A stretch of 64,000 bases of DNA from Parasphingorhabdus marina DSM 22363. Lineage in GTDB: Bacteria; Pseudomonadota; Alphaproteobacteria; Sphingomonadales; Sphingomonadaceae. The stretch spans positions 434,001 through 498,000 of the forward strand of contig NZ_FSQW01000001.1 in NCBI RefSeq assembly GCF_900128895.1. The letters are read 5' to 3'. Every line of letters starts with the position of its first letter. The first letter of the stretch is position 1. A program made the translations under genes and the position numbers. The notes beneath the pieces are model-generated. The model was not told where the DNA came from and made no database searches. It saw nothing but the letters and a program-made list of their open reading frames with translations. This document shows positions 1 to 64,000 of the stretch, piece after piece.

Positions 1-1
1 C

Positions 2-667
2 ACGGTCTTTGAACCAGGCAAAACACCCGATCCGATCACCGCGTGGAGCGCGGCATTGAACGGCTCACCCGTCCCGGTGGCGGATGTCTACGCCGATCCG
101 GAAGCGCAGAAAGGCAAGATCATCGATGCCCAGGCGCTGATGGTCCAGCCCAAGCCCGCCGACTGGGAAGGCAAGCTGTCGGTCGGCAATGCGGCGATGA
201 TGGAGGAGCTGGGCGCATATGCAACGCGCCTGGGCCAGCCTGTCGAGGAAACCGCCTTCCCGATGCGGATGATCGGACGGCGGATGACCGAGATCCACAA
301 TTCGAACTGGCATGAGGATCCGGTCCAGCGCAAGCGCGTCCCGCATCACCCTGCCTTCATGAATCCCGTGGACATGGAGCGCCTGGGCCTTGCCGAGGAC
401 CAGCCGGTGGAAGTGGAATCCGCCCGCGCCTTCATCAGCTGCGTCGCCAAGGCGGACAAGACGGTCAAGCCGGGCTGCGTCTCGCTGCCGCACAGCTGGG
501 GCACCAACCCGGACGAAAAGGAAGACCCGCTGGGTGAAGGCGGCAATACCGGGCGGCTCTCGTTCAATGACCGCGATTTTGACCGGCGGACGGGTATTCC
601 GCTGATGAGCAGCATCCCGATCCGCGTGCGGGCAAAACAGGAACAATCGCTGGAGGCAGCCGAATGA
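2..667 (+). CDS. Molybdopterin-dependent oxidoreductase, C-terminal part (5' truncated by window)
   Basis: The frame is open from base 2 and gives 221 residues with no start, so only the tail of a larger protein is present. The segment resembles the C-terminal molybdopterin dinucleotide-binding barrel of DMSO-reductase superfamily enzymes, with a line reading HPAFMNPVDMERLGL followed by a region on the properties of the cofactor pocket (VKPGCVSLPHSWGTNPD). The substrate cannot be told from this fragment. Its TGA overlaps the ATG of the next short-chain dehydrogenase (ATGA), so the two are probably translated as a unit. Assignment to the superfamily is by sequence style; the catalytic domain lies outside the window. 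Confidence 0.75.
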   Translation, partial: TVFEPGKTPDPITAWSAALNGSPVPVADVYADPEAQKGKIIDAQALMVQPKPADWEGKLSVGNAAMMEELGAYATRLGQPVEETAFPMRMIGRRMTEIHNSNWHEDPVQRKRVPHHPAFMNPVDMERLGLAEDQPVEVESARAFISCVAKADKTVKPGCVSLPHSWGTNPDEKEDPLGEGGNTGRLSFNDRDFDRRTGIPLMSSIPIRVRAKQEQSLEAAE

Positions 668-1428
668 CCAATCCGCTTTTCGATCTCACAGGCGAAGTCG
701 CCGTCATTACCGGCGCGGGTCGCGGCATTGGCGAAGGCATGGCCAAAACCCTCGCCGACGCCGGATGCCATGTCGTCTGCGCCGCGCGCAGCGTCGACCA
801 GATCCAGTCCGTGGCGGATGAAATCAACGCCAGCAACAGTGGCGGGCGGGCGATTGCCCAGGCTACCGATGTCACCAGCCGCGAGGATATGGAAGCCCTC
901 GCCCAGCGTGCGGTCGACGAGTTTGGCCGGCTCGACATCTGGGTCAACAATGCCGGTGGTTCGCTGATCTCCGCGCCGCTCACCGAGCTCGACGAAGCGG
1001 AATGGGACAAGACAATGGCGGTCAACCTCACCTCCGTCTTTCATGGTGTCCGCGCCGCCTGCAAACATTTCGGAGAGGGCAGCCGGATCGTCAATACCAG
1101 TTCGATGGCGGGGCAGGATCCGTTCCCCGGCAGCGGCCATTACAGCGCCGCCAAAGCCGGGGTGCTGATGCTGACCAAAACGCTCGCGCATGAACTCGGC
1201 CCCAAAACCCGCGTCAACGCGATCCTGCCGGGCTTTGTCCCAACCGAGACGGTGAAGGAAGCGCTGAGCATGAAGGACGAGGATTTTATCGGCTTTGAAG
1301 ACACGCTGGGGCTCCCGGCCGGCCGGCTCGGTACCCCGCAGGACATTGGCGCCCTGACACTCTATCTGTGCGCCCCGGCGTCGGAATGGGTGACCGGTCA
1401 GTGTATCCGGATCGCTGGCACGCCCTGA
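664..1428 (+). CDS. Short-chain dehydrogenase/reductase (SDR family oxidoreductase)
   Basis: A 254-residue classical SDR that probably reduces or oxidises a carbonyl/hydroxyl with NAD(P). The N-terminal Rossmann motif TGAGRGIGEG lies near residues 16-25, the NNAGG motif near 96-100, and the catalytic YSAAK puts Tyr at 160 and Lys at 164, with the Ser in NTSSMAG upstream. It has normal length for the family. It overlaps the preceding molybdopterin oxidoreductase by 4 bases, which suggests a shared redox pathway, but the substrate is unknown. FabG-like and 3-hydroxyacid/steroid dehydrogenase roles are equally possible. Confidence 0.85.
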   Translation: MTNPLFDLTGEVAVITGAGRGIGEGMAKTLADAGCHVVCAARSVDQIQSVADEINASNSGGRAIAQATDVTSREDMEALAQRAVDEFGRLDIWVNNAGGSLISAPLTELDEAEWDKTMAVNLTSVFHGVRAACKHFGEGSRIVNTSSMAGQDPFPGSGHYSAAKAGVLMLTKTLAHELGPKTRVNAILPGFVPTETVKEALSMKDEDFIGFEDTLGLPAGRLGTPQDIGALTLYLCAPASEWVTGQCIRIAGTP

Positions 1429-1507
1429 TCGAAGAATCAGCGCTGACGGGGTGACTTGATCCGTATCAATGAACGGCCCGTGCCGATGGTTTAAGGGTCA
1501 CGTCATT

Positions 1508-1987
1508 ATGAAAACACTGATCCTTTTCTATTCGCGCACGGGCACGACCGAAACGGTCGCCGACGCGCTGGCGGCGGAGCTGGATGCGACAGTCGCCAGA
1601 ATATCCTGCCGAAAATATGATGGCGGCTGGTTCCGTTATCTTCTGGCCGGATATGACAGCGTGAAGGGACGCCTTCCGAAGATTGAAGTTCCGGATCTGG
1701 ATTTCCGGAGCTTTGACCGCATCATTCTGGGTACTCCAATCTGGACAAGCTACCCCGCGCTGCCGATGCGCGCGTTTCTCTCGGGCAAGCCGGACCTGCC
1801 GGACCATATGTCCCTGTTCCTGACATTTGGTGGACATTCCCCGCCGGAAAAGGCAGAAGAATTCCTGTCAGACCTGCTGCCCGGAAAACTGGAAGCCCGG
1901 CTGAACATCTCCCAAAAAGCGGTCGATGCCGGGCAGATTTCCGGACCGGTAGCAGAATTCGTCCGGAAACTGGGAGATACTCACTAA
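1508..1987 (+). CDS. Flavodoxin-like protein
   Basis: A 159-residue protein that begins KTLILFYSRTGTTETVA, the phosphate-binding loop of flavodoxins that grips FMN, directly after the initiating Met. A second flavin-contact stretch, IILGTPIWTSYPALPMRAFL, lies near residues 75-95. I chose the ATG at 1508 because the flavodoxin beta-strand starts there; an upstream ATG at 1469 would add 13 residues that do not fit the fold. The gene stands alone between the SDR and the convergent LuxR regulator. It may be a small electron carrier or NAD(P)H:quinone-type flavodoxin; its redox partner is not apparent. Confidence 0.8.
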   Translation: MKTLILFYSRTGTTETVADALAAELDATVARISCRKYDGGWFRYLLAGYDSVKGRLPKIEVPDLDFRSFDRIILGTPIWTSYPALPMRAFLSGKPDLPDHMSLFLTFGGHSPPEKAEEFLSDLLPGKLEARLNISQKAVDAGQISGPVAEFVRKLGDTH

Positions 1988-2028
1988 TCCGGTTTGCCGT
2001 GGTTTCGGTATCGTGCAAGCTGCTGTTT

Positions 2029-2310
2029 TCAGGCAGCGCCGGCATTTGCCGTCGCCCGGCCGATCCTTCGGACCATGCCGCCTTTGAAATCGAGAAATCC
2101 GGCCTGAATGGCGCATGCCACCATATGGGTCCGGTTTCTGGCACGCAGTTTCAGCCGGACATTCTCGACATGGCGATCGACGGTGCGCGGAGATATTTCC
2201 AGATAGCGGGCCACTTCTTTGGCCGAGAGGCCGAGAATGACATATTCGAGGACTTCCTTTTCCCGGGAAGTGAGCACGGGTTCGTTGCGAGACAATGACG
2301 ACAATAGCAT
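2029..2310 (-). CDS. Single-domain LuxR-type transcriptional regulator
   Basis: A 93-residue protein that is almost only a GerE/LuxR helix-turn-helix. LTSREKEVLEYVILGLSAKEVA with ISPRTVDRHVENVRLKL is the classic four-helix signature. No autoinducer-binding or receiver domain precedes it, so any signal must come from elsewhere or from dimer partners. The ATG at 2310 follows an AAAGGTG ribosome-binding stretch; a GTG at 2379 in the same frame would place the start inside a terminator hairpin and is less likely. It is divergent from the HTH-hydrolase fusion, and its leader contains an intrinsic terminator, pointing to possible attenuation. Confidence 0.8.
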   Translation of the reverse strand: MLLSSLSRNEPVLTSREKEVLEYVILGLSAKEVARYLEISPRTVDRHVENVRLKLRARNRTHMVACAIQAGFLDFKGGMVRRIGRATANAGAA

Positions 2311-2357
2311 GGGGGGACACCTTTTATCGGAAACCTGCGATACATGGCATCGCAGAT

Positions 2358-2394
2358 AGGAGAAAAAACGGGGCCACACTCGCGTGCGGCCCCA
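2358..2394 (-). terminator. Intrinsic terminator on the minus strand, upstream of the luxR-type gene
   Basis: Read on the minus strand, GGGGCC and GGCCCC form a stem that continues with CAC/GTG inside and is followed immediately by GTTTTTT, a textbook Rho-independent terminator. No long minus-strand gene lies upstream of it; the nearest upstream DNA is the luxR leader itself. It therefore either ends a short leader/small RNA or acts as an attenuator in front of the luxR-type gene at 2310. Confidence 0.75.
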
Positions 2395-2475
2395 GGGGGA
2401 GGGCGGGAGAAAACCAAATATGTTTAATCCAGCTCCGGATGCGAGGATCGCGAGGGTCGCGAAGGGTATTTCAGT

Positions 2476-2529
2476 CTATCCTGCCGTTCGATGTCCTGCG
2501 ACGCCGGACGACAGGGGGATATGGTTCAT
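2476..2529 (-). CDS. Possible leader peptide (17 residues)
   Basis: A minus-strand ATG at 2529 (a second ATG directly before it at 2532) follows an AAGGA ribosome-binding stretch at 4-7 bases and opens a 17-codon frame, MNHIPLSSGVAGHRTAG, ending in TAG. About 80 bases further on stands the minus-strand terminator that precedes the luxR-type gene. Position suggests a leader peptide, but frames this short arise by chance and the overlapping frame from 2536 is also open for 21 codons. Weak call. Confidence 0.2.
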   Translation of the reverse strand: MNHIPLSSGVAGHRTAG

Positions 2530-2749
2530 CATGCATTCCTTCTATTTTCCAAAGGGGGTAAATCGCTTCGAGCGAGCGGCCATCCCATGATAGCCTTGCG
2601 TGTCATCCAGCATGTCCGCAGGCATGTTAATTGCGTTGTATTTTGCCGTTGCCACAAGAAATCCCGGATGGATTGCGGGGAGGGCTGGTGCGGATCAGAT
2701 GCTGAGGGTAAATGACACGCAACTCGCGGGGCATGTGAGCAAGGTGGTT

Positions 2750-4159
2750 ATGAACGATCTGGAAATTGACGTGCTCGGCGGGCTGTCGGTGCGTCGAAAC
2801 GGGAGCATCCTGAAACTGCCCGCATCGCGCAAGGCGCGAGCCATGCTGGCCTATCTTCTGCTCACCGGCAAGCCGCAGCATCGCGAACGCCTGTGTGACC
2901 TGTTCTGGGAAGGGCCTGACGATCCGCGGGGAGCCTTGCGGTCAGCCCTCTGGAAGTTGCGCCGGCTGATCAACGAACCGGGAGCCGAACGCATCGTCGC
3001 CACCCGCGAATGGGTGCGGTTCGAACCGGTCGCGGTCCGGATCGACTTCGCCAGGCTGACCGACCTGGCAAAACGGGGCATCTTGCCGGACCGGGAGCAA
3101 TATGCCGAAATTCGCGCAGCCCTGGATCAACCGTTGTTGACCGGCCTCGATTTGCCGGACCACGCGCTCTACCAGGCCTGGCTGACAGCAATGCGCGAGG
3201 AATCGGAATCGCTCCGCACACGCCTGCTGCCCGATCTTGGTACGCGGACAGGCAACCCCATGGAACCGCAAAGCCAGCGATTGCTGCAGCGCCAGAAAAT
3301 CGGCTTTGCCCAAGTCAAAGATGGCACCCGGATCGCCTGGGCGCGGATTGGTTCCGGTCCGCCACTCATCAAGGCGGCCAACTGGCTCAATCATCTGGAA
3401 CTGGACTGGGACAGCGAGGTCTGGTCGCCCCTGTTTCAGGAACTGGCGCGGGATCACACCCTCATTCGTTATGACGAACGGGGCAACGGCATGTCCGACT
3501 GGGATGCACCCGATCTGGGATTTGATGCCTTTGTCACGGATCTGGAAACCGTGGTGGCCAAAAGCGGGGCCGAACATTTCCCTTTGCTGGGGATATCCCA
3601 GGGTGCAGCGGTGGCTATTGAATATGCCGCGCGAAATCCCGAGCGGGTCAGTCATCTTGTACTGTGGGGTGGTTATGCGGCGGGCTGGCGCGTCGATGAC
3701 AGTCATGACACGCAATCACGCGCCGAGCGGGAAGCGTTGATCACTCTGGTGTCCAAAGGCTGGGGGCGAGATGATTCCAGCTATCGCAACCTCTTTTCGC
3801 GGGCGCTCATTCCCGGAGCGACAATGGCGGAGCGGGATGCGTTTGACGAATTCCAGAGAAAGACCGTGTCGGCCGCCAATGCCGCCCGGTATCTCGAAAC
3901 CTTTGCCGATATTGATGTCCGGCACCGCCTCGATGCCATCCAGTGCCCGACACTGGTCATGCATGCCCGCGGTGATCAGCGGGTTCCGGTCGAAAAAGGC
4001 ACGGAACTGGCCGGCAGCATCCGCGGCGCAGAATTTGTCACACTGCCAACCGACAATCATCTGCTGCTCGGGCGCGAGCAGAGCTCAGAGCTGTTTGTAG
4101 CCCATGTCCGTGAATTCCTCTCAACCAATGGCAAGGGCAGCGCCGGAAATCGCCGATGA
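2750..4159 (+). CDS. Transcriptional-activator winged-helix domain fused to alpha/beta hydrolase
   Basis: A 469-residue two-part protein. Residues 1-90 resemble the OmpR/SARP-like winged helix of bacterial activator (BTAD-type) proteins: LEIDVLGGLSVRRNG, then LPASRKARAMLAYLLL, HRERLCDLFWE and ALRSALWKLRRL. From about residue 190 it is an alpha/beta hydrolase with GISQG as the nucleophile elbow (Ser283), Asp409 in RGDQ and His437 in TDNHL as a likely triad. The start at 2750 follows AGCAAGGTGG and begins exactly at the HTH domain; an earlier in-frame start at 2600 adds 50 unstructured residues. It could be a soluble DNA-binding enzyme or sensor using the hydrolase fold for ligand binding. Adenylate-cyclase-linked relatives exist, but no cyclase is present here. 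Confidence 0.8.
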   Translation: MNDLEIDVLGGLSVRRNGSILKLPASRKARAMLAYLLLTGKPQHRERLCDLFWEGPDDPRGALRSALWKLRRLINEPGAERIVATREWVRFEPVAVRIDFARLTDLAKRGILPDREQYAEIRAALDQPLLTGLDLPDHALYQAWLTAMREESESLRTRLLPDLGTRTGNPMEPQSQRLLQRQKIGFAQVKDGTRIAWARIGSGPPLIKAANWLNHLELDWDSEVWSPLFQELARDHTLIRYDERGNGMSDWDAPDLGFDAFVTDLETVVAKSGAEHFPLLGISQGAAVAIEYAARNPERVSHLVLWGGYAAGWRVDDSHDTQSRAEREALITLVSKGWGRDDSSYRNLFSRALIPGATMAERDAFDEFQRKTVSAANAARYLETFADIDVRHRLDAIQCPTLVMHARGDQRVPVEKGTELAGSIRGAEFVTLPTDNHLLLGREQSSELFVAHVREFLSTNGKGSAGNRR

Positions 4160-4183
4160 CCCTGGCACCCGCCGGTCAGAGAT

Positions 4184-4945
4184 TTACCGCAAAATGAAAC
4201 TCGTGCGGTCCACCCCTGTGTTGCCCGTGCGGGGATCATAGGCCGTCACCAGAATTTCATAGGTGCCTTTTTCTGCCGTCGAAACGTCCACCGCATATTG
4301 GCTCGTCTGCCCGGTGAAGGTCATCGCTTTTGGTGAACGTCGCGTGCCGTTGTGATGAACTTCTGCGGTAATTTCGATGGCATCCGAATCCCAGGTCCCG
4401 CCAGGCGAAGTGGGACAACCGCATATCATGACGACATTGGCACGGATCGTCATCGCCTGCGGATTATTCTCGACATAGCTGTGGGCAGCGGGAGCGAGAA
4501 TATCGACGGCGAACCCCGGCACCCGGATCAGCCAGCCATCGCCGCTATCGAGGTGCTTTCCTGGCAAAACCCAGCGCGTTGACGAGGCTTCCGCTCCGGT
4601 CTGGGGCTGGGCGTTCGGCCCGCTGACTGTCACCCGGACCCGGCGCGGCCGGTCAATGTCGAGCGTGGCAACATAAACGGCATCGCCCTCTTCCGACAAA
4701 GTTCCATAGCGCGGCTTCGGCGTCCGGACGATACGGTCGGTATTGCCGGTCTTGCCGCGCGTCACGCCAGTATCGAGTATCTCGCCGGTATCGGCATCCG
4801 CAATCACCACATTCATGCCGGACATGCCGCTGCCGATAAATTTCGCATCGACGGACAGGGCGCGCACCGCAATGCGGGTTTCTTCGGCCGCCGCGGTTCC
4901 GGTCAGCATGAAAAATGCCGCGAGGCCTGCTATCCACTGTTTCAT
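4184..4945 (-). CDS. Secreted protein of unknown function
   Basis: A 253-residue protein with a Sec signal peptide (MKQWIAGLAAFFMLTGTAAA, cleavage near residue 20). The mature part is rich in beta-type segments such as VRVTVSGPNAQP, and ends with repeat-like YEILVTAYDPRTGNTG, which hints at an Ig-like or carboxypeptidase-regulatory-like fold outside the cytoplasm. Two Cys in MICGCPTS could form a disulfide or bind metal. It converges on the HTH-hydrolase gene with a 24-base gap and stands alone. I do not recognise a named family. Confidence 0.7.
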   Translation of the reverse strand: MKQWIAGLAAFFMLTGTAAAEETRIAVRALSVDAKFIGSGMSGMNVVIADADTGEILDTGVTRGKTGNTDRIVRTPKPRYGTLSEEGDAVYVATLDIDRPRRVRVTVSGPNAQPQTGAEASSTRWVLPGKHLDSGDGWLIRVPGFAVDILAPAAHSYVENNPQAMTIRANVVMICGCPTSPGGTWDSDAIEITAEVHHNGTRRSPKAMTFTGQTSQYAVDVSTAEKGTYEILVTAYDPRTGNTGVDRTSFILR

Positions 4946-5033
4946 TCACTGTCTCCTGTGCCGGGGTGATCGGATGCGCATTGTAAACCACATCCTGCCG
5001 CCCAACAACCGGTTCACGGCAGCGACAGGGCAC

Positions 5034-5066
5034 AAAAAGGGCTCCGGAATCGCACCGGAGCCCTGT
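5034..5066 (-). terminator. Intrinsic terminator after the maoC-like gene
   Basis: On the minus strand GGGCTCCGG and CCGGAGCCC form a 9-base stem around a short loop, followed by CTTTTTG. It lies about 25 bases past the stop of the hydratase gene at 5089, closing the SDR-hydratase unit before the secreted orphan gene. Confidence 0.85.
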
Positions 5067-5088
5067 CAAAATTTCGTGAGGTCCGGTT

Positions 5089-5547
5089 TTAACCGACCAC
5101 CACCATGACCAGCGAACGCGCGATCAGGGCGGGGGTTTCGATGCCCTCGATCTCCACCGTCACGTCATAGCTGAGCAGCCAGCGGCCCGGCTGTTTTTCC
5201 TGTGCATCGACCAGCACATGGCGCGCACGAACCTTCGATCCGGCCCGCACCGGGTTGAGGAAGCGGACCTTGTCATAGCCGTAGTTGATGCCCATCACCG
5301 TGCCTTCCAGGCCGAGCGTGACGCCATAAGACATGGCCGGCATCAGCGAGAGCGTCAGCAGGCCGTGGGCAATGGTGCCACCGAAAGGTGTCTTGGCCGC
5401 GGCCTCTTCATCGACATGGATGAACTGGTGATCCTCGGTACAGTCGGCAAATTTGTTGATCCGGTCCTGGCTGGCTTCGAACCAGTCGGACACGCCGACT
5501 TCCTTGCCTTTCCAGCTTTCCAGTTCCTCGGGTTTTACTATCGGCAT
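5089..5547 (-). CDS. MaoC-family (R)-specific enoyl-CoA hydratase/dehydratase
   Basis: A 152-residue single hot-dog protein. The segment FADCTEDHQFIHVD carries the catalytic Asp39 and His44 of the hydratase-2 motif, and GGTIAHGLLTLSLMP is the overhanging segment that follows. Such enzymes add water to trans-2-enoyl-CoA. It is downstream of an SDR (gap 26 bases) and, further up, of a wax-ester synthase gene; all are on the minus strand, which suggests a fatty acyl-CoA or storage-lipid pathway. A terminator follows. Substrate chain length cannot be read from the sequence. Confidence 0.88.
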   Translation of the reverse strand: MPIVKPEELESWKGKEVGVSDWFEASQDRINKFADCTEDHQFIHVDEEAAAKTPFGGTIAHGLLTLSLMPAMSYGVTLGLEGTVMGINYGYDKVRFLNPVRAGSKVRARHVLVDAQEKQPGRWLLSYDVTVEIEGIETPALIARSLVMVVVG

Positions 5548-5573
5548 GTTCTTTCTCCTCTTGCTGGCTGGTT

Positions 5574-6488
5574 TCAGCCTTTCATCACTTCCTGCATCCG
5601 GCGGAAAAACTTGCCGCCCTGGCCGCCGCCATTGGCATATTCCTGCATCCCGGTTTCATCCAGAATCTGGTCGATATTCGCGGCAATCGCTTCGGCGTTG
5701 CGCTCGGCTTCGGGGAGCCAGATGCCTTCGGTTTCAAGGATTTTCGCAGCCGCATAGCCGCCAGCACCCGCCGTCAGGATGGTTTTCGACGGCGCGCCGT
5801 CGCTGCACAGATAGACGACAGCCGGGGTCACTGCTTCGGGAACCAGCGCCTTGAGCGCTTCTTCCGGCATGATGTCTTCGGTCATCCGGGTCGCGGCGAC
5901 CGGCGAGATGCAGTTGGTGTGAATGCCCTTGCCCGCGCCTTCCTGGTGCAGCGTGTTCATGAACCCGACCAGCGCCAGTTTCGCGGCGCCATAATTGGCC
6001 TGGCCGAAATTGCCATAGAGACCGGTGGACGAGGTGGTCATCACCAGCCGGCCATATTGCCGCTCGCGCATGTGATCCCAGACCGCCTTGGTGCAGTTGA
6101 CGCTGCCCATCAGGTGAACATCCATGACAAAGTCAAAGTCGGCCAGCTCCATCTTGTGGAAGCTCTTGTCGCGCAGCACGCCGGCATTGTTCACGACAAT
6201 GTCGACATGGCCCCATTCGGCAATCGCGTCGGCGACCATCTTCTGGACCGCTTCATAGTCGGTGACGCTGCATGCAGCGGGCATGGCGGTGCCGCCCTCG
6301 GCCTTGATCTCGTTGACCACGTCTTCAGCGGGGCCAGCGGATCCGCCGCTGCCATCACGGGCGCCGCCGAAATCATTGACGACAACCTTCACCCCGCGGC
6401 GCGCCAGCTCCAGCGCATGTTCGCGGCCCAGACCTGCGCCGGCTCCGGTGACGATGGCGACGCGATCATTAAATTCTACTGTGCTCAT
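5574..6488 (-). CDS. SDR family oxidoreductase (3-hydroxyacyl-CoA dehydrogenase-like)
   Basis: A 304-residue SDR with TGAGAGLG at 14-21, NNAGV at 100-104, Ser153/154 in TTSSTG, Tyr166 and Lys170 (NYGAAK). The insert near residues 40-52 (GGARDGSGGS) matches the SDR domain of peroxisomal multifunctional enzyme type 2/Fox2-like proteins, which oxidise 3-hydroxyacyl-CoA; that would pair with the MaoC hydratase 26 bases downstream to complete two beta-oxidation steps. The C-terminal tail (residues 260-304) is longer than in minimal SDRs. The pairing is an inference from neighbourhood and family. Confidence 0.85.
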   Translation of the reverse strand: MSTVEFNDRVAIVTGAGAGLGREHALELARRGVKVVVNDFGGARDGSGGSAGPAEDVVNEIKAEGGTAMPAACSVTDYEAVQKMVADAIAEWGHVDIVVNNAGVLRDKSFHKMELADFDFVMDVHLMGSVNCTKAVWDHMRERQYGRLVMTTSSTGLYGNFGQANYGAAKLALVGFMNTLHQEGAGKGIHTNCISPVAATRMTEDIMPEEALKALVPEAVTPAVVYLCSDGAPSKTILTAGAGGYAAAKILETEGIWLPEAERNAEAIAANIDQILDETGMQEYANGGGQGGKFFRRMQEVMKG

Positions 6489-6625
6489 GGGACAGACCTC
6501 TTCGATGGTTTAACTGGTTGATGAATTGATTGCGCCGAGGGATGGGCAATCATTGCATCGGAGTCAAGCCAGCGGGTCGGTTTTCGCGCCCAGCCAAAGG
6601 CAATCAGCGCGAGATCAGGCCGGGA

Positions 6626-8182
6626 TTATCTGGTCGCCGCCTTGCGCCCCGCCCTGCCTGCCGTAGCGGCAGAGGTCCGCACGCGCTTCTTGGGCTTTTT
6701 CGCCGCGCTTTTTTTGGCGGTGGCCTTTTTGGTTTTGGCCTTTTTCTTTTTCTGCTTCGCCGATTCCTTTTTCGCTGCCGCCATCAGGTCGGCAAAGCTG
6801 CGCGAAATTGCCTTGGCATAATTGTCCGGATCGGGCAGCTGTTCGCGATCGGCGAGGAAGGAGAGGATGACCTTGCCATTATAGCTGGTCACGACATGGA
6901 ATATCCCCTGCCCCTCGGCGAGAATGCCCATGCCAAAGCCCTTCACCATCTCGGCGCCGGCAAAATACATCGGCACCATCGGTCCCGGCACGTTGGAGAC
7001 CACCGTGTTGATCGCCGGGTTGAACCGTTCGACCAGCCCCATGCGGACCATCATCTTGGTCCCCGCCGCGGTCAGCCCGGCCGGCATCGCGCCGGACACT
7101 TCCATCAGCGTCTTCGCCCCGATCGCTTCGGTCATCGCCTTGGACCGCTGGGTCTCGTCCATGATGAATTTCAGCCGGTCGCCGGCATCCGCCAGATGGG
7201 TTCCGACCCCGACGGTCATCATCGTCACCTGATTGCCGGCGCTGCTCTTCTCGTCATCCGAACGGACCGAGACCGGCGCGCCGATTTTCAGTGTCTGCTC
7301 GGGCAGGTCGTCCTTGGACAGCAAATAGCCGCGCAGCGACCCGCTGGTCACCGCGATCATCACGTCATTGACGGTTGCGCCCGGAAACGCCTCGCGGATC
7401 GTCTTGATGTCGGACAGCGCAAATTCGCGCCCGTCAAACACGCGGTGCGGGCTGAGTTTTTTGTTAAATCTGGTCTTGGGAATGCTGGTCTTCGCATCCG
7501 CGCGCTGGGCAAATTCCCGGCGCACGTCGAGCAAACGCTTCGGCATCGGCACCAGCTTCTGGATATTCTGCAGCCCCCGCACGGGATTGGCGACATTGTT
7601 GAACTGCGCCTTGGCGAGCAGGCCGAGCGCATTGGGCTCGTCCTCCGCCTGCCAGTTGCGGCCGAAGTCGCGCGGTTTCATCTCGGCATCCGTGTCATGC
7701 AGCGCCAGCGTCATTTCCAGGCCTGATTTGCCGTCAATTGCCGCATGGTGCATCTTGTGGACCAGCGCGAAGCTGCCCTTCGGCACGCCCTCGACATTGT
7801 CGAGGCCTTCAATCACCGTGAACTCCCACAAAGGCTTGGTCATGTCGAGCGGCCGGGCATAGATGCGCGCCGCCTGAATACACAATTGCCGCCAGTCGCC
7901 CGGCTTCGGCAGTGCGATATGGCGGACGTGAAACTCGATATCGAAATCCTTGTCCTCGACCCAGTAGGGATGGTCGAGATCCAGCGGCACGCGCACCAGC
8001 TTCTGCCGAAAGATCCGCGCCCCGTCGAGCCGCCCCTCGATATAGCGCAGGATATCCTTGAACCCGACATGCCCGCCCGGCGCCGTCGAGGGATCATAGA
8101 TCAGCAGCTGCCCGATATGCATCGGCGTGTTGGCCGTTTCCGTATAGGCAAACATCGCATCCAGTGCGCTGAGCTGTTTCAT
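6626..8182 (-). CDS. Wax ester synthase / diacylglycerol acyltransferase (WS/DGAT)
   Basis: A 518-residue bifunctional acyltransferase that esterifies acyl-CoA to a fatty alcohol or diacylglycerol. The catalytic HHAAIDG motif is at 145-151, the N-terminal LSALDAMF and middle NDVMIAVTSG stretches are typical, and VVSNVPGP appears near residue 390. Beyond about residue 460 a tail is made of Lys and Ala (runs such as KKKKAKTKKATAKKSAAKK), reminiscent of histone-H1-like tails, which is not part of the family fold and may bind lipid droplets, membrane or DNA. It precedes the SDR and hydratase on the same strand, with a 137-base gap. Confidence 0.9.
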   Translation of the reverse strand: MKQLSALDAMFAYTETANTPMHIGQLLIYDPSTAPGGHVGFKDILRYIEGRLDGARIFRQKLVRVPLDLDHPYWVEDKDFDIEFHVRHIALPKPGDWRQLCIQAARIYARPLDMTKPLWEFTVIEGLDNVEGVPKGSFALVHKMHHAAIDGKSGLEMTLALHDTDAEMKPRDFGRNWQAEDEPNALGLLAKAQFNNVANPVRGLQNIQKLVPMPKRLLDVRREFAQRADAKTSIPKTRFNKKLSPHRVFDGREFALSDIKTIREAFPGATVNDVMIAVTSGSLRGYLLSKDDLPEQTLKIGAPVSVRSDDEKSSAGNQVTMMTVGVGTHLADAGDRLKFIMDETQRSKAMTEAIGAKTLMEVSGAMPAGLTAAGTKMMVRMGLVERFNPAINTVVSNVPGPMVPMYFAGAEMVKGFGMGILAEGQGIFHVVTSYNGKVILSFLADREQLPDPDNYAKAISRSFADLMAAAKKESAKQKKKKAKTKKATAKKSAAKKPKKRVRTSAATAGRAGRKAATR

Positions 8183-8300
8183 GGCGTCATCCCCGTTATC
8201 TTGCGGCCCCGACCGGTGGATCGGTTCCGTGAGTCGTAAGGGAAACAGCTTAAACGGGAATGGTTAAAGAAGCGAATCGGTTAAGCATGACGGGGATTCA

Positions 8301-9527
8301 TCAGGGCAATCTCTCCAATCGTTTGACATGATCCACAAAGTCTCGGAGCGACCAAAGCCAATTCCGCTGTTCAACTGTGTAACTGGATTGAATCGAATTT
8401 GGCACAACGAGCTGGACAAGATGAGCCGCCATTTGATCAGTCTGAGCAGCAGAGATGGCCGGCTCCAGTGTAACAAGATGCTTTGCCTCAATTCTATCTG
8501 CTTCGGGCAATATTTGACGCCAACGTTCTTTACATACCGATTTCGCGCCAAGCATCGAAAGATGATCGTTCGGAAAATCGTCCTGAAAATAAGCCGTCTC
8601 TCCGGGAAACAGAAAGTCTGGCGTGTTATTGCGCTCTGTCTTGGCTCCTTTTGTGTACTCAATACTCCAAGCATCAAAAACTGCCGCCAAATGATGCTCA
8701 AAAGACAAACCCATTCTAGACTTGCGCCTGTTTTGTACGCTCAATGAAAAAGACAAAAACCCATCGACATCCACTTCACCTTGATCGACAAACCCCTCTT
8801 CAATCCGAGCCGAAACTATCCGACGTTCCAAGCGCCGAAACATTGCTTCTTCATGATCCAGCCAAGCTATAATCGCCAAATCGGGGTCTTCCGAAACATC
8901 GACTTCTGGTAGAGTCAGACGTGCCAAATCTGAAAATTCCCTGGTCTTGGGAAACTGAAATCCAAAACGATCAATGATTGTGTCTATGGAGTTGGCATTG
9001 GGATCCTCAAATTCAATTCCCAACTCATCCAGCAGGAAGCGCGCTGTGAAATCTATTTCTGCTCCCTCGTCTGCGGAATAGGAGCGAGCGGAGAACTTCA
9101 ACTCTGGTTGGTTGGAATAACCGAATAGCCAAAGCAACTGACTTTCAATACTGGAGCCAGCTGGCGCAACCACAAAAAGCAAATGATCATTTCGCCTCTT
9201 GGCAAGGAACAACGTATCTCCTTGGTTCATGCAGTCTGTCACAGGGTTATTACGATAATACAATCGCCATTCCGGTGGGCGATCCTCTTTCCCAATTCTT
9301 GTATCATAATGCGTGGAGTAATCATCGACCGAGAACCCCTCCTGCTCGCCCCCGAACCACAAGTAAGTCGTATGAAATTTCTTCTGATGCTCCTCCTCCA
9401 AAAACTCCCGCATTGCCTTGGTTGTACCAATTTCATGTTGATTGGATGACGAGCAGTCAGCGTCAACTTTGCTAAGTGTTTTAACTGCAACACCTTCAAA
9501 ATATTCCGAAAGGTAGCCTTTCTTCAT
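8301..9527 (-). CDS. Type IIE restriction endonuclease, EcoRII-like
   Basis: A 408-residue protein, close to EcoRII in length. The N-terminal part (about 30-150) fits the EcoRII effector-binding domain, and the C-terminal part carries the EcoRII catalytic region: TPDF at 302-305, then MLGAKSVCKERWRQIL at 325-340 and KHLVTLEPAISAAQTDQM near 349-366. EcoRII cuts at CCWGG after contact with a second site; specificity here is inferred from the cognate methyltransferase. Its ATG overlaps the Vsr stop by 4 bases. It is AT-richer than its neighbours. The protein appears intact. Confidence 0.88.
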   Translation of the reverse strand: MKKGYLSEYFEGVAVKTLSKVDADCSSSNQHEIGTTKAMREFLEEEHQKKFHTTYLWFGGEQEGFSVDDYSTHYDTRIGKEDRPPEWRLYYRNNPVTDCMNQGDTLFLAKRRNDHLLFVVAPAGSSIESQLLWLFGYSNQPELKFSARSYSADEGAEIDFTARFLLDELGIEFEDPNANSIDTIIDRFGFQFPKTREFSDLARLTLPEVDVSEDPDLAIIAWLDHEEAMFRRLERRIVSARIEEGFVDQGEVDVDGFLSFSLSVQNRRKSRMGLSFEHHLAAVFDAWSIEYTKGAKTERNNTPDFLFPGETAYFQDDFPNDHLSMLGAKSVCKERWRQILPEADRIEAKHLVTLEPAISAAQTDQMAAHLVQLVVPNSIQSSYTVEQRNWLWSLRDFVDHVKRLERLP

Positions 9528-9976
9528 CGGGCCGGGATCTCTTCATTTCTATCAGCATTCAGTAGCCACCTCTTGACCTTTTCAAGTTCAATAGAAATCT
9601 GCTCTTCCGGCTGGTTTTTTGTGGCGCACTCCCAAAATGTGAGGCATTTCCAACCAGCTTGGGATAGAGCGTCGATGGCTCTTTGATCTCTCAGTTTGTT
9701 GTTTTCGATTTTCTTTCGCCAAAATTCAGGGCGTGTTTTTGGCCATTTGAACAGATGGCAGCCATGTCCATGCCAAAAACACCCATGCACAAAAATCACT
9801 GAATCATGTTTGGGGAATACCAAATCTGGCTTCCCTGGCAATTGCTTGTCATGGAGCCTGAAACGGAATCCGAGCCTGTGCAGGCCTTTACGGACTATCA
9901 TTTCAGGCTTGGTATTTTTTGACCTGATCCCGCTCATCATCCGACGGCGGACTTCGGTTGAAACAATATCAGCCAA
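9524..9976 (-). CDS. vsr: Very short patch repair endonuclease Vsr
   Basis: A 150-residue mismatch nicking enzyme that repairs T:G mismatches formed when 5-methylcytosine deaminates. Diagnostic stretches are SGIRSKNTKPE near the start, LPGKPDLVF with the catalytic Asp, and HGCFWHGHGCHLFKWPKTRPEFW with Zn and active-site residues. No ATG is available; I chose TTG at 9976, giving MADIVST with the fold, overlapping the methyltransferase stop by 8 bases. A further upstream TTG at 9991 is possible. Its stop overlaps the endonuclease ATG, so translation is coupled in the order methyltransferase, Vsr, endonuclease. Confidence 0.9.
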   Translation of the reverse strand: MADIVSTEVRRRMMSGIRSKNTKPEMIVRKGLHRLGFRFRLHDKQLPGKPDLVFPKHDSVIFVHGCFWHGHGCHLFKWPKTRPEFWRKKIENNKLRDQRAIDALSQAGWKCLTFWECATKNQPEEQISIELEKVKRWLLNADRNEEIPAR

Positions 9977-11231
9977 GTGCCAATTCCACAATCTCTTTTT
10001 CTTTGCCTGTTGCAGATGTTTGGTTTTGGTGGCGGGGCTGACTCCTCATCACAGCCTGGGAAATATGTGGTTTCATGGCATTGGCCAGAAACTCAACAAC
10101 CGGGACCACAACCGCATTGCCGAATTGCCTGTACGCTTGAGTGTCGGAAACAGGAATATGCCACTCCCGGTCACTTCGCTCAAAGCCCATCAGCCTTGCA
10201 CATTCCTTTGGCGTCAGGCGTCTGGGTCGGTTTCCCGGCTGCGCAACCAAAATTTCCGAACCGTCTTTGTAATATCTTGCAGACAGGGTGCGGGCGATGT
10301 CGTCCGGTCCACATAAACCAAACCCAAAGCCATTGCCTTTCGCGGCGTGCTTGGCCTTATAGTCTTGCAAATACTGCCAGAGTTTCGGTGTGAGAGTATA
10401 TTTGGGATCGACGTCCTCATTTCGGTCCAGAATGCTACTCAGTTTTGGGCCCGATGCGATTGGTGGAAGTTCCAGGCTAGCCAAATCAAACGTTGTTTGA
10501 TCTTTGAAACCCACAATGAATACACGTTCGCGTTTTTGGGGTACCCAAGCAGCGGCGCTGATCACACGATGCTGCACATGATAACCGAGTTCATTTTCGA
10601 GTACGTTTATGATCGTTTTGAAAGTGCGGCCACCATCATGACGCTCCAGATTTTTGACATTTTCCAGAACAAAGGCCGCCGGGCGATGATGCGCAATGAT
10701 CTTAGCGGTATCAAAAAACAACGTGCCCTGTGTATCGCAAAGAAAACCGTGGGGCCGACCAAGCGCATTCTTTTTGGAGACTCCGGCGATCGAGAAAGGC
10801 TGACAGGGAAATCCTGCCAAAAGAACGTCATGCTCAGGAATTTTTTCGGGATCCTCGGAAAATTCCCTGATGTCTCCATGAACAGGATGGTTGTCTCTAA
10901 AGTTGTTTCTGTATGTCTCTTGGGAAAACCTGTCCCATTCAGACGTGAAACTGCAATGTCCCCCGATATTCTGAAAACCGATCCTGAGCCCGCCTATTCC
11001 GGCAAAAAGATCAATAAACCGGAAGGCTATCTTGTCGTCATTCAAGCTTGGTTTGCCCGCCGATATTTTGGCTATCATTTCCAACGCCCGGTAAACAGCT
11101 ACTTTGGGTTCCAGCTCACCGCGCTCCCACCTGTAAACAGTGCTGGGGGAATAACCCAACTCCTGCGCCGCATCTTCGACGGTCAAGCCTGCTGATTGCC
11201 TCAGCTCGGAAAATGTAAGACTTGGGCGCAT
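9969..11231 (-). CDS. dcm: DNA (cytosine-5-)-methyltransferase, Dcm/M.EcoRII-like, with N-terminal HTH
   Basis: A 420-residue m5C methyltransferase. Motif I FIDLFAGIGGLRIG is at 72-85, motif IV PCQPFS at 142-147 with the nucleophile Cys143, ENV at 190-192, and QKRERVF near 232-238. The recognition region includes LSARYYKDGSEIL and the end RPRRLTPKECARLMGF...QAYRQFGN, both very close to Dcm/M.EcoRII, so CCWGG methylation is likely. Residues 1-60 form an Xre-like HTH (ELGYSPSTVYRWERGELEPK), which probably represses its own promoter as reported for C5 methyltransferases with such extensions. The ATG at 11231 follows GAGGAACG. First gene of the island operon. Confidence 0.93.
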   Translation of the reverse strand: MRPSLTFSELRQSAGLTVEDAAQELGYSPSTVYRWERGELEPKVAVYRALEMIAKISAGKPSLNDDKIAFRFIDLFAGIGGLRIGFQNIGGHCSFTSEWDRFSQETYRNNFRDNHPVHGDIREFSEDPEKIPEHDVLLAGFPCQPFSIAGVSKKNALGRPHGFLCDTQGTLFFDTAKIIAHHRPAAFVLENVKNLERHDGGRTFKTIINVLENELGYHVQHRVISAAAWVPQKRERVFIVGFKDQTTFDLASLELPPIASGPKLSSILDRNEDVDPKYTLTPKLWQYLQDYKAKHAAKGNGFGFGLCGPDDIARTLSARYYKDGSEILVAQPGNRPRRLTPKECARLMGFERSDREWHIPVSDTQAYRQFGNAVVVPVVEFLANAMKPHISQAVMRSQPRHQNQTSATGKEKEIVELALG

Positions 11232-11242
11232 CTTCGTTCCTC

Positions 11243-11279
11243 TGTGTCAATTTTTGGCACAGTGACAATAATCGACACA
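11243..11279. promoter_or_regulatory. Candidate operator of the HTH-methyltransferase (overlapping inverted repeats)
   Basis: TGTGTC at 11243-11248 and GACACA at 11274-11279 form a perfect outer inverted repeat, while TGTG and CACA at 11243 and 11258-11261, and GTG and CAC at 11262 and 11276-11278, form two inner ones. They overlap the -10 box of the predicted minus-strand promoter. The methyltransferase carries its own HTH domain, so self-repression at this site is a reasonable inference. Confidence 0.5.
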
Positions 11280-11293
11280 TAAAACAAGAACAA
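11265..11293 (-). promoter_or_regulatory. Promoter of the restriction-modification operon
   Basis: On the minus strand a TTGTTC -35 box (11288-11293) is separated by exactly 17 bases from TATTGT (11265-11270) as -10. Transcription would start about 11258, leaving roughly 27 bases of leader before the GAGGAACG ribosome-binding site and ATG at 11231. The -10 sits inside the inverted repeat region. Confidence 0.5.
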
Positions 11294-11499
11294 AAAGTGA
11301 ATCTATGGATTTTCATAACCGATCGTCATCCTGCTCCCCACCCCCTCACCCCCAATCCATGCTATACTCCCTTGCACCCCGCCCGGCGCATCATCGCCCA
11401 TTTGGATATTGCGCGCGCGCGCCGGTTGCGGCAAAGGCGGGGCTCGGCTTTGGAACAGCCGGTCCTGCCAGCCGGGGCCGGGAATGACGGAAAGATGAC

Positions 11500-12447
11500 A
11501 TGGCGCTCGACGGACAACTGATTTGCATTTTTGGCGGTGGCGGGTTTCTGGGGCGCTATATTGCGCAGAAACTGCTGAGCGGGGGCGCGCGGGTGCGGAT
11601 TGCCGAGCGCGGCGTCCGGGACGCGCTGCATATCAAGCCGCTGGGCGGTCTGGGCCAGACGCAATTCGCCAGCGCCGATATCACGAAAAAGGATAGCGTC
11701 GCGCGGGCCGTGCATGGCTGTGACGCGGTGATCAATCTGGTCGGCATTTTGAAGGGCGATTTTGAGCGCGTCCATGTCGAGGGCGCGCGCCATGTCGCGG
11801 AGGCCGCGGCGGCAGAGGGCTGCGGTGCGATGGTGCAGATGTCGGCGATCGGTGCGGATGTCGATTCGCCGTCCGCCTATGGCCGCAGCAAGGGCGAGGG
11901 CGAGCAGGCGGTGCGCGAGGCTTTTCCCGGCGCGATCATCCTGCGCCCGTCGATCGTCTTTGGCCGCGAGGATCAGTTTATCAACCGCTTTGCGCAGATG
12001 ATCACGATGCTGCCGATTGTGCCTGTCATTGGCAGCGCGACGAAGTTTCAGCCGGTCTTTGTCGGCGATGTCGCCGATGCGGTCGCGGCGGCGCTGGCCG
12101 ATGCCGACAGCTTTGCCGGGCAGACGTTCGAGCTGGGCGGGCCGGAGCAGATCAGCATGGGCGATCTCAACCGGCGGATTGCCGAGATGACCAACCGGGA
12201 TCGCGGCTTCATCGAGCTGCCCGATTTTGTCGCCAGGGCGATGGCGACGATGACCGGCTTCCTGCCGCTGGCGCCGATTACCAAGGACCAGTATCTGATG
12301 CTGCAGGTCGACAATGTGGTGGCGAAAAAGGCCAAGGGGCTGGACAGCTTTGGCGTCGCACCGACACCGATGGCGGCGGTCGCGCGCGGGTGGATGGAGC
12401 AATATACGGTGGCTGGCCGCTTTGGCGCGCGGGCCAAGGCGGGCTAG
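11500..12447 (+). CDS. NAD(P)-binding epimerase-like protein, complex I NDUFA9 subunit family
   Basis: A 315-residue extended-SDR-like protein that starts with the nucleotide-binding GGGGFLGRYIAQKLL at about 11-25 and continues with the atypical-SDR line INLVGILKG, VQMSAIGAD and the fold end VFVGDVADAV. It matches bacterial relatives of the NDUFA9/39-kDa accessory subunit of respiratory complex I, and lacks a full YxxxK motif beyond SAYGRSKGEGE. Whether it is associated with complex I in bacteria is not shown by sequence. It converges on uppP with 26 bases between. Confidence 0.85.
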   Translation: MALDGQLICIFGGGGFLGRYIAQKLLSGGARVRIAERGVRDALHIKPLGGLGQTQFASADITKKDSVARAVHGCDAVINLVGILKGDFERVHVEGARHVAEAAAAEGCGAMVQMSAIGADVDSPSAYGRSKGEGEQAVREAFPGAIILRPSIVFGREDQFINRFAQMITMLPIVPVIGSATKFQPVFVGDVADAVAAALADADSFAGQTFELGGPEQISMGDLNRRIAEMTNRDRGFIELPDFVARAMATMTGFLPLAPITKDQYLMLQVDNVVAKKAKGLDSFGVAPTPMAAVARGWMEQYTVAGRFGARAKAG

Positions 12448-12473
12448 GTTTCTCGGCTAAAGGGGCGCCAGCT

Positions 12474-13268
12474 TCAGAAGAACGCCAATAGCGCCGCGCC
12501 CATGGCGACGCGGTAGATCACGAACACCATCATCGACGCCTTGCGCAGGAACTGCATGAGGAAGGCCATAGTCGCGAGCGCCGCGAGGAAGGTCAGCGCG
12601 CCGGTGATCAGCGCTTCCATCAACAGGTCGCTGCTCGCGTCCATCAGGTCGGGGATGATCAGGATCCCTGCGCCGGCGACCGCCGGGATGCTGAGCAGGA
12701 AGGAAAAGCGCGCCGCCTCGACCCGGCTATAGCCGAGGAAGCGTGCGGCGGTCATGGTGACGCCCGAACGGCTGGTCCCGGGGATCAGCGCCAGCGCCTG
12801 GGCGAGGCCGACGAGGATGCCGTCTTTCAGCGTCATGTCCTCGAACGATTTGACCTGCTTGCCGATGCGGTCGGCAATGCCGAGCAATATCCCGTAGATG
12901 ATCAGGTTGATGCCGACCAGGGTGGTGCTGCGAAAGCCCTCGAGATAGCCGCCGGTCTTGAGGAACAGGCCGACGATGACCGCCGGAATGGTGCCGATGA
13001 TGATCCACCACAGCAGGCGCTTTTCCTTTTCCGCCTGGCCGATGCCGATGGTCGCGAAGCCGCCCCGGCCGAGCGCGATCACGTCCTTGAAAAAATAGGT
13101 CATGATCGCGAGCAGCGAGCCGACATGCACGGCAATGTCGATCATCGGCCCCTGGTCGGCATAGCCGGTGAAGACAGGCAGCAGGATCAGGTGGCCGGAC
13201 GAGGAAATCGGCAAAAATTCGGTAACGCCCTGCACGACCGCGAGAAGCAGCATTTGAATGAATGTCAT
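12474..13268 (-). CDS. uppP: Undecaprenyl-diphosphatase UppP (BacA)
   Basis: A 264-residue multi-pass membrane enzyme that recycles undecaprenyl pyrophosphate to the monophosphate lipid carrier for peptidoglycan synthesis. The two signature motifs are present: EFLPISSSGHLIL near residues 17-29 and PGTSRSGVTM near 163-172. Length matches the family. It is the bacitracin-resistance phosphatase in other bacteria. It is transcribed away from gltD and converges on the epimerase gene. Confidence 0.95.
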   Translation of the reverse strand: MTFIQMLLLAVVQGVTEFLPISSSGHLILLPVFTGYADQGPMIDIAVHVGSLLAIMTYFFKDVIALGRGGFATIGIGQAEKEKRLLWWIIIGTIPAVIVGLFLKTGGYLEGFRSTTLVGINLIIYGILLGIADRIGKQVKSFEDMTLKDGILVGLAQALALIPGTSRSGVTMTAARFLGYSRVEAARFSFLLSIPAVAGAGILIIPDLMDASSDLLMEALITGALTFLAALATMAFLMQFLRKASMMVFVIYRVAMGAALLAFF

Positions 13269-13340
13269 GATGAAACCCGAAAGGAAAACGCCCGAATGAA
13301 AAACGAGAACGCGTTATAGGCGCTGATTCGGGATTTGTCC

Positions 13341-13368
13341 TTGACGAATATAGGTCCGGTTTGATACT
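13341..13368 (+). promoter_or_regulatory. Candidate promoter upstream of gltD
   Basis: TTGACG at 13341-13346 is followed after 16 bases by GATACT at 13363-13368, inside the 286-base divergent gap between uppP and gltD. The leader to the gltD ATG at 13555 would be about 180 bases. The -10 matches the consensus at four of six positions. Confidence 0.35.
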
Positions 13369-13554
13369 TTTATCGCGGAATTGAAGGTTTTCGCTAACGG
13401 AAAACTCTCATTTTCTACCATATAAGTAAGTATTGTTGTCCTAAATGCGCATTTTCGGGTGACTTCTACCGGAAGTTCGCCTATCAGCCCGGCAGAGGTC
13501 GCGCTCCGCGCGGCCGGATATACAGCCAAATATTACAGGAATCGAGCGACCGGC

Positions 13555-15009
13555 ATGGCAAATGGCCCGCAAAAACTGGACATGTTGAAATTTGTGAACA
13601 CGGGACAAACCTATCCCGAAAAGCGCGAACCCGAGCTCCGGACCGAGGATTTTCAGGAAATTGCCGACCGCTATGCGCCGAAAAAGGCGGCTGAACAGGC
13701 CGCCCGCTGCTCGCAATGCGGGGTCCCCTATTGCTCGACCCACTGCCCACTGCACAATCATATTCCCGACTGGCTGCGCCTGACCGCCGAGGGCCGGGTG
13801 CGCGAAGCCTATGAGATGTCCAACCTGACCTCGACCATGCCCGAGATTTGCGGCCGGATCTGCCCGCAGGACCGGCTCTGCGAAGGCAATTGTGTCATCG
13901 AGTTTTCCGGCCATGGCGCGGTCACGATTGGCGCGGTTGAAAAATATATCACCGACACCGCCTGGGAAGAAGGCTGGGTCGAGCCGCTCGAGCCGGGCAA
14001 GTCCCGCGGCCAGTCGGTTGGCGTAATTGGCGCTGGCCCCGCCGGGCTGACCGCAGCGGAATATCTCCGCGTCGCCGGCTATGATGTCCATGTCTATGAC
14101 CGGCATGACCGGCCGGGTGGACTGCTGACCTATGGTATTCCCGGCTTCAAGCTGGAAAAGCCGGTGATCATGCGCCGCGTCGACCGGCTGCGCGAGGGCG
14201 GCATCGTGTTTCACGAGAATTTCGAGGTCGGCCGTGATGCCACACTGGAAGAGCTGCGCAACAAGCATGACGCGATCCTGATTGCGACCGGTGTCTACAA
14301 GGCGCGCGCGATCAAGATGCCGGGCGTCGGTGCCCCGGGTGTCGAAGAAGCGCTCGACTTCCTGATCGCCTCCAACCGCAAGAGCTTTGGGGATGATGTG
14401 CCCGATTTCGACAATGGCCGGTTCGATGCCAAGGGCAAGAATGTGGTGGTCATCGGCGGCGGCGACACCGCGATGGACTGCGTCCGCACTTCGGTGCGCC
14501 AGGGCGCCAAGTCGGTCAAATGCCTCTATCGCCGCGACCGCGCGAATATGCCGGGATCGCAGAATGAAGTGAAAAATGCCGAGGAAGAGGGCGTCGAATT
14601 TGTCTGGCTGTCCGCGCCCAAGGCGGTCGAAGGGACCGATCAGGCCACCGCGGTCAAGGCCACCCGCATGCGGCTCGGCGCTCCCGATGCCAGCGGTCGC
14701 CGCGCCCCGGAACCCGAGCCGGATAGCGATTTCACGCTCGACGCCGATCTGGTGATCAAGGCGCTGGGCTTTGATGCCGAAGATCTGCCACAGCTGTTCG
14801 ACTGCCCCGACCTCAGCGTCACCCGCTGGGGCACGCTGCGCGTCGATCACAAGTCGATGATGACCAATCTCGACGGCGTGTTCGCGGCCGGCGACATTGT
14901 CCGCGGCGCCAGCCTCGTCGTCTGGGGCATCCGCGACGGCCGCGACGTGACCGAGCACATGCACCGCTATCTCCGCGAAAAGGCCCGGGCCGAGAAGGTG
15001 GCGGCGTGA
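13555..15009 (+). CDS. gltD: Glutamate synthase (NADPH) small subunit
   Basis: A 484-residue FAD protein that passes electrons from NADPH through Fe-S centres to the large subunit for glutamate formation from glutamine and 2-oxoglutarate. Two cysteine clusters near the start, CSQCGVPYCSTHCP and CGRICPQDRLCEGNC, bind 4Fe-4S. The FAD GxGxxG is in GVIGAGPAGLTAAE, and a second Rossmann motif VIGGGDTAMD binds NADPH. The ATG at 13555 precedes MANGPQKLDMLKF, the usual N-terminus; a longer start at 13459 adds 32 residues. The gene is unusually placed before gltB with two DUF2059 genes between, and its TGA overlaps the next GTG. Confidence 0.95.
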   Translation: MANGPQKLDMLKFVNTGQTYPEKREPELRTEDFQEIADRYAPKKAAEQAARCSQCGVPYCSTHCPLHNHIPDWLRLTAEGRVREAYEMSNLTSTMPEICGRICPQDRLCEGNCVIEFSGHGAVTIGAVEKYITDTAWEEGWVEPLEPGKSRGQSVGVIGAGPAGLTAAEYLRVAGYDVHVYDRHDRPGGLLTYGIPGFKLEKPVIMRRVDRLREGGIVFHENFEVGRDATLEELRNKHDAILIATGVYKARAIKMPGVGAPGVEEALDFLIASNRKSFGDDVPDFDNGRFDAKGKNVVVIGGGDTAMDCVRTSVRQGAKSVKCLYRRDRANMPGSQNEVKNAEEEGVEFVWLSAPKAVEGTDQATAVKATRMRLGAPDASGRRAPEPEPDSDFTLDADLVIKALGFDAEDLPQLFDCPDLSVTRWGTLRVDHKSMMTNLDGVFAAGDIVRGASLVVWGIRDGRDVTEHMHRYLREKARAEKVAA

Positions 15010-15626
15010 GAAAGGCAAAAAACTTCGGCTCGCCATTTGTCTTGCTCGCGACAATCGCTCTGGGTTCCGTTGCGCAGGCACAATCTCATACCCCGGCAAC
15101 AGAGTCCGCGCCAGTCGCAGAACCGAACGCTGAACAGCTTGCCGCCGCAAAGCAGCTCATCGACCTGATCCTGCCGCCGTCGCAGAGAATAGACATGGTC
15201 AACACCATGGTAGGAGCAATGCTGAAGAACATGACGGACGGCATATTGGCTGATCCGACATTGCGGTCGACGCTCAATGAGCAGCCGGAAATGGCTTCCG
15301 TTTTTGCGGATTTTGTGGAGCGACAGCGCCAGAAAACAGAATCACAGATGGAGGCAAGCCTGCCCGGGCTCGTCGAAGCCATGAGCCGTGCCTATGCCCG
15401 CGCCTTCACCCTTTCACAGCTCACCGACATGCAGGATTTCTTCGCCACGCCGACGGGACAGATTTATGTCGTCAAATCCGTTTCACTGATGAGCGATCCC
15501 GACGTGGCCGCATGGCAACGAAATTCCATGCAGGAAAGCATGGCGGACATGCCGTCGGAAATCGAACGTCTGGTCTCCGAACTGAGAGCCGCCAGCGGCG
15601 AAAACCGAGATGGCGAAACCGAATAG
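15006..15626 (+). CDS. Secreted DUF2059-family protein 1
   Basis: A 206-residue protein starting with GTG that overlaps the gltD stop (GTGA). A signal peptide ends near VAQAQ at about 26. The line RAYARAFTLSQLTDMQDFFATPTGQIYVVKS near 120-150 is the core of DUF2059, an all-helical periplasmic family of unknown role. It is followed after 12 bases by a second member of the same family with similar N-terminal layout, suggesting a tandem duplication. Linkage to glutamate synthase genes is striking but its meaning is unknown. Confidence 0.8.
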   Translation: MRKAKNFGSPFVLLATIALGSVAQAQSHTPATESAPVAEPNAEQLAAAKQLIDLILPPSQRIDMVNTMVGAMLKNMTDGILADPTLRSTLNEQPEMASVFADFVERQRQKTESQMEASLPGLVEAMSRAYARAFTLSQLTDMQDFFATPTGQIYVVKSVSLMSDPDVAAWQRNSMQESMADMPSEIERLVSELRAASGENRDGETE

Positions 15627-15638
15627 AAGGAATAGCAG

Positions 15639-16520
15639 ATGAATTTTGGCAAATTTTTGATTCCGGCTATCTCATTGCTGGCACTATCTTCACCTTCGCT
15701 CGCCCAGGAAAGCGCTGCTCCCGCCACAGCATCTGCCGAAGCAACCGCCATCGATCCTGCTCGCCTCGAAGCAGCCAAGAAAACCGTCGACTATCTCTTC
15801 CCGCTTGGCACCTATGAACGGATGATGCGCGGCACGATGGATCAGCTCATCGACTCGATGCTGGGCAGCCTCGGGACCATGCGGATCGGCGATCTGGCCG
15901 GCGCATCGGGTGTCGCAGGTGAAGATATTCCCGAAGGCGAGGGCGACCGCACGCTGGCCGAAATCTCGCGCGAGGCCGATCCGCATTTTGAAGAACGGAT
16001 GCAGATCACGACACGTGTGATGATGGACGAGATGGTCACGCTGATGACCGCCATGGAACCCGCCATCCGCGACACGCTGGTCAACATTTATGCGCGCAAA
16101 TTCACGGTCGGACAGCTCGACGAAATGAACCGCTTCTTTGCAACAGATACCGGCTCGGCCTTTGCCCGCGATTACATGATGGTGTTTGTCGACCCGGAAA
16201 TGATGCAGTCGATGATGAGCATGGTGCCGGAGATGATGCAGGCCATGCCCGACATCATGAAAAAGGTGCAGGACGCCACGGCCCATTTGCCGCCGGTCAA
16301 ACTGCCAGGCACAGACGGTTTTGACGACAACAATACGTCGGATGAGGACACCGACATCACCGAAGATGACAGCTCCTGGGAAGATCCGGAAAACTGGTCA
16401 AAGGAAGATCAGGAGCTGGTCAACCGGCTGAGCAATGAATCCGACGTCGCATTCGAAAAATATTTCGAAGCCCTCGAAACCGCGCAGCAAAATGCGAAAG
16501 CCCGGCTCCAGAAAAACTGA
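15639..16520 (+). CDS. Secreted DUF2059-family protein 2, with acidic C-terminal tail
   Basis: A 293-residue protein with a signal peptide cut near LAQES. The DUF2059 core, ARKFTVGQLDEMNRFFATDTGSAFARDYM, lies near 146-175. Compared with its neighbour it has an added internal insert and an acidic stretch (DDNNTSDEDTDITEDDSSWEDPENW) near 228-250 ending in a helical tail. The gene follows the first DUF2059 gene by 12 bases and precedes gltB by 11 bases, so all four are likely one transcript. Function unknown. Confidence 0.8.
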   Translation: MNFGKFLIPAISLLALSSPSLAQESAAPATASAEATAIDPARLEAAKKTVDYLFPLGTYERMMRGTMDQLIDSMLGSLGTMRIGDLAGASGVAGEDIPEGEGDRTLAEISREADPHFEERMQITTRVMMDEMVTLMTAMEPAIRDTLVNIYARKFTVGQLDEMNRFFATDTGSAFARDYMMVFVDPEMMQSMMSMVPEMMQAMPDIMKKVQDATAHLPPVKLPGTDGFDDNNTSDEDTDITEDDSSWEDPENWSKEDQELVNRLSNESDVAFEKYFEALETAQQNAKARLQKN

Positions 16521-16531
16521 AACGAATAATC

Positions 16532-19500
16532 ATGACCCACCACTATCCCACCCCCGAACATCAGCGGCTTGCCGAACAGGGCATGTATCGCCCCGAATTT
16601 GAATCCGATGCCTGTGGTGTTGGCCTGGTTGCTGCGGCCGATGGCAAGCCGTCCCGGCGCGTGGTGTCTTCAGCGATTGATGCGCTGAAAGCCGTGTGGC
16701 ACCGAGGTGCTGTCGATGCGGATGGCATGACGGGGGACGGAGCCGGCCTGCATGTGGATCTGCCCGTGCGCTTCTTTGACGATGCCATTGCCGACAGTGG
16801 CCACAAGGTGCGTCCGAACCGGCTGGCCGTGGGCATGATCTTCCTGCCGCGGACCGACCTCAGTGCGCAGGAAACCTGCCGCACCATTGTCGAGGCGGAA
16901 ATTATCGAATCCGGATACACCATCTATGGCTGGCGGCAGGTGCCGGTCGATGTGTCGGTGATCGGCGTCAAGGCCCAGAATACGCGCCCGGAAATCGAAC
17001 AGATCATGATTGCCGGTCCGCTGCCAGACCGGCAGAGCGTCGAGGAGTTCGAAAAGAATCTCTATCTGATCCGCCGCCGGATCGAAAAGAAGGTCATCGC
17101 CGCGCAGATCAACGATTTCTATATCTGTAGCCTGTCCTGCCGCTCGATCATCTACAAGGGCCTGTTCCTCGCGGAGTCGCTGTCGGTTTTTTATCCCGAC
17201 CTCAATGACGACCGGTTTGAAAGCCGGATCGCGATATTTCATCAGCGCTATTCGACCAACACATTTCCCCAGTGGTGGCTGGCGCAACCATTCCGTTGCC
17301 TTGCGCATAATGGCGAGGTGAACACCATCCGGGGCAACAAGAACTGGATGAAAAGCCACGAGATCAAGATGGCAAGCCTCGCCTTTGGCGATCACAGCGA
17401 GGATATCAAGCCGGTTATCCCGGCGGGTGCGTCGGACACGGCTGCGCTCGATGCGGTGTTCGAAACCATCTGCCGGTCCGGACGTGACGGTCCGACGGCA
17501 AAACTGATGCTGGTACCCGAGGCCTGGCAGAATAATCCCGACATCAACGCGTCGCACAAGGCAATGTACGAATATATGGCGAGCGTGATGGAGCCGTGGG
17601 ACGGTCCTGCGGCACTGGCCATGACCGACGGACGCTGGGCGGTTGCCGGTGTCGATCGCAATGCCTTGCGGCCGCTGCGCTATTCGCTGACCTCCGACAA
17701 TCTGCTGATCATCGGTTCGGAAACCGGCATGGTTGTGGTGCCGGAAAGCCAGATTGTCGAAAAGGGCCGTCTCGGCCCGGGCGAAATGATCGCCGTCGAT
17801 CTCGATGAAGGCATGATGTTCAGTGATCAGCAGATCAAGGACAAGATCGCGGCCGAGGAACCCTATCCCGAACTGGTCAAGGGATTCCGGACGCTGGACG
17901 ACCTGCCGCCCGCACCGGCCAAGTCCGGCATGGACTATTCCCGCGCCGAACTGATCCGGCGACAGACCGCGGCCGGTCATACGCTGGAAGACATGGAGAT
18001 GATCCTCGCCCCGATGGTCGAGGATGCCAAGGAAGCGATTGGCTCGATGGGCGATGACACACCGCTTGCGGTGATCAGTCTCAAGCCGCGCCAGGTCAGC
18101 CATTTCTTCCGCCAGAATTTCAGCCAGGTGACCAATCCGCCGATCGATTCGCTGCGCGAACGGCATGTGATGAGCCTGCGCACGCGCTTTTCCAATCTCG
18201 CCAATATCCTGGAAAAAGACAGCCAGAACGAGAATGTGCTGGTGCTCGACAGCCCGGTGCTGAGCTGCGCGGCCTGGGAACGGCTGAAAGGCAGTTTCGG
18301 TGATGCGGTTGCGGTGATTGACTGCACAATGACATCGACCGGCGGGGCCATCGAATTGCGCGACGCCCTCGCCCGGATCCGCAGCGAAGCCGAAAAGGCC
18401 GTCCGGCAGGGCAAGACCGAGATCTTTCTGACCGACGAAGATATTGACGAAGACCGGATGGCGATCAGCATGGTCATCGCCACCGCCGCCGTGCACACCC
18501 ATCTGGTGCGTCAGGGACTGAGGGCCTATGCCTCGGTCAATGTCCGGGCTGCCGAATGTCTCGACACGCATTGCTATGCGGTGCTGATCGGTGTCGGCGC
18601 GACCACGGTCAATGCCTATCTGGCGGAAGCGGCGATTGTCGATCGCCATGAACGCGGTCTGTTCGGCGAGCTTGATCTCGATAGCTGTATCGCGCGTCAC
18701 AAGAAGGCGGTCGACGAAGGGCTGCTGAAGATCATGTCGAAAATGGGCATCGCGGTGATTTCCAGCTATCGCGGCGGCTATAATTTCGAAGCCGTCGGGC
18801 TGTCACGCGCGCTGTGCAATGACCTGTTCCCGGGTATGCCGACGAAAATTTCCGGCGAAGGCTATGCGTCGCTGTTCATCAATGCACAGGACAAGCATCT
18901 GGCTGCCTTTGAGCCGGCGATTGTCCGGCTGCCGGTCGGCGGATTCTACAAGCAGCGCGATGGCGGCGAGCCGCATGCCTATTCGGCGCATCTCATGCAT
19001 TTGCTTCAAAATGCGGTCGCGCATGACAGCTATTCCTCCTACCTGCAATTTTCGCAAGGTGTCCGCGAACTGGAGCCCGTCTATCTGCGCGATCTGATGG
19101 AATTCAACTATGCCCCGGAACCGATCCCGATTGATGAGGTCGAGGCGATTACCGAGATCCGCAAGCGTTTCAACACGCCGGGCATGTCGCTCGGCGCGCT
19201 GAGCCCGGAAGCGCACGAGACGCTGGCCATCGCGATGAACCGGATTGGTGCCAAATCGGTGTCCGGCGAAGGCGGCGAGGAAAAGCGGCGCTACACGCCC
19301 TTTGAAAATGGCGACAATGCGAGCAGCCCGATCAAGCAGGTCGCGTCCGGCCGTTTCGGGGTGACCGCCGAATATCTCGGTGCCTGTGAAGAAATCGAAA
19401 TCAAGGTCGCGCAGGGCGCCAAGCCCGGTGAAGGCGGGCAGCTCCCCGGTTTCAAGGTGACAGAGTTCATCGCCAAGCTGCGCCACTCGACACCCGGCGT

Positions 19501-21058
19501 CACCCTGATTTCGCCGCCACCGCATCACGATATCTACTCGATCGAGGATCTGGCCCAGCTCATTTATGACCTGAAGCAAATCAATCCGAAAGCGCGGGTC
19601 TGCGTGAAACTGGTTTCCTCGGCCGGTATCGGCACGATCGCCGCTGGCGTCGCCAAGGCCCATGCGGATGTCATCCTGATCTCTGGCAATACCGGCGGCA
19701 CCGGCGCATCGCCGCAAACATCGATCAAATTTGCCGGCACGCCCTGGGAAATGGGGCTGACCGAAGCCAATCAGGTACTGACGCTCAATGGCCTGCGCCA
19801 CCGGGTCAAGCTGCGCACCGATGGCGGGCTGAAGACCGGTCGGGACATCGTGATTGCCGCGATACTCGGTGCCGAGGAATTCGGGCTGGGTACGCTCAGC
19901 CTCGTCGCGATGGGCTGCATCATGGTGCGGCAGTGCCACAGCAACACCTGTCCGGTCGGGGTCTGCGTACAAGACGAGAAACTGCGCGAGAAATTCACTG
20001 GCACACCGGAAAAGGTGATCAATCTGATGACCTATATGGCCGAGGAAGTGCGCGAGATTCTCGCGCGGCTCGGCTACCGGTCACTCAACGAGATTATCGG
20101 CCGCACCGAGTTGTTGCGTCAGGTCAGCCGCGGTGCCGAACATCTCGACGATCTCGATCTCAACCCGATTCTGGCCAAGGTCGATGCGCCGGATACCGAG
20201 CGCAGCTTCAACCTGCCGACGCATCGCAACGAGGTGCCCGACAGCCTTGATGCGCAGATGATTGCGGATGCGAAACCGGTGTTCGAACGCCGCGAAAAGA
20301 TGCAGCTGACCTATACGGTGCGCAACACGCACCGCGCTGTCGGCACGCGCTTTTCGGCCGAAGTGACAGCAAAATACGGGCAGAATGCTCTCGCCGAAGA
20401 TCATGTCCATGTCCGCCTGCGCGGCTCGGCGGGGCAGTCGCTCGGCGCATTCCTGTGCCAGGGCATTACCCTGGAGATATTCGGGGATGCCAATGACTAT
20501 GTCGGCAAGGGCCTGTGCGGCGGCAAGATCATTGTCCGCCCGATGGTCAGCTCGCCGCTCGATTCCAAATCCAACACGATCATCGGTAACACCGTGCTTT
20601 ATGGCGCGACATCCGGTCACCTGTTCGCGGCCGGTCAGGCGGGCGAGCGCTTCGCCGTTCGCAATTCCGGCGCCGATGTCGTGGTCGAAGGCTGCGGCGC
20701 CAATGGCTGCGAATATATGACCGGCGGCAATGCCGTGATCCTGGGTCCCGTGGGCAGCAATTTTGGCGCCGGCATGACCGGCGGCATGGCCTTCATTCTC
20801 GACACCGATCGCAAGTTTGACAAGCAGGCCAATCCGGAATCGATCATCTGGCAGCGTCTCGACAGCGCGCACTGGGAGGCCCATTTGAAAGGCCTGATCG
20901 AAGCACATCACGAAGCGACCGACAGCAAATGGTCCGAGACCATCTTGCGTGACTGGGACCGCTGGCGGGAACGGTTCTGGCAGGTCTGTCCGAAGGAAAT
21001 GGTCGAGCGCATCGCCCATCCGCTGTCCGACAGCGCAGCAATCGAGGCCGCGGAATAG
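16532..21058 (+). CDS. gltB: Glutamate synthase (NADPH) large subunit
   Basis: A 1508-residue subunit. Cys28 of the line DACGVGL is the N-terminal glutaminase nucleophile exposed after removal of a 27-residue propeptide. The FMN/2-oxoglutarate barrel lies near 830-1200 and contains the 3Fe-4S motif CIMVRQCHSNTC with Cys1129, 1135 and 1140. A C-terminal GXGXG-type beta-helix follows (GNTVLYGATSGHLF, GGNAVILGPVGSNFGAGMTGG). Length is as in other bacteria. It lies 11 bases after the second DUF2059 gene, and a small membrane protein starts directly after its stop. Confidence 0.97.
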   Translation: MTHHYPTPEHQRLAEQGMYRPEFESDACGVGLVAAADGKPSRRVVSSAIDALKAVWHRGAVDADGMTGDGAGLHVDLPVRFFDDAIADSGHKVRPNRLAVGMIFLPRTDLSAQETCRTIVEAEIIESGYTIYGWRQVPVDVSVIGVKAQNTRPEIEQIMIAGPLPDRQSVEEFEKNLYLIRRRIEKKVIAAQINDFYICSLSCRSIIYKGLFLAESLSVFYPDLNDDRFESRIAIFHQRYSTNTFPQWWLAQPFRCLAHNGEVNTIRGNKNWMKSHEIKMASLAFGDHSEDIKPVIPAGASDTAALDAVFETICRSGRDGPTAKLMLVPEAWQNNPDINASHKAMYEYMASVMEPWDGPAALAMTDGRWAVAGVDRNALRPLRYSLTSDNLLIIGSETGMVVVPESQIVEKGRLGPGEMIAVDLDEGMMFSDQQIKDKIAAEEPYPELVKGFRTLDDLPPAPAKSGMDYSRAELIRRQTAAGHTLEDMEMILAPMVEDAKEAIGSMGDDTPLAVISLKPRQVSHFFRQNFSQVTNPPIDSLRERHVMSLRTRFSNLANILEKDSQNENVLVLDSPVLSCAAWERLKGSFGDAVAVIDCTMTSTGGAIELRDALARIRSEAEKAVRQGKTEIFLTDEDIDEDRMAISMVIATAAVHTHLVRQGLRAYASVNVRAAECLDTHCYAVLIGVGATTVNAYLAEAAIVDRHERGLFGELDLDSCIARHKKAVDEGLLKIMSKMGIAVISSYRGGYNFEAVGLSRALCNDLFPGMPTKISGEGYASLFINAQDKHLAAFEPAIVRLPVGGFYKQRDGGEPHAYSAHLMHLLQNAVAHDSYSSYLQFSQGVRELEPVYLRDLMEFNYAPEPIPIDEVEAITEIRKRFNTPGMSLGALSPEAHETLAIAMNRIGAKSVSGEGGEEKRRYTPFENGDNASSPIKQVASGRFGVTAEYLGACEEIEIKVAQGAKPGEGGQLPGFKVTEFIAKLRHSTPGVTLISPPPHHDIYSIEDLAQLIYDLKQINPKARVCVKLVSSAGIGTIAAGVAKAHADVILISGNTGGTGASPQTSIKFAGTPWEMGLTEANQVLTLNGLRHRVKLRTDGGLKTGRDIVIAAILGAEEFGLGTLSLVAMGCIMVRQCHSNTCPVGVCVQDEKLREKFTGTPEKVINLMTYMAEEVREILARLGYRSLNEIIGRTELLRQVSRGAEHLDDLDLNPILAKVDAPDTERSFNLPTHRNEVPDSLDAQMIADAKPVFERREKMQLTYTVRNTHRAVGTRFSAEVTAKYGQNALAEDHVHVRLRGSAGQSLGAFLCQGITLEIFGDANDYVGKGLCGGKIIVRPMVSSPLDSKSNTIIGNTVLYGATSGHLFAAGQAGERFAVRNSGADVVVEGCGANGCEYMTGGNAVILGPVGSNFGAGMTGGMAFILDTDRKFDKQANPESIIWQRLDSAHWEAHLKGLIEAHHEATDSKWSETILRDWDRWRERFWQVCPKEMVERIAHPLSDSAAIEAAE

Positions 21059-21451
21059 GTGAATTTCCGGCAGCGTTTGAAATATTGGCGCTACGTGCTT
21101 TTCCGGGAATGGAAGACAGCAGGCTTGTTCCTGTTTCTGGCTTTGCTTTTCTATGGTATTTTTCAGGTGCAGTCCAACGGGGTATGGAGTGCCCAGGAGA
21201 ATCCGCAGCAACTGGTATATGGTAAAGTCCTGTCGATCAGAACCGAAACCCGAGACGAAGATGCAACTCAACCGACATTCATTGTGTGGGCAAATCTTGG
21301 GGAGGAGCAGGATATCATGTTCAGCACCAAAAAGTTGAGTGCGATGAACTGCAAGCTCGGCGACCGAATTCAGATCATAATCCTGACCAGCGATTCCAAT
21401 CGTAAATGGTACAGGCTGGGATCTCAGGACTGTCGGACGGAGACCAACTAA
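21059..21451 (+). CDS. Small membrane-anchored protein of unknown function
   Basis: A 130-residue protein opening with GTG directly after the gltB stop. A single membrane helix (TAGLFLFLALLFYGIFQV) near residues 20-38 precedes an outside domain with an OB-like strand pattern (YGKVLSIRTETRDED ... DRIQIIILTSDS). Its TAA overlaps the ATG of the acetyltransferase (TAATG). It is likely the tail of the glutamate synthase transcript. No family recognised. Confidence 0.65.
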   Translation: MNFRQRLKYWRYVLFREWKTAGLFLFLALLFYGIFQVQSNGVWSAQENPQQLVYGKVLSIRTETRDEDATQPTFIVWANLGEEQDIMFSTKKLSAMNCKLGDRIQIIILTSDSNRKWYRLGSQDCRTETN

Positions 21452-21981
21452 TGCCTCATTCAACCCCGGAATCAATCACAATCGCCCCTCTCGAAGATCG
21501 CTATGCCGCGGCTGTTCTGGATATTTATCAGCACGGAATCGATACCGGCCACGCCACATTCCAGGCGGATGCGGGCAGCTGGCAGGAGTGGGATGACTCG
21601 CATCTCGCGGCCCCGCGCCTGGGCGCCTTTGCCGGTGAGGAACTCGCTGGCTGGGCGGCGCTCAGTGCAACATCGTCGCGCTGTGTCTATGCCGGTGTGG
21701 CGGAAATCAGCATCTATGTCGGCACAGATCATGCCGGGCAGGGGGTCGGGCTGATGTTGCTGGAAGCGCTCGTTGCAGCCTCGGAGGAAGCAGGAATCTG
21801 GACGCTGACGGCCGGGATATTGACCGAAAACACCGCCAGCATCGCGCTGCACGAAAAAGCAGGCTTCCGGATCGTCGGCACGCGCGAGCGGCTCGGGAAA
21901 ATGTCCTTCGGCCCGATGGCGGGCCAGTGGCGCGACGTGATCGAAATGGAACGACGCAGCACATCCGAGCGGTTTAACTGA
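21451..21981 (+). CDS. GNAT acetyltransferase, phosphinothricin-acetyltransferase-like
   Basis: A 176-residue acetyl-CoA-dependent N-acetyltransferase. The acetyl-CoA loop reads VGTDHAGQGVGLMLLEALV, and the PAT-type ending LGKMSFGPMAGQWRDVIEMER is typical of the phosphinothricin/methionine-sulfone acetyltransferase group. ATG at 21451 overlaps the previous stop; an in-frame ATG at 21406 adds 15 non-conserved residues. The substrate may be an amino-acid analogue such as methionine derivatives. Confidence 0.85.
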   Translation: MPHSTPESITIAPLEDRYAAAVLDIYQHGIDTGHATFQADAGSWQEWDDSHLAAPRLGAFAGEELAGWAALSATSSRCVYAGVAEISIYVGTDHAGQGVGLMLLEALVAASEEAGIWTLTAGILTENTASIALHEKAGFRIVGTRERLGKMSFGPMAGQWRDVIEMERRSTSERFN

Positions 21982-22050
21982 ACTCGTTTGTTCTTGTTTT
22001 GATCCCCCGTCGGCCTATAGTTGGGGGACAGCGACTCGCGGGAGAACAGC

Positions 22051-22386
22051 ATGACCACCATCACCCCCAATTATATCGAAATGAAAGCCGCCGACCTGAA
22101 GGCCAGCAAGGCCTTCTATGAGAAAGCGCTGGATTTTGTCTTTACCGACTATGGCCCGGAATATGCCGCTGTCGAGGGCGGCCCGGTACAGATCGGCCTT
22201 GCGGCCGGCGAGCAGCCGGTTGCGCCAATGCCGGCGTTCGAGACGGATGATCTCGAATCCGCCCTGTCGCGCGTGACAGCGGCCGGCGCGCCGATTGTGC
22301 AGGAGATCTTTGCCTATCCGGGTGGCCGGCGCTTCGAATGCGAGGATCCCTCCGGCAATCGCTTCGCCATTTTCCAGCCGGAATGA
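22051..22386 (+). CDS. VOC (glyoxalase/bleomycin-resistance) family protein
   Basis: A 111-residue single-repeat VOC protein. YIEMKAADLKASKAFYEKALDF opens the first beta-alpha-beta module, and GGRRFECEDPSGNRFAIFQPE closes the second, with Glu positions suitable for metal binding. It likely acts as a dimer. The ATG at 22051 has GGGAGAACAGC in front; an earlier in-frame start at 22021 is not supported. Substrate unknown; roles in methylglyoxal or drug resistance cannot be separated from sequence. Confidence 0.8.
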   Translation: MTTITPNYIEMKAADLKASKAFYEKALDFVFTDYGPEYAAVEGGPVQIGLAAGEQPVAPMPAFETDDLESALSRVTAAGAPIVQEIFAYPGGRRFECEDPSGNRFAIFQPE

Positions 22387-22515
22387 TCCACTCGATCGGG
22401 GTGCCGCGGAAAGATACATTTGTTTACACTGCCCGGCGGGACTTTGCGGATGCAGTTCAGCTTGCGGTCAGTCGGATTGTGACAAGAAAGGCACAACAAC
22501 GGTCTGGAGGTTCTC

Positions 22516-22965
22516 ATGCGTTCCCATATTCTCGCCCCGCTAATGGCCACATCGCTGATTGTCGCCGCACCGGTTTCGGCCCAGGAGATGGCACCGGAAA
22601 CCGAATGGGCCGAGCGAGTCGCCGATCCGGAATTCCAGGAACAGATGGCCGGCATGCTCGGCGGGTTCCTGACCGTCATCCTCGATATTCCGATAGGCCA
22701 GTTTGCCACAGCTGCACAACAGGCCATTCCCGAGGGACTGGAGGACAAGGTCGACCGGGACGGAAAACTGTCCCGCATTGATCCCGACATGACGATCGGT
22801 GACCTCGCAAGCGGGGACAATCCGGACTTCGAACAGGACATGCAGGGCAAGCTGCGCAAAGGATCTGCCATGGCCGGGATATTGGCGTCCGAAATCGGCG
22901 CACTGCTGCCACAGCTGAAAGCGATGAGCGAGCGCATGAAACGGCGGATGGAAGAGCAGCAATAG
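22516..22965 (+). CDS. Secreted small protein of unknown function
   Basis: A 149-residue protein with a signal peptide ending near VSAQE at about 22. The mature part is alpha-helical with an acidic middle (DVDRDGKLSRIDPDMTIGDLASGDNPDFEQD) and a charged C-terminal helix rich in Met/Arg (MKRRMEEQQ). It has no Cys. A GGAG ribosome-binding stretch precedes the ATG. It stands between the VOC gene and a GST gene. No family recognised. Confidence 0.6.
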   Translation: MRSHILAPLMATSLIVAAPVSAQEMAPETEWAERVADPEFQEQMAGMLGGFLTVILDIPIGQFATAAQQAIPEGLEDKVDRDGKLSRIDPDMTIGDLASGDNPDFEQDMQGKLRKGSAMAGILASEIGALLPQLKAMSERMKRRMEEQQ

Positions 22966-23065
22966 GCTTTATTCGGACCGTTTCCCTTCCGCCTCGCCAT
23001 CCTGATTGCCGATTCCGGCATCAAGCCTCTTCCCCCGCGAGCCAATCGCGATTAACAGCATAGCC

Positions 23066-23737
23066 ATGTGGCAGTTGTACCAGTTTCCCTTATGTCCGTT
23101 TTCGCGCAAGGTGCGCCTGCTCATGGGCGAGAAATCGGTCGGTTATGAACTGGTGCGCGAGTCGCCCTGGGAGCAGCGCGACGAGTTTCTCGACATGAAC
23201 CCGGCCGGGCGGACACCGGTCCTGCGCCACAGCCAGCGCGACGTCTCGCTCGCCGACAGCAACGCGATTTGCGAATATATCGAGGAGACGGTTGAAAAGT
23301 CCCCGATGATCAACGGCACCGCGACCAACCGCGCCGAGATCCGGCGGCTCACCGCCTGGTTTGATGAGCAGTTTTACGGGGATGTGACCGCACCCCTGTT
23401 GTTCGAGCGGATGCACAAGCGACTGATTCACCGTGCCCCGCCTGATGCCAAGCTCCTGCGCGAGGCAATGCGGCGGGCCAATGTCCATCTCGACTATATT
23501 GACTATCTGATCGACCATCGCAGCTGGCTCGCCGGAGCAACCATGAGTCTGGCCGATCTCTCTGCCGCCGCACAGATTTCGGTCGCCGATTATCTCGGCG
23601 GGATCGATTGGGCCGGACATGAGCAGACCAGGGCCTGGTACAGCATGTTCAAATCCCGCCCGAGCTTCCGCCCGCTATTGTCCGAGCGCATGGAGGTCAT
23701 CGCCCCGCCAGCGCATTACGAAAAGGTCGATTTCTGA
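23066..23737 (+). CDS. Glutathione S-transferase-like protein
   Basis: A 223-residue protein with an N-terminal thioredoxin fold beginning LYQFPLCPFSRKVRLLM, where the CPFS motif binds glutathione, then NPAGRTPVLRH and the SNAICEYIEE helix of the GSH site. An all-helical C-terminal domain with WLAGATMSLADLSAAA follows. The ATG at 23066 begins right at the fold; the longer in-frame start at 23006 has no support. Possibly a DsbA-like or beta-type GST. It converges on a GNAT gene with a gap of 3 bases. Confidence 0.85.
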   Translation: MWQLYQFPLCPFSRKVRLLMGEKSVGYELVRESPWEQRDEFLDMNPAGRTPVLRHSQRDVSLADSNAICEYIEETVEKSPMINGTATNRAEIRRLTAWFDEQFYGDVTAPLLFERMHKRLIHRAPPDAKLLREAMRRANVHLDYIDYLIDHRSWLAGATMSLADLSAAAQISVADYLGGIDWAGHEQTRAWYSMFKSRPSFRPLLSERMEVIAPPAHYEKVDF

Positions 23738-23740
23738 TCC

Positions 23741-24190
23741 TCAGCCGGCCACGGGCCGGATCATCTGCACCTTGTCCATGCCGGGGGCGAAGCCGTCTTT
23801 TTCCACGCCCCGGATTTCAAATCCGAATTTCGCAAAGAAGGGGGCCACCCGATGCGTGGTGAACAGCTCGGCTTCGCTATAGTCTCCCGACTGCTCGATC
23901 ACCTGCAACCGGTGTTCGGCGAGCAACCGGCCGAGGCCGGCCCCGTGAAGACTATTGTCGACCATGCCCCATGTGAAGCGGGCCTGTCCCCGGTCCTCGC
24001 GCGCAATGCCGCCGCAACCACAGATCCGGCCATCCTGTTCAATCACGAAATATTCGCCCTGCGGCGCGTCGAGGAAACCGGCAAACATGTCGCGTTCGCT
24101 GGCGTCGAAAAAGTCCGGCACATTGCTGTCGAAAAGCGCAAGGCAATCGGCCTTGTCTTTCCCGCGATAGGTCCGGATGACGGGAGTCAT
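23741..24190 (-). CDS. GNAT N-acetyltransferase
   Basis: A 149-residue acetyltransferase with the acetyl-CoA loop WGMVDNSLHGAGLGRLLAEHRLQ and an N-terminal IRTYRGKDKADCLALFDSNVP. It overlaps the ubiG stop by 4 bases (24187-24190) and lies downstream of ubiG in the same transcript. Substrate is not evident. Its stop faces the GST gene stop. Confidence 0.85.
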   Translation of the reverse strand: MTPVIRTYRGKDKADCLALFDSNVPDFFDASERDMFAGFLDAPQGEYFVIEQDGRICGCGGIAREDRGQARFTWGMVDNSLHGAGLGRLLAEHRLQVIEQSGDYSEAELFTTHRVAPFFAKFGFEIRGVEKDGFAPGMDKVQMIRPVAG

Positions 24191-24954
24191 GCGCGCACAG
24201 CCGTGACCAGATAATTGAGCGACAGATTGTCCGACAGCGAAAACCCGTGGGCCGGGCCATAGCTGATCCCTGTCACATCCGTCACTGCCAGTCCCGCAGC
24301 TTCGAGCAATTGCGTCAGTTCTTCCGGCGTCAGAAACTGATCGTGATGATGGGTTCCGCGCGGGATCCGGCCGGTGCGTTCGGCCAGTTCGACCAGCAGG
24401 ACTTTCGACATGGTTGTCCGGTTCGGTGTCGACATGATCAGCAGACCGTCATCGGACAGGGCCTTCGCCAGGCCCGCCACGAACCGGGCGGGGTCCTCGA
24501 CATGTTCGATCACTTCCAGCGAGGCGACCAGATCAAAGCCCGGAACTCCGAAATCCTCAATTGCCTGGTTGCGATAGTCGATTGCCAGTCCTTGTCCCGC
24601 CGCATGGGCCTGCGCCGCGGCAACATTCTCTGGTGCGGCATCCAGCCCGGTCACGGTCGCTCCCAGCCGGGCCAGCGGTTCGCACAGCAGGCCTGCGCCG
24701 CATCCGACATCCAGCGCCTTGCGACCTGCCAGTGGCTTCAGGGTGCGGGAATCAATGTCAAACCGGATGTCGACCGCCTCCCGGATATAGCGCAGGCGAA
24801 CCGGGTTGAGCCGGTGTAGCATGGCCGAGGACCCGTGCGGATCCCACCAGTCGTCGGCGAGAGCCCCGAAATGCGCGGCTTCGTCGGGATTGATGGTTCC
24901 GGCCGATTTGCCCGTTGCCGAGGCAGATGATGGGGTGATGCTTGCCTTTGTCAT
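24187..24954 (-). CDS. ubiG: Ubiquinone biosynthesis O-methyltransferase UbiG
   Basis: A 255-residue SAM-dependent O-methyltransferase that carries out both O-methylations of ubiquinone. Motif I is ALDVGCGAGLLCEPLARLGA, the acidic ribose-binding residue is in TGLDAAPENV, and FDLVASLEVIEHVEDP and LIMSTPNRTTMSK are diagnostic of UbiG/Coq3. Family length fits. It is divergent from the aspartate kinase gene with a 69-base gap. With the coq7 gene at 32 kb it marks a ubiquinone-making cell. Confidence 0.94.
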   Translation of the reverse strand: MTKASITPSSASATGKSAGTINPDEAAHFGALADDWWDPHGSSAMLHRLNPVRLRYIREAVDIRFDIDSRTLKPLAGRKALDVGCGAGLLCEPLARLGATVTGLDAAPENVAAAQAHAAGQGLAIDYRNQAIEDFGVPGFDLVASLEVIEHVEDPARFVAGLAKALSDDGLLIMSTPNRTTMSKVLLVELAERTGRIPRGTHHHDQFLTPEELTQLLEAAGLAVTDVTGISYGPAHGFSLSDNLSLNYLVTAVRA

Positions 24955-25023
24955 AACGGCTCTCTATCACAGCGCGCGTCTGGTTCAGACCCTTTTTCAA
25001 CAGAAAGCACAAGCGACGACATC

Positions 25024-26292
25024 ATGGCCCGGATAGTGATGAAATTTGGCGGCACGTCCATGGCGGGGATCGAACGGATCCGCCGGGTAGCCAAAATTGT
25101 CAAACAGCAGGCCGATGCCGGTCATGAGGTTGCGGTGGTGGTGTCGGCCATGGCCGGTGATACCGACCGCCTCGTCAATTTCTGCCGGGAAGCGAGCTCG
25201 CTCTACGATGCGGCGGAATATGACGTGGTGGTGGCGTCCGGCGAACAGGTGACGTCTGGCCTGCTGTCGATTGCGCTGCAGTCGCTGGGCGCAAAGGCGC
25301 GCAGCTGGCTTGGCTGGCAGATGCCGATCCGGACGATCGAGGCGCACAGCAAGGCGCGGATCGAGACCATCGACGCCGGCGCGCTGACCGAAGCCATGAA
25401 GTCGGGTGAGATCGCCATCATTCCGGGTTTTCAGGGCATCAGCCAGGATGGCCGGATCACGACCCTCGGCCGGGGCGGCTCCGACACCAGTGCCGTGGCC
25501 ATCGCCGCTGCGGTCAAGGCGGATCGCTGCGATATCTATACCGATGTCGATGGCGTCTACACCACTGACCCGCGGATCGTGACCAGGGCGCGCAAGCTGA
25601 AAACCGTGACCTTCGAGGAAATGCTCGAACTCGCCAGCGTCGGAGCCAAGGTCCTGCAGACACGGTCTGTCGGGCTGGCGATGAAGGAAAATGTCAAAAT
25701 TCAGGTGCTGTCATCCTTTACCGAAGAGGGTGTCAACTATACTGCTGACGACCTGCCCGGAACGATGATCATCAGCGAAGATGAAATGGAGGAAAGCGAT
25801 ATGGAACGCCAGCTGATCACCGGCATTGCGCACGACAAGAACGAATCAAAAATCACGCTGACCCGCGTGCCCGACAAACCAGGTGCGGTGGCGAATATTT
25901 TCGAACCGCTCGCTGAAGCGGCGATCAATGTCGACATGATCATTCAGAATGTCGGCCGCGAGAAAGGTGAGACCGACGTCACCTTTACGGTGCCAACCAA
26001 TGATCTCGACCGGACCATGCAGGTGCTCGACGAGGCCAGGGCGGATATCGGCTATAACCGGCTGATTTCCGACAGCAATGTCGCCAAGATTTCGGTGGTC
26101 GGTGTCGGCATGAAAAGCCATGCCGGTGTCGCCTCGACCATGTTCAAGGCGCTCGCCGACCGTGGCGTCAACATCCAGGCGATCACCACGTCGGAAATCA
26201 AGGTCAGCGTGCTGATCGAGGAAGACTATACCGAGCTCGCACTGCGTGTCCTGCATACGGCCTATGGGCTGGATGCCGAAGACGCGGCCTAG
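25024..26292 (+). CDS. lysC: Aspartate kinase
   Basis: A 422-residue kinase for the first step of the lysine/threonine/methionine pathway. VMKFGGTSMAGIERI is the ATP/aspartate-binding start, and GRGGSDTSAVAIAAAVKADRCDIYTDVDGVYTTDPR is the kinase core near 155-190. Two ACT domains follow (TLTRVPDKPGAVANIFEPLA and VGVGMKSHAGVASTMFKAL), which bind amino-acid feedback inhibitors. The downstream gene dapE (47.8 kb) uses the same pathway for diaminopimelate. An independent internal start for a beta subunit is possible, as in other single-domain aspartokinases, but not shown. Confidence 0.96.
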   Translation: MARIVMKFGGTSMAGIERIRRVAKIVKQQADAGHEVAVVVSAMAGDTDRLVNFCREASSLYDAAEYDVVVASGEQVTSGLLSIALQSLGAKARSWLGWQMPIRTIEAHSKARIETIDAGALTEAMKSGEIAIIPGFQGISQDGRITTLGRGGSDTSAVAIAAAVKADRCDIYTDVDGVYTTDPRIVTRARKLKTVTFEEMLELASVGAKVLQTRSVGLAMKENVKIQVLSSFTEEGVNYTADDLPGTMIISEDEMEESDMERQLITGIAHDKNESKITLTRVPDKPGAVANIFEPLAEAAINVDMIIQNVGREKGETDVTFTVPTNDLDRTMQVLDEARADIGYNRLISDSNVAKISVVGVGMKSHAGVASTMFKALADRGVNIQAITTSEIKVSVLIEEDYTELALRVLHTAYGLDAEDAA

Positions 26293-26310
26293 AGCGATTG
26301 GCAACAACGC

Positions 26311-26372
26311 GCACATGCTGAACCTGTCGAAGCATGTGTGGCCATCGCCTTTCGACAGGCGCAGGACAAACG
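26311..26372. repeat. Imperfect palindromic intergenic repeat (REP-like)
   Basis: Between lysC and the flavin oxidoreductase gene, CCTGTCGAA (26323-26331) and TTCGACAGG (26351-26359) form a 9-base stem. The whole stretch resembles the TTCGACAGGCTCAGG family of dispersed repeats that I know from sphingomonad genomes. Only one copy is present in this window, so repeat status relies on prior knowledge. It has no T run and is not a classic terminator. Confidence 0.5.
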
Positions 26373-26381
26373 GATATTTCC

Positions 26382-27389
26382 ATGCAAGCGAATGAAAAAC
26401 TTTCCCAATTGATGCAGCGCGGCACCGACCTGCTGGGCAGCGAAACCGCGATCATGTGCGGCGCCATGTCCTGGGTTTCCGAGCGCAATCTGGTCAGCGC
26501 GATCAGCAATGCCGGCGGCTTTGGCGTGATCGCCTGTGGCGCAATGACACCTGATCTGCTCGACACCGAAATTCTGGAAACGAAGAAACGCACCACGCGG
26601 CCTTTCGGCGTCAACCTGATCACCATGCATCCCGATCTGATGGAGCTGATCGCGATCTGCGGCAAACATCAGGTCAGCCATGTGGTTCTCGCCGGTGGCC
26701 TGCCGCCCAAGGGCAGCCTCGAGGCGATCAAGGAAACCGGGGCAAAGGTCATCTGCTTTGCGCCCGCCATGGCCCTGGCCAAGAAATTCATCCGCTCCGG
26801 CGTCGATGCGATTGTGATCGAAGGCATGGAAGCCGGCGGTCATATCGGCCCGGTGGCAACTTCGGTACTGGCGCAAGAAATCCTGCCGCAGATCGCGGAC
26901 CAGGTGCCGGTATTTGTCGCTGGCGGGATCGGCACAGGCGAAATGATTGCGGCCTATCTCGAAATGGGCGCGAGTGGCGTGCAGCTGGGCACGCGTTTTG
27001 TCTGTGCGCATGAATCGATTGCCCATCCGGACTTCAAAAAGGCCTTCATTCGCGGCAATGCGCGCGATGCCGTAACCAGTGTGCAGGTCGATCCGCGACT
27101 GCCGGTGATTCCGGTTCGCGCGCTCAAAAACAAGGGCACCGAAGAATTTACCCGCAAGCAAATCGAGGTCGCCAAATTGCTCGATGCCGGCGAGATTGAA
27201 ATGGGCGAGGCGCAGCTGCAGATCGAGCATTTCTGGGCCGGTGCATTGCGCAAGGCGGTGATTGACGGCGATGTTGAAAACGGATCAGTCATGGCGGGTC
27301 AGTCGGTCGGCATGGTCAAGACCGAGGAAAGCGTGGCCGAAATTATCAAGTCTTTGACAGAAGAGGCCATCGTCGCCCTCTCCCGTTAA
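26382..27389 (+). CDS. NAD(P)H-dependent flavin oxidoreductase (nitronate monooxygenase family)
   Basis: A 335-residue FMN TIM-barrel of the 2-nitropropane dioxygenase/nitronate monooxygenase family. GAMSWVSERNLVSAISNAGGFGVI is the N-terminal FMN pocket, IVIEGMEAGGHIGPVA the conserved His loop, and VFVAGGIGTGEMIAAYLEMGASGVQLGTRF the phosphate-binding end. The ATG at 26382 was chosen since the fold starts there; an earlier start at 26334 overlaps a repeat. Enzymes of this type include nitronate monooxygenases and quinone reductases (NQO-like); substrate not certain. Confidence 0.87.
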   Translation: MQANEKLSQLMQRGTDLLGSETAIMCGAMSWVSERNLVSAISNAGGFGVIACGAMTPDLLDTEILETKKRTTRPFGVNLITMHPDLMELIAICGKHQVSHVVLAGGLPPKGSLEAIKETGAKVICFAPAMALAKKFIRSGVDAIVIEGMEAGGHIGPVATSVLAQEILPQIADQVPVFVAGGIGTGEMIAAYLEMGASGVQLGTRFVCAHESIAHPDFKKAFIRGNARDAVTSVQVDPRLPVIPVRALKNKGTEEFTRKQIEVAKLLDAGEIEMGEAQLQIEHFWAGALRKAVIDGDVENGSVMAGQSVGMVKTEESVAEIIKSLTEEAIVALSR

Positions 27390-27437
27390 GCGGCCCTCTG
27401 GCTTGCAGACCCCGCAGGACATGACCATATTCCGGAT

Positions 27438-27992
27438 ATGACAGATACCGCCCGACAACCGTCCAGTCCGTCCATCGATCCGCCCTTGCCGATCACCGAA
27501 TCCGAACCGGCGGTGAGCTATAATCAGGGTCTGACTCCGCTGCATCCACCACACAAGTCTCTGATCCGGGTGCGCATGACGATCCGGGCGTTTTTTCTGG
27601 TCATCGCGGCGCTTGTCGCGGACTTTTTCGCGCAGGACCGGTTGGGGGTCCCGGGCGGATATCTGGCGGGAACGGCGCTGGTGCTCGCGGGACTGATGAT
27701 CCTGGTGTTACCCAACCGCATATATCGCCGCTGGGGCTATGACATGGGCGAAGAGCAATTGCGCGTGCTACGCGGTTTTTTGTGGCGAACGGACACCATT
27801 GTCCCGTTCAACCGGATCCAGCATATCGATGTCGCGCAGGGTCCGCTGCAGCGGTTTTTCGGCCTGTCGACCCTGATCGTGCATACCGCCGGCACGCATA
27901 ACAGCATCGTGGTGCTGCCCGGCCTCGCCACCGCCACCGCCGAGGAGATGCGCGACACGATCAAGCAGCATATCCGCCAGGACATGATATGA
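27438..27992 (+). CDS. PH-domain membrane protein, YdbS-like
   Basis: A 184-residue protein with a cytoplasmic N-terminus, a membrane segment pair near 50-90 (AFFLVIAALVADFF and GTALVLAGLMILVLP), and a bacterial PH domain (bPH2) with the line DTIVPFNRIQHIDVAQGPLQRFFGLSTLIVHTAG. Its TGA overlaps the start of the next PH-domain gene (ATGA). In Bacillus and others YdbS/YdbT pairs are linked to membrane function and resistance to antimicrobial compounds; function here is inferred from family. Confidence 0.85.
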   Translation: MTDTARQPSSPSIDPPLPITESEPAVSYNQGLTPLHPPHKSLIRVRMTIRAFFLVIAALVADFFAQDRLGVPGGYLAGTALVLAGLMILVLPNRIYRRWGYDMGEEQLRVLRGFLWRTDTIVPFNRIQHIDVAQGPLQRFFGLSTLIVHTAGTHNSIVVLPGLATATAEEMRDTIKQHIRQDMI

Positions 27993-29506
27993 CCGGTCCG
28001 GACGAGGTGACCGGGGACAACCGGGACGCCGCAGAGGCCGGGAGCACTGCTCCATTCGAGTATCTGCATCCGCTCAGCATCGTTCTGAAATCGCTTTCGA
28101 CGATCGGCCGCAACATCGTCCTGATCGGTATCCTCTATTTCAGTCTGTTCGACCGGAACATCGGGTATACCGCGCTGGCCACACTGGTCATTCTGGCCAT
28201 CATTGTCGGGATGACAGCGCTGGTCTGGTCCCGCTTCACCTGGCAGATCAGCAACAAGGAAGTCCGGATCAAAAGCGGTCTGCTCAACCGCAACAACCGC
28301 TCCATTCCGTTCGACCGGATTCAGGATGTCAGTCTCGAACAAAAGCTTGTCAGTCGCCTGCTCGGCCTCACGACAGTGCGCTTCGAAACAGGGTCCGGTG
28401 GTGGAGAGGATGGCGAACTCAATGCCCTGAAGCTGGCAGATGGCGAAGCGATCCGCGACATCATCCGGGACTATAACTCCGGACAGGTCCGGGAGACGAC
28501 CGCGGAAACGGCACCGGTGCCGGACCTGGAACGCCCGCCGCTTTTTGCCATGGACAACCGCCGGATCCTGATTGCCGGGCTGTTCAATTTCTCCTTCATC
28601 CTTCTCGCCATCCTGGGCACGATCGCGCAAAATCTCGACTTTCTGATCCCGGAAGGGTTTTTCGACCCGCGAAACTGGATCGAAACTCTGACCGAACAGG
28701 AAGCCATAAACGGCCTCAGCATGGCGGCCCGGGTTGGCGGTGTGGTCGCGGCGATCTTCTCCCTCATCGCTGTTGGTTTTGTCAGCGGAATCGTCCGGAC
28801 ATATGTCCGCGAATATGGCTTCCGGCTCGACCTGGCCGATACCGGCACCCGCGGCTTCCGGCGGCGGCGGGGGCTGTTCACGCTGACCGACATGGTCATG
28901 CCGATCCATCGCGTGCAGGCCGCGATCATCCGAACCGGCCCGATCCGGGAGAAATTCGGCTGGTATCACCTGAAATTCCAGTCGCTGGCCGGAGATCCCA
29001 GCGGCGAAACCGATCACAGCGCCGCGCCTTGCGCCCGGCCCGAAGAGATGGCCAGCATTCTGGAGGAAACACCGATTGTCGATCTTCCACCGGATCTCGA
29101 GTTCCAAAAAGTGAATCCGGCGTTCTGGTGGCGCAATGCCCTTCTCGCGTCAGCGCTGATACTGGCGGTAGCGATTGGCAACGGACTGTTTGTCCACCCT
29201 GGCTTCTATGCGATCCTTCTGCTCGCCTTTCCCGTCATCACGCTGACGTTCCTTAACTGGCGGAAACACCAATATGCGCTGACAGAGGAGCAGTTGTTTG
29301 TGCGATCGGGCTGGTGGCGCCGGCGATTGACGATCCTGCCGGTACGCCGGGTGCAAACCGTCGACATCAGCCAGTCCCCGCTCGACCATCCTCTGGATCT
29401 GGCTGATGTCACCATCGGCGTTGCTGGCGGCTCGTCGATTGCTCCGCTGAAAGTCCAAGCGATCCCGGTGACGATGGCACAAGCCCTGCGCGCCCGGCTG
29501 ATCTGA
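27989..29506 (+). CDS. PH-domain membrane protein, YdbT-like
   Basis: A 505-residue protein with repeated bPH2 domains separated by membrane segments: NRSIPFDRIQDVSLEQKLVSRLLGLTTVRFETG near 100-130, MVMPIHRVQAAIIRTGPIREKFG near 303-325, and LTILPVRRVQTVDISQSPLDHPL near 445-470. Membrane stretches lie at about 30-75, 190-270 and 370-420. It is coupled to the YdbS-like gene by a 4-base overlap. The pairing of a one-PH and a three-PH protein is the standard YdbS/YdbT arrangement. Confidence 0.87.
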   Translation: MTGPDEVTGDNRDAAEAGSTAPFEYLHPLSIVLKSLSTIGRNIVLIGILYFSLFDRNIGYTALATLVILAIIVGMTALVWSRFTWQISNKEVRIKSGLLNRNNRSIPFDRIQDVSLEQKLVSRLLGLTTVRFETGSGGGEDGELNALKLADGEAIRDIIRDYNSGQVRETTAETAPVPDLERPPLFAMDNRRILIAGLFNFSFILLAILGTIAQNLDFLIPEGFFDPRNWIETLTEQEAINGLSMAARVGGVVAAIFSLIAVGFVSGIVRTYVREYGFRLDLADTGTRGFRRRRGLFTLTDMVMPIHRVQAAIIRTGPIREKFGWYHLKFQSLAGDPSGETDHSAAPCARPEEMASILEETPIVDLPPDLEFQKVNPAFWWRNALLASALILAVAIGNGLFVHPGFYAILLLAFPVITLTFLNWRKHQYALTEEQLFVRSGWWRRRLTILPVRRVQTVDISQSPLDHPLDLADVTIGVAGGSSIAPLKVQAIPVTMAQALRARLI

Positions 29507-29580
29507 TCCGTCCTGCCCTTCAAGGTGCTTGACTTCGCGCGTTGAATATTCCCCAGTATGCAGGCTGAAATCTGGAGAAC

Positions 29581-31365
29581 ATGATGCCGAAAACCACATT
29601 GCGGAACAGCCTTTTGACCCTCGCCAGCCTGGTCGCGTTTCAGACCCCGGCCCTGGCGCAGGAAGGGACAGCGCAAAAATCGCAGGAGCTGCACCGGATC
29701 ATTGATGCCTATTGGGCTTATAGTCTGGAACAGTCTCCGGTCTTGGCTTCGTCGCTCGGCGTGGATGAATATGCGGATCAAGTCAGCGATGTCAGTCTCG
29801 AGGCGGCAGATAAAAGGGTGGAGACGGCAAAGGGCTGGCTCAAAGAGCTGGATGCGATCGATCAGGACGCCCTGTCGGAAAATGACAAGACCAATTTCGG
29901 CGTTCTCTATCGCAGCCTGGCCGAATCGGTTGAAGCCAACAGCTATGGCCAGCGGACAATCAATTTCACCAATCGCAGTGGCTGGCATCAAAGCTTTGCC
30001 AGCATGCAGAACAATCTGCCGTTCCGGACCGAGGGCGACTATAAATCCTATATCGCGCGGCTGAAGCAATATCCTGAGATCAACCGGCAATCCATCGCCG
30101 TTGCCAACCAGGCCATTGCCGGCGGCTATGTCCTGCCCTGCGTCTCTATGGTCGGCTATGAAACCAGCATTTCCGGTTTGATCACCGATGAGCCTGAGGA
30201 CAGCCGATTCTATCAGCCGTTCAAGCGCCCCAAACCCGACATGATGGACCGCGCGACATTCGAGCGGCTGGCCGGAGAAGCAGAAACAGTGATTTCCACC
30301 GTGATCCGGCCGGAACTGGAGGAGCATCTGAACTGGTATGAATCCCGCTATGTGCCCAATTGCGCAAAAGACCCTGGCGTGTCGGCCCAGCCGGGCGGCG
30401 ATGCCTATTATGCCTTCCGCATCCGCCAGATGACGACGACCGACAAGACCGCGGATGAAATCCACAATATCGGCCTGTCCGAAGTCGCCAGAATCCGGTC
30501 GGAAATGGTCGAAGTCGCCAAATCCGCCGGTTATGACAGCCGGGAAGCCTTTATCGAGCATCTCCGCACCGATCCGCAATACTATGCGAAGACGCCGGAA
30601 GAACTGATGGAGAAAGTCGCGCGGATTACCAAAATCATCGACGGCAAGATGCCGGAGATTATCGGCAAGCTGGCCCGGCTGCCCTATGGTCTGAAGGAAA
30701 TCCCGGCCGAAACCGCAGAGGGTACCACCACGGCCTATTATAATCCCGGCTCTCCAGACGTCGGCATTGCCGGCTTTTATTATGTCAACACGTCCAAGCT
30801 GGACCAGCGCCCCTTTTGGGAAATTCCGGCATTGAGTGTCCATGAGGCGGTACCGGGGCATCATATGCAAATCGCGCTGCAGCAGGAACTCGACATGCCG
30901 GATTTCCGCAAATATGGCGCCTTTTTCACGGCCTTTGTCGAGGGATGGGGGCTTTACTCGGAACGCCTGGGCATTGAAATGAATCTCTATGACACACCGG
31001 CCAAGGACATGGGCCGGCTGTCCTACGAAATGTGGCGCGCCTGCCGGCTGGTAGTTGACACCGGACTGCATGCGAAAGGCTGGACCAAGCAGCAAGCCAT
31101 TGATTACATGACGGACAATACAGCGCTCAGCCCGGCCAATATCGAAGCCGAAGTCAATCGCTATATCAGCTGGCCGGGACAGGCGCTCGCCTACAAAATG
31201 GGTGAACTGAAAATCCGGGAGCTACGGCAGAAGGCGACGACGGAACTGGGCGACCGGTTCGATCTGCGCGAATTTCATGACGTGGTTCTCGGTCAGGGCG
31301 CCGTGCCCCTGGACATATTGGAGGCGCAGGTCAATCGCTGGATCGCACGGGAAAGCGACAGCTAA
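29581..31365 (+). CDS. DUF885-family zinc metallopeptidase (secreted)
   Basis: A 594-residue protein with a signal peptide (LLTLASLVAFQTPALAQ). The zinc-binding HEAVPGHH is at 421-428, with a downstream FVEGWGLYSERLGIEM Glu ligand near 444-460, both typical of DUF885 peptidases. Two ATG codons stand together (29581 and 29584); the GGAG ribosome-binding stretch suits the second a little better. It is monocistronic and meets the opposing coiled-coil gene at a 6-base gap. Proteins of this family are thought to degrade peptides outside the cytoplasm. Confidence 0.86.
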   Translation: MMPKTTLRNSLLTLASLVAFQTPALAQEGTAQKSQELHRIIDAYWAYSLEQSPVLASSLGVDEYADQVSDVSLEAADKRVETAKGWLKELDAIDQDALSENDKTNFGVLYRSLAESVEANSYGQRTINFTNRSGWHQSFASMQNNLPFRTEGDYKSYIARLKQYPEINRQSIAVANQAIAGGYVLPCVSMVGYETSISGLITDEPEDSRFYQPFKRPKPDMMDRATFERLAGEAETVISTVIRPELEEHLNWYESRYVPNCAKDPGVSAQPGGDAYYAFRIRQMTTTDKTADEIHNIGLSEVARIRSEMVEVAKSAGYDSREAFIEHLRTDPQYYAKTPEELMEKVARITKIIDGKMPEIIGKLARLPYGLKEIPAETAEGTTTAYYNPGSPDVGIAGFYYVNTSKLDQRPFWEIPALSVHEAVPGHHMQIALQQELDMPDFRKYGAFFTAFVEGWGLYSERLGIEMNLYDTPAKDMGRLSYEMWRACRLVVDTGLHAKGWTKQQAIDYMTDNTALSPANIEAEVNRYISWPGQALAYKMGELKIRELRQKATTELGDRFDLREFHDVVLGQGAVPLDILEAQVNRWIARESDS

Positions 31366-31371
31366 CGCGAA

Positions 31372-32013
31372 TCAGTTTTCGTCGATGACAGGTTCTGCCG
31401 GTGGCACTTCTTCCGCTGCCGGCGGAACGGCGAGGTCATTGTCCGGATTGCGTGCGCCGAGTTCTTCCGCGTCCTTTGCTTCGAGACGTTCACGGGCAGC
31501 AGCCGCTGCGGCTTCTCTTGCCTCGCGCTGGGCTTCGATTTCGCGCAGACGTTCTTCCACGGCTTCCGCTTCCTCATCGATCCGGGACAGGCGCTTCTGC
31601 CGTTCTTCCTCGATCAGCTGGCCCCAGTTGACGGTATCGTCCTGTGCCTTTTCGGCATAGGCAGCGCGCAGCAGCTGCTGTGTACATCCGGTGGCACCGC
31701 CGAGTCCGGTTGGCGAACAGCTGTTGGTGCCCGATGCGCCGACATATTCATAGGATTTCACACGCTGCGTCCAGGCTTCGTTCTGCCGGTCTCTCGGATT
31801 GTCTCGCAGCGTTTCGGGAATACGGTACCGCTCGCCCTCGTCCTTGCGGGCACAGACAACAATTTCGCCCTCGGTACTTGGCGGGCAGGGGTCATCGCCA
31901 TAGACAATCAGCTGGTTGACCCGGTCGCCGGCGGCATCTTGCGACAAGGCGGGCACGGCATGGAATCCGGTCAAAATCATTGCACATGCGGCAAAACTGG
32001 CTGTCTTTTTCAT
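31372..32013 (-). CDS. Secreted coiled-coil protein of unknown function
   Basis: A 213-residue protein with a signal peptide (MKKTASFAACAMILTGFHAVPALSQ). The mature part has a Cys-containing line, YGDDPCPPSTEGEIVVCARKDEGERYRIPETLR, a known sphingomonad-type secreted module, then a second Cys pair, and from about 120 a long charged helix (EEERQKRLSRIDEEAEAVEERLREIEAQREAREA) likely forming a coiled coil. GGAGGATCCC precedes the ATG at 32013. It is the last gene of the minus-strand run after coq7. Function unknown. Confidence 0.7.
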   Translation of the reverse strand: MKKTASFAACAMILTGFHAVPALSQDAAGDRVNQLIVYGDDPCPPSTEGEIVVCARKDEGERYRIPETLRDNPRDRQNEAWTQRVKSYEYVGASGTNSCSPTGLGGATGCTQQLLRAAYAEKAQDDTVNWGQLIEEERQKRLSRIDEEAEAVEERLREIEAQREAREAAAAAARERLEAKDAEELGARNPDNDLAVPPAAEEVPPAEPVIDEN

Positions 32014-32074
32014 GGGATCCTCCTTGCAGAAACCGGAATGAACCCGCGCTGAAGCGCCAGCAGGTCCGGAACGT

Positions 32075-32641
32075 CTATATCCGTTTCGCCACACCTATGG
32101 CAACCCGGCAACCCAGCCGGATGGCCGCGCTCAGAACGGGATAGCCCGGCGTTTCCTCGGCTCCCGAGGCGATGGCCGTTTCCTTGTGCTCCAGCTCCTC
32201 GGCCCGGAAATCGGCGATCATCCCGGCCAGTTCGGGTTCATTCTCCGATTCAAGCTGTTCCAGCTGTTCCTGATAATGACGGTCAATCTCCGTCTCTACC
32301 GCAGCCGTACAGGCCATGGCAGCCCGAGGGCCCAGCGCCGCGGTTCCGGCACCCAGGGCATAGCCTGCGACTTTCCATAATGGTTGCAGCAGGGTGGGCC
32401 GCACGTTGCGTTCCACAATCATCCGGTCGAAAGCGTCGAGATGCCGCTGTTCCTGATCGGCCATGTGGCGGATCGCGCTGCTGTCCGGTGCATCATCGCC
32501 CATCACTGCCAGCTGTCCGCGATAAATCTGCTTCGCGCCATATTCTCCGGCCTGATTGACGCGAATCATCGAAGCAATATCGGCCGCAGACCTCCCGATA
32601 TTTGCGCCCGGTTCGCGGTCATTTCGAATGTCACTCATCAT
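32075..32641 (-). CDS. coq7: Demethoxyubiquinone hydroxylase COQ7
   Basis: A 188-residue diiron hydroxylase that adds the last ring hydroxyl in ubiquinone synthesis. The iron-binding pattern is visible as NQAGEYGAKQIY, ADQEQRHLDAF, CTAAVETEIDRHY and AEELEHKE, giving the Glu and E-x2-H ligands of the four-helix bundle. It overlaps the dsbB stop by 4 bases (32638-32641). This COQ7 type is common in Alphaproteobacteria and in mitochondria in place of UbiF. Confidence 0.93.
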   Translation of the reverse strand: MMSDIRNDREPGANIGRSAADIASMIRVNQAGEYGAKQIYRGQLAVMGDDAPDSSAIRHMADQEQRHLDAFDRMIVERNVRPTLLQPLWKVAGYALGAGTAALGPRAAMACTAAVETEIDRHYQEQLEQLESENEPELAGMIADFRAEELEHKETAIASGAEETPGYPVLSAAIRLGCRVAIGVAKRI

Positions 32642-33105
32642 GCGCCCTTCCGGCCTTTTGCCATCAGAACCAAGATGAGGATCGCGCCGCCAGCTGACAA
32701 GAGGAAATTATATCCGGCCAGCGAAATGCCCAAGAGCGACCAGGGAGCAACGTCGCAGCGCACCAGCGGTGCGTCCAGGATCGAGTCGAGGCTGACGGCT
32801 CCGGTGGTGGCACAGGATGTCAGACCTTCCCACCAGCCATATTCGACACCGGCATGAAAGGCACCAATCGCGCCGCTGACGAAAATCGCCAGGGCCGCTG
32901 CAGCAACGAGCAGGCCGGATCCGCTTTTTCCGGGTCGGAACAGCGCCGGGACAGCCAGAAGGATCGCAGCCAGATGCGGCCATCTCTGCCAGATGCACAT
33001 TTCACAGGGATACAGGCCAAAGCCATACTGGCTCACCAGGGCGCCACCCAGAAGTCCGGCCGGAACAAGAAAGGCCAGCCATCCGGCCATGCGCTCTGAA
33101 CCCAT
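32638..33105 (-). CDS. dsbB: Disulfide bond formation protein B
   Basis: A 155-residue four-helix membrane protein that reoxidises DsbA with quinone. Redox cysteines are Cys34 and Cys37 in YPCEMCIWQRWPH and Cys98 and Cys117 in the second periplasmic loop (LTSCATT and VRCD). Four hydrophobic helices are recognisable. It lies 9 bases after ctpA and overlaps coq7 by 4 bases, so it is within the proA-to-coq7 run. Whether a dsbA lies elsewhere in the genome is not visible. Confidence 0.9.
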   Translation of the reverse strand: MGSERMAGWLAFLVPAGLLGGALVSQYGFGLYPCEMCIWQRWPHLAAILLAVPALFRPGKSGSGLLVAAAALAIFVSGAIGAFHAGVEYGWWEGLTSCATTGAVSLDSILDAPLVRCDVAPWSLLGISLAGYNFLLSAGGAILILVLMAKGRKGA

Positions 33106-33114
33106 TATTATGTC

Positions 33115-34479
33115 CTATTTTCTGACGACAGCGGCCTTGCCCGGCTTCTTCACGGCCGCGCGGTTGAGCGCTGTCTGCATGCCTTTCGGTCCGAGGCGTC
33201 CGATGGTTTCCAGGGCATAGTGCAGCTGGAAGTCGTCAATGCCCTGTTCTTTCAGCTCTTCCGTCGTCTGAACAAAGCGCGGATCATCAGCGGTATCTTC
33301 TTCCAGCACCGCATCGTCCAGTTTGACCTCGTTGATCAGATGCCGGCGCAGATCCGCTTCGCGGAAACGCGGCCGGGTCTTGTAATCCGGATCGGAAAGC
33401 TGCGGGACAATGATATCGGGCTCGATGCCACCCTCCTGCACCGACTTGCCCGACGGCGTGTAATAGCGAGCAGTGGTCAGGCGCAGGGCCGACGTATTGG
33501 ACAGCGGCAGGAGAGTCTGCACCGACCCCTTGCCGAAGCTGCGCTCGCCCATGACCAGACCGCGATGATGGTCCTGCAAGGCACCGGCAACAATCTCCGA
33601 GGCGGAAGCCGAACCGGCGTCGATCAGGACGATGACCGGCAGGCCTTGCGCCGCATCACCGGTTTTGGCGAAATAGCGCTCAATGTCGGATTTGCTGCGA
33701 CCGCGCTGCGACACAATCTCGCCGCGCGACAGGAATACATCGGAAACCGCTACAGCTTCGTCGAGCAGGCCACCGGGATTGGACCGCATGTCGAGGACAT
33801 AGCCCAGCGGCTTCTTGCCAAGCGACTTGTCGATGCTGCCGATCGCCGCCTTGACGTCCGCGCCCACATCAGCAGAGAAGCTGTTCAGGCTGATCACACC
33901 GATATCGTCTTTGACTTCCCAGGTAACCGGTTTCAGGTCAATGATCGCGCGCTTCATGGAAACGTCAAAAGGCTTGTCGCGACCGGGGCGCACGATGGTC
34001 AGACTGATCGGCGTACCCGGCTTGCCGCGCATTTCTTCCACCGCTTCATCAAGCGTGCCGCCGTAGATCAATTCGCCGTCAATATGGGTAATATAATCGC
34101 CCGCCTTGACGCCGGCACCATCTGCCGGAGTGTCCTTGAACGGGGCAATGACTTTCACAGCACCGTCTTCCATCGTCACCGAAAGGCCGAGACCACCGTA
34201 ATTGCCGTCTGTCTGTGTTCGCAGATTGTCAAAGTCCCGCGCATCCAGGAAACTGCTGTGCGGGTCGAGGCTGCTCAGCATGCCGTTGATCGCGCCCTTG
34301 ATCAGCACCGAGTCGTCGACCTGGTCGACATAGTCCGTCCGGACACGGTCAAACACGCTCATAAACTGCTCCATCTCGCGATAGGTGCTCGCATCCACGG
34401 CCGAAATGGCGGATGTGGCAGCAGGCAGCAGGGCGACGGTCAAAACCAGTGCAGTTGCTTGAACGATGGGCTTCTTCAT
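33115..34479 (-). CDS. ctpA: Carboxyl-terminal processing protease (S41)
   Basis: A 454-residue periplasmic protease of the tail-specific family. A signal peptide-like start (VQATALVLTVALLPAATSA) is followed by a PDZ domain near 85-165 (YGGLGLSVTMEDG and GAGVKAGDYITHIDG). The S41 catalytic dyad is in AGSASASEIV (288-297) and SFGKGSVQ (Lys318). It lies just downstream of the EnvC-like gene, a pairing seen in many proteobacteria. A promoter of its own is seen upstream in the 118-base gap. Confidence 0.94.
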   Translation of the reverse strand: MKKPIVQATALVLTVALLPAATSAISAVDASTYREMEQFMSVFDRVRTDYVDQVDDSVLIKGAINGMLSSLDPHSSFLDARDFDNLRTQTDGNYGGLGLSVTMEDGAVKVIAPFKDTPADGAGVKAGDYITHIDGELIYGGTLDEAVEEMRGKPGTPISLTIVRPGRDKPFDVSMKRAIIDLKPVTWEVKDDIGVISLNSFSADVGADVKAAIGSIDKSLGKKPLGYVLDMRSNPGGLLDEAVAVSDVFLSRGEIVSQRGRSKSDIERYFAKTGDAAQGLPVIVLIDAGSASASEIVAGALQDHHRGLVMGERSFGKGSVQTLLPLSNTSALRLTTARYYTPSGKSVQEGGIEPDIIVPQLSDPDYKTRPRFREADLRRHLINEVKLDDAVLEEDTADDPRFVQTTEELKEQGIDDFQLHYALETIGRLGPKGMQTALNRAAVKKPGKAAVVRK

Positions 34480-34511
34480 CTGGACAGTCCTGTTTGTCTA
34501 ATGGAAAATTA

Positions 34512-34541
34512 AATATAGGCCGGGACTCGGTCTAATGCCAA
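34512..34541 (-). promoter_or_regulatory. Internal promoter for ctpA-dsbB-coq7
   Basis: On the minus strand a TTGGCA -35 (34536-34541) and a TATATT -10 (34512-34517) are separated by 18 bases, both five of six matches to the sigma-70 consensus. The start point would fall about 25 bases before the ctpA ATG at 34479. It allows part of the long run to be transcribed without proA. Confidence 0.6.
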
Positions 34542-34597
34542 GCACCTTAACCAACAATGACGAGGATTATCGACAAACAGCAGCAAAAGCCGCAATT

Positions 34598-35809
34598 TCA
34601 GCCAATCAGCGCGGCAATATCGATCGGTCGGCCATTGCGCCGCAATTCCACGGTAACATTCGGATCCTCGCTGCCCGACCGGCCGACCGGTGCGCCCTGC
34701 ACAACCGTGTCACCGACATCCACTGATGTCCGAGCCATATTGGTAATCAGGCTCGTCCAGCCGCCTTCATGTTCAATGATGAGAATATTCCCATAGCCGC
34801 GATAGAGGCCGGAATAGGCCACTCGCCCTGCCGCTGGCGCCACGATCTGGGCATCGGGCTGCACGGCGATGGTCAGTCCCCTTGAACGATATCCACTCTC
34901 GGAAATTTCGCCCAGTCCGGTCACGATATCCCCGATCACCGGCAAGCGATAGGCATCCGTCACCGTCCTCTCTTCCGTTGCGCTGTTGCCAGCCACAGCG
35001 CCTGTATCATCCGCGCCCTGGGAAGGCCGCAGAAGCGGGCCGTCGAGGGCAGCCAGAGCTTCGCGCACTTCACCACTTTCCCGGATCTGGTCCATCAGAT
35101 CGAGAATATCCCGGGCTTCCTCGCCCAGCGCAAGCGCGCGATCCTGCTCAAATCCCGCATCATCGGCAAATTGCAGTGCCTCGACCCGGCCACTGGCCTC
35201 CAGCACCGCCAGCTGGCGGCGGCGTTCAGCCAGACGTTCCTGGCTATCCGACAGCGACCGGGCGGCCCGCGCCGCCTGCGCCCGAAGCTTTTCGCCCTGT
35301 GCCACTTCCTGCCGCAGGCTGGCGGTGCGCCGTTCAATTTCCGGCAGCACGGCAGACATGATCGATCGCATGTAGATCAGCTCGTCCAGCGACCGCGGTT
35401 CAACCAGTGTCAGAGCGGTCGGCTTGCGTGTCATCATTTGCAAGGCCGCGGTCAGGCGCACAGTCGGCTGTTGCTTGCGCGCGAGCCTGGCCCGCTGGAA
35501 CTCCTGCAACCGGCCGACAATATCGATCCGCACCCGGGCCGCACGAATATCCGACTCAGCCGCCTGGATACGGGCCGCCAGCGCCGCGGCCTCGCGATTG
35601 AGGCGATCCGCGTCGCTGGTTGCTGTCTGGGCCTGACGCCGCAATGCCTCGCTGCGCTGGCGCGCCTGTTCGGCCTGTTCCCGGGCCGAAACCAGCGCGC
35701 GCTGCTGCTCGGACAGGGCCGGCGCACTATTCTGGGCGGGGATCGCGACCGCAAACAGGCCGCCTGCAGCGGCGACGGGCAACAGCAGGAAGAGCCGCTT
35801 CACATCCAT
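34598..35809 (-). CDS. envC: EnvC-like murein hydrolase activator with degenerate LytM domain
   Basis: A 403-residue periplasmic protein. After an N-terminal signal (MDVKRLFLLLPVAAAGGLFAVA) comes a long coiled coil (about 30-240) and a C-terminal LytM/M23 fold. The metal ligands of active M23 enzymes are missing: the usual HxxxD site reads SGYRSRGL and the usual HLHFE site reads NVTVELR. This is the expected state for EnvC/NlpD-type activators, which switch on amidases rather than cutting peptidoglycan. It abuts the rlmH stop with no gap. Confidence 0.88.
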   Translation of the reverse strand: MDVKRLFLLLPVAAAGGLFAVAIPAQNSAPALSEQQRALVSAREQAEQARQRSEALRRQAQTATSDADRLNREAAALAARIQAAESDIRAARVRIDIVGRLQEFQRARLARKQQPTVRLTAALQMMTRKPTALTLVEPRSLDELIYMRSIMSAVLPEIERRTASLRQEVAQGEKLRAQAARAARSLSDSQERLAERRRQLAVLEASGRVEALQFADDAGFEQDRALALGEEARDILDLMDQIRESGEVREALAALDGPLLRPSQGADDTGAVAGNSATEERTVTDAYRLPVIGDIVTGLGEISESGYRSRGLTIAVQPDAQIVAPAAGRVAYSGLYRGYGNILIIEHEGGWTSLITNMARTSVDVGDTVVQGAPVGRSGSEDPNVTVELRRNGRPIDIAALIG

Positions 35810-36232
35810 TCATCCCTCCCGGTGATAAGGATGGCCGGCCAGGATCGACGTGGCGCGAAACAGCTGTTCCGCCAGCATGGCCCGGGCAAGCAGATGCGGC
35901 CAGGTCGCCTTGCCGAACGAAAACAGATGGTCCGCGCTCGTCACGTCCTCACGAGTCAATCCATCGGCGGCACCAATCAGAAAACGCGCCTCGCGCACAC
36001 CGTCATCGCGCCAGTTGCCAAGGATTTCTGCAAATTTCCGGGAAGTCCAGTTCTGACCGGTCTCGTCCATGGCGATGATCCGTGTCTGCCCTTCCATTTT
36101 GGGGGTCTTGCCCCCGGATTCGGGCAATTCACTGATCCGCACATCCCACGCAATGCGCTTGGCATAGCGGTCCACCAGCTCCTGCTCCGGAGAGCGGCCG
36201 ATTTTTCCGCGCGCGACGATATGCAGTCTCAC
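35810..36232 (-). CDS. rlmH: 23S rRNA (pseudouridine1915-N3)-methyltransferase RlmH
   Basis: A 140-residue SPOUT-class methyltransferase acting on pseudouridine 1915 of 23S rRNA. The SAM loop FLIGAADGL near residues 95-103, the FSFGKATWPHLLARAMLAEQLFRA line and the C-terminal YHREG are diagnostic. It forms the standard rsfS-rlmH neighbourhood. The gap to rsfS is 12 bases. Confidence 0.95.
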   Translation of the reverse strand: MRLHIVARGKIGRSPEQELVDRYAKRIAWDVRISELPESGGKTPKMEGQTRIIAMDETGQNWTSRKFAEILGNWRDDGVREARFLIGAADGLTREDVTSADHLFSFGKATWPHLLARAMLAEQLFRATSILAGHPYHREG

Positions 36233-36244
36233 GTGCGACCGGGC

Positions 36245-36649
36245 TCAGGCTTCGGCAGCCTCGGGTTCGGCGTCTTCACCGACCGCCCACATCCGCTCGA
36301 GATTGTAAAAGCTGCGGACTTCCGGCCGGAACAGGTGGACGACGACATCACCGGTGTCGATCAGGACCCAGTCTGCATTGGCTAGACCTTCGATCCGCGC
36401 TTCCCCGCCCGCCTGCTTGACGCGTTCGGCGAGTTTCTGGGCAATGGCGGCTACCTGACGGGTCGACCGTCCTTCAGCGATCACCATATGGTCCGCGATA
36501 TTGCTCTTGCCTTCGAGCGGGATGGACACGATGTCCTGCGCCTGATCATCGTCCAGCGATTGCATGATCAGGTCATAGAGCGCACGAGATTCGGCTTTCC
36601 CCTCTTTGGAGGAAGCGGGTGTCAGCGCTTTGCTTTTCGATTTGGTCAA
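36245..36649 (-). CDS. rsfS: Ribosome silencing factor RsfS
   Basis: A 134-residue protein that binds L14 of the large subunit and blocks subunit joining under nutrient stress. Typical stretches are DDDQAQDIVSIPLEGKS, ADHMVIAEGRSTRQVAAIAQKLAER and ANADWVLIDTGDVVVHLFRPEVRSFYNLERMW. The start is a TTG at 36649 preceded by AGGAG at 6 bases; no ATG gives the right N-terminus, and the in-frame start at 36733 would overlap nadD by 73 bases. Confidence 0.93.
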   Translation of the reverse strand: MTKSKSKALTPASSKEGKAESRALYDLIMQSLDDDQAQDIVSIPLEGKSNIADHMVIAEGRSTRQVAAIAQKLAERVKQAGGEARIEGLANADWVLIDTGDVVVHLFRPEVRSFYNLERMWAVGEDAEPEAAEA

Positions 36650-36660
36650 AACATCTCCTG

Positions 36661-37302
36661 TCAGTCTTTGGGGCAGACCAGGCGGCGCGTGACGGCGTCG
36701 CGCACGCAGCGATCCGCATATTCCTGGTGCCAATGGGGTCGGGCCATCCGGATCGCGGTGGCCGAGCGGGGGTCGGGACGATAGCGCAAAAATGTCAGCG
36801 CTGGCGTACTCCAGTTTGTCCAGTTCAAACGCCGGCTCGCGGGCCGGACGGAACGCCGGAGCCAGGCCATTGCGGGTGCCGCAAAGGCATCATCATCATA
36901 GCCGGGACGCGAAATAACTGCAATCGGCAAAAGACGGGCGATTTTTCGCCAGTCTTTCCAGCGGTGAAACTGGGCCAGATTGTCCGCTCCCATGATCCAC
37001 ACAAATTGCCTTTTCGGATAGCGCCGGACCAGCGCACGCAAGGTATCATGGGTGTATCGGGTGCCCAGAACCTGCTCAATCGCGGTTGGTTGAATGGTGG
37101 TCCGGCGGGCCATGGCCTGCGCCGATGCCAGACGGGCATGAAGTGGCGCCATATCCCGCGCGCCTTCTTTCAGCGGATTTCCCGGAGAAACCAGCCACCA
37201 CAATTCGTCGAGCGCCAGCTCCTGCATCGCAAACAGGCTGATCGAGCGATGTGCGCCATGGGCCGGGTTGAACGATCCGCCGAGAAGTCCGGTGGTTTTC
37301 AT
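36661..37302 (-). CDS. nadD: Nicotinate-nucleotide adenylyltransferase NadD
   Basis: A 213-residue NMN/NaMN adenylyltransferase of NAD synthesis. GLLGGSFNPAHGAHRSIS is the nucleotide-binding HxGH-type motif near residues 6-23, WWLVSPGNPLKEGA and MGADNLAQFHRWKDW are further family marks, and ISRPGYD sits near residue 135. The ATG at 37302 overlaps the preceding gene stop by 4 bases. The in-frame longer start at 37380 is rejected for lack of domain support. Confidence 0.94.
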   Translation of the reverse strand: MKTTGLLGGSFNPAHGAHRSISLFAMQELALDELWWLVSPGNPLKEGARDMAPLHARLASAQAMARRTTIQPTAIEQVLGTRYTHDTLRALVRRYPKRQFVWIMGADNLAQFHRWKDWRKIARLLPIAVISRPGYDDDAFAAPAMAWLRRSVRPASRRLNWTNWSTPALTFLRYRPDPRSATAIRMARPHWHQEYADRCVRDAVTRRLVCPKD

Positions 37303-37646
37303 TCCGGAAATGTTCTGACAATCCGGATTTTCCCGACGATATTCCTGTTGAAATCGTCCAGATCCTCGGCGGGAATCCAATATTCCAAATGCTCCCGGCC
37401 TCCGGCTTCCTGTATATCGTACCTGGAGAGGAAGGTGGTATCGACTTCAAATTCAGTGACATATCCACTTCCGGAGGCCGGCACGTTCCAATCACGGGCA
37501 ATCTTCACAGCATAGGACTCGGTTGTCACCGGATAGAAAATCGGTTGCTCCGGAAGCCGTGGCGGGAACGCTTCCATTTCCGCCACTTCGATCAGTTTCA
37601 ACTCTTCCGGTCCGACAGGGCGCCACAAGGTGGTCACTTGTGTCAT
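37299..37646 (-). CDS. Small protein, ADP-ribosylation/crystallin J1-like family name
   Basis: A 115-residue protein reading TLWRPVGPEELKLIEVAEMEAFPPRLPEQPIFYPVTTESYAVKIARDW, a family often labelled ADP-ribosylation/crystallin J1 although it lacks the ADP-ribosylglycohydrolase core; the name is by resemblance only. It overlaps proA and nadD by 4 bases at either side (37643-37646 and 37299-37302), giving full coupling. I chose ATG at 37646 over 37679. Biochemical role unknown. Confidence 0.8.
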   Translation of the reverse strand: MTQVTTLWRPVGPEELKLIEVAEMEAFPPRLPEQPIFYPVTTESYAVKIARDWNVPASGSGYVTEFEVDTTFLSRYDIQEAGGREHLEYWIPAEDLDDFNRNIVGKIRIVRTFPE

Positions 37647-38896
37647 GGTCTGATTTGCCCGGTTCCGCGCACCACCCACTTGTAGGTGGTGAGGCCTTCG
37701 AGAGCGACGGGTCCGCGGGCGTGCAAGCGGCCGGTCGAAATGCCGATTTCCGCACCCAGACCAAATTCCCCACCGTCCGCAAACTGGGTCGATGCATTGT
37801 GCATGACAATCGCGCTGTCTGCTCCGCGAATGAACCGGTCGGCGACCGCTTCGTCTTCCGTCACCACGGCATCGGTATGGTGAGAACCATGGGAGGCGAT
37901 ATGCTGCAAGGCGTCTTCTACCCCTTCTACCATTCGGACAGACAGCACCGTTTCGAGATATTCCGTATCCCAGTCGGCATCGCTGGCCGCGACCGTCCGG
38001 GGATCCAGCTCCATCACCGCATCATCGCCGCGAATCTCGCAGCCGGCGTCGATCAGCGCCCGTATCAGCGGGCCAGGTGCCGGATAGTCCTGGTCAATCA
38101 GCAGGGTTTCCATCGCGCCGCAGATGCCGGTCCGGCGCATCTTGGCATTGACCGCGATGGCGATCGCCTTGTCCTGATCCGCATGCTTGCCGATATAGGT
38201 GTGACAGATCCCGTCGAGATGCGCGAGAACCGGCACGCGCGCTTCTTCCTGTACTCTTGCCACCAGCGATTTTCCGCCGCGCGGGATGATGATGTCCACC
38301 AGCCCGCTGGCAGTGAGCATGGCGCCGACAGCCGCCCGGTCCGTCGTCTGGACGAGCTGGATGGCGTCACCGGGCAGGCCTGCTGCCATGACGCCATCCT
38401 GCATGGCGTCATGAATGGCCCGGTTGCTTTCAATCGCTTCTGATCCGCCGCGCAAAATCACGGCATTGCCAGAACGCAGACCCAGTGCCGCCGCGTCGGC
38501 TGTGACATTGGGACGGCTTTCATAAATGATACCAATCACGCCCAGGGGCACTCTCACCCGCTCCATCACCAGGCCATTGGGCTGCGTATTACGATCGATC
38601 ACCTGCCCCACCGGGTCCGGCAGATCCGCAATATTCTCGACGGCCCGGGCAACGGCTTCCAGCCGGTCCTCATCGATCATCAGCCGGTCGAGCATGGCAC
38701 TGCTCAGCTCGCGCTCCCGGCCCGCCGACATGTCGGCCGCATTGGCGTCGAGGATGGACTGACGCCTGTCCCGCAAGGCGGTGGCTGCTGCGCGCAATGC
38801 TTCCGCCTTCCGGGCATCGGACATCTGGGAAACCTGCGCAAAAGCAGCACGTGCCCTGTGGCCCATATCGGTTATCAGTTTTGCATGATCCGTCAT
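37643..38896 (-). CDS. proA: Glutamate-5-semialdehyde dehydrogenase
   Basis: A 417-residue aldehyde-dehydrogenase-fold enzyme for the second step of proline synthesis, reducing gamma-glutamyl phosphate. Key lines are VRVPLGVIGIIYESRPNVTADAAAL and RRTGICGAMETLLID with the catalytic Cys. proB is not adjacent inside the window. It is the first gene of the minus-strand run and is divergent from the M23 peptidase gene by 253 bases. Confidence 0.95.
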   Translation of the reverse strand: MTDHAKLITDMGHRARAAFAQVSQMSDARKAEALRAAATALRDRRQSILDANAADMSAGRERELSSAMLDRLMIDEDRLEAVARAVENIADLPDPVGQVIDRNTQPNGLVMERVRVPLGVIGIIYESRPNVTADAAALGLRSGNAVILRGGSEAIESNRAIHDAMQDGVMAAGLPGDAIQLVQTTDRAAVGAMLTASGLVDIIIPRGGKSLVARVQEEARVPVLAHLDGICHTYIGKHADQDKAIAIAVNAKMRRTGICGAMETLLIDQDYPAPGPLIRALIDAGCEIRGDDAVMELDPRTVAASDADWDTEYLETVLSVRMVEGVEDALQHIASHGSHHTDAVVTEDEAVADRFIRGADSAIVMHNASTQFADGGEFGLGAEIGISTGRLHARGPVALEGLTTYKWVVRGTGQIRP

Positions 38897-39019
38897 TCGG
38901 GGCCTGCTAGCATGACGTCCCGTTCTGTTTAAGCCACAATCTTGCGGTCGACGTCATAAAGTCCCTTTTCGGAAGCACCAAAACTCCCGGAACGACTCGC
39001 GAAAAAGCGAATATGTCGG

Positions 39020-39034
39020 TTAATTTTACATTAA
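39020..39034. promoter_or_regulatory. Perfect CtrA-binding box TTAA-N7-TTAA
   Basis: TTAA, then TTTTACA, then TTAA in the proA/M23 intergenic region is an exact match to the CtrA consensus of Alphaproteobacteria. It lies about 116 bases upstream of the M23 peptidase ATG and 124 from proA. CtrA is a cell-cycle regulator, and bactofilin-peptidase genes are cell-shape genes, so regulation of the plus-strand pair is the likelier target. Confidence 0.6.
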
Positions 39035-39052
39035 TTCAGCAACTCACCGCAT

Positions 39053-39076
39053 GACTCGTTCGACTCGTCACGAGTC
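39053..39076. promoter_or_regulatory. GACTCGT direct and inverted repeats in the proA/M23 intergenic region
   Basis: GACTCGT at 39053-39059 and 39062-39068 are tandem copies nine bases apart, and ACGAGTC at 39070-39076 makes a near-perfect palindrome with the second copy. It could be an operator for a dimeric regulator or a part of a hairpin; no T run follows. Its binding protein is unknown. Confidence 0.4.
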
Positions 39077-39149
39077 CTTCATCCGGGATTCGCCCGCCCC
39101 GATTGGCTCTGCTAGCGGGCTGGTGGGGATAAAAATATAACGGCGGGTC

Positions 39150-40328
39150 ATGCAAGACAGTAACCTCAAATCGCGTGTGTTCGCGCGTCTGGATCACATG
39201 TTTACCGATCGCGAATTTTTCATGCGATCGCACGGACAGGTCCGGTTTCTTACCATCACGGCAAAACTGCAAAAGCGTATCGCGGCTGGCGTTGCGCTGG
39301 TTCTTGGCCTGTGGCTGATTATTACGCTCGCGATGACGGTCAATCAGATATCAGTCTTCCGCGATCAGGTCTCGCTCGCAGAGAAAGAAGCTGCCGTGAA
39401 CAGCGCAGAGAACCGGATTGCGGATTATCGCGAATCGATTGACGGCGTGGCCGCGGAGCTCAAGGAGCGACAAACCGTTCTGGAACAAATGACGGAGCAG
39501 TTTACCGGCGAGGAACTGAATGCGGCGGAAGACGAGAAGCTCTCCGAAAATGCGCAAAAAATCAGCGCCGCCTTTCCCGCCGCTGCGGCACTGGCCCGGC
39601 TGGAAGCCCGTCAGATTGCCTTTGCCCATCGCCTGACCCGGGCGGCTCAGAAACGCACCGCTGATGCGGAAGCGGCGATCCGCAAATTCGGTCTCAACCC
39701 GGATGTGCTGGCGAAGAACCTCAGCGGCGCAATGGGCGGCCCGTTCATCCCGTTTTTCAGCAGCGATGATGACAATCTGCATCCCACGCTCGAGCGGCTG
39801 AATATCGCTCTGGCGCGGATGGAGCAACTGGAAAGCACATTGCTCACCATTCCGTCTGCCATGCCGGCAGACATCTCGATGATGTCGAGCGGTTATGGCT
39901 ATCGGCGTGATCCATTTACCGGTCGGGGCGCCATGCATAACGGTATTGATTTCAAGGGACCGCATGGAGAGCCCATCCTCGCCGCCGCCCGCGGCAAGGT
40001 AACGCATGCAGGCTGGAAGTCGGGCTATGGCAAGACCGTGGAAATTACCCATGGAAATGGGCTGATGACCCGCTATGCTCATCTTTCGCGAATCGGTGTC
40101 CGCACCGGTGAGACAGTCGCGCAAGGAAACAAACTGGGGGCAATGGGAAGTACCGGACGGTCGACCGGCACGCACTTGCATTTCGAGGTGCGTCTGAATG
40201 GAAAAGCCATCAACCCCCGGCCATTTTTGGAGGCGAATACAGATGTTCTCAAAGTCCAAGCCGTCGCAAGACAACGCGCCAATGCCTCAGAGCAGCGCTC
40301 CGAAGAAGAAGGAAGCACCCGTGGCTAG
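39150..40328 (+). CDS. Membrane-anchored M23 metallopeptidase (LytM-type endopeptidase)
   Basis: A 392-residue protein with a cytoplasmic N-terminus, a membrane helix near 47-65 (AAGVALVLGLWLIITLAMTV), a coiled-coil linker and a C-terminal peptidase. The zinc ligands are present: His263 and Asp267 in HNGIDF and His342/His344 in HLHFE. This is the active type, unlike the EnvC-like protein in the window. It overlaps the bactofilin gene by 86 bases, and such peptidase-bactofilin pairs shape cell walls in other Alphaproteobacteria. Confidence 0.9.
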   Translation: MQDSNLKSRVFARLDHMFTDREFFMRSHGQVRFLTITAKLQKRIAAGVALVLGLWLIITLAMTVNQISVFRDQVSLAEKEAAVNSAENRIADYRESIDGVAAELKERQTVLEQMTEQFTGEELNAAEDEKLSENAQKISAAFPAAAALARLEARQIAFAHRLTRAAQKRTADAEAAIRKFGLNPDVLAKNLSGAMGGPFIPFFSSDDDNLHPTLERLNIALARMEQLESTLLTIPSAMPADISMMSSGYGYRRDPFTGRGAMHNGIDFKGPHGEPILAAARGKVTHAGWKSGYGKTVEITHGNGLMTRYAHLSRIGVRTGETVAQGNKLGAMGSTGRSTGTHLHFEVRLNGKAINPRPFLEANTDVLKVQAVARQRANASEQRSEEEGSTRG

Positions 40329-40743
40329 AAACAATTCAACCGGCGGTCCGAGTTTTTCGATTATCGGTGACGGCATCACCATCACCGGCAATATTGACGC
40401 AAAAGTCGATCTTCATATCGACGGGGAAGTGATTGGCGACATCAAGTGCCTGTCGCTCGTCCAGGGCCCGTCAAGCAAGATCCAGGGTGCCATTACGGCG
40501 CAGAATGCCAGCCTGTCGGGCGCAGTTGAAGGATCAATTGATGCCGGCGACCTGATGATCCTCGCGAGCGCCCGCATTGGCGGCGACGTGACCTATGAAA
40601 ATGTCACCATAGAGCAAGGCGGTCATGTCGACGGCAAGTTCAAGCACAAGAGCAGCCGGTCTCCCAATCTGGCGAAATCGACCGTCGATGTCGCCAGCAA
40701 GTCGCCGCCTCTGGAACTGACCGAGGGCGACAAGGCTGCCTGA
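40243..40743 (+). CDS. bacA: Bactofilin family cytoskeletal protein
   Basis: A 166-residue self-assembling beta-helix protein. SFSIIGDGITITGNIDAKVDLHIDGEVIGDIK is the start of the bactofilin core, and later GGDVTYENVTIEQGGHVDGKFKH closes it, with proline/lysine-rich ends. The ATG at 40243 follows GGAGGCG within the peptidase gene and gives an 86-base overlap in a different frame. An in-frame start at 40198 is possible. Bactofilins recruit peptidoglycan enzymes, consistent with the adjacent M23 protein. Confidence 0.9.
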   Translation: MFSKSKPSQDNAPMPQSSAPKKKEAPVARNNSTGGPSFSIIGDGITITGNIDAKVDLHIDGEVIGDIKCLSLVQGPSSKIQGAITAQNASLSGAVEGSIDAGDLMILASARIGGDVTYENVTIEQGGHVDGKFKHKSSRSPNLAKSTVDVASKSPPLELTEGDKAA

Positions 40744-40770
40744 TTTCGGGGCCACCTGCATACCGATTGA

Positions 40771-42291
40771 CTAGTTTCGGGGCATCTGCCGCCGGTAACT
40801 GAGCGCTTCGGCAATATGGATCCTTCCAATATCCGGCGCGCCGGCGAGATCCGCTATGGTGCGCGCCACTCGCAGGATTCTCGTATATCCCCGCGCCGAC
40901 AGCCGCATCATTTCGGCTGCGTCGGTCAACAGGCGTTCTCCCGGCGCGTCGGGCGTGGCAAAGGCTTTCAGTTGCTCCCCCTCCAGCAGGCAATTGATGG
41001 CGCCATCGTCTTTTGCGTTCCGTTCCCGCTGGACCTGGCGCGCCCGCCGAACTCTCTCTGCCACCCGCTCTGATCCTTCCGCCGGTGGCGGCACGGTGAG
41101 ATCGGATGCAGACAATGCCGCCACTTCGACATGCAGGTCGATGCGGTCGAGCAGCGGACCGGAAATCCTGGCCTGATAATCGGCGGCGCATCGCGGCGCG
41201 CGGGAACAGGCGAGGCTGGCATCTCCCAAATGGCCGCAGCGACAGGGGTTCATCGCCGCAACCAGCTGGAACCGGGCCGGGAAAGTGACATGGGCATTCG
41301 CCCGGGCAATGCTGATCTCTCCGGTCTCCAGCGGCTGACGCAGGGAATCCAGAACCGGTCGCTGAAATTCCGGCAGCTCGTCCAGAAACAATACGCCCAG
41401 ATGGGCCAGGCTGATTTCCCCGGGGCGGACTTTCAGACCGCCGCCGGCCAGGGAGGCCATCGAGGCCGAATGATGGGGAGACCGAAACGGCCGGCTGCGG
41501 CTCATCTGCCCGCCATCCAGTGTGCCGGCGACGCTGGCCACCATCGAAACCTGCAGGGCTTCACTCGCCGACAGGGGCGGCAATATGCCCGGAAGACAGG
41601 AAGCCAAAAGCGACTTGCCCGATCCCGGCGGACCACTCATCAGCAGGTTATGTCCCCCGGCTGCGGCGATCTCGAGCGCCCGCTTTGCTGTCTCCTGCCC
41701 CTTCACGTTGCTGAGGTCGGTGCCATATTCCGGATCCGGCGCCTCGCCGGTTTCGGGTGGTGACAAGACCGATTGTCCCTTGAAATGGTTGAGCAGGGTC
41801 AGCAGGTCAGGCGGGGCCAGTATTTCGATCTCCCCGGCCCAGGCCGCTTCCGGTCCCTGGCTGGCCGGACAGACAAGGCCGCGCTTTTCCTCCGAGGCGT
41901 GCAATGCCGCGAGCAGGACACCGGGGGTCGCCGCGAGCCGCCCGTCCAGCGACAATTCCCCGACGACCACATATCCCGCCAGGGTTTCGGCATCGATGAC
42001 CGCCATCGCCCCAAGCAGCGCCAAAGCGATCGGCAGGTCATAATGGGAGCCTTCCTTGGGCAGATCGGCCGGTGACAGGTTGATCGTGATCCGCTTGGGC
42101 GGCAGGGACAGACCCAGCGCGGAAATCGCCGCCCGGACGCGTTCCCGGCTTTCCGCAACCGCCTTGTCAGGGAGGCCCACCACGTTGAATGCCGGAACGC
42201 CCGGTGCCAGCTGGCACTGAACTTCGACCGGGCGGGCTTCGAGGCCAAGATAGGCCACGGTTGATACCAGCGCTACCATGTCCGTTTGCAC
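40771..42291 (-). CDS. comM: YifB/ComM family Mg-chelatase-like AAA+ ATPase
   Basis: A 506-residue protein with an N-terminal Lon-like domain (NVVGLPDKAVAESRERVRAAISALG), a Walker A GPPGSGKS at 220-227 and a magnesium-chelatase C-terminal AAA region with FLDELPEF Walker B and PARFQLVAAMNPC. ComM proteins are hexameric helicases that aid branch migration during natural transformation. It converges on the bactofilin gene with a 27-base gap and reads away from the ClpP-like gene. Confidence 0.92.
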   Translation of the reverse strand: MQTDMVALVSTVAYLGLEARPVEVQCQLAPGVPAFNVVGLPDKAVAESRERVRAAISALGLSLPPKRITINLSPADLPKEGSHYDLPIALALLGAMAVIDAETLAGYVVVGELSLDGRLAATPGVLLAALHASEEKRGLVCPASQGPEAAWAGEIEILAPPDLLTLLNHFKGQSVLSPPETGEAPDPEYGTDLSNVKGQETAKRALEIAAAGGHNLLMSGPPGSGKSLLASCLPGILPPLSASEALQVSMVASVAGTLDGGQMSRSRPFRSPHHSASMASLAGGGLKVRPGEISLAHLGVLFLDELPEFQRPVLDSLRQPLETGEISIARANAHVTFPARFQLVAAMNPCRCGHLGDASLACSRAPRCAADYQARISGPLLDRIDLHVEVAALSASDLTVPPPAEGSERVAERVRRARQVQRERNAKDDGAINCLLEGEQLKAFATPDAPGERLLTDAAEMMRLSARGYTRILRVARTIADLAGAPDIGRIHIAEALSYRRQMPRN

Positions 42292-42488
42292 CTCCCCGCC
42301 GCCCGTTTCGCTTGAACAGACCTTTGACGAGGCAAGGAGGGGGAGTCGAGGCGGAACAGCTTCTTGGCCGGAAGGGTCAATACCGGCAGATTTTCGCCAG
42401 TTCCGCCGATCTCCCCGCTAATACGTTAAGAGGATCTCAACCATCCGTTTCTACGCTTTGGCAACGGCAGCAAGCCTAGAGAGGTCTC

Positions 42489-43208
42489 ATGGAACGGGAT
42501 CAGCAGAACGAAACCGATCAGAATAGCGGCTTTGGCGGCCTGCTATGGATCATCCTGTTCGCCGCGTTCGCGCTGATCATGCCGCACAAACCCGCCGCAG
42601 CGGAGAGCGATTCCTACGTCGTGCAGGAAATTGTCGAAACAATTTCCTATGATCTGGTCGAACCGGGATCGGGGACTGCTCCGGATTCACCCGCTCTTGA
42701 CCAGTTTGGCCCGTTTGAAGTCATCTCGCCCTATCTTGTACACATGCGCGGGACCGTGGACAGCGATTCACCCGGCCAGTTTGCGGCAATGATGCGGCAA
42801 TATCCCGGGATCCGGCAAATCGAGATGATTGATTGCAGCGGATCGATCGACGAAGACGCAAATCTCCGGCTGGCCCGGCAAATCCGCCAGGCCGGTATCA
42901 ATACACATGTTCCCGCGCACGGTTCGGTACGTTCCGGTGCGGTTGAACTTTTTCTGTCGGGGATCCGCCATACTGCCGATCCCGGCGCGGAATTTGTGGT
43001 TCACAGCTGGATTGACGAGGACGGCGTGGAAGCGAGCGAATACCCCGCCAATGATCCGGTGCACGCCGAATATCTCGACTATTATGCCGAAATGGGCGTT
43101 CCGCGCGACAAGGCCCGCGCCTTTTACGATCTGACCAACAGCGTGCCATTTGCAGAACAGCTCAAACTGACCAGCAGCGATCTCGCCCGGTACCAGCTTT
43201 TGCACTGA
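42489..43208 (+). CDS. Secreted/anchored protein with ClpP/crotonase-like fold
   Basis: A 239-residue protein with a membrane anchor or signal at residues 17-38 (GLLWIILFAAFALIMPHKPAAA). The core pattern of a spiral beta-alpha fold is visible: PFEVISPYLVHMRGTV, then a glycine-poor helix with LARQIRQAGINTHVPAHGSVRSGAVELFLSG, where Ser in GSVRSGA sits where ClpP-like proteases hold the nucleophile, then HTADPGAEFVVHSW, with a possible catalytic His. It resembles COG3904-type predicted periplasmic proteins. Enzyme activity is unproven and the catalytic assignment is inference. Confidence 0.6.
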   Translation: MERDQQNETDQNSGFGGLLWIILFAAFALIMPHKPAAAESDSYVVQEIVETISYDLVEPGSGTAPDSPALDQFGPFEVISPYLVHMRGTVDSDSPGQFAAMMRQYPGIRQIEMIDCSGSIDEDANLRLARQIRQAGINTHVPAHGSVRSGAVELFLSGIRHTADPGAEFVVHSWIDEDGVEASEYPANDPVHAEYLDYYAEMGVPRDKARAFYDLTNSVPFAEQLKLTSSDLARYQLLH

Positions 43209-43342
43209 CACCGGCAAGCCTTTGTCACAAAATAGCTTTTCGTTCACCTGATATCCATTTTGGCCGCTCATAATGGTCGCGACACATGGAATGATTGAGG
43301 GAGGTGCTTGCGGCCGGACCCGCGATGCACCACATTGGACGT

Positions 43343-43690
43343 ATGAAAACAGAGGCAGAATACCGGCTGGAGAAGAAGCGGTGGCGATATACGTCCGGCT
43401 ACCGTTTCGTGCTTTCGATTCTCGGGTTCTTCCTGATTCTGATATCGCCGATTGTCGGCGCCATACCGGGGCCCGGCTTTGTCATCCTGTTCCCGATCGG
43501 GTTGGCCCTCGTCCTGCAAAACTCGCGCTGGGCCAAAAAGCGCTATGTCGACTTCAAACGCCGGTTTCCGCAATATGGGAAATGGACGGACTGGGCGATG
43601 CGGCGGCCGCGCCACAAGGAATTGCCCGATGATTTCGAGTTGCCGGTCTTCGGCAAGGTCAAAACCGGATCAGAACAGCGAGAAACATAG
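43343..43690 (+). CDS. PGPGW-family membrane protein
   Basis: A 115-residue protein with two membrane stretches (GYRFVLSILGFFLILIS and IPGPGFVILFPIGLALVLQNS) holding the IPGPGF signature of this small family, followed by a cytoplasmic basic tail with FKRRFPQYGKW. ATG at 43343 is chosen; ATG at 43325 and a TTG at 43295 lie in frame and cannot be ruled out. It precedes rpmH by 110 bases. Function unknown. Confidence 0.7.
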   Translation: MKTEAEYRLEKKRWRYTSGYRFVLSILGFFLILISPIVGAIPGPGFVILFPIGLALVLQNSRWAKKRYVDFKRRFPQYGKWTDWAMRRPRHKELPDDFELPVFGKVKTGSEQRET

Positions 43691-43700
43691 CCGCTGACGC

Positions 43701-43729
43701 TTGACTTTCTGCGCCTGCGCTCTTATCCG
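43701..43729 (+). promoter_or_regulatory. Candidate rpmH promoter
   Basis: TTGACT at 43701-43706 is separated by 17 bases from TATCCG at 43724-43729. It lies before the terminator-like hairpin at 43745-43771 and 72 bases before the rpmH ATG. The -35 is strong, the -10 modest. Confidence 0.5.
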
Positions 43730-43744
43730 CACTCTCCAGAACAC

Positions 43745-43771
43745 GGCCGCAGGCAACTGGCGGCCTTTTTT
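43745..43771 (+). terminator. Terminator-like hairpin in the rpmH leader (possible attenuator)
   Basis: GGCCGC (43745-43750) pairs with GCGGCC (43760-43765), followed by a run of T at 43766-43771. It lies between the rpmH promoter and ATG, so it would act as an attenuator if the promoter at 43701 is used; otherwise it terminates the preceding PGPGW gene. The stem is only 6 bases. Confidence 0.55.
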
Positions 43772-43800
43772 ATCGAAATTCGAGTGACAGGACAATCGCG

Positions 43801-43935
43801 ATGAAGCGCACTTTTCAACCGAGCCGACTGGTCCGCAAACGGCGCCATGGTTTCCGTGCCCGCAAAGCCACCGTTGGAGGCCGCAAAGTGCTGGCCGCCC
43901 GCCGCGCGCGTGGCCGCAAGAAGCTTTCTGCCTGA
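43801..43935 (+). CDS. rpmH: 50S ribosomal protein L34
   Basis: A 44-residue basic protein reading [18 protein letters not shown] with the [19 protein letters not shown] end, the exact L34 layout. It is too short for a general reading-frame scan but certain by sequence. It starts the rpmH-rnpA-yidD-yidC-engB block found in many bacteria. Confidence 0.98.
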
Positions 43936-43966
43936 GCCGAACAAATCCGCTGACGGCGCGTCCGGC

Positions 43967-44380
43967 GTGCCGCCGACCCCGGACAATATTGAAAGCCGAG
44001 ATATCCGTTCCCGGACGACCGGAACGACAATCGAGGTGATTCGCAAAAGATCGGATTTTCTCGCCGCCAATCGCGGCAAGCGATTCGTCGCGCCCGGATT
44101 CGTCCTGCTGTGCCACCCGCGACCGGAATCCCATCCCGTCCATCCCGACCTGAAGCGCTTCGGGATCACGGTGACCAAAAAAATCGGCAATGCCGTGACC
44201 CGCAACCGGATGAAGCGCTGCTTCCGTGCACTCATGGCAGAAACGCTGCCGGAACATGGACTGGCCGGCGCCGACCATATCATGATCGGGCGCAAACAGG
44301 CAGGTGAACCGCAGTTTGCCGACATGAAATCCGATCTTGTCAAAGGCTTGGCCCATCTTGCCCGGAAAGTCGGCAAGTGA
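43967..44380 (+). CDS. rnpA: Ribonuclease P protein component
   Basis: A 137-residue basic protein that helps the RNase P RNA process tRNA 5' ends. [51 protein letters not shown] (the RNR motif) and the end are typical. No ATG gives a good start after rpmH; GTG at 43967 gives 137 aa, while GTG at 44036 gives 115 aa with the usual N-terminus, so the true start is open. It overlaps yidD by one base. Confidence 0.88.
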
Positions 44381-44592
44381 TGCTGAAGGCGGTTTTCATC
44401 TTTCTGGTTCGCTGCTGGCAATGGGGTCCGTCGCGGATTCTGCCCCCCACTTGCCGGTACAGTCCGACCTGTTCGGCCTATGCCATCGAAGCGATAGGGA
44501 AATATGGTGCGATTAGGGGTAGCTGGCTGGGAATGAAGCGGCTATTGCGCTGTCACCCTTGGGGCGGGTCGGGCTACGACCCGGTTCCTTGA
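44380..44592 (+). CDS. yidD: Membrane protein insertion efficiency factor YidD
   Basis: A 70-residue protein with [44 protein letters not shown] and [12 protein letters not shown], the YidD signature with conserved Cys residues in [11 protein letters not shown] at 44380 overlaps the rnpA stop; GTG at 44377 is also possible. It assists YidC in membrane insertion. Confidence 0.93.
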
Positions 44593-44646
44593 ACATCCCG
44601 GGCGGCGGGCATATCTGATGAGATCACGAGACATTTAGGAATCAAA

Positions 44647-46461
44647 GTGGACGACAAGCGCAATATCATCATGGCGGTTCTGCTGACCGGCATCATTCTG
44701 TTTGGCTGGCCACTGGTGATGGAACAGTTCTTCCCCGAAATGGTGAACCAGAACGAAGCCACGGAACAGGCCGCCAGTCCGGCTGCTGATCCGGCAAGTG
44801 CCGATGGTCTGGCTCCCGCTGTTTCCACCGATACGGGGGCGAATGACATCGCCGCTGACGCTGTCGCCGGCACGATCCGGCCGCTGGCCGCAGTGCTCAG
44901 GGAAAATCCCCGCGTCCTGATCGATACGCCGCGGCTCAAGGGCTCCATCAATCTGCAGGGCGCGCGCTTCGATGACCTGACGCTCACTGATTACCGCGTC
45001 GCCCTCGACAAGGACAGTGACCCGGTCCGGCTATTCTCGCCATCGGGAACCGAAAATGCCTATTTCAGCCGATTTGGCTGGGCCGGCAAAGACATTGCGC
45101 TGCCCGGTGACAAGACCGTCTGGTCCGCCGATCAGAGCAAGCTGACGCCGGAAACGCCGGTGACACTGAGCTGGAACAATGACACTGGTCAGTCCTTTGC
45201 GATCACCCTGTCGATCGACGAAAATTATCTTGTCACCGCCGAACAGAGCGTCACCAATCGCGGCGAGGCCGATATCGCAGTCAATCCCTTCGGTCTGCTC
45301 AGCCGGGTCCGCAATCCGAACACCATTCCCTCCGTCGAACAGGACAGCTGGACCATCCATATCGGTCCGATGGGCGTGTTCGAGGAAACCGCCAATTTCG
45401 ATACCGATTATGAGGATGTCGAGGAAGCCGGTGCCAGCGGCGTATCGGCAAATGTCACCAATGGCTGGATCGGCTTTACCGACAAATACTGGCTCGGCGC
45501 GCTCATTCCGGTGACCGACACCAAAATTGACGGCAAGTTCCGCGCCGGCAGCGGAGATGTCTATCAGGCCCAGATCTCCCGCCAGAATGCGCAGATTGTC
45601 GCTCCCGGAAAGGTTCTCACAACCACCACAAGACTGTTTGCTGGTGCCAAGGAAACCGCGCTGCTCGACACCTACAAGGAGCAGTATAACATCACCCTGC
45701 TCGACCGGGCGATCGACTGGGGCTGGTTCTACTGGTTTGAAAAGCCGCTTTTCTATCTGCTCAACTGGCTGTTCGAAATGGTCGGCAATTTCGGCGTCGC
45801 GATCATCCTGATGACCTTCGTCGTTCGCGGGATCATGTTCCCGATTGCCCAGAAACAATTCGCCAGCATGGCGCAGATGCGCGCGGTGCAGCCGAAAATG
45901 AAAAAAATCCAGGAAAAACACAAGGACGACAAGCAGAAGCAGCAACAGGAAATCATGAAGCTGTACAAGGACGAGAAGGTCAATCCGCTCGCCGGCTGCC
46001 TGCCCATCTTCCTGCAGATTCCGATATTCTTTGCGCTATACAAGGTGCTGATGCTGTCAATTGAAATGCGGCACCAGCCGTTCATGCTTTGGATCAAGGA
46101 TCTGTCGGCTCCCGACCCGCTGACGCCCGTCAACCTGTTCGGTCTGATCCCGTTCGATCCACCCAGTTTCCTGGCGGTCGGCATATTGCCGATCCTGATG
46201 GGCATCACCATGCATTTCCAGTTCAAGCTCAATCCGCAGCAGATGGATCCGATCCAGCAGCAGATCTTCAGCTTCATGCCCTGGATCCTCGTGTTCATCA
46301 TGGCGCCATTTGCCGCCGGTCTGCAGCTCTACTGGACGGTTTCCAACATTCTCACCATCATCCAGCAGAAATGGCTCTATTCGCGCCATCCGCAGCTCAA
46401 GGAAATGATGGCGAAGGAAGCCGAAGAGAAGGCCCGGAAAGAAGCCGAGGCCAAGGGATAG
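44647..46461 (+). CDS. yidC: Membrane protein insertase YidC
   Basis: A 604-residue insertase that places proteins into the inner membrane with or without SecYEG. An N-terminal anchor (NIIMAVLLTGIILFGWPL) precedes a large periplasmic beta domain (about 60-340) and five C-terminal helices; PIAQKQFASMAQMRAVQPKMKKIQEKHKDDKQKQQQEIMKLY is the cytoplasmic hairpin with the conserved basic helix. The start is GTG at 44647. It follows yidD by 54 bases. Confidence 0.97.
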   Translation: MDDKRNIIMAVLLTGIILFGWPLVMEQFFPEMVNQNEATEQAASPAADPASADGLAPAVSTDTGANDIAADAVAGTIRPLAAVLRENPRVLIDTPRLKGSINLQGARFDDLTLTDYRVALDKDSDPVRLFSPSGTENAYFSRFGWAGKDIALPGDKTVWSADQSKLTPETPVTLSWNNDTGQSFAITLSIDENYLVTAEQSVTNRGEADIAVNPFGLLSRVRNPNTIPSVEQDSWTIHIGPMGVFEETANFDTDYEDVEEAGASGVSANVTNGWIGFTDKYWLGALIPVTDTKIDGKFRAGSGDVYQAQISRQNAQIVAPGKVLTTTTRLFAGAKETALLDTYKEQYNITLLDRAIDWGWFYWFEKPLFYLLNWLFEMVGNFGVAIILMTFVVRGIMFPIAQKQFASMAQMRAVQPKMKKIQEKHKDDKQKQQQEIMKLYKDEKVNPLAGCLPIFLQIPIFFALYKVLMLSIEMRHQPFMLWIKDLSAPDPLTPVNLFGLIPFDPPSFLAVGILPILMGITMHFQFKLNPQQMDPIQQQIFSFMPWILVFIMAPFAAGLQLYWTVSNILTIIQQKWLYSRHPQLKEMMAKEAEEKARKEAEAKG

Positions 46462-46464
46462 CGA

Positions 46465-47085
46465 GTGGAACCGCTCCATCCGAAAATCTTTTCCGGACCG
46501 ATATCTTTCCTGAAATCGGCGCCGCAGCTGCAGTTCCTGCCCGATCCTTCGGTCCCGGAAATCGCCTTTGCGGGCCGCTCCAATGTCGGCAAGTCCTCGC
46601 TGATCAATGCGCTGACCAACCGCAACGGGCTCGCGCGCACGTCCAATACGCCGGGCCGGACACAGGAGCTCAACTTTTTTGATGTCGGCGATCCGCTGAT
46701 CTTCCGGATTTGCGACATGCCGGGCTATGGCTTTGCGAAGGCACCGCCGAAAACCGTCAAGAAGTGGCGCTACCTGATCAACGACTATCTCCGCGGCCGT
46801 CAGGTGCTGCAGCGGACATTCGTGCTGATCGACAGCCGGCATGGCATCAAGGACACCGACAAGGACGTGCTCGACATGCTCGACAAGGCGGCGGTAAGCT
46901 ACCGGATTGTGATGACCAAGGCCGACAAGGTCAAATCAGACGCGCTCGCCAAGATGGCGGAGCAGGTGGAAGCCGAAGCACGGAAGCATCCCGCGGCGCA
47001 TCCCGAACTGCTGATTACCTCTTCGGAGAAGAAACAGGGCATTGAGGACCTCCGGTTGGCGGTACTGGAATCGGTCCAGTCGTAA
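46465..47085 (+). CDS. engB: Ribosome biogenesis GTP-binding protein EngB (YsxC/YihA)
   Basis: A 206-residue GTPase for large-subunit assembly and cell division. G1 GRSNVGKSS, G3 DMPGYGFAK, and G4 TKADKVK are present, with the C-terminal SSEKKQGIEDLR. The GTG at 46465 lies 3 bases after the yidC stop, so it is probably translated from the same transcript. Confidence 0.96.
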   Translation: MEPLHPKIFSGPISFLKSAPQLQFLPDPSVPEIAFAGRSNVGKSSLINALTNRNGLARTSNTPGRTQELNFFDVGDPLIFRICDMPGYGFAKAPPKTVKKWRYLINDYLRGRQVLQRTFVLIDSRHGIKDTDKDVLDMLDKAAVSYRIVMTKADKVKSDALAKMAEQVEAEARKHPAAHPELLITSSEKKQGIEDLRLAVLESVQS

Positions 47086-47165
47086 CCGGACCGGACCGGA
47101 CTGCGAACCGGTGTTCAACAAGTTCCGCCTTTCGCCGGGCTGTTGAGTGAGTTAGGATCGAATCC

Positions 47166-47837
47166 ATGAAACTGATAATCGGAAACAAAGCCTATTCCAG
47201 CTGGTCGATGCGCGGATGGCTGGCCTGCAAACAGTCCGGCCTGTCATTCGAAGAGCTGACCGTTCCCCTGTTTGGCGAGGACTGGGACGAAGTGCGCGAA
47301 AGCGAAAATTTTGCCCCCTCGGGTGGCAAGGTTCCGATCCTGTGGGACGGGGAAACGGTGATCTGGGACAGTCTCGCGATTATCGACTGGCTGGCCGACA
47401 AGACCCATCGCGACCGCTTCTGGCCCAAGGATGAAAGCGCGCGCGGCATGGCGCGGTCGATGGCCGCCGAGATGCATTCCAGCTTCATGGCGCTGCGCAA
47501 GCAATGTCCGATGAACACACGCAAACGCTACGAAGGCCTGCAATTTACACCGGAAGTGTTGCAGGATGCCGCCCGCATCATGGAGCTCTGGGCGCAGGCG
47601 CGGGCCCGCTTTGGCGGAGGTGGCCCGTTTCTGTTCGGCACCTATGGCGCGGTCGACATCATGTATGCGCCGGTCGTGTCACGTTTCCAGACCTACGGGC
47701 TCCAGGTGCCCAGCTTTGCCGCCACCTACATGGACACCATGCTCCAGCATGACTGGATGGTGCAGTGGATGGAGGCAGCGGAGGAGGAACCCTGGGTGAT
47801 TGAGCGGCTGGAACAGCCCGAAACGGCAAAGGGTTGA
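47166..47837 (+). CDS. Glutathione S-transferase family protein
   Basis: A 223-residue GST-like enzyme. IIGNKAYSSWSMRGWLACKQSGL is the N-terminal thioredoxin-fold start with the Ser catalytic site in YSSWS, then SGGKVPILWDGETVIWDSLAIIDWLAD builds the GSH site and the C-terminal helices end in a Pro-Glu-rich tail. It precedes dapE by 9 bases. Differs clearly from the GST at 23 kb. Substrate unknown. Confidence 0.86.
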   Translation: MKLIIGNKAYSSWSMRGWLACKQSGLSFEELTVPLFGEDWDEVRESENFAPSGGKVPILWDGETVIWDSLAIIDWLADKTHRDRFWPKDESARGMARSMAAEMHSSFMALRKQCPMNTRKRYEGLQFTPEVLQDAARIMELWAQARARFGGGGPFLFGTYGAVDIMYAPVVSRFQTYGLQVPSFAATYMDTMLQHDWMVQWMEAAEEEPWVIERLEQPETAKG

Positions 47838-47846
47838 ACCCGAGCC

Positions 47847-48989
47847 ATGACTGACACCAGCCCGGTCAAACTGGCGAAAAGCCTGATTGCCTGTCCCAGC
47901 ATCACACCGGCCACCGGTTCGGTTTTCGAAACATGTGAATCGATGCTCGAGCCGCTGGGATTCGAAGTCTCGCGATTTGTCGCCGGCGACGCGCCGGAAC
48001 AGGCGGATCTTGGCGGAGCGGTGGAAAATCTGTTCGCGATCCGGCGCGGCGCGGATGACAGCCGGCACTTTGCCTTTGCCGGACATCTTGATGTCGTGCC
48101 GCCGGGTGAAGGCTGGCACAGCGATCCCTTCGCGCCGGAGATTCGCGGCGATCTGCTCTACGGACGGGGCGCTGTTGACATGAAGGGCAGCATCGCGGCC
48201 TTTGTCAGCGCGTTGCACCAGCTGCCCCGGGATCTGGGCACGATCAGCCTGATCATCACCGGAGACGAGGAAGGCCCGGCGCGTTTTGGCACGGTCGCGC
48301 TGATGGACTGGATGGCGGAGCGCAATATCCGGCCCGATCTGTGCGTGGTCGGCGAGCCGACATCTGTCCATCGTCTCGGCGACATGGTCAAGATCGGCCG
48401 CCGTGGTTCGGTGAATATGTGGGTGACGGTCAACGGCACCCAGGGCCATGTCGCCTATCCTCATCTCGCCGACAATCCGATCACGCGGCTGGGCAAAATC
48501 CTGAGCGAGATCGACGAACTGCACCTCGATGGCGGCACCGACTGGTTTCAGGCGAGCAATATCGAATTTACCGATCTCCATGTCGGCAATCCCGCCCATA
48601 ATGTCATCCCGGCCCGGGCCGAGGGCCGCCTGTCGATCCGGTTCAATGACCAGCATAGCGGAGATTCGCTGAGCCAGATGATCCGCGAAATTGTCGAAAA
48701 ACATGGCGGCAAACTGAGACCGGTCATCTCGGGCGAGCCCTTCTTGACACCCCCGGGAGAATTATCGGAACTGGTCGCCACGGCGATCACCGACGTCACC
48801 GGTGTCGAACCCGAGTTGTCAACCAGCGGCGGCACATCCGATGCCCGTTTCCTCTCCAAAATCGTGCCGGTTGTGGAATTCGGGCTGTGCAATGCGACCA
48901 TGCACAAGCTGGACGAAGCCGTGGCCATTGCCGATCTCGACCAGCTGGCTGAAATCTATGCCCTGATTGTGCGGCGCGCGCTGGGCTGA
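47847..48989 (+). CDS. dapE: Succinyl-diaminopimelate desuccinylase
   Basis: A 380-residue M20 metallohydrolase in lysine and diaminopimelate synthesis. FAFAGHLDVVPPGEGWHSDPF carries a zinc His and Asp, GRGAVDMKGSIAAF the second Asp, and ITGDEEGPA the catalytic Glu. The C-terminal lid and dimerisation domain are complete (TSGGTSDARFLSK). It shares pathway with lysC in this window. Confidence 0.95.
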   Translation: MTDTSPVKLAKSLIACPSITPATGSVFETCESMLEPLGFEVSRFVAGDAPEQADLGGAVENLFAIRRGADDSRHFAFAGHLDVVPPGEGWHSDPFAPEIRGDLLYGRGAVDMKGSIAAFVSALHQLPRDLGTISLIITGDEEGPARFGTVALMDWMAERNIRPDLCVVGEPTSVHRLGDMVKIGRRGSVNMWVTVNGTQGHVAYPHLADNPITRLGKILSEIDELHLDGGTDWFQASNIEFTDLHVGNPAHNVIPARAEGRLSIRFNDQHSGDSLSQMIREIVEKHGGKLRPVISGEPFLTPPGELSELVATAITDVTGVEPELSTSGGTSDARFLSKIVPVVEFGLCNATMHKLDEAVAIADLDQLAEIYALIVRRALG

Positions 48990-48999
48990 GCCCCGAAAT

Positions 49000-49560
49000 C
49001 TATCGCCGGCGGCGGAGAATGATGTAGAGCGCGCCGGCTCCGCCATGGCGTGGATGGGCGCGTCGCACGGTTGCGATATAGGGCGCGTGGCGGGACGCGG
49101 CCAGCCAGTCGGACACGGCCGCCCGGATCGCGCCGCGGCCGCCTTCGCGGTGCCGTTCCTCGCTGCTGCGCGACTTGCCGGTAATCAGCAACAGGGCACG
49201 GTGGCCCGCCGAAATGCTGAGCTCCAGTGCGCTGTCGAGGCGGCCATGGGCAGAAGACAGCGTGTGTCCGTGCAGATCAATGGTGACGTCCGGCTGAACC
49301 ACACCCTTGCTCAGGCGACGGTCCCAGTGGCCGTCCAGCCCGGCCTTTTCCGGAATTGCCACCAGGTCTTTCAGCGAAATGGCCCGGTGGGGGGCACCGC
49401 CAAATGTCGCTGCGGTAATCGGGCCTTTGACCTCGCGCAGTTTCTTCGCAACCGGCAGGGAATCCAGCCGGCGCACCCGCTTCTGATCGAGCGGCTCCAC
49501 CGTTTCCACCAGTTTTTGCCACAACGCCTTCTCTCCGGCGGTCAGGGGCCGGTCGGACAT
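49000..49560 (-). CDS. Smr-domain protein
   Basis: A 186-residue protein whose second half is a Smr domain: DVTIDLHGHTLSSAHGRLDSALELSI with DLHGHT at 95-100, ALLLITGKSRS, and a GGAGALYIILRRR end. Smr domains nick DNA or cleave RNA; in stand-alone proteins such as YdaL/SmrB the target can be collided ribosome mRNA. The N-terminal helical part is unique. It sits 3 bases from the mltA stop and reads in the same direction. Confidence 0.87.
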   Translation of the reverse strand: MSDRPLTAGEKALWQKLVETVEPLDQKRVRRLDSLPVAKKLREVKGPITAATFGGAPHRAISLKDLVAIPEKAGLDGHWDRRLSKGVVQPDVTIDLHGHTLSSAHGRLDSALELSISAGHRALLLITGKSRSSEERHREGGRGAIRAAVSDWLAASRHAPYIATVRRAHPRHGGAGALYIILRRRR

Positions 49561-49563
49561 CGC

Positions 49564-50886
49564 TCAGTTGCCCGGTGTGCCGGATGCTGCCTGCAAGCGG
49601 GCCAGCGAACCGCGCGGCAGGAATATCAGCGCCTGTCCGCGGGATGACATGCCGCCCGCAATTTCGCGCGCCTCGCTGCCGGCACCCCAGAATGTATCAA
49701 ACCGGTTCGCGCCCTTGATTGCGCCGCCGGTATCCTGCGCGATCCAGAGACCATCGGCGATATTATGCTCCAGATCGAGAAATACCGGCGCACCGAGCGG
49801 AACAAACAGCCGGTCCGCCGCCACCGACGTCCGGCCGACCACGGGATGTCCCATCGCGCCGAGCGGTCCCGGCCCGGTCAGTTCACGAAAGAAAATATAG
49901 CTGCGGTTTTCGCGCATGATTTTCATGCCCTCTCCGGGATTGGCCCGCAGCCATTCGACAATGCCCTGCATGTTGGTCTTGCCGTCCGCGAGAAGGCCCC
50001 GCTCGCGCATCACCCGGCCGATCCCGGTATAATCCCGCCCGTTCTGCCCGGCATAGCCGATCCGCATGACCGACCCGTCAGGCAGGGCGAGGCGACCGGA
50101 GCCCTGAATTTGCAGGAAGAAAAACTCGATATAGTCCGCCGCCCACGCAATCTCGAGGCCCTGGCCTTCGAGCGCGCCGTCGTCAATTTCGCCGCGGTCA
50201 GCAAAGGGAACCAGTTTGGTGCCATCGATCTTGCCGCGAATGCGCTTGTCTTTCAGCGTATCCGAAAACAGGCCCAGATCCACGTCGAGCAGATCGGGTG
50301 GCCGTTTGTAGACCGGTACTTCATAACCGGTTACCCGCTCCCGGGATCCGGCAATCTGGGGTTCGAAATAGCCGGTCGCATAGGCCCTGCCATCGGCGAT
50401 GCGAACCGCTTCGAACTGTGTTTCAAAAAACCGCACGGCATCATTTTCGGACCAGTCCCGCGCAGCGTCACAGGCGGGCTTCCAGTCCTCTCCCCGGGTC
50501 AGACCGCTATTGTCGGTGCGACGGACGAGCGACGGACAGCTGGTGCGGAAAGACTGCAGCGCCGGACCGGCCTTGATCGGCTGGATCCGGAGCGAGCGGA
50601 TATCCGGTCCGGCGGAAAAACCGGCAAGAATTGCGCGATCAGCCTTGGCCGCATCAGGCGCGGTTGCCGTTTCGGGAACCGGCTCGATGGTGCCCGCTGT
50701 CTGGGGAACCTGCGGTGTTCTGGCAGGAGGTTGAGCGGTCGGTGCAGGCGTGGGCGGATCTTCTGATCTTTGCGGTGCGCTGGTTTGCGGCGGATCCGGT
50801 GCGCGTTGCGCGCCTTCGGGTATGATCGATACCGAACAGGCCGACAATAGCAGCAGTCCGCCAGCCATGGCCGCCAACCGTGTCAT
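49564..50886 (-). CDS. mltA: Membrane-bound lytic murein transglycosylase A (MltA), lipoprotein
   Basis: A 440-residue lytic transglycosylase that cuts glycan strands. The N-terminal MTRLAAMAGGLLLLSACS has the LLLLSAC lipobox with Cys17 as the lipid site. A proline-rich linker follows (about 25-75). The MltA domain with GYFEPQIAGSR and the C-terminal 3D domain near DTGGAIKGANRFDTFWG with the catalytic Asp are clear. Start at 50886 fits the signal peptide; the in-frame longer start would overlap the Tim44-like gene. Confidence 0.9.
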   Translation of the reverse strand: MTRLAAMAGGLLLLSACSVSIIPEGAQRAPDPPQTSAPQRSEDPPTPAPTAQPPARTPQVPQTAGTIEPVPETATAPDAAKADRAILAGFSAGPDIRSLRIQPIKAGPALQSFRTSCPSLVRRTDNSGLTRGEDWKPACDAARDWSENDAVRFFETQFEAVRIADGRAYATGYFEPQIAGSRERVTGYEVPVYKRPPDLLDVDLGLFSDTLKDKRIRGKIDGTKLVPFADRGEIDDGALEGQGLEIAWAADYIEFFFLQIQGSGRLALPDGSVMRIGYAGQNGRDYTGIGRVMRERGLLADGKTNMQGIVEWLRANPGEGMKIMRENRSYIFFRELTGPGPLGAMGHPVVGRTSVAADRLFVPLGAPVFLDLEHNIADGLWIAQDTGGAIKGANRFDTFWGAGSEAREIAGGMSSRGQALIFLPRGSLARLQAASGTPGN

Positions 50887-50929
50887 CGGCCGGGTTGAAG
50901 AAAGGATATGAACGCCGGTCCCGCGGGAC

Positions 50930-51616
50930 TCAGGCTTCATCGGTTTCGTCAAGAACCCAGGCTGGGCTGGCGCTGGAAAGGTCGCGCATGAAGGTCCAGA
51001 CATCATGCGTATCGACGGCGTCTGACAGCGAGCCACCGATCAGCTTGCCGTCCTTGTCTTTCACGACAGCGGCAATGTCCGCGTCAAAACGGACAGTGAT
51101 CCGGGCGACAGGCCGGTCATAGGATGCATCGACGATCCGGGCGTCCTCAATCCGGACGAGCCGGTTGTCGAGAACTTCGCCATTGGCCTCGCGGGCATCG
51201 ATGGCGGCCTCGAAGCTTTCGAACACATCTTCGTCGCACAGTTCCTTGAGCTCTTCGCGGTCGCCCTTCCAGAAGGCTTCCAGGATCATGCCATAGGCAG
51301 CCCGGGCACCTTCCATGAACCGGCCCGCATCAAAATTGCGGTCGGCGGAGAGGATGGCCCGCATGCCCGATTCGGCAGCAGCATCGTAAATCATGGTCGG
51401 GGCCGGGACGGGAGTGTTAGGGGCCGGTCCGATATCGGGAACAGGGGTTTCCCGCCGGTCCGTGCCAATGCTGTCCTGTGGGCGCTTATCCAAGCTGTTC
51501 TCTATGTTTCGCGGCGTATGCTCCTGCTCATGGCCGGTGCGTTTTCCCAGAACGGAATAGAGACGCAGGCCCAGAAAGGCCGCAACCATCGCCAGAAGAA
51601 CTATTTCAATAGTCAC
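50930..51616 (-). CDS. Tim44-like domain protein (TimA-type inner-membrane protein)
   Basis: A 228-residue protein with one membrane helix near 4-20 (IVLLAMVAAFLGLRLYSVL) and a C-terminal Tim44 fold (FDAGRFMEGARAAYGMILEAFWKGDREELKELCDEDVFESFEAAI, then VTVRFD-like strands). In Alphaproteobacteria such proteins are taken as ancestors of the mitochondrial import factor Tim44, and some bind Sec partners or haem proteins. It is divergent from secB by 284 bases and followed by mltA with 43 bases gap. Confidence 0.88.
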   Translation of the reverse strand: MTIEIVLLAMVAAFLGLRLYSVLGKRTGHEQEHTPRNIENSLDKRPQDSIGTDRRETPVPDIGPAPNTPVPAPTMIYDAAAESGMRAILSADRNFDAGRFMEGARAAYGMILEAFWKGDREELKELCDEDVFESFEAAIDAREANGEVLDNRLVRIEDARIVDASYDRPVARITVRFDADIAAVVKDKDGKLIGGSLSDAVDTHDVWTFMRDLSSASPAWVLDETDEA

Positions 51617-51900
51617 GATAACTCCAATATCTTTATTTCCCCCTACATAGGCAGGAAATGGCCCGGTTTCAAATGCCTTTCGCGTTCCATACGCGCCGGT
51701 TCACCGTTTTTTGCCTGTTTAGGTTTTCCATTGTGAACCCCCGATGACGAAATTGGCCGCGTCTCTTGCGCCGGATCCGGCATCTTCGCCCGCTGACATC
51801 CATCATTGCCCTTCGGATAATCCCCTGCTAGGCGCGCTGCAAACAGCGCGGCATTTCGCGCTTTGTTCAAGATCGTGTTTATTCCGAAAGGACCAGATTG
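51617..51900. other. Intergenic region between Tim44-like gene and secB
   Basis: 284 bases, divergent. It holds the secB ribosome-binding stretch GAAAGGACCAG and should hold both promoters, but I could not place convincing boxes. A 75-codon minus-strand frame in it has no family features and is not called. Confidence 0.4.
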
Positions 51901-52413
51901 ATGGTTGATGAAAACGGCAATGTTACTACCCCTGATCCGGCAACCAATGGCGCCGACAGCGGCCCCCAGATTGGTGTCATCTCACAATATGTGAAAGATC
52001 TTTCGGTGGAAAACCCGAACGCCCCCGACGTGTATCAGTGGGAAGAGCAACCGCAGATCGATGTCCAGTTCAATATCGGTGCCAACAAGGTCACCGATGA
52101 AGTACAGGAAGTCGAACTGAAGATCGAGGTTGTGGCCAAGGCCGACGCTGGCATCGCGTTTCAGATCGAGCTGCAATATTGCGGCCTGTTTGGCTTGCGC
52201 AACGTTCCCGATGACCAGGCCCATCCGTTCCTGTTCGCCGAAGCCCCACGACTGCTTTTCCCGTTTGCGCGGGCGGTCATTGCTGATGCCGTCCGCGATG
52301 CCGGCTTCCAGCCGCTGATGCTGGAGCCGATTGATTTCACCGCCCTCTACATGCAGCAGCGCGAGCAGATGGCGGCGCAGCAAACGGGTGAGCAGCCGGT
52401 CGGGAACGCCTGA
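51901..52413 (+). CDS. secB: Protein-export chaperone SecB
   Basis: A 170-residue acidic chaperone that keeps secretory preproteins unfolded for SecA. QIGVISQYVKDLSVENPNAPDVYQWEEQPQIDVQFNIGA and CGLFGLRNVPDDQAHPFLFAEAPRLLFPFAR are diagnostic. A TTG just before the ATG is in frame but the ATG with AAAGGACC is preferred. It precedes murJ by 22 bases. Confidence 0.96.
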   Translation: MVDENGNVTTPDPATNGADSGPQIGVISQYVKDLSVENPNAPDVYQWEEQPQIDVQFNIGANKVTDEVQEVELKIEVVAKADAGIAFQIELQYCGLFGLRNVPDDQAHPFLFAEAPRLLFPFARAVIADAVRDAGFQPLMLEPIDFTALYMQQREQMAAQQTGEQPVGNA

Positions 52414-52435
52414 CAGGCCCGGGCAGGATGAGAGC

Positions 52436-54025
52436 ATGAATCTGCTCAAGTCCACAGGAACCATAGCAGGGCTGACGATGGTCAGCCGGATATTCGGATT
52501 TGTCCGGGATATCATACTCGCTCGCGTGCTCGGCGCGGGTGCAGCTGCCGATTCCTGGCAATTGGCGTTCCAGCTTCCCAATATTTTCCGGCGGCTGTTT
52601 GCCGAAGGCGCCTTTTCGGCCGCATTCGTGCCGCTGTTCAACCGCAAGATGGAAGAGGACGAGCAGCGCTCGGCGGCTCAGAATTTTGCGATCGACGTGC
52701 TGTCGGTGTTCGTGCCGATATTGCTGGTCTTTTCCGCCATCATGATGCTCGCCATGCCGGGGATCATCTGGCTGATCGACGATTTTGGCGAGGGCGGGCG
52801 GACAACACCCTTCACGATATCGCTGGCGCGTATCACCTTTCCCTATCTCGCGCTGATCAGCCTGACGACCCTGTTCGCCGCCATTCTGAATTCGGTCAGC
52901 CGCTTTGCTGCCGCTGCCGCCGCACCGATCATGCTGAACGTCTGCATGATCACGGCGCTACTGATCTCCTACGGGATGAGCGGCGGATCTGACACGCGGC
53001 AAGCGGCCTATTTCCTGGCCGTCGGTGTCGCTTCGGCCGGTCTGCTGCAACTGCTGTGGCTCTACTACTGGGCGCGCAAGGCCGGATTTGCCTTTGCGGT
53101 TCGCAAGCCGAAAATCACGACCGACATCAAGGAACTCGGCATTCTCATTCTCCCGGCGGTATTTGGTGCCGGAATCTACCAGATCAGCCGCTTTGTCGAC
53201 CTGTTCTTTCTCGGGCGCCTGCCCGAAGGCAGCTTCGTCTATCTGGCCATGGCGGACCGGTTGAACCAGTTGCCGCTGGGGATTATCGGCATCGCTCTGG
53301 GCACCGCCATATTGCCGGCCCTGTCCCGGTTCATTGCGCGGGATGACCAGGCCGGAGCCCAGCGCATTCAGAGCAATGCGATTGAGCTCGCCATGCTGCT
53401 CACCATCCCGGCCGCCCTCGCGCTGTTCTTCGCCGCCGGTCCGCTGGTCACCGCCTTTTACGTGGGCGGGAATTTCGAGGCGGCTGATGGCCAGACCACC
53501 GCACAAGTAGTCGCCGCTCTGGTCGTCGGACTGCCCGCCTATGTGCTGGTCAAGGTTCTGATCCCCGGCTTTTTCGCGCGCAAGGATACGCGCACTCCCG
53601 TTTACACCGCAGGCATTTCGTTGCTTATCAACATCAGCCTCAACCTGCTTCTGATCCCCCGGTTCGGCATTGTCGGGCTGGCCTTTGCGGGCGCCGTAGC
53701 GGCCTGGTGTAATTGTGCGATGCTCTATTTCATGCTGCACACGCGCGGACATTATCATCTGGAACTGGTCCTTTTGGGCCGGATTGTCCGGATCACCCTG
53801 TCGGCTGTCGGCATGGCGGCAGTGCTCTATTACGGCCAGCCGCTCGGTGACCATCTCTATGGTGGCAATATCTGGCAAAGGGTCGGGTCGATCGCCGCTC
53901 TGGTCAGCGCCGGCGGACTGGTCTATGCGGCTCTCGCGTGGATCACCGGCGCGGTCGATCGCGAAAAAATCATGATGCTCACCAAAAAGAAGGCAGCCGA
54001 AAAAGCGGCAACAGAGGAACAATGA
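52436..54025 (+). CDS. murJ: Lipid II flippase MurJ
   Basis: A 529-residue membrane protein with about 14 helices that moves lipid II to the outer face of the inner membrane. [27 protein letters not shown] and [18 protein letters not shown] are classic MviN lines, and [36 protein letters not shown] lies near the middle. Its TGA overlaps the trpS ATG. Confidence 0.96.
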
Positions 54026-55023
54026 ACATGCGCACGGTTTCGGGCATTCAGCCCACGGGAAATCTCCACCTCGGCAATTATCTGGGAGCCATCAAGAACT
54101 GGGTGAAGCTGCAGGAGCAGAGCGAATGCCTGTTTTTCCTGGCCGACCTGCATGCCATTACCGTCTACAATGATCCGGCAGAACTGTCGGCCAATTGTCG
54201 CGAAATGGTGGCCGCACTGGTCGCAGCCGGAGTCGATCCGGAAAAGTCCATATTGTTCAACCAGGCCCGCGTTCCGCAGCATGCCGAGCTGGCCTGGCTG
54301 CTGATCTGCAACACGCCGATGGGCTGGCTCGACCGGATGACCCAGTTCAAGGAGAAATCAGGCAAGCACAAGCAGCGCAGCTCGCTGGGCCTCTATGGCT
54401 ATCCGGTCCTGCAGGCTGCCGATGTCCTGATTTACCAGGCAACCCATGTGCCCGTCGGCGAAGATCAAAAGCAGCATCTCGAACTGGCCCGCGACATTGC
54501 CGCGAAATTCAACAATGACACCGGCAAGGACGTCTTCACGCCACCGGAGCCGTTTATTGGCGAAACCGCCGCCCGGGTCATGTCGCTGCGGGACGGCAAT
54601 GCCAAAATGTCGAAATCCGACCCGTCGGACCTCAGCCGGATCAACATGACTGACGATGATGACACCATCGCGAAAAAAGTTCGCAAAGCGCGGACCGATC
54701 CGGAGCCTTTGCCCGAAACGCTGGACGAACTGGACGGCCGTTCGGAGGCGAGCAACCTGGTCGGAATCTATGCCGCACTGGCCGACAGTAGCGGAGAAAA
54801 GGTCCTGGCAGAATTTGCCGGCAAGGGATTCGGAGACTTCAAACCGGCCCTGGCCGACCTTGCAGTGTCGAAGCTGGCGCCGATCCGTGACCGGTTTGAT
54901 GCGCTGCGCCAGGATCCCTCGGCTATCGACGCGATATTGCGCGACGGGGCAGAACGGGCCCGGACCCTGGCACAACCGACGACGGATGCCGCCTACGCTG
55001 CCCTTGGCCTGCTGCGCGACTGA
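54022..55023 (+). CDS. trpS: Tryptophan--tRNA ligase
   Basis: A 333-residue class I synthetase. [13 protein letters not shown] is the HIGH motif and [12 protein letters not shown] holds the KMSKS motif near residues 196-200. ATG at 54022 overlaps the murJ stop (ATGA); the in-frame upstream start at 53938 lies within murJ and is rejected. Likely a single transcript with murJ. Confidence 0.97.
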
Positions 55024-55153
55024 TAGGGCAACACAACCACTATAATAGACCAATGCCTGCCGTGCGCCTGCCGCACGGTGCAACTTATTGCGCCTGCCGT
55101 CCACAATAGTTGTATTTTGGTAACAGTCCGCCCCCGATCTCGCACAATAAAAT

Positions 55154-55171
55154 AATTTGTCTGGACAAATT
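55154..55171. promoter_or_regulatory. Operator copy A1 (TTTGTC-NN-GACAAA)
   Basis: AATTTGTCTGGACAAATT is an almost perfect palindrome with core TTTGTC-TG-GACAAA. The same 18 bases occur at 57855-57872 upstream of the second receptor, a strong sign of a common repressor or activator. No candidate regulator gene is next to it in this window. Confidence 0.75.
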
Positions 55172-55200
55172 CCTTTGCTGATGAGAATTGTTTGCACAAA

Positions 55201-55210
55201 TGTCCGGACA
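55201..55210. promoter_or_regulatory. Operator copy A2 (TGTCCGGACA)
   Basis: A perfect 10-base palindrome flanked by AAA and AAATTT, a variant of copy A1 centred 43 bases away (about four DNA helix turns). It lies close to the receptor start, 22 bases before the ATG, in a place that would block a ribosome or polymerase. Confidence 0.6.
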
Positions 55211-55231
55211 AATTTCTTCAGGGAGAATAAA

Positions 55232-57724
55232 ATGAGATCCACGCTGAAACTTATGCTGATGTCGGCCACGGTCATGACCAGCATGCCTGCTCTGGCCCAG
55301 GACGACGCCAGCGGCGCGGAAAATGACGACTCCAACGTGATCATCGTGACAGCCCGAAAGAAGGAAGAAACGCTTCTCGATGCCCCGCTCGCGGTTTCGG
55401 TTGTCGGGGAGGCGGAGCTGCAACAGGGCGGCTTTACAGACATTACCGAAGTGACAAAAGTGACGCCGGGCGCCTTTGTCGAGGCAGGCGGTCAGAATAC
55501 CAACGGCTTTGCCCGTATCAACAGCACGCCGCGGTTTCGCGGCATCTCGGTGCTTAGCGGCAACCCGCTGCAGCAGACCGCAACGGTGTTCCTTGACGGG
55601 GTCTATCTCAGCGGCGGTATTGAAACCATTGGCGTGAACGAATTGCAGCGGGTCGAGGTGATCAAGGGTCCGCAATCCGCACTCTTTGGCCGGAACACAT
55701 TTGCCGGTGCAATCAATTATGTGACCAAGGATCCGAGCGACGAGTTTCGCGTGGATCTGGATGCAACGGTGGCGACACGCGATGAATATCGGGTGGCTGC
55801 GGGTATTGAAGGTCCGATCACGGATGGCCTGTCCTTCCGCCTGAGCGGCAATTACAGCGACAAACAGGGGCATTTCGCCAATGTGGCCGTGCCCGGCCAG
55901 CGACTGGGTGATGAGCAGCAGTGGACGATCAGCGGATCGGTGCTGATCGAACCGAGTGACGGCTTCCGCCTGAAACTGCGCGGCTCCTATCAGGAAATTG
56001 ATGACGGCCCGGCGGCCGCGGTGGCCTCTTTTGGTACCGCCTTCCACAATTTTGGCGGATTCCTGCTCAATCCGGACGGGACGGTTGACCTGAACGACGG
56101 GGTTCAGCCGGCGCCGCGTGACGGCACCCGGACGGAATCGGTTTTCCGCGGGCGGATCACCATGCCGACGGCGGCCGAAATTGGCCTCAACTCCTCGGCT
56201 GCGGATATCCAGGCCTTTCTCGGGTTCCTGAATGACGGGCGCTCTGATCCCACCGATGCCATATTCGACTTCAAATATAACCCGACCACGGTCGACAGTT
56301 TTGGCCTGAATCTCGATGCCCTGCGCTTGAGCGCTGCGGGTAGCGTGGACCTGACAGACAATATCCAGTTCAGTTTCCTCGGGGGCTATAACAAGGAAAA
56401 TTTCGGTTTCTTCGCCGATTTTGACACCACACCCGATGTCTCGTTCACCGGCTTCACTGCCCGTGAAACCGAGGATTATACGATTGAGGGCCGCCTTTCC
56501 GGTTCCTTTCTCGATGACAGTCTGAATGTCTCCGTCGGGGCGAGCTATGTCGATATCGACATTGCGGAGCTGGGCGGTGTGGCGAACTTTTTCGGAGCAC
56601 CGATTTTCTTCGGCGATATTTTCCGGTCCGACCCGTTTACATCCGGTGCCCAGACGCTCGGCTTTTTCGGCTCCATCGATTATCAGTTCACGGATCAGCT
56701 CTCGATCACACTTGAGGGCCGATATCAGGAAGATGAAATCAGCGCTGGCGACGTCAATGCCGGTCTTGCCACTCCGATATCCCCTGCGAAGATTGACAGC
56801 TTTCTGCCCCGTGCCACGCTGCGCTATCAGCCGACGGACTACACCACCATCTATGCCACCTACAGTGAGGGCAACCTGCCCGGCGGATTCAACCCGCAAA
56901 TTGCGGAGCTTGATGCGGTCCAGCTGGCGGAACTCGCGGCCAAGGCACCGGAGGCCAATACCATTTTCGGCGAGGAACAGCTGACCAATTACGAGCTGGG
57001 CTGGAAACAGCAGCATCCGGACGGCATTTTTGCCTTCAATGTCGCGGCCTTTTACATGAAACGCAGCGACGAGATTTTCACTTCCATTGAAACGGTGGTC
57101 GATACCAGCCCGAATGCGCCCAATCCGGAACGTACGGTTAATTTCACCTCCAACGGTGCCAGCACCAACATCTACGGCGTAGAGATTGATGCCGTGTTCA
57201 ATGTCAGCGAGAATCTGTCGGTACAAGGGTCCTTTGCCTATATCAATTCCACCATCGACTCCTTCCCGGAAAATGGCGGAACCGGAGACTTTGGCGACAT
57301 TTTCGGCCCGGCGGCCGATGTCACCGGGCAGGAAGCCCCGCGCTTCCCGCCAATCACCTGGTCTCTGGGCGCAACCTATGAAGACAGCTTCGACGCGATA
57401 CCCGGGTTCGACAGCTGGTTCTTGCGGACGGACGTGTTCTTTACCGGTGAATATTTCATCAGTAACGCCAATGTGGCCCAGGTGGAGGAAGCGACCGACG
57501 TGAATGTCCGGCTCGGACTGCGCGGTGACAATTATGGTCTCGAGTTTTTCGTGACCAACCTGTTCAACGAAGATGCGCCAACAACGGCCCAGAATTTCGC
57601 CGACACCAGCTTCGGAACGCGAACATTGCCGGGCGGGTTCTTCGATTTCACACGCGAGGGCGCAAGGGTCGGCCTGCGCGACAAGCGCCAGTTCGGTGTC
57701 CGGGCGAACTTCACGTTCCGCTAG
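55232..57724 (+). CDS. TonB-dependent outer-membrane receptor 1
   Basis: An 830-residue outer-membrane receptor. Signal peptide (MRSTLKLMLMSATVMTSMPALAQ), an N-terminal TonB-interaction line NVIIVTARKKEETLLDAPLAV, a plug with RVEVIKGPQSALFGRNTFAGAINYVTK near 145-175, and a 22-strand barrel ending in a phenylalanine/arginine C-terminus (FGVRANFTFR). ATG at 55232 is chosen for the signal peptide. Ligand is unknown; sphingomonad receptors of this style carry diverse organic ligands as well as iron complexes. It shares an operator with the next receptor and is followed by a terminator. Confidence 0.93.
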   Translation: MRSTLKLMLMSATVMTSMPALAQDDASGAENDDSNVIIVTARKKEETLLDAPLAVSVVGEAELQQGGFTDITEVTKVTPGAFVEAGGQNTNGFARINSTPRFRGISVLSGNPLQQTATVFLDGVYLSGGIETIGVNELQRVEVIKGPQSALFGRNTFAGAINYVTKDPSDEFRVDLDATVATRDEYRVAAGIEGPITDGLSFRLSGNYSDKQGHFANVAVPGQRLGDEQQWTISGSVLIEPSDGFRLKLRGSYQEIDDGPAAAVASFGTAFHNFGGFLLNPDGTVDLNDGVQPAPRDGTRTESVFRGRITMPTAAEIGLNSSAADIQAFLGFLNDGRSDPTDAIFDFKYNPTTVDSFGLNLDALRLSAAGSVDLTDNIQFSFLGGYNKENFGFFADFDTTPDVSFTGFTARETEDYTIEGRLSGSFLDDSLNVSVGASYVDIDIAELGGVANFFGAPIFFGDIFRSDPFTSGAQTLGFFGSIDYQFTDQLSITLEGRYQEDEISAGDVNAGLATPISPAKIDSFLPRATLRYQPTDYTTIYATYSEGNLPGGFNPQIAELDAVQLAELAAKAPEANTIFGEEQLTNYELGWKQQHPDGIFAFNVAAFYMKRSDEIFTSIETVVDTSPNAPNPERTVNFTSNGASTNIYGVEIDAVFNVSENLSVQGSFAYINSTIDSFPENGGTGDFGDIFGPAADVTGQEAPRFPPITWSLGATYEDSFDAIPGFDSWFLRTDVFFTGEYFISNANVAQVEEATDVNVRLGLRGDNYGLEFFVTNLFNEDAPTTAQNFADTSFGTRTLPGGFFDFTREGARVGLRDKRQFGVRANFTFR

Positions 57725-57748
57725 AAGCACACTCCCGATAACCGCAGG

Positions 57749-57777
57749 AAAGCCGCCGTTCTGGCGGCTTTCTTTTT
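57749..57777 (+). terminator. Intrinsic terminator after TonB receptor 1
   Basis: AAAGCCGCC and GGCGGCTTT form a 9-base stem with a 5-base loop, followed by CTTTTT. It lies 25 bases after the receptor stop and shows that the second receptor needs its own promoter. Confidence 0.9.
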
Positions 57778-57838
57778 GGGGTCAGACATCGCCCGCAAGT
57801 CAATCCCATGTGACATCATTGCAACATATTTCCAACCA

Positions 57839-57852
57839 TTTGTCTGGACAAC
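57839..57852. promoter_or_regulatory. Operator copy B1 (TTTGTC-TG-GACAAC)
   Basis: One-base variant of the palindrome in copy A1, 18 bases centre-to-centre from copy B2. Two adjacent sites would allow cooperative binding of dimers. They precede the second receptor. Confidence 0.55.
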
Positions 57853-57854
57853 AA

Positions 57855-57872
57855 AATTTGTCTGGACAAATT
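57855..57872. promoter_or_regulatory. Operator copy B2, identical to A1
   Basis: The same 18-base sequence as at 55154-55171, lying about 70 bases before the second receptor ATG. Together the four copies define a two-gene regulon within 3 kb. Confidence 0.75.
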
Positions 57873-57940
57873 CTGCGAATATTGAGAACCAGTTGTAGGA
57901 ACATGGGCAGAAGTTGTGCCCATCGAGGGAGACATCAACA

Positions 57941-60364
57941 ATGAAAATTTTGCTCAAGGCATCGCTTTTAGGCGCTACCATATTGGCCAGCGGCCCAGTC
58001 TATGCACAGGATACGGCCGAGGGTGCGTCCGACGACAATGTCATTATCGTCACGGCACGGAAGAAAGAAGAAAACCTGCAGAACATCCCGGTGGCTGTCA
58101 GCGTTTTTGGCGAGCAGCTGATTGATGATGCCAATATTGCCGGACTGGAAGAGCTGTCTGATTTCACACCCGGGTTCCAGTTGCAATCCGCTTTTGGCCG
58201 GGATGCGGACCGGCCGGTTATTCGCGGTGCTTCCAATATTCTGATCTCGGAAGGCAAGGTCGGTTTCTTTATCGATGGTGTGCCCTTTATCGGTGCATCG
58301 ACCGCACTCGACCTCGAAAACTATCAGCGCGTGGAAGTAATCAAGGGACCCCAGAGTGCTGTTTTTGGCCGGGGAACCTTGTCCGGGGCCGTCAACTACG
58401 TTTCCAAGCGTCCAAATGACGAGTGGGGCGTGGATTTTGAAGTGACCGCCGCAACCCACGAAGACTATGAAGTATTCGGCCGGGTTTCCGGACCGATTGC
58501 AGATGGACTGAGCGGTTTCATTTCAGGAAAATATGCGAGCTTCGGAGGTGATTACACCAATGCCGTCACCGGTAATGATCTGGGACAGGAAACGCTGACA
58601 ATTTCTGCCGGTCTCACCTATGAGGCTGACGGTTTTGAAGCCAACGTCATCTACCTGCGCACCGAAGATGACGACGATCACTACCCCATCGGCCTCCAGG
58701 ACGCGACTTTCAACAACGTGTTTACAGCCGGCAGTCGTGGCTATTTCCAGGGCGAAGTGGAGTTGCGCGAACCCATCGGTCTGAATACCGACGAGCTCAT
58801 TGAGCCCGGCCTCAATCGCAAAGCGAACCGCTTCATTGCGACGGCAACGGCAGAGTTGGGTGATTCGGGCTTCACCGCGACAGCATTGTTCGGATACACC
58901 GACATCACGGAACGGACAGGCACCGACCAGACGTTTAATGATCAGACTGCCTTGTTCATCACATCGCCATTCGTCTGTGCCAATTTCATCCCCGACTGCC
59001 TTTTCGGCGCTTCCCCGTTCAACACAGATTCCGAAGTCGAACGTGAGGCAATTTCTGCCGAACTGCGCTTCGCTTCCCCGCAAGACAAACGGATCCGGGC
59101 GGAAATTGGCGGATTTTTCTTCGACGACACTAGCAATGGCACAACCTATGGCCGCAAACAGACGGAATTTGGTTTCGACAATGTCGCCGAAACCGACGTC
59201 ACCACCAACCTCGCGCTTTTCGGACTGGTCGAATTTGATGTAACCGATCAGCTGACAATTGGTGGTGAACTGCGAGTTGCGCGCGATGAGATTGGGACCC
59301 GTCCCGGCGCTTCTTACCGCTTGGGCGACCTGTTCCCAGGTGCGACCAATCCCGACCGGATCATTGCCGGTGACGGTGCCGTGCGCAACGCGGTGTTCAA
59401 TTCCGTTCTGCCGCGCATCACAGTGGATTATCAGATTGATGATCAGACCCTGGTCTATGCCAAATATTCGGAAGGCAACTCGCCAGGCGGGTTCAACTCC
59501 CTTGATGCTCCGTCCACAACCTTTGATGAGGAGCGACTGAAAAACTATGAAGTCGGATTGAAGTCTTCGCCGGTCGATGGTCTGATATTCAACGCCGCCG
59601 GTTTCTATATCGACTATTCCGATCAGGTGCTGACAAGCACCTTCACCACCGGGGCAGGGGGCGTAAACTCCTTCAGCGACAATGTTGGTGACACGGAGAT
59701 CTGGGGTCTGGAACTCGATGCGGTCTGGCAAGTCAATGACTGGCTGACATTCTCTGGCACCTACGCTTATATCGACGCGGAAATTGTCAACGGCTCCAGC
59801 GCCGATCAGGCCTTGCTGCTTGGCGGATCAACCGGTACCGGGACGGCTCCTGATCCGAACAACCCCGGCGGTACAATCGTCACCACAGGTGGTTGCGCAA
59901 ATCCCGCGACAACACTCGATGCCGGCCAGACTTTGGGCGATGGATCACTGACAACCGGACCGACGCCCTGTGCGCCATTTGCCGATCTTGCCGGCCAGAC
60001 ACCACCACTGGTGTCGAAGCATCAGGCAACCTTCAGCACGGCGCTGGATATTCCCTTGGGCGACAGCGAATGGCGCTTCTTCGCGCGCGGCGACCTGATC
60101 TATCGTTCTTCCTTTTTCGCGCAGATTCACAACCTTGCGGAAACGGGAGACTCGACCAAGGCCAATTTCGCGGCAGGGTTCCGGAACGATAATCTGACCG
60201 TTCGCTTTTGGGTCAAGAATGCGTTCCAGGATGACACCCCGCGTGGCATCTTGCGCTATGTGGATTTTGCAGCACCGCAGATCAATGGACAACGGCCTCG
60301 TGCTTTTGCGATCACGCCACCGGAACGACGCCAGTTCGGCCTCACGGTCAGCGGATCCTTTTAA
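57941..60364 (+). CDS. TonB-dependent outer-membrane receptor 2
   Basis: An 807-residue receptor with a signal peptide (MKILLKASLLGATILASGPVYAQ), the TonB-interaction line DDNVIIVTARKKEENLQNIPVAVSV, a plug ending in EVIKGPQSAVFGRGTLSGAVNYVSK near 130-160, and a barrel ending FGLTVSGSF. ATG at 57941 follows GGGAGACATC. It is clearly similar to receptor 1 in its plug, with a divergent barrel, suggesting an old tandem duplication with a changed ligand. Terminator follows. Confidence 0.93.
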   Translation: MKILLKASLLGATILASGPVYAQDTAEGASDDNVIIVTARKKEENLQNIPVAVSVFGEQLIDDANIAGLEELSDFTPGFQLQSAFGRDADRPVIRGASNILISEGKVGFFIDGVPFIGASTALDLENYQRVEVIKGPQSAVFGRGTLSGAVNYVSKRPNDEWGVDFEVTAATHEDYEVFGRVSGPIADGLSGFISGKYASFGGDYTNAVTGNDLGQETLTISAGLTYEADGFEANVIYLRTEDDDDHYPIGLQDATFNNVFTAGSRGYFQGEVELREPIGLNTDELIEPGLNRKANRFIATATAELGDSGFTATALFGYTDITERTGTDQTFNDQTALFITSPFVCANFIPDCLFGASPFNTDSEVEREAISAELRFASPQDKRIRAEIGGFFFDDTSNGTTYGRKQTEFGFDNVAETDVTTNLALFGLVEFDVTDQLTIGGELRVARDEIGTRPGASYRLGDLFPGATNPDRIIAGDGAVRNAVFNSVLPRITVDYQIDDQTLVYAKYSEGNSPGGFNSLDAPSTTFDEERLKNYEVGLKSSPVDGLIFNAAGFYIDYSDQVLTSTFTTGAGGVNSFSDNVGDTEIWGLELDAVWQVNDWLTFSGTYAYIDAEIVNGSSADQALLLGGSTGTGTAPDPNNPGGTIVTTGGCANPATTLDAGQTLGDGSLTTGPTPCAPFADLAGQTPPLVSKHQATFSTALDIPLGDSEWRFFARGDLIYRSSFFAQIHNLAETGDSTKANFAAGFRNDNLTVRFWVKNAFQDDTPRGILRYVDFAAPQINGQRPRAFAITPPERRQFGLTVSGSF

Positions 60365-60395
60365 GGCTCAGCGGAAAAACCTCTTCGTCACCAAG

Positions 60396-60430
60396 ACCCC
60401 CGCTGCCAGAATATGGCGGCGGGGTTTTTT
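60396..60430 (+). terminator. Intrinsic terminator after TonB receptor 2
   Basis: CCCCGCTGCC and GGCGGCGGGG pair over ten bases with one G-T pair, followed by TTTTTT. It lies 32 bases after the receptor stop. Confidence 0.9.
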
Positions 60431-60489
60431 GTGGGTTCGCCTCCACCGACCGGACTTGCGCAGCGGCCGCTTTTCGCTAAACCGGCGCG

Positions 60490-61773
60490 ATGGATATTAT
60501 CTCGATACGCGGTGGCAAGACGCTGTCCGGCACCATTCCGATTTCCGGGGCCAAAAACAGCGCCCTGACCCTGCTGCCTTGCGCGCTCCTGACCGACGAG
60601 CCGGTCACGCTGCGCAACTTGCCGCGGCTCGCCGATGTCGACAGTTTCGGGCACTTGCTCAACCAGCTCGGTGTCTCAACCACCATCGAAGGCGCGCGGC
60701 CGGAGGATTTCGGGCGGGTGATGACGCTCAAAGCCGGCAAGATCACCTCGACCGAAGCCCCCTATGACATTGTCCGCAAGATGCGCGCGTCAATCCTGGT
60801 TCTGGGACCGCTGCTCGCCCGGGCCGGTGAATGCCGCGTGTCGCTGCCGGGCGGTTGCGCGATCGGCAACCGGCCGATTGACCTCCACCTCAAGGCGATT
60901 GAAGCGCTGGGCGCGGAACTGGAAACCACCAGCGGATATGTGACCGCGCGGCAGCCGGATGGCGGGCTGACGGGCGGCGAGTTCACCTTCCCCGTCGTGT
61001 CCGTGGGCGCCACCGAAAATGCGCTGATGGCGGCGGTTCTGGCCAAGGGCACCAGCACCCTCAAAAATGCCGCGCGGGAGCCGGAAATTGTCGACCTGTG
61101 CCAGATGCTCGTCGCGATGGGGGCAGAGATCGAAGGTATCGGCTCGTCCACATTGGTCATCCACGGCGTGGACCGGCTGCATGGCTGCACCTACCGCGTC
61201 ATGTCGGACCGGATCGAGGCAGGCAGCTATGCCTGTGCCGTGGGAATTGCCGGCGGTGAAGTGGATCTGCTGGCGGCGAAAGCGGATGAGATGGAAGCCA
61301 CGCTCGATGCCCTGCGCCAGGCCGGTCTGCATGTCGAGCCGCATGCCAAGGGGATCAAGGTCGCTGCCAATGGCAAGCTTCAGCCACTGACCCTTTCGAC
61401 CGCCCCCTATCCCGGTCTCGCCACCGATATGCAGGCCCAGCTGATGGCGATGCTCTGTCTTGCCGACGGCGCGTCTGTATTGACCGAAACCATTTTCGAG
61501 AACCGCTACATGCACGTGCCGGAACTCAACCGCATGGGCGCGGACATCGAAACCAAAGGCCGGACGGCCGTGGTACGCGGTGTTGAAAAGCTGACCGGTG
61601 CCCCGGTCATGGCGACAGACCTGCGCGCCTCGATGAGCCTCGCGATTGCCGGACTGGCCGCCGAAGGGGAAACCCGGCTGCAGCGGATCTACCATCTCGA
61701 CCGCGGCTATGAACGGTTCGAGGAAAAGCTCGCAGCCGTCGGTGCGGACATTGAGCGAATCAGCGGCGATTGA
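60490..61773 (+). CDS. murA: UDP-N-acetylglucosamine 1-carboxyvinyltransferase MurA
   Basis: A 427-residue enzyme for the first committed step of peptidoglycan synthesis, joining enolpyruvate to UDP-GlcNAc. The catalytic Cys is Cys123 in [18 protein letters not shown], the residue attacked by fosfomycin in other bacteria; [17 protein letters not shown] and LEVE-like inside-out barrel repeats complete it. It has its own terminator-separated space from the receptors, with an about 125-base leader. Confidence 0.96.
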
Positions 61774-61883
61774 AGCGGCTTTTTTGCTCGCTCACGCTCG
61801 CTGCGCTGACCCATCCGGGCCAGCTACGGTACCAGCCAAGCGAAGACGGATGTCTTCGCGCACCCAAAAGGAACAGGAGATGG

Positions 61884-61903
61884 ACTCCTGCCTGCGCAGG
61901 AGT
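61884..61903. repeat. Palindromic intergenic repeat ACTCCTGC...GCAGGAGT
   Basis: A perfect 8-base stem ACTCCTGC/GCAGGAGT around a 4-base loop (CTGC), between murA and the SnoaL-like gene. It resembles the CCTGCCTGCGCAGG dispersed repeats of sphingomonad and related genomes; only one copy is in this window. The rest of the 214-base gap holds a possible GAAGACGGATGTCTTC hairpin and nothing else I can name. Confidence 0.45.
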
Positions 61904-61987
61904 ACTTAAAGGCTAGCACTTATGGCAGCTTGCCAGCACGCGGCTTTTGCCGTGTAATCCGCTCCACAAAAAGGAGAGGATGGACAG

Positions 61988-62398
61988 ATGTTTTCTGGAC
62001 CAATTGAAGACCGGCTGGCAATCCGGGAACTGCATGACAGCTATTGCGATGCCGTGCTGCGCAACGACCCGGATGACTGGGGGGCCTTGTGGACCGAAGA
62101 TGCAGTCTGGTCGCTGATGGGCACCGAAGTGGTCGGACGCGAGAATATCGTCAATTTGTGGAACGGGGCGATGAGTGCCTTTGATGCGGTCAGCTTTCTC
62201 GGGATTCCCGGGAGCCTTGAGGTGACCGGAGACACGGCTTCGGGCCGCTACCAGACCCACGAGATCCTGGTCGAGAAAGGCGAACCGCGTATTGCCGGCG
62301 GACGCTATGACGACGAGTTCGTCAAGATTGACGGCCAGTGGCTGTACAGCAAACGCATATTCAATGTTGTCGCCCAGCTGGGCGGACAAAAGCTTTAG
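61988..62398 (+). CDS. SnoaL-like (NTF2 family) protein
   Basis: A 136-residue single-domain cone-fold protein. LAIRELHDSYCDAVLRNDPDDWGALWTEDAVWSLMGTEVVGRENI is the N-terminal helix and open face, and IDGQWLYSKRIFNVVAQL ends the fold. Members act as polyketide cyclases, hydratases or dioxygenase beta subunits. It is spaced 13 bases from the next gene and likely belongs to the P450 operon. Substrate unknown. Confidence 0.8.
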   Translation: MFSGPIEDRLAIRELHDSYCDAVLRNDPDDWGALWTEDAVWSLMGTEVVGRENIVNLWNGAMSAFDAVSFLGIPGSLEVTGDTASGRYQTHEILVEKGEPRIAGGRYDDEFVKIDGQWLYSKRIFNVVAQLGGQKL

Positions 62399-62411
62399 GA
62401 GGGATGCCTTT

Positions 62412-62753
62412 ATGGCAAAAATACTGATCGCGGCCCATATCGATGTGGATCCCGCACAACGCGAGGAATGCCTGAAAACCGGGCAGCCCTATATCGACGG
62501 CGCGCTGACGCAGGAAGGCTGCCTGTGCTACAGCTGGTGCGCCGACCTCAACAACCCCGCGCGGATCGAGGTGTTCGAGGAATGGACCAGCGAAGAAGCG
62601 CTCGCCCAGCATTTCCAGGATGTGCATTATGCCAGCATGCGCGATCATATCGGGAAATTCGGGCTGACCAATGCGGTCAGCGCCAAATATCGCGTGGATG
62701 CAGAAGGCCCGGTCTATAATGACCAGGGCATGCCCACACCGGCCTTTGACTGA
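62412..62753 (+). CDS. Antibiotic biosynthesis monooxygenase (ABM) domain protein
   Basis: A 113-residue ferredoxin-like alpha-beta protein of the ABM/YgiN type: KILIAAHIDVDPAQREECLKTGQPYIDGALTQEGCLCYSW and RIEVFEEWTSEEALAQHFQDVHYASMRDHI. GGAGGGATGCC is a strong ribosome-binding site for the ATG at 62412. Relatives are cofactorless quinol monooxygenases. It sits between the SnoaL-like gene and the P450 gene. Confidence 0.85.
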   Translation: MAKILIAAHIDVDPAQREECLKTGQPYIDGALTQEGCLCYSWCADLNNPARIEVFEEWTSEEALAQHFQDVHYASMRDHIGKFGLTNAVSAKYRVDAEGPVYNDQGMPTPAFD

Positions 62754-62771
62754 AATCCCGGGAACAGAACC

Positions 62772-64000
62772 ATGAACGAAGTCGCCAGCAAATCGCTCTT
62801 TCAGCCAGATATCCTTGTTGATCCATTTGAGTTTTATGAAGAGCAGCGCAAGGACAATCCGGTCTTCTTCGACGAAGCCAGTGGCACCTATATCGTGCTT
62901 GATTATGACCTGATCTCCGAAGCGGTCGGGCGGCTCGATGATTTTTCCAACAATTTCAATGCGCTTCTTTCGGGTGGGAAATCAAAGGAAGAACTCGACA
63001 ATGACGAAGAGCTGCAGGCGATCCAGTCGAAAGGCTGGCCGCAGGTCGACACGTTGCTCACCGCCGACCAGCCGCGTCACACACGCTTTCGCAAGCTGGT
63101 CAATCTGGCCTTTTCCATGCCGAAGGTGAACAAGCTCGAAGACAGCATTCGGGCCATGTCCAATGAGCTGATCGACGGTTTCATCGACAAGGGCGAATGC
63201 GAGTTCGTCAGCGAATATGCGATCCCGATGCCAGTGAAGACCATTGCCGGGCAGCTCGGTCTGGATGTCGCGGATGCCGATACGATCAAGCGCTGGACCA
63301 ATGCCTTTGTCGACCGGCTGTCGGGCATGATGACCCGCGAACGCCAGCTCGAGACCGAGCGTGAAGTCGTGGAATATCAGCATGCGCTGAAAGCCAATAT
63401 GGACGAGCGGCGCAAGCAGGCACAGGAGGACATTCTCTCGGACCTGGTCAATGCCCGGGTTGATGGCGAACGGCCGCTGGACGATGCCGAATCGCTTTCC
63501 ATTGTTCAGCAGCTGATGGTCGCGGGCAACGAGACCACCACGGCCGCCCTCGCCGAAGGATTGCGGCTGTTTGCGACCAATCCGGATCAGTATAAAAAGA
63601 TCCAGGATGATCCCTCGCTAATCCCCAATGCGGTGGAGGAGGTGCTGCGCATGTCAAGCGGATCGTCGGGCATCTGGCGGGTTATGCACCGCGATGCGGA
63701 ACTGGGCGGCGTGATGCTGCCCAAGGGCGCAATGGTGATGATGCGCTATCACGCGGCCAATCGCGATCCGAAACAGTTCGAGAACCCGAACGAGTTCCAG
63801 GTCGACCGCAAGAATGCCCGCACGCATCTCGCCTTTGGCAAAGGCATCCACATGTGCGTCGGCAACATGCTCTCGCGCAAGGAAATGACCGTGTCGTTCC
63901 AGCAATTTGCCAAACGTATCGACAATATCCGGATCAAGGAAGGTGCGGAGCTCACCTATCCGCCCAACATGATGCTGCGCGGGCTGACCAATTTGCCGCT
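62772..64000 (+). CDS. Cytochrome P450 (3' truncated by window end)
   Basis: 409 residues are visible without a stop. The I-helix oxygen-activation motif AGNETT is at 251-256, the ExxR pair in NAVEEVLR near 290, and the heme loop FGKGIHMCVGN with the heme-binding Cys362. The start ATG at 62772 follows GGGAACAG. It is of the bacterial soluble CYP type, which hydroxylates terpenoids, steroids or aromatics. Its redox partners and end are outside the window. Confidence 0.93.
   Translation, partial: MNEVASKSLFQPDILVDPFEFYEEQRKDNPVFFDEASGTYIVLDYDLISEAVGRLDDFSNNFNALLSGGKSKEELDNDEELQAIQSKGWPQVDTLLTADQPRHTRFRKLVNLAFSMPKVNKLEDSIRAMSNELIDGFIDKGECEFVSEYAIPMPVKTIAGQLGLDVADADTIKRWTNAFVDRLSGMMTRERQLETEREVVEYQHALKANMDERRKQAQEDILSDLVNARVDGERPLDDAESLSIVQQLMVAGNETTTAALAEGLRLFATNPDQYKKIQDDPSLIPNAVEEVLRMSSGSSGIWRVMHRDAELGGVMLPKGAMVMMRYHAANRDPKQFENPNEFQVDRKNARTHLAFGKGIHMCVGNMLSRKEMTVSFQQFAKRIDNIRIKEGAELTYPPNMMLRGLTNLP

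Follow-up and report, generated by a model that had tools for sequence, protein, structure and literature searches.

A SARP-type winged helix fused to an alpha/beta-hydrolase in Parasphingorhabdus marina, a putative one-component regulator with a hydrolase module shared among several output domains

The stretch of DNA analyzed here, referred to as the window, consists of 64,000 nucleotides from the 3.55-Mb, two-contig genome of Parasphingorhabdus marina DSM 22363. One continuous open frame of 469 codons at 2750-4159 on its forward strand encodes a SARP-type winged helix joined to an alpha/beta-hydrolase, and a single-domain luxR-type gene with a structured leader lies divergently upstream (Table 1). 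A preliminary description of this DNA had read the fusion as a single protein and had pointed out that separate starts for the two parts would speak against it; the starts of homologues were checked and no such separate starts were found. A longer, GTG-started frame extends back to 2600 and is open in the window. In 6 of the 11 closest homologues (L002-L005, L010, and L011), the earliest possible start aligned exactly with 2750, and an in-frame stop was located 36 or 60 nt upstream of that start. Since these six homologues cannot start earlier, 2750 is the likely start; the 519-aa frame from the GTG at 2600 was rejected because stops lie inside it in most close relatives. Full-length homologues of the 469-aa protein were present in many genomes, indicating that the fusion is no accident of a single assembly.

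Table 1. Coordinates of features in the window and of small genes at related loci
Feature	Position	Strand	Evidence
Divergent single-domain LuxR-type regulator, 93 aa from the homologue-suggested start	2029..2310	-	Pfam GerE, E 2e-17
Structured luxR leader with terminator-shaped hairpin (2394-2369)	2311..2405	-	MFE -41.4, z -6.0; terminator scan
Candidate operator: conserved block containing GCRTGT direct repeats at 12-bp intervals	2597..2642		Alignment, permutation
SARP-type winged helix/alpha/beta-hydrolase fusion protein, 469 aa	2750..4159	+	Open frame, homologues, AlphaFold2
OmpR/SARP-type winged-helix DNA-binding domain (predicted), residues 1-98	2750..3043	+	AlphaFold2 pLDDT 94, Foldseek, VIA, profile
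BTAD truncated to its first three helices, residues 99-162	3044..3235	+	AlphaFold2 models, alignment
Linker, largely predicted disordered, residues 163-181	3236..3292	+	pLDDT under 50 at 166-180
Alpha/beta-hydrolase module, residues 182-462	3293..4135	+	Pfam Abhydrolase_1, E 4e-21; Foldseek 1va4, E 6e-17
Ser283 codon, nucleophile in G-I-S-Q-G	3596..3598	+	S in 92/94 modules, C in 2
Asp409 codon, triad acid	3974..3976	+	D in 93/94 modules, E in 1
His437 codon, triad base	4058..4060	+	H in 93/94 modules, L in 1
Small UrcA-like genes at related loci	L005 4398-4772, L007 4409-4783, L008 4463-4783, L009 4410-4784, L010 4396-4773	-	Two tested: UrcA family, TIGR04433

Residues 1 to 162, modelled alone with AlphaFold2 (pLDDT 94), gave a confident predicted winged helix. 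Foldseek placed AfsR (E 7e-8) and EmbR (E 7e-7) first, with OmpR-family DNA-binding domains next, and VIA returned AfsR and EmbR at Z scores of 15.4 and 15.3. The AfsR and EmbR matches spanned about 150 residues at Z 13 to 15, whereas the OmpR-family domains matched over about 90 residues at Z 7 to 9, clearly below. Because the former were both longer and higher scoring, the N terminus was assigned as a winged helix of the SARP type, with the beginning of a BTAD behind it. A profile built from 31 family N termini reached AfsR at E 8e-4. The comparison of the single sequence with solved structures was weak (best E 0.003), and a Pfam scan of the window protein at E<=1 named no DNA-binding domain, Trans_reg_C included, and did not match BTAD. 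The SARP/OmpR-type DNA-binding N terminus proposed in the preliminary description, for which a different predicted fold had been named beforehand as a possible refutation, was thus borne out at the level of the model and its structural matches.

The BTAD, however, is not complete, a point that the preliminary description had overlooked. The stretch from residue 101 to residue 190 was 90 aa long in 12 proteins (the window protein plus the 11 relatives nearest to it, here the short form), and its equivalent took up 135 to 170 aa in the 31 other SARP-labelled proteins of the alignment. The models of the window protein contained three BTAD helices, with 45 to 80 residues fewer than in the long forms, and a profile of 16 long-form N termini aligned with residues 47 to 271 of AfsR, i.e., with the whole BTAD, at E 1e-3. 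Pfam was a poor test for this domain, as it matched only 8 of the 16 long forms at E<=0.1 (best, 0.002); its BTAD matches were strong in the distant relatives L053 and L109. In the trees the short forms fell into one clade with good support, which was nested within the long forms, and thus the BTAD was probably shortened in the short-form ancestor. Since its BTAD is incomplete, the window protein is SARP derived and no standard SARP.

A second protein with a SARP-like N terminus (25% identity) is encoded in the same genome (L063 1384-3477; C2:1513174) and carries tetratricopeptide repeats in place of the hydrolase. The SARP part also matched frames of 672 to 1330 aa for which no hydrolase was listed (in G198, G202, G218, G233, G269, G314, and G388). 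From these sequence matches, partner exchange may have occurred for the SARP part as well.

When the whole protein was modelled, AlphaFold2 returned two confident domains joined by a stretch with pLDDT values under 50. The C-terminal domain has the features of the alpha/beta-hydrolase superfamily, namely, the fold, the GxSxG elbow, and a Ser-Asp-His triad. In the model, Ser283 (in LGISQGA) was placed between a strand at 277-282 and a helix at 285-295, which is the nucleophile-elbow position; Asp409 and His437 lie in ARGDQRV and TDNHLLL, respectively. The intact triad noted in the preliminary description was found at these residues, and it was complete in 90 of 94 modules of the family across wide divergence. 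The variants were D to E in L095, S to C in L099 and L100, and H to L in L108. Both proteins with a cysteine in place of the nucleophile serine (L099 1264-2337 and L100 1267-2469) are LuxR-type fusions. The conservation of the triad in these sequences points to chemistry, or at least to serine-dependent ligand contact. By Foldseek, the best structural neighbours of the hydrolase were ordinary enzymes, namely, aryl esterases and haloperoxidases; no receptor ranked above KAI2, which was at rank 22, and DAD2 was also among the lower matches. Sequence matches included RsbQ and D14. By profile, the best-scoring known families were enol-lactonases, and many NCBIfam enzyme families matched the hydrolase, with none of those listed coming near its cut-off.

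The divergent luxR gene, mentioned together with a leader of its own in the preliminary description, turned out to be a regular companion of the short form: it was found upstream in all 15 distinct short-form loci (the window, L002-L012, L161, L166, and L167). It was not beside the two long-form loci of the window's genus, nor was it found at the other 48 loci of the contig scan, some of which end near the gene; the match at L047 lay inside that protein's own fused LuxR domain. The open frame of the window's luxR gene extends to 2379. Its leader folds into two strong hairpins, the first of which is terminator shaped, and the stem of that hairpin was visible in the window and in all 11 aligned relatives; the terminator scan of 1400-5100 gave five sites versus 3.3 expected. 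In 5 of the 11 relatives, luxR is separated from the SARP-hydrolase gene by a small minus-strand gene, which is absent from the window. It is possible that the leader hairpin is an attenuator or else the terminator of a lost urcA gene. Besides luxR and, in some relatives, urcA, no conserved neighbours, catabolic ones included, were seen among the loci examined. Ten neighbour genes from eight relatives were diverse and, since the neighbours are not conserved, nothing in the neighbourhood points to the ligand.

The region between the two divergent genes contains a conserved block of 46 columns, 26 of which were invariant, compared with 26 of 204 outside it (9 rows of the 12 aligned, with three near-copies left out); none of 10,000 permutations reached the best 45-column window. 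The GCRTGT repeats within the block, 12 bp apart, were common to all 15 short-form loci, exact in 14 and with one change in the first pair in L012. As a bare pattern the repeat was only weakly above chance, with three matches at one mismatch or fewer in the window versus 0.84 expected, a count that 7 of 100 shuffles reached. Across the genome, the window's site matched with no mismatches, two sites matched with two, and 25 matched with three, the reversed control giving five matches; the repeat core had no second exact genomic match. We also considered, and rejected, although not firmly, the possibility that the block encodes a conserved leader peptide (MFxxMSFPLFF). The peptide letters change nonsynonymously and its end point varies among the 15 loci, which makes a DNA site likelier. 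A sigma-70 scan of 1400-5100 gave one site, at 1593, versus 1.5 expected, and none before the SARP-hydrolase gene. Published SARP sites consist of heptamers separated by 4-bp spacers (PMC7040171), whereas the candidate block in the window has GCRTGT repeats with a 12-bp period.

A scan of genome contigs with the whole window protein yielded 59 loci, and whole-genome searches added more. Matches were obtained in 98 proteins; a frameshifted copy and three hydrolases that were weak or unrelated were removed, which left 94. The outputs in this set were SARP (58 proteins), C-terminal LuxR (15), OmpR type (11), class III cyclase (7), AraC (1), and N-terminal LuxR (1), so that five types of output domain, in six arrangements, accompanied the module, which lay at either end of them; only one copy, of 250 aa (L045), had no recognized output. 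The SARP share is inflated, as the queries were the whole window protein or a profile containing the SARP part. The output labels came from profiles built on members of this set itself. When 28 of the 94 were scanned singly with Pfam, an output was named in 25, with no disagreement, and the hydrolase alone was found in L015, L049, and L051. Over 48 members, Pfam at E<=0.01 gave Trans_reg_C in four, BTAD in five, GerE in six, and cyclase in four; because it names so few, most SARP labels, that of the window protein included, are drawn from the set-derived profiles together with structure.

Trees built from the hydrolase alone indicated how often these outputs had changed. A quick tree of all 94 rows required 14 output changes, the least possible number being 6, and a careful tree of 75 rows, from which 19 rows with long branches or near-copies had been removed, required 11 versus a minimum of 5. 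The starred branches of the careful tree force at least five changes for SARP, four for cyclase, three for the OmpR type, and two for LuxR. These results indicated that outputs have been exchanged repeatedly around one hydrolase family. The preliminary description had called the fusion unusual, which over-stated the case: its architecture stands, but the same hydrolase on other outputs had been missed, and the module belongs to a sizeable, scattered family of Pseudomonadota with several output types.

Two further arrangements were observed. In an 884-aa protein (L044 4068-6722), two hydrolase modules in tandem come after Cupin and AraC DNA-binding domains, and in L144 (1483-2814) the hydrolase lies ahead of a cyclase-like domain, the order opposite to that of the other cyclase fusions.

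Because much of the 94-protein set had been gathered with SARP-containing queries, a profile of the hydrolase alone was run against 385 genomes of the class, and the best six candidates per genome were scored. This gave 46 matches of at least 187 bits, 45 of which were in open frames of at least 331 aa; the remaining one was a partial match in a 244-aa frame. The search reads through stops, and five of the 46 contain in-frame stops. The next match, at 133 bits, was a fragment of a broken copy; the remainder began at 115 bits and consisted mostly of ordinary hydrolases, about 260 to 330 aa in length. Thirty loci from this search, six of which duplicate genes of the earlier set, were read: 27 had a recognized output (including L131, with a weak label, at a contig end), two were broken pieces, and one had an unlabelled 52-aa tail. 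Thus, no complete stand-alone module was seen among the 46 strong matches from the best six candidates of each of the 385 genomes.

In the window's genus the module was present in 15 of 32 genomes (E<=1e-25), as the short form in 13 and the long form in 2. At the family level, 15 of 149 genomes matched a SARP-containing profile (E<=1e-40, best nine candidates per genome), and 32 of 398 genomes matched the SARP-containing profile when the best three candidates of each were considered, at least one of them by the SARP part alone. This scattered distribution of matching sequences suggests loss or transfer.

Since outputs were exchanged repeatedly and no complete free copy was seen, the hydrolase is probably an input module that acts as a small-molecule sensor. 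We therefore favor, with a probability of roughly 0.6, the interpretation that the window protein is a one-component transcription regulator in which the hydrolase module serves as a ligand-binding, probably slowly hydrolysing input that gates the winged helix. The five kinds of output and the lack of a complete stand-alone copy favor such a hydrolase-derived receptor over a plain esterase, and such a receptor fits best if it also turns over the ligand. The strongest competitor, which we consider improbable but worth keeping in mind, is that a genuine metabolic hydrolase with normal turnover was tethered to DNA-binding or cyclase domains, so that expression would follow substrate flux and sensing would be secondary. 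The near-universal triad, the enol-lactonases as best profile families, and the esterases as best folds agree with such an enzyme, whereas the lack of a complete stand-alone copy among the 46 strong matches, and of conserved catabolic neighbours at the loci examined, speaks against it. Less probable still is a purely noncatalytic receptor, whose pocket would bind a ligand without chemistry and whose triad would be structural or ligand contacting only; the few copies with an altered triad fit this idea, as does the slow ligand turnover of DAD2 reported in the available text of PMC3531792, but the retention of all three residues in the great majority of widely divergent copies argues against it. 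Finally, the predicted flexible linker and a whole-model pTM of 0.66, which leaves the domain arrangement undefined, would allow the winged helix and the hydrolase to perform two independent functions on one chain, a very unlikely arrangement, since without communication it is difficult to see why the module should recur with many signalling outputs and at either end of them.

For the favored ligand-gated regulator, the course of events that we infer, which takes in ligand class, catalysis, allostery, operator, and direction of regulation, is modelled by analogy on DAD2 and KAI2, from which ligand-gated DNA binding with slow turnover is proposed. The hydrolase pocket would bind a small carbonyl compound (an ester, a lactone, or similar), probably via Ser283, and the module would probably cleave the bound compound slowly. 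Binding or acylation would alter the seat of the module on the winged helix or the dimerization of the protein, and the winged helix would then attach to or detach from direct repeats, with the gene's own promoter region at 2597-2642 as the most likely first target. The switch would be reset as the ligand is turned over. In the short-form lineage, where the hydrolase sits on a short flexible linker after the loss of most of the BTAD, it may have assumed the controlling role of the BTAD. More tentatively, and with somewhat less than even odds in our estimation, the family as a whole could represent a bacterial domain dedicated to sensing, an alpha/beta-hydrolase with catalytic competence that can be coupled to SARP, OmpR, LuxR, AraC, and nucleotide cyclase outputs, and thus a single-chain counterpart of the plant hydrolase receptors in which acylation by the signal means on and hydrolysis means off. 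With receptor and output on one bacterial chain and with comparable outputs available, the question of hydrolysis would become testable in simple reporter strains; moreover, the family could reveal an unrecognized class of signal in Pseudomonadota.

A one-component regulator with a fused ligand-binding domain is a known kind of protein; the hydrolase sensor family behind this one is under-described. Among open-licence papers, no account of the hydrolase module or of a SARP-hydrolase fusion was found: the portion of PMC11878206 available to us contained no such fusion, and the corresponding portions of PMC2447327 and PMC1183210 held nothing further on either. With AfsR, EmbR, and the small SARPs, the window protein shares the winged helix and the first BTAD helices (Z about 15), but its BTAD has about 64 residues, and a C-terminal hydrolase takes the place of NB-ARC, TPR, or AAA parts. 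The Streptomyces SARP subclasses listed in the accessible text of PMC12224297 are the small, NB-ARC, TPR, and AAA types; since that list names no hydrolase class, the hydrolase SARP falls outside it.

A fusion of an alpha/beta-hydrolase to a signalling output also occurs in the LipJ-type hydrolase/adenylate cyclase (NF058673), and the partners of nucleotide cyclases include alpha/beta-hydrolase domains, as described in the part of PMC4886424 at hand. NF058673 matched the hydrolase part of the window protein at E 3e-21 and 75.5 bits, well short of the curated cut-off of 800, and matched the distant SARP-hydrolase relative L109 much more closely (E 4e-61, 207 bits); indeed, distant members of the family grade towards the LipJ group. 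The output of LipJ is a cyclase, whereas Pfam found no cyclase domain in the window protein. The hydrolase was matched best, in both fold and sequence, by the aryl esterase/cofactor-free haloperoxidase group (1va4 and 1a8q); these are free enzymes of about 270 aa, however, with 21 to 25% identity to the module.

Bacterial RsbQ acts on a separate partner protein. Like D14/DAD2 and KAI2, the strigolactone/karrikin receptors of plants, it shares with the window protein the alpha/beta-hydrolase fold, an intact triad, and possibly the double role of receptor and slow enzyme. Hydrolase-type hormone receptors are established in plants, with the role of hydrolysis debated, and for DAD2 and KAI2 a single protein may bind a butenolide compound, react with it, and signal its presence, as set out in the sections of PMC3531792 available. 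D14/DAD2 and KAI2 work through separate partner proteins, whereas in the window protein the output is part of the same chain.
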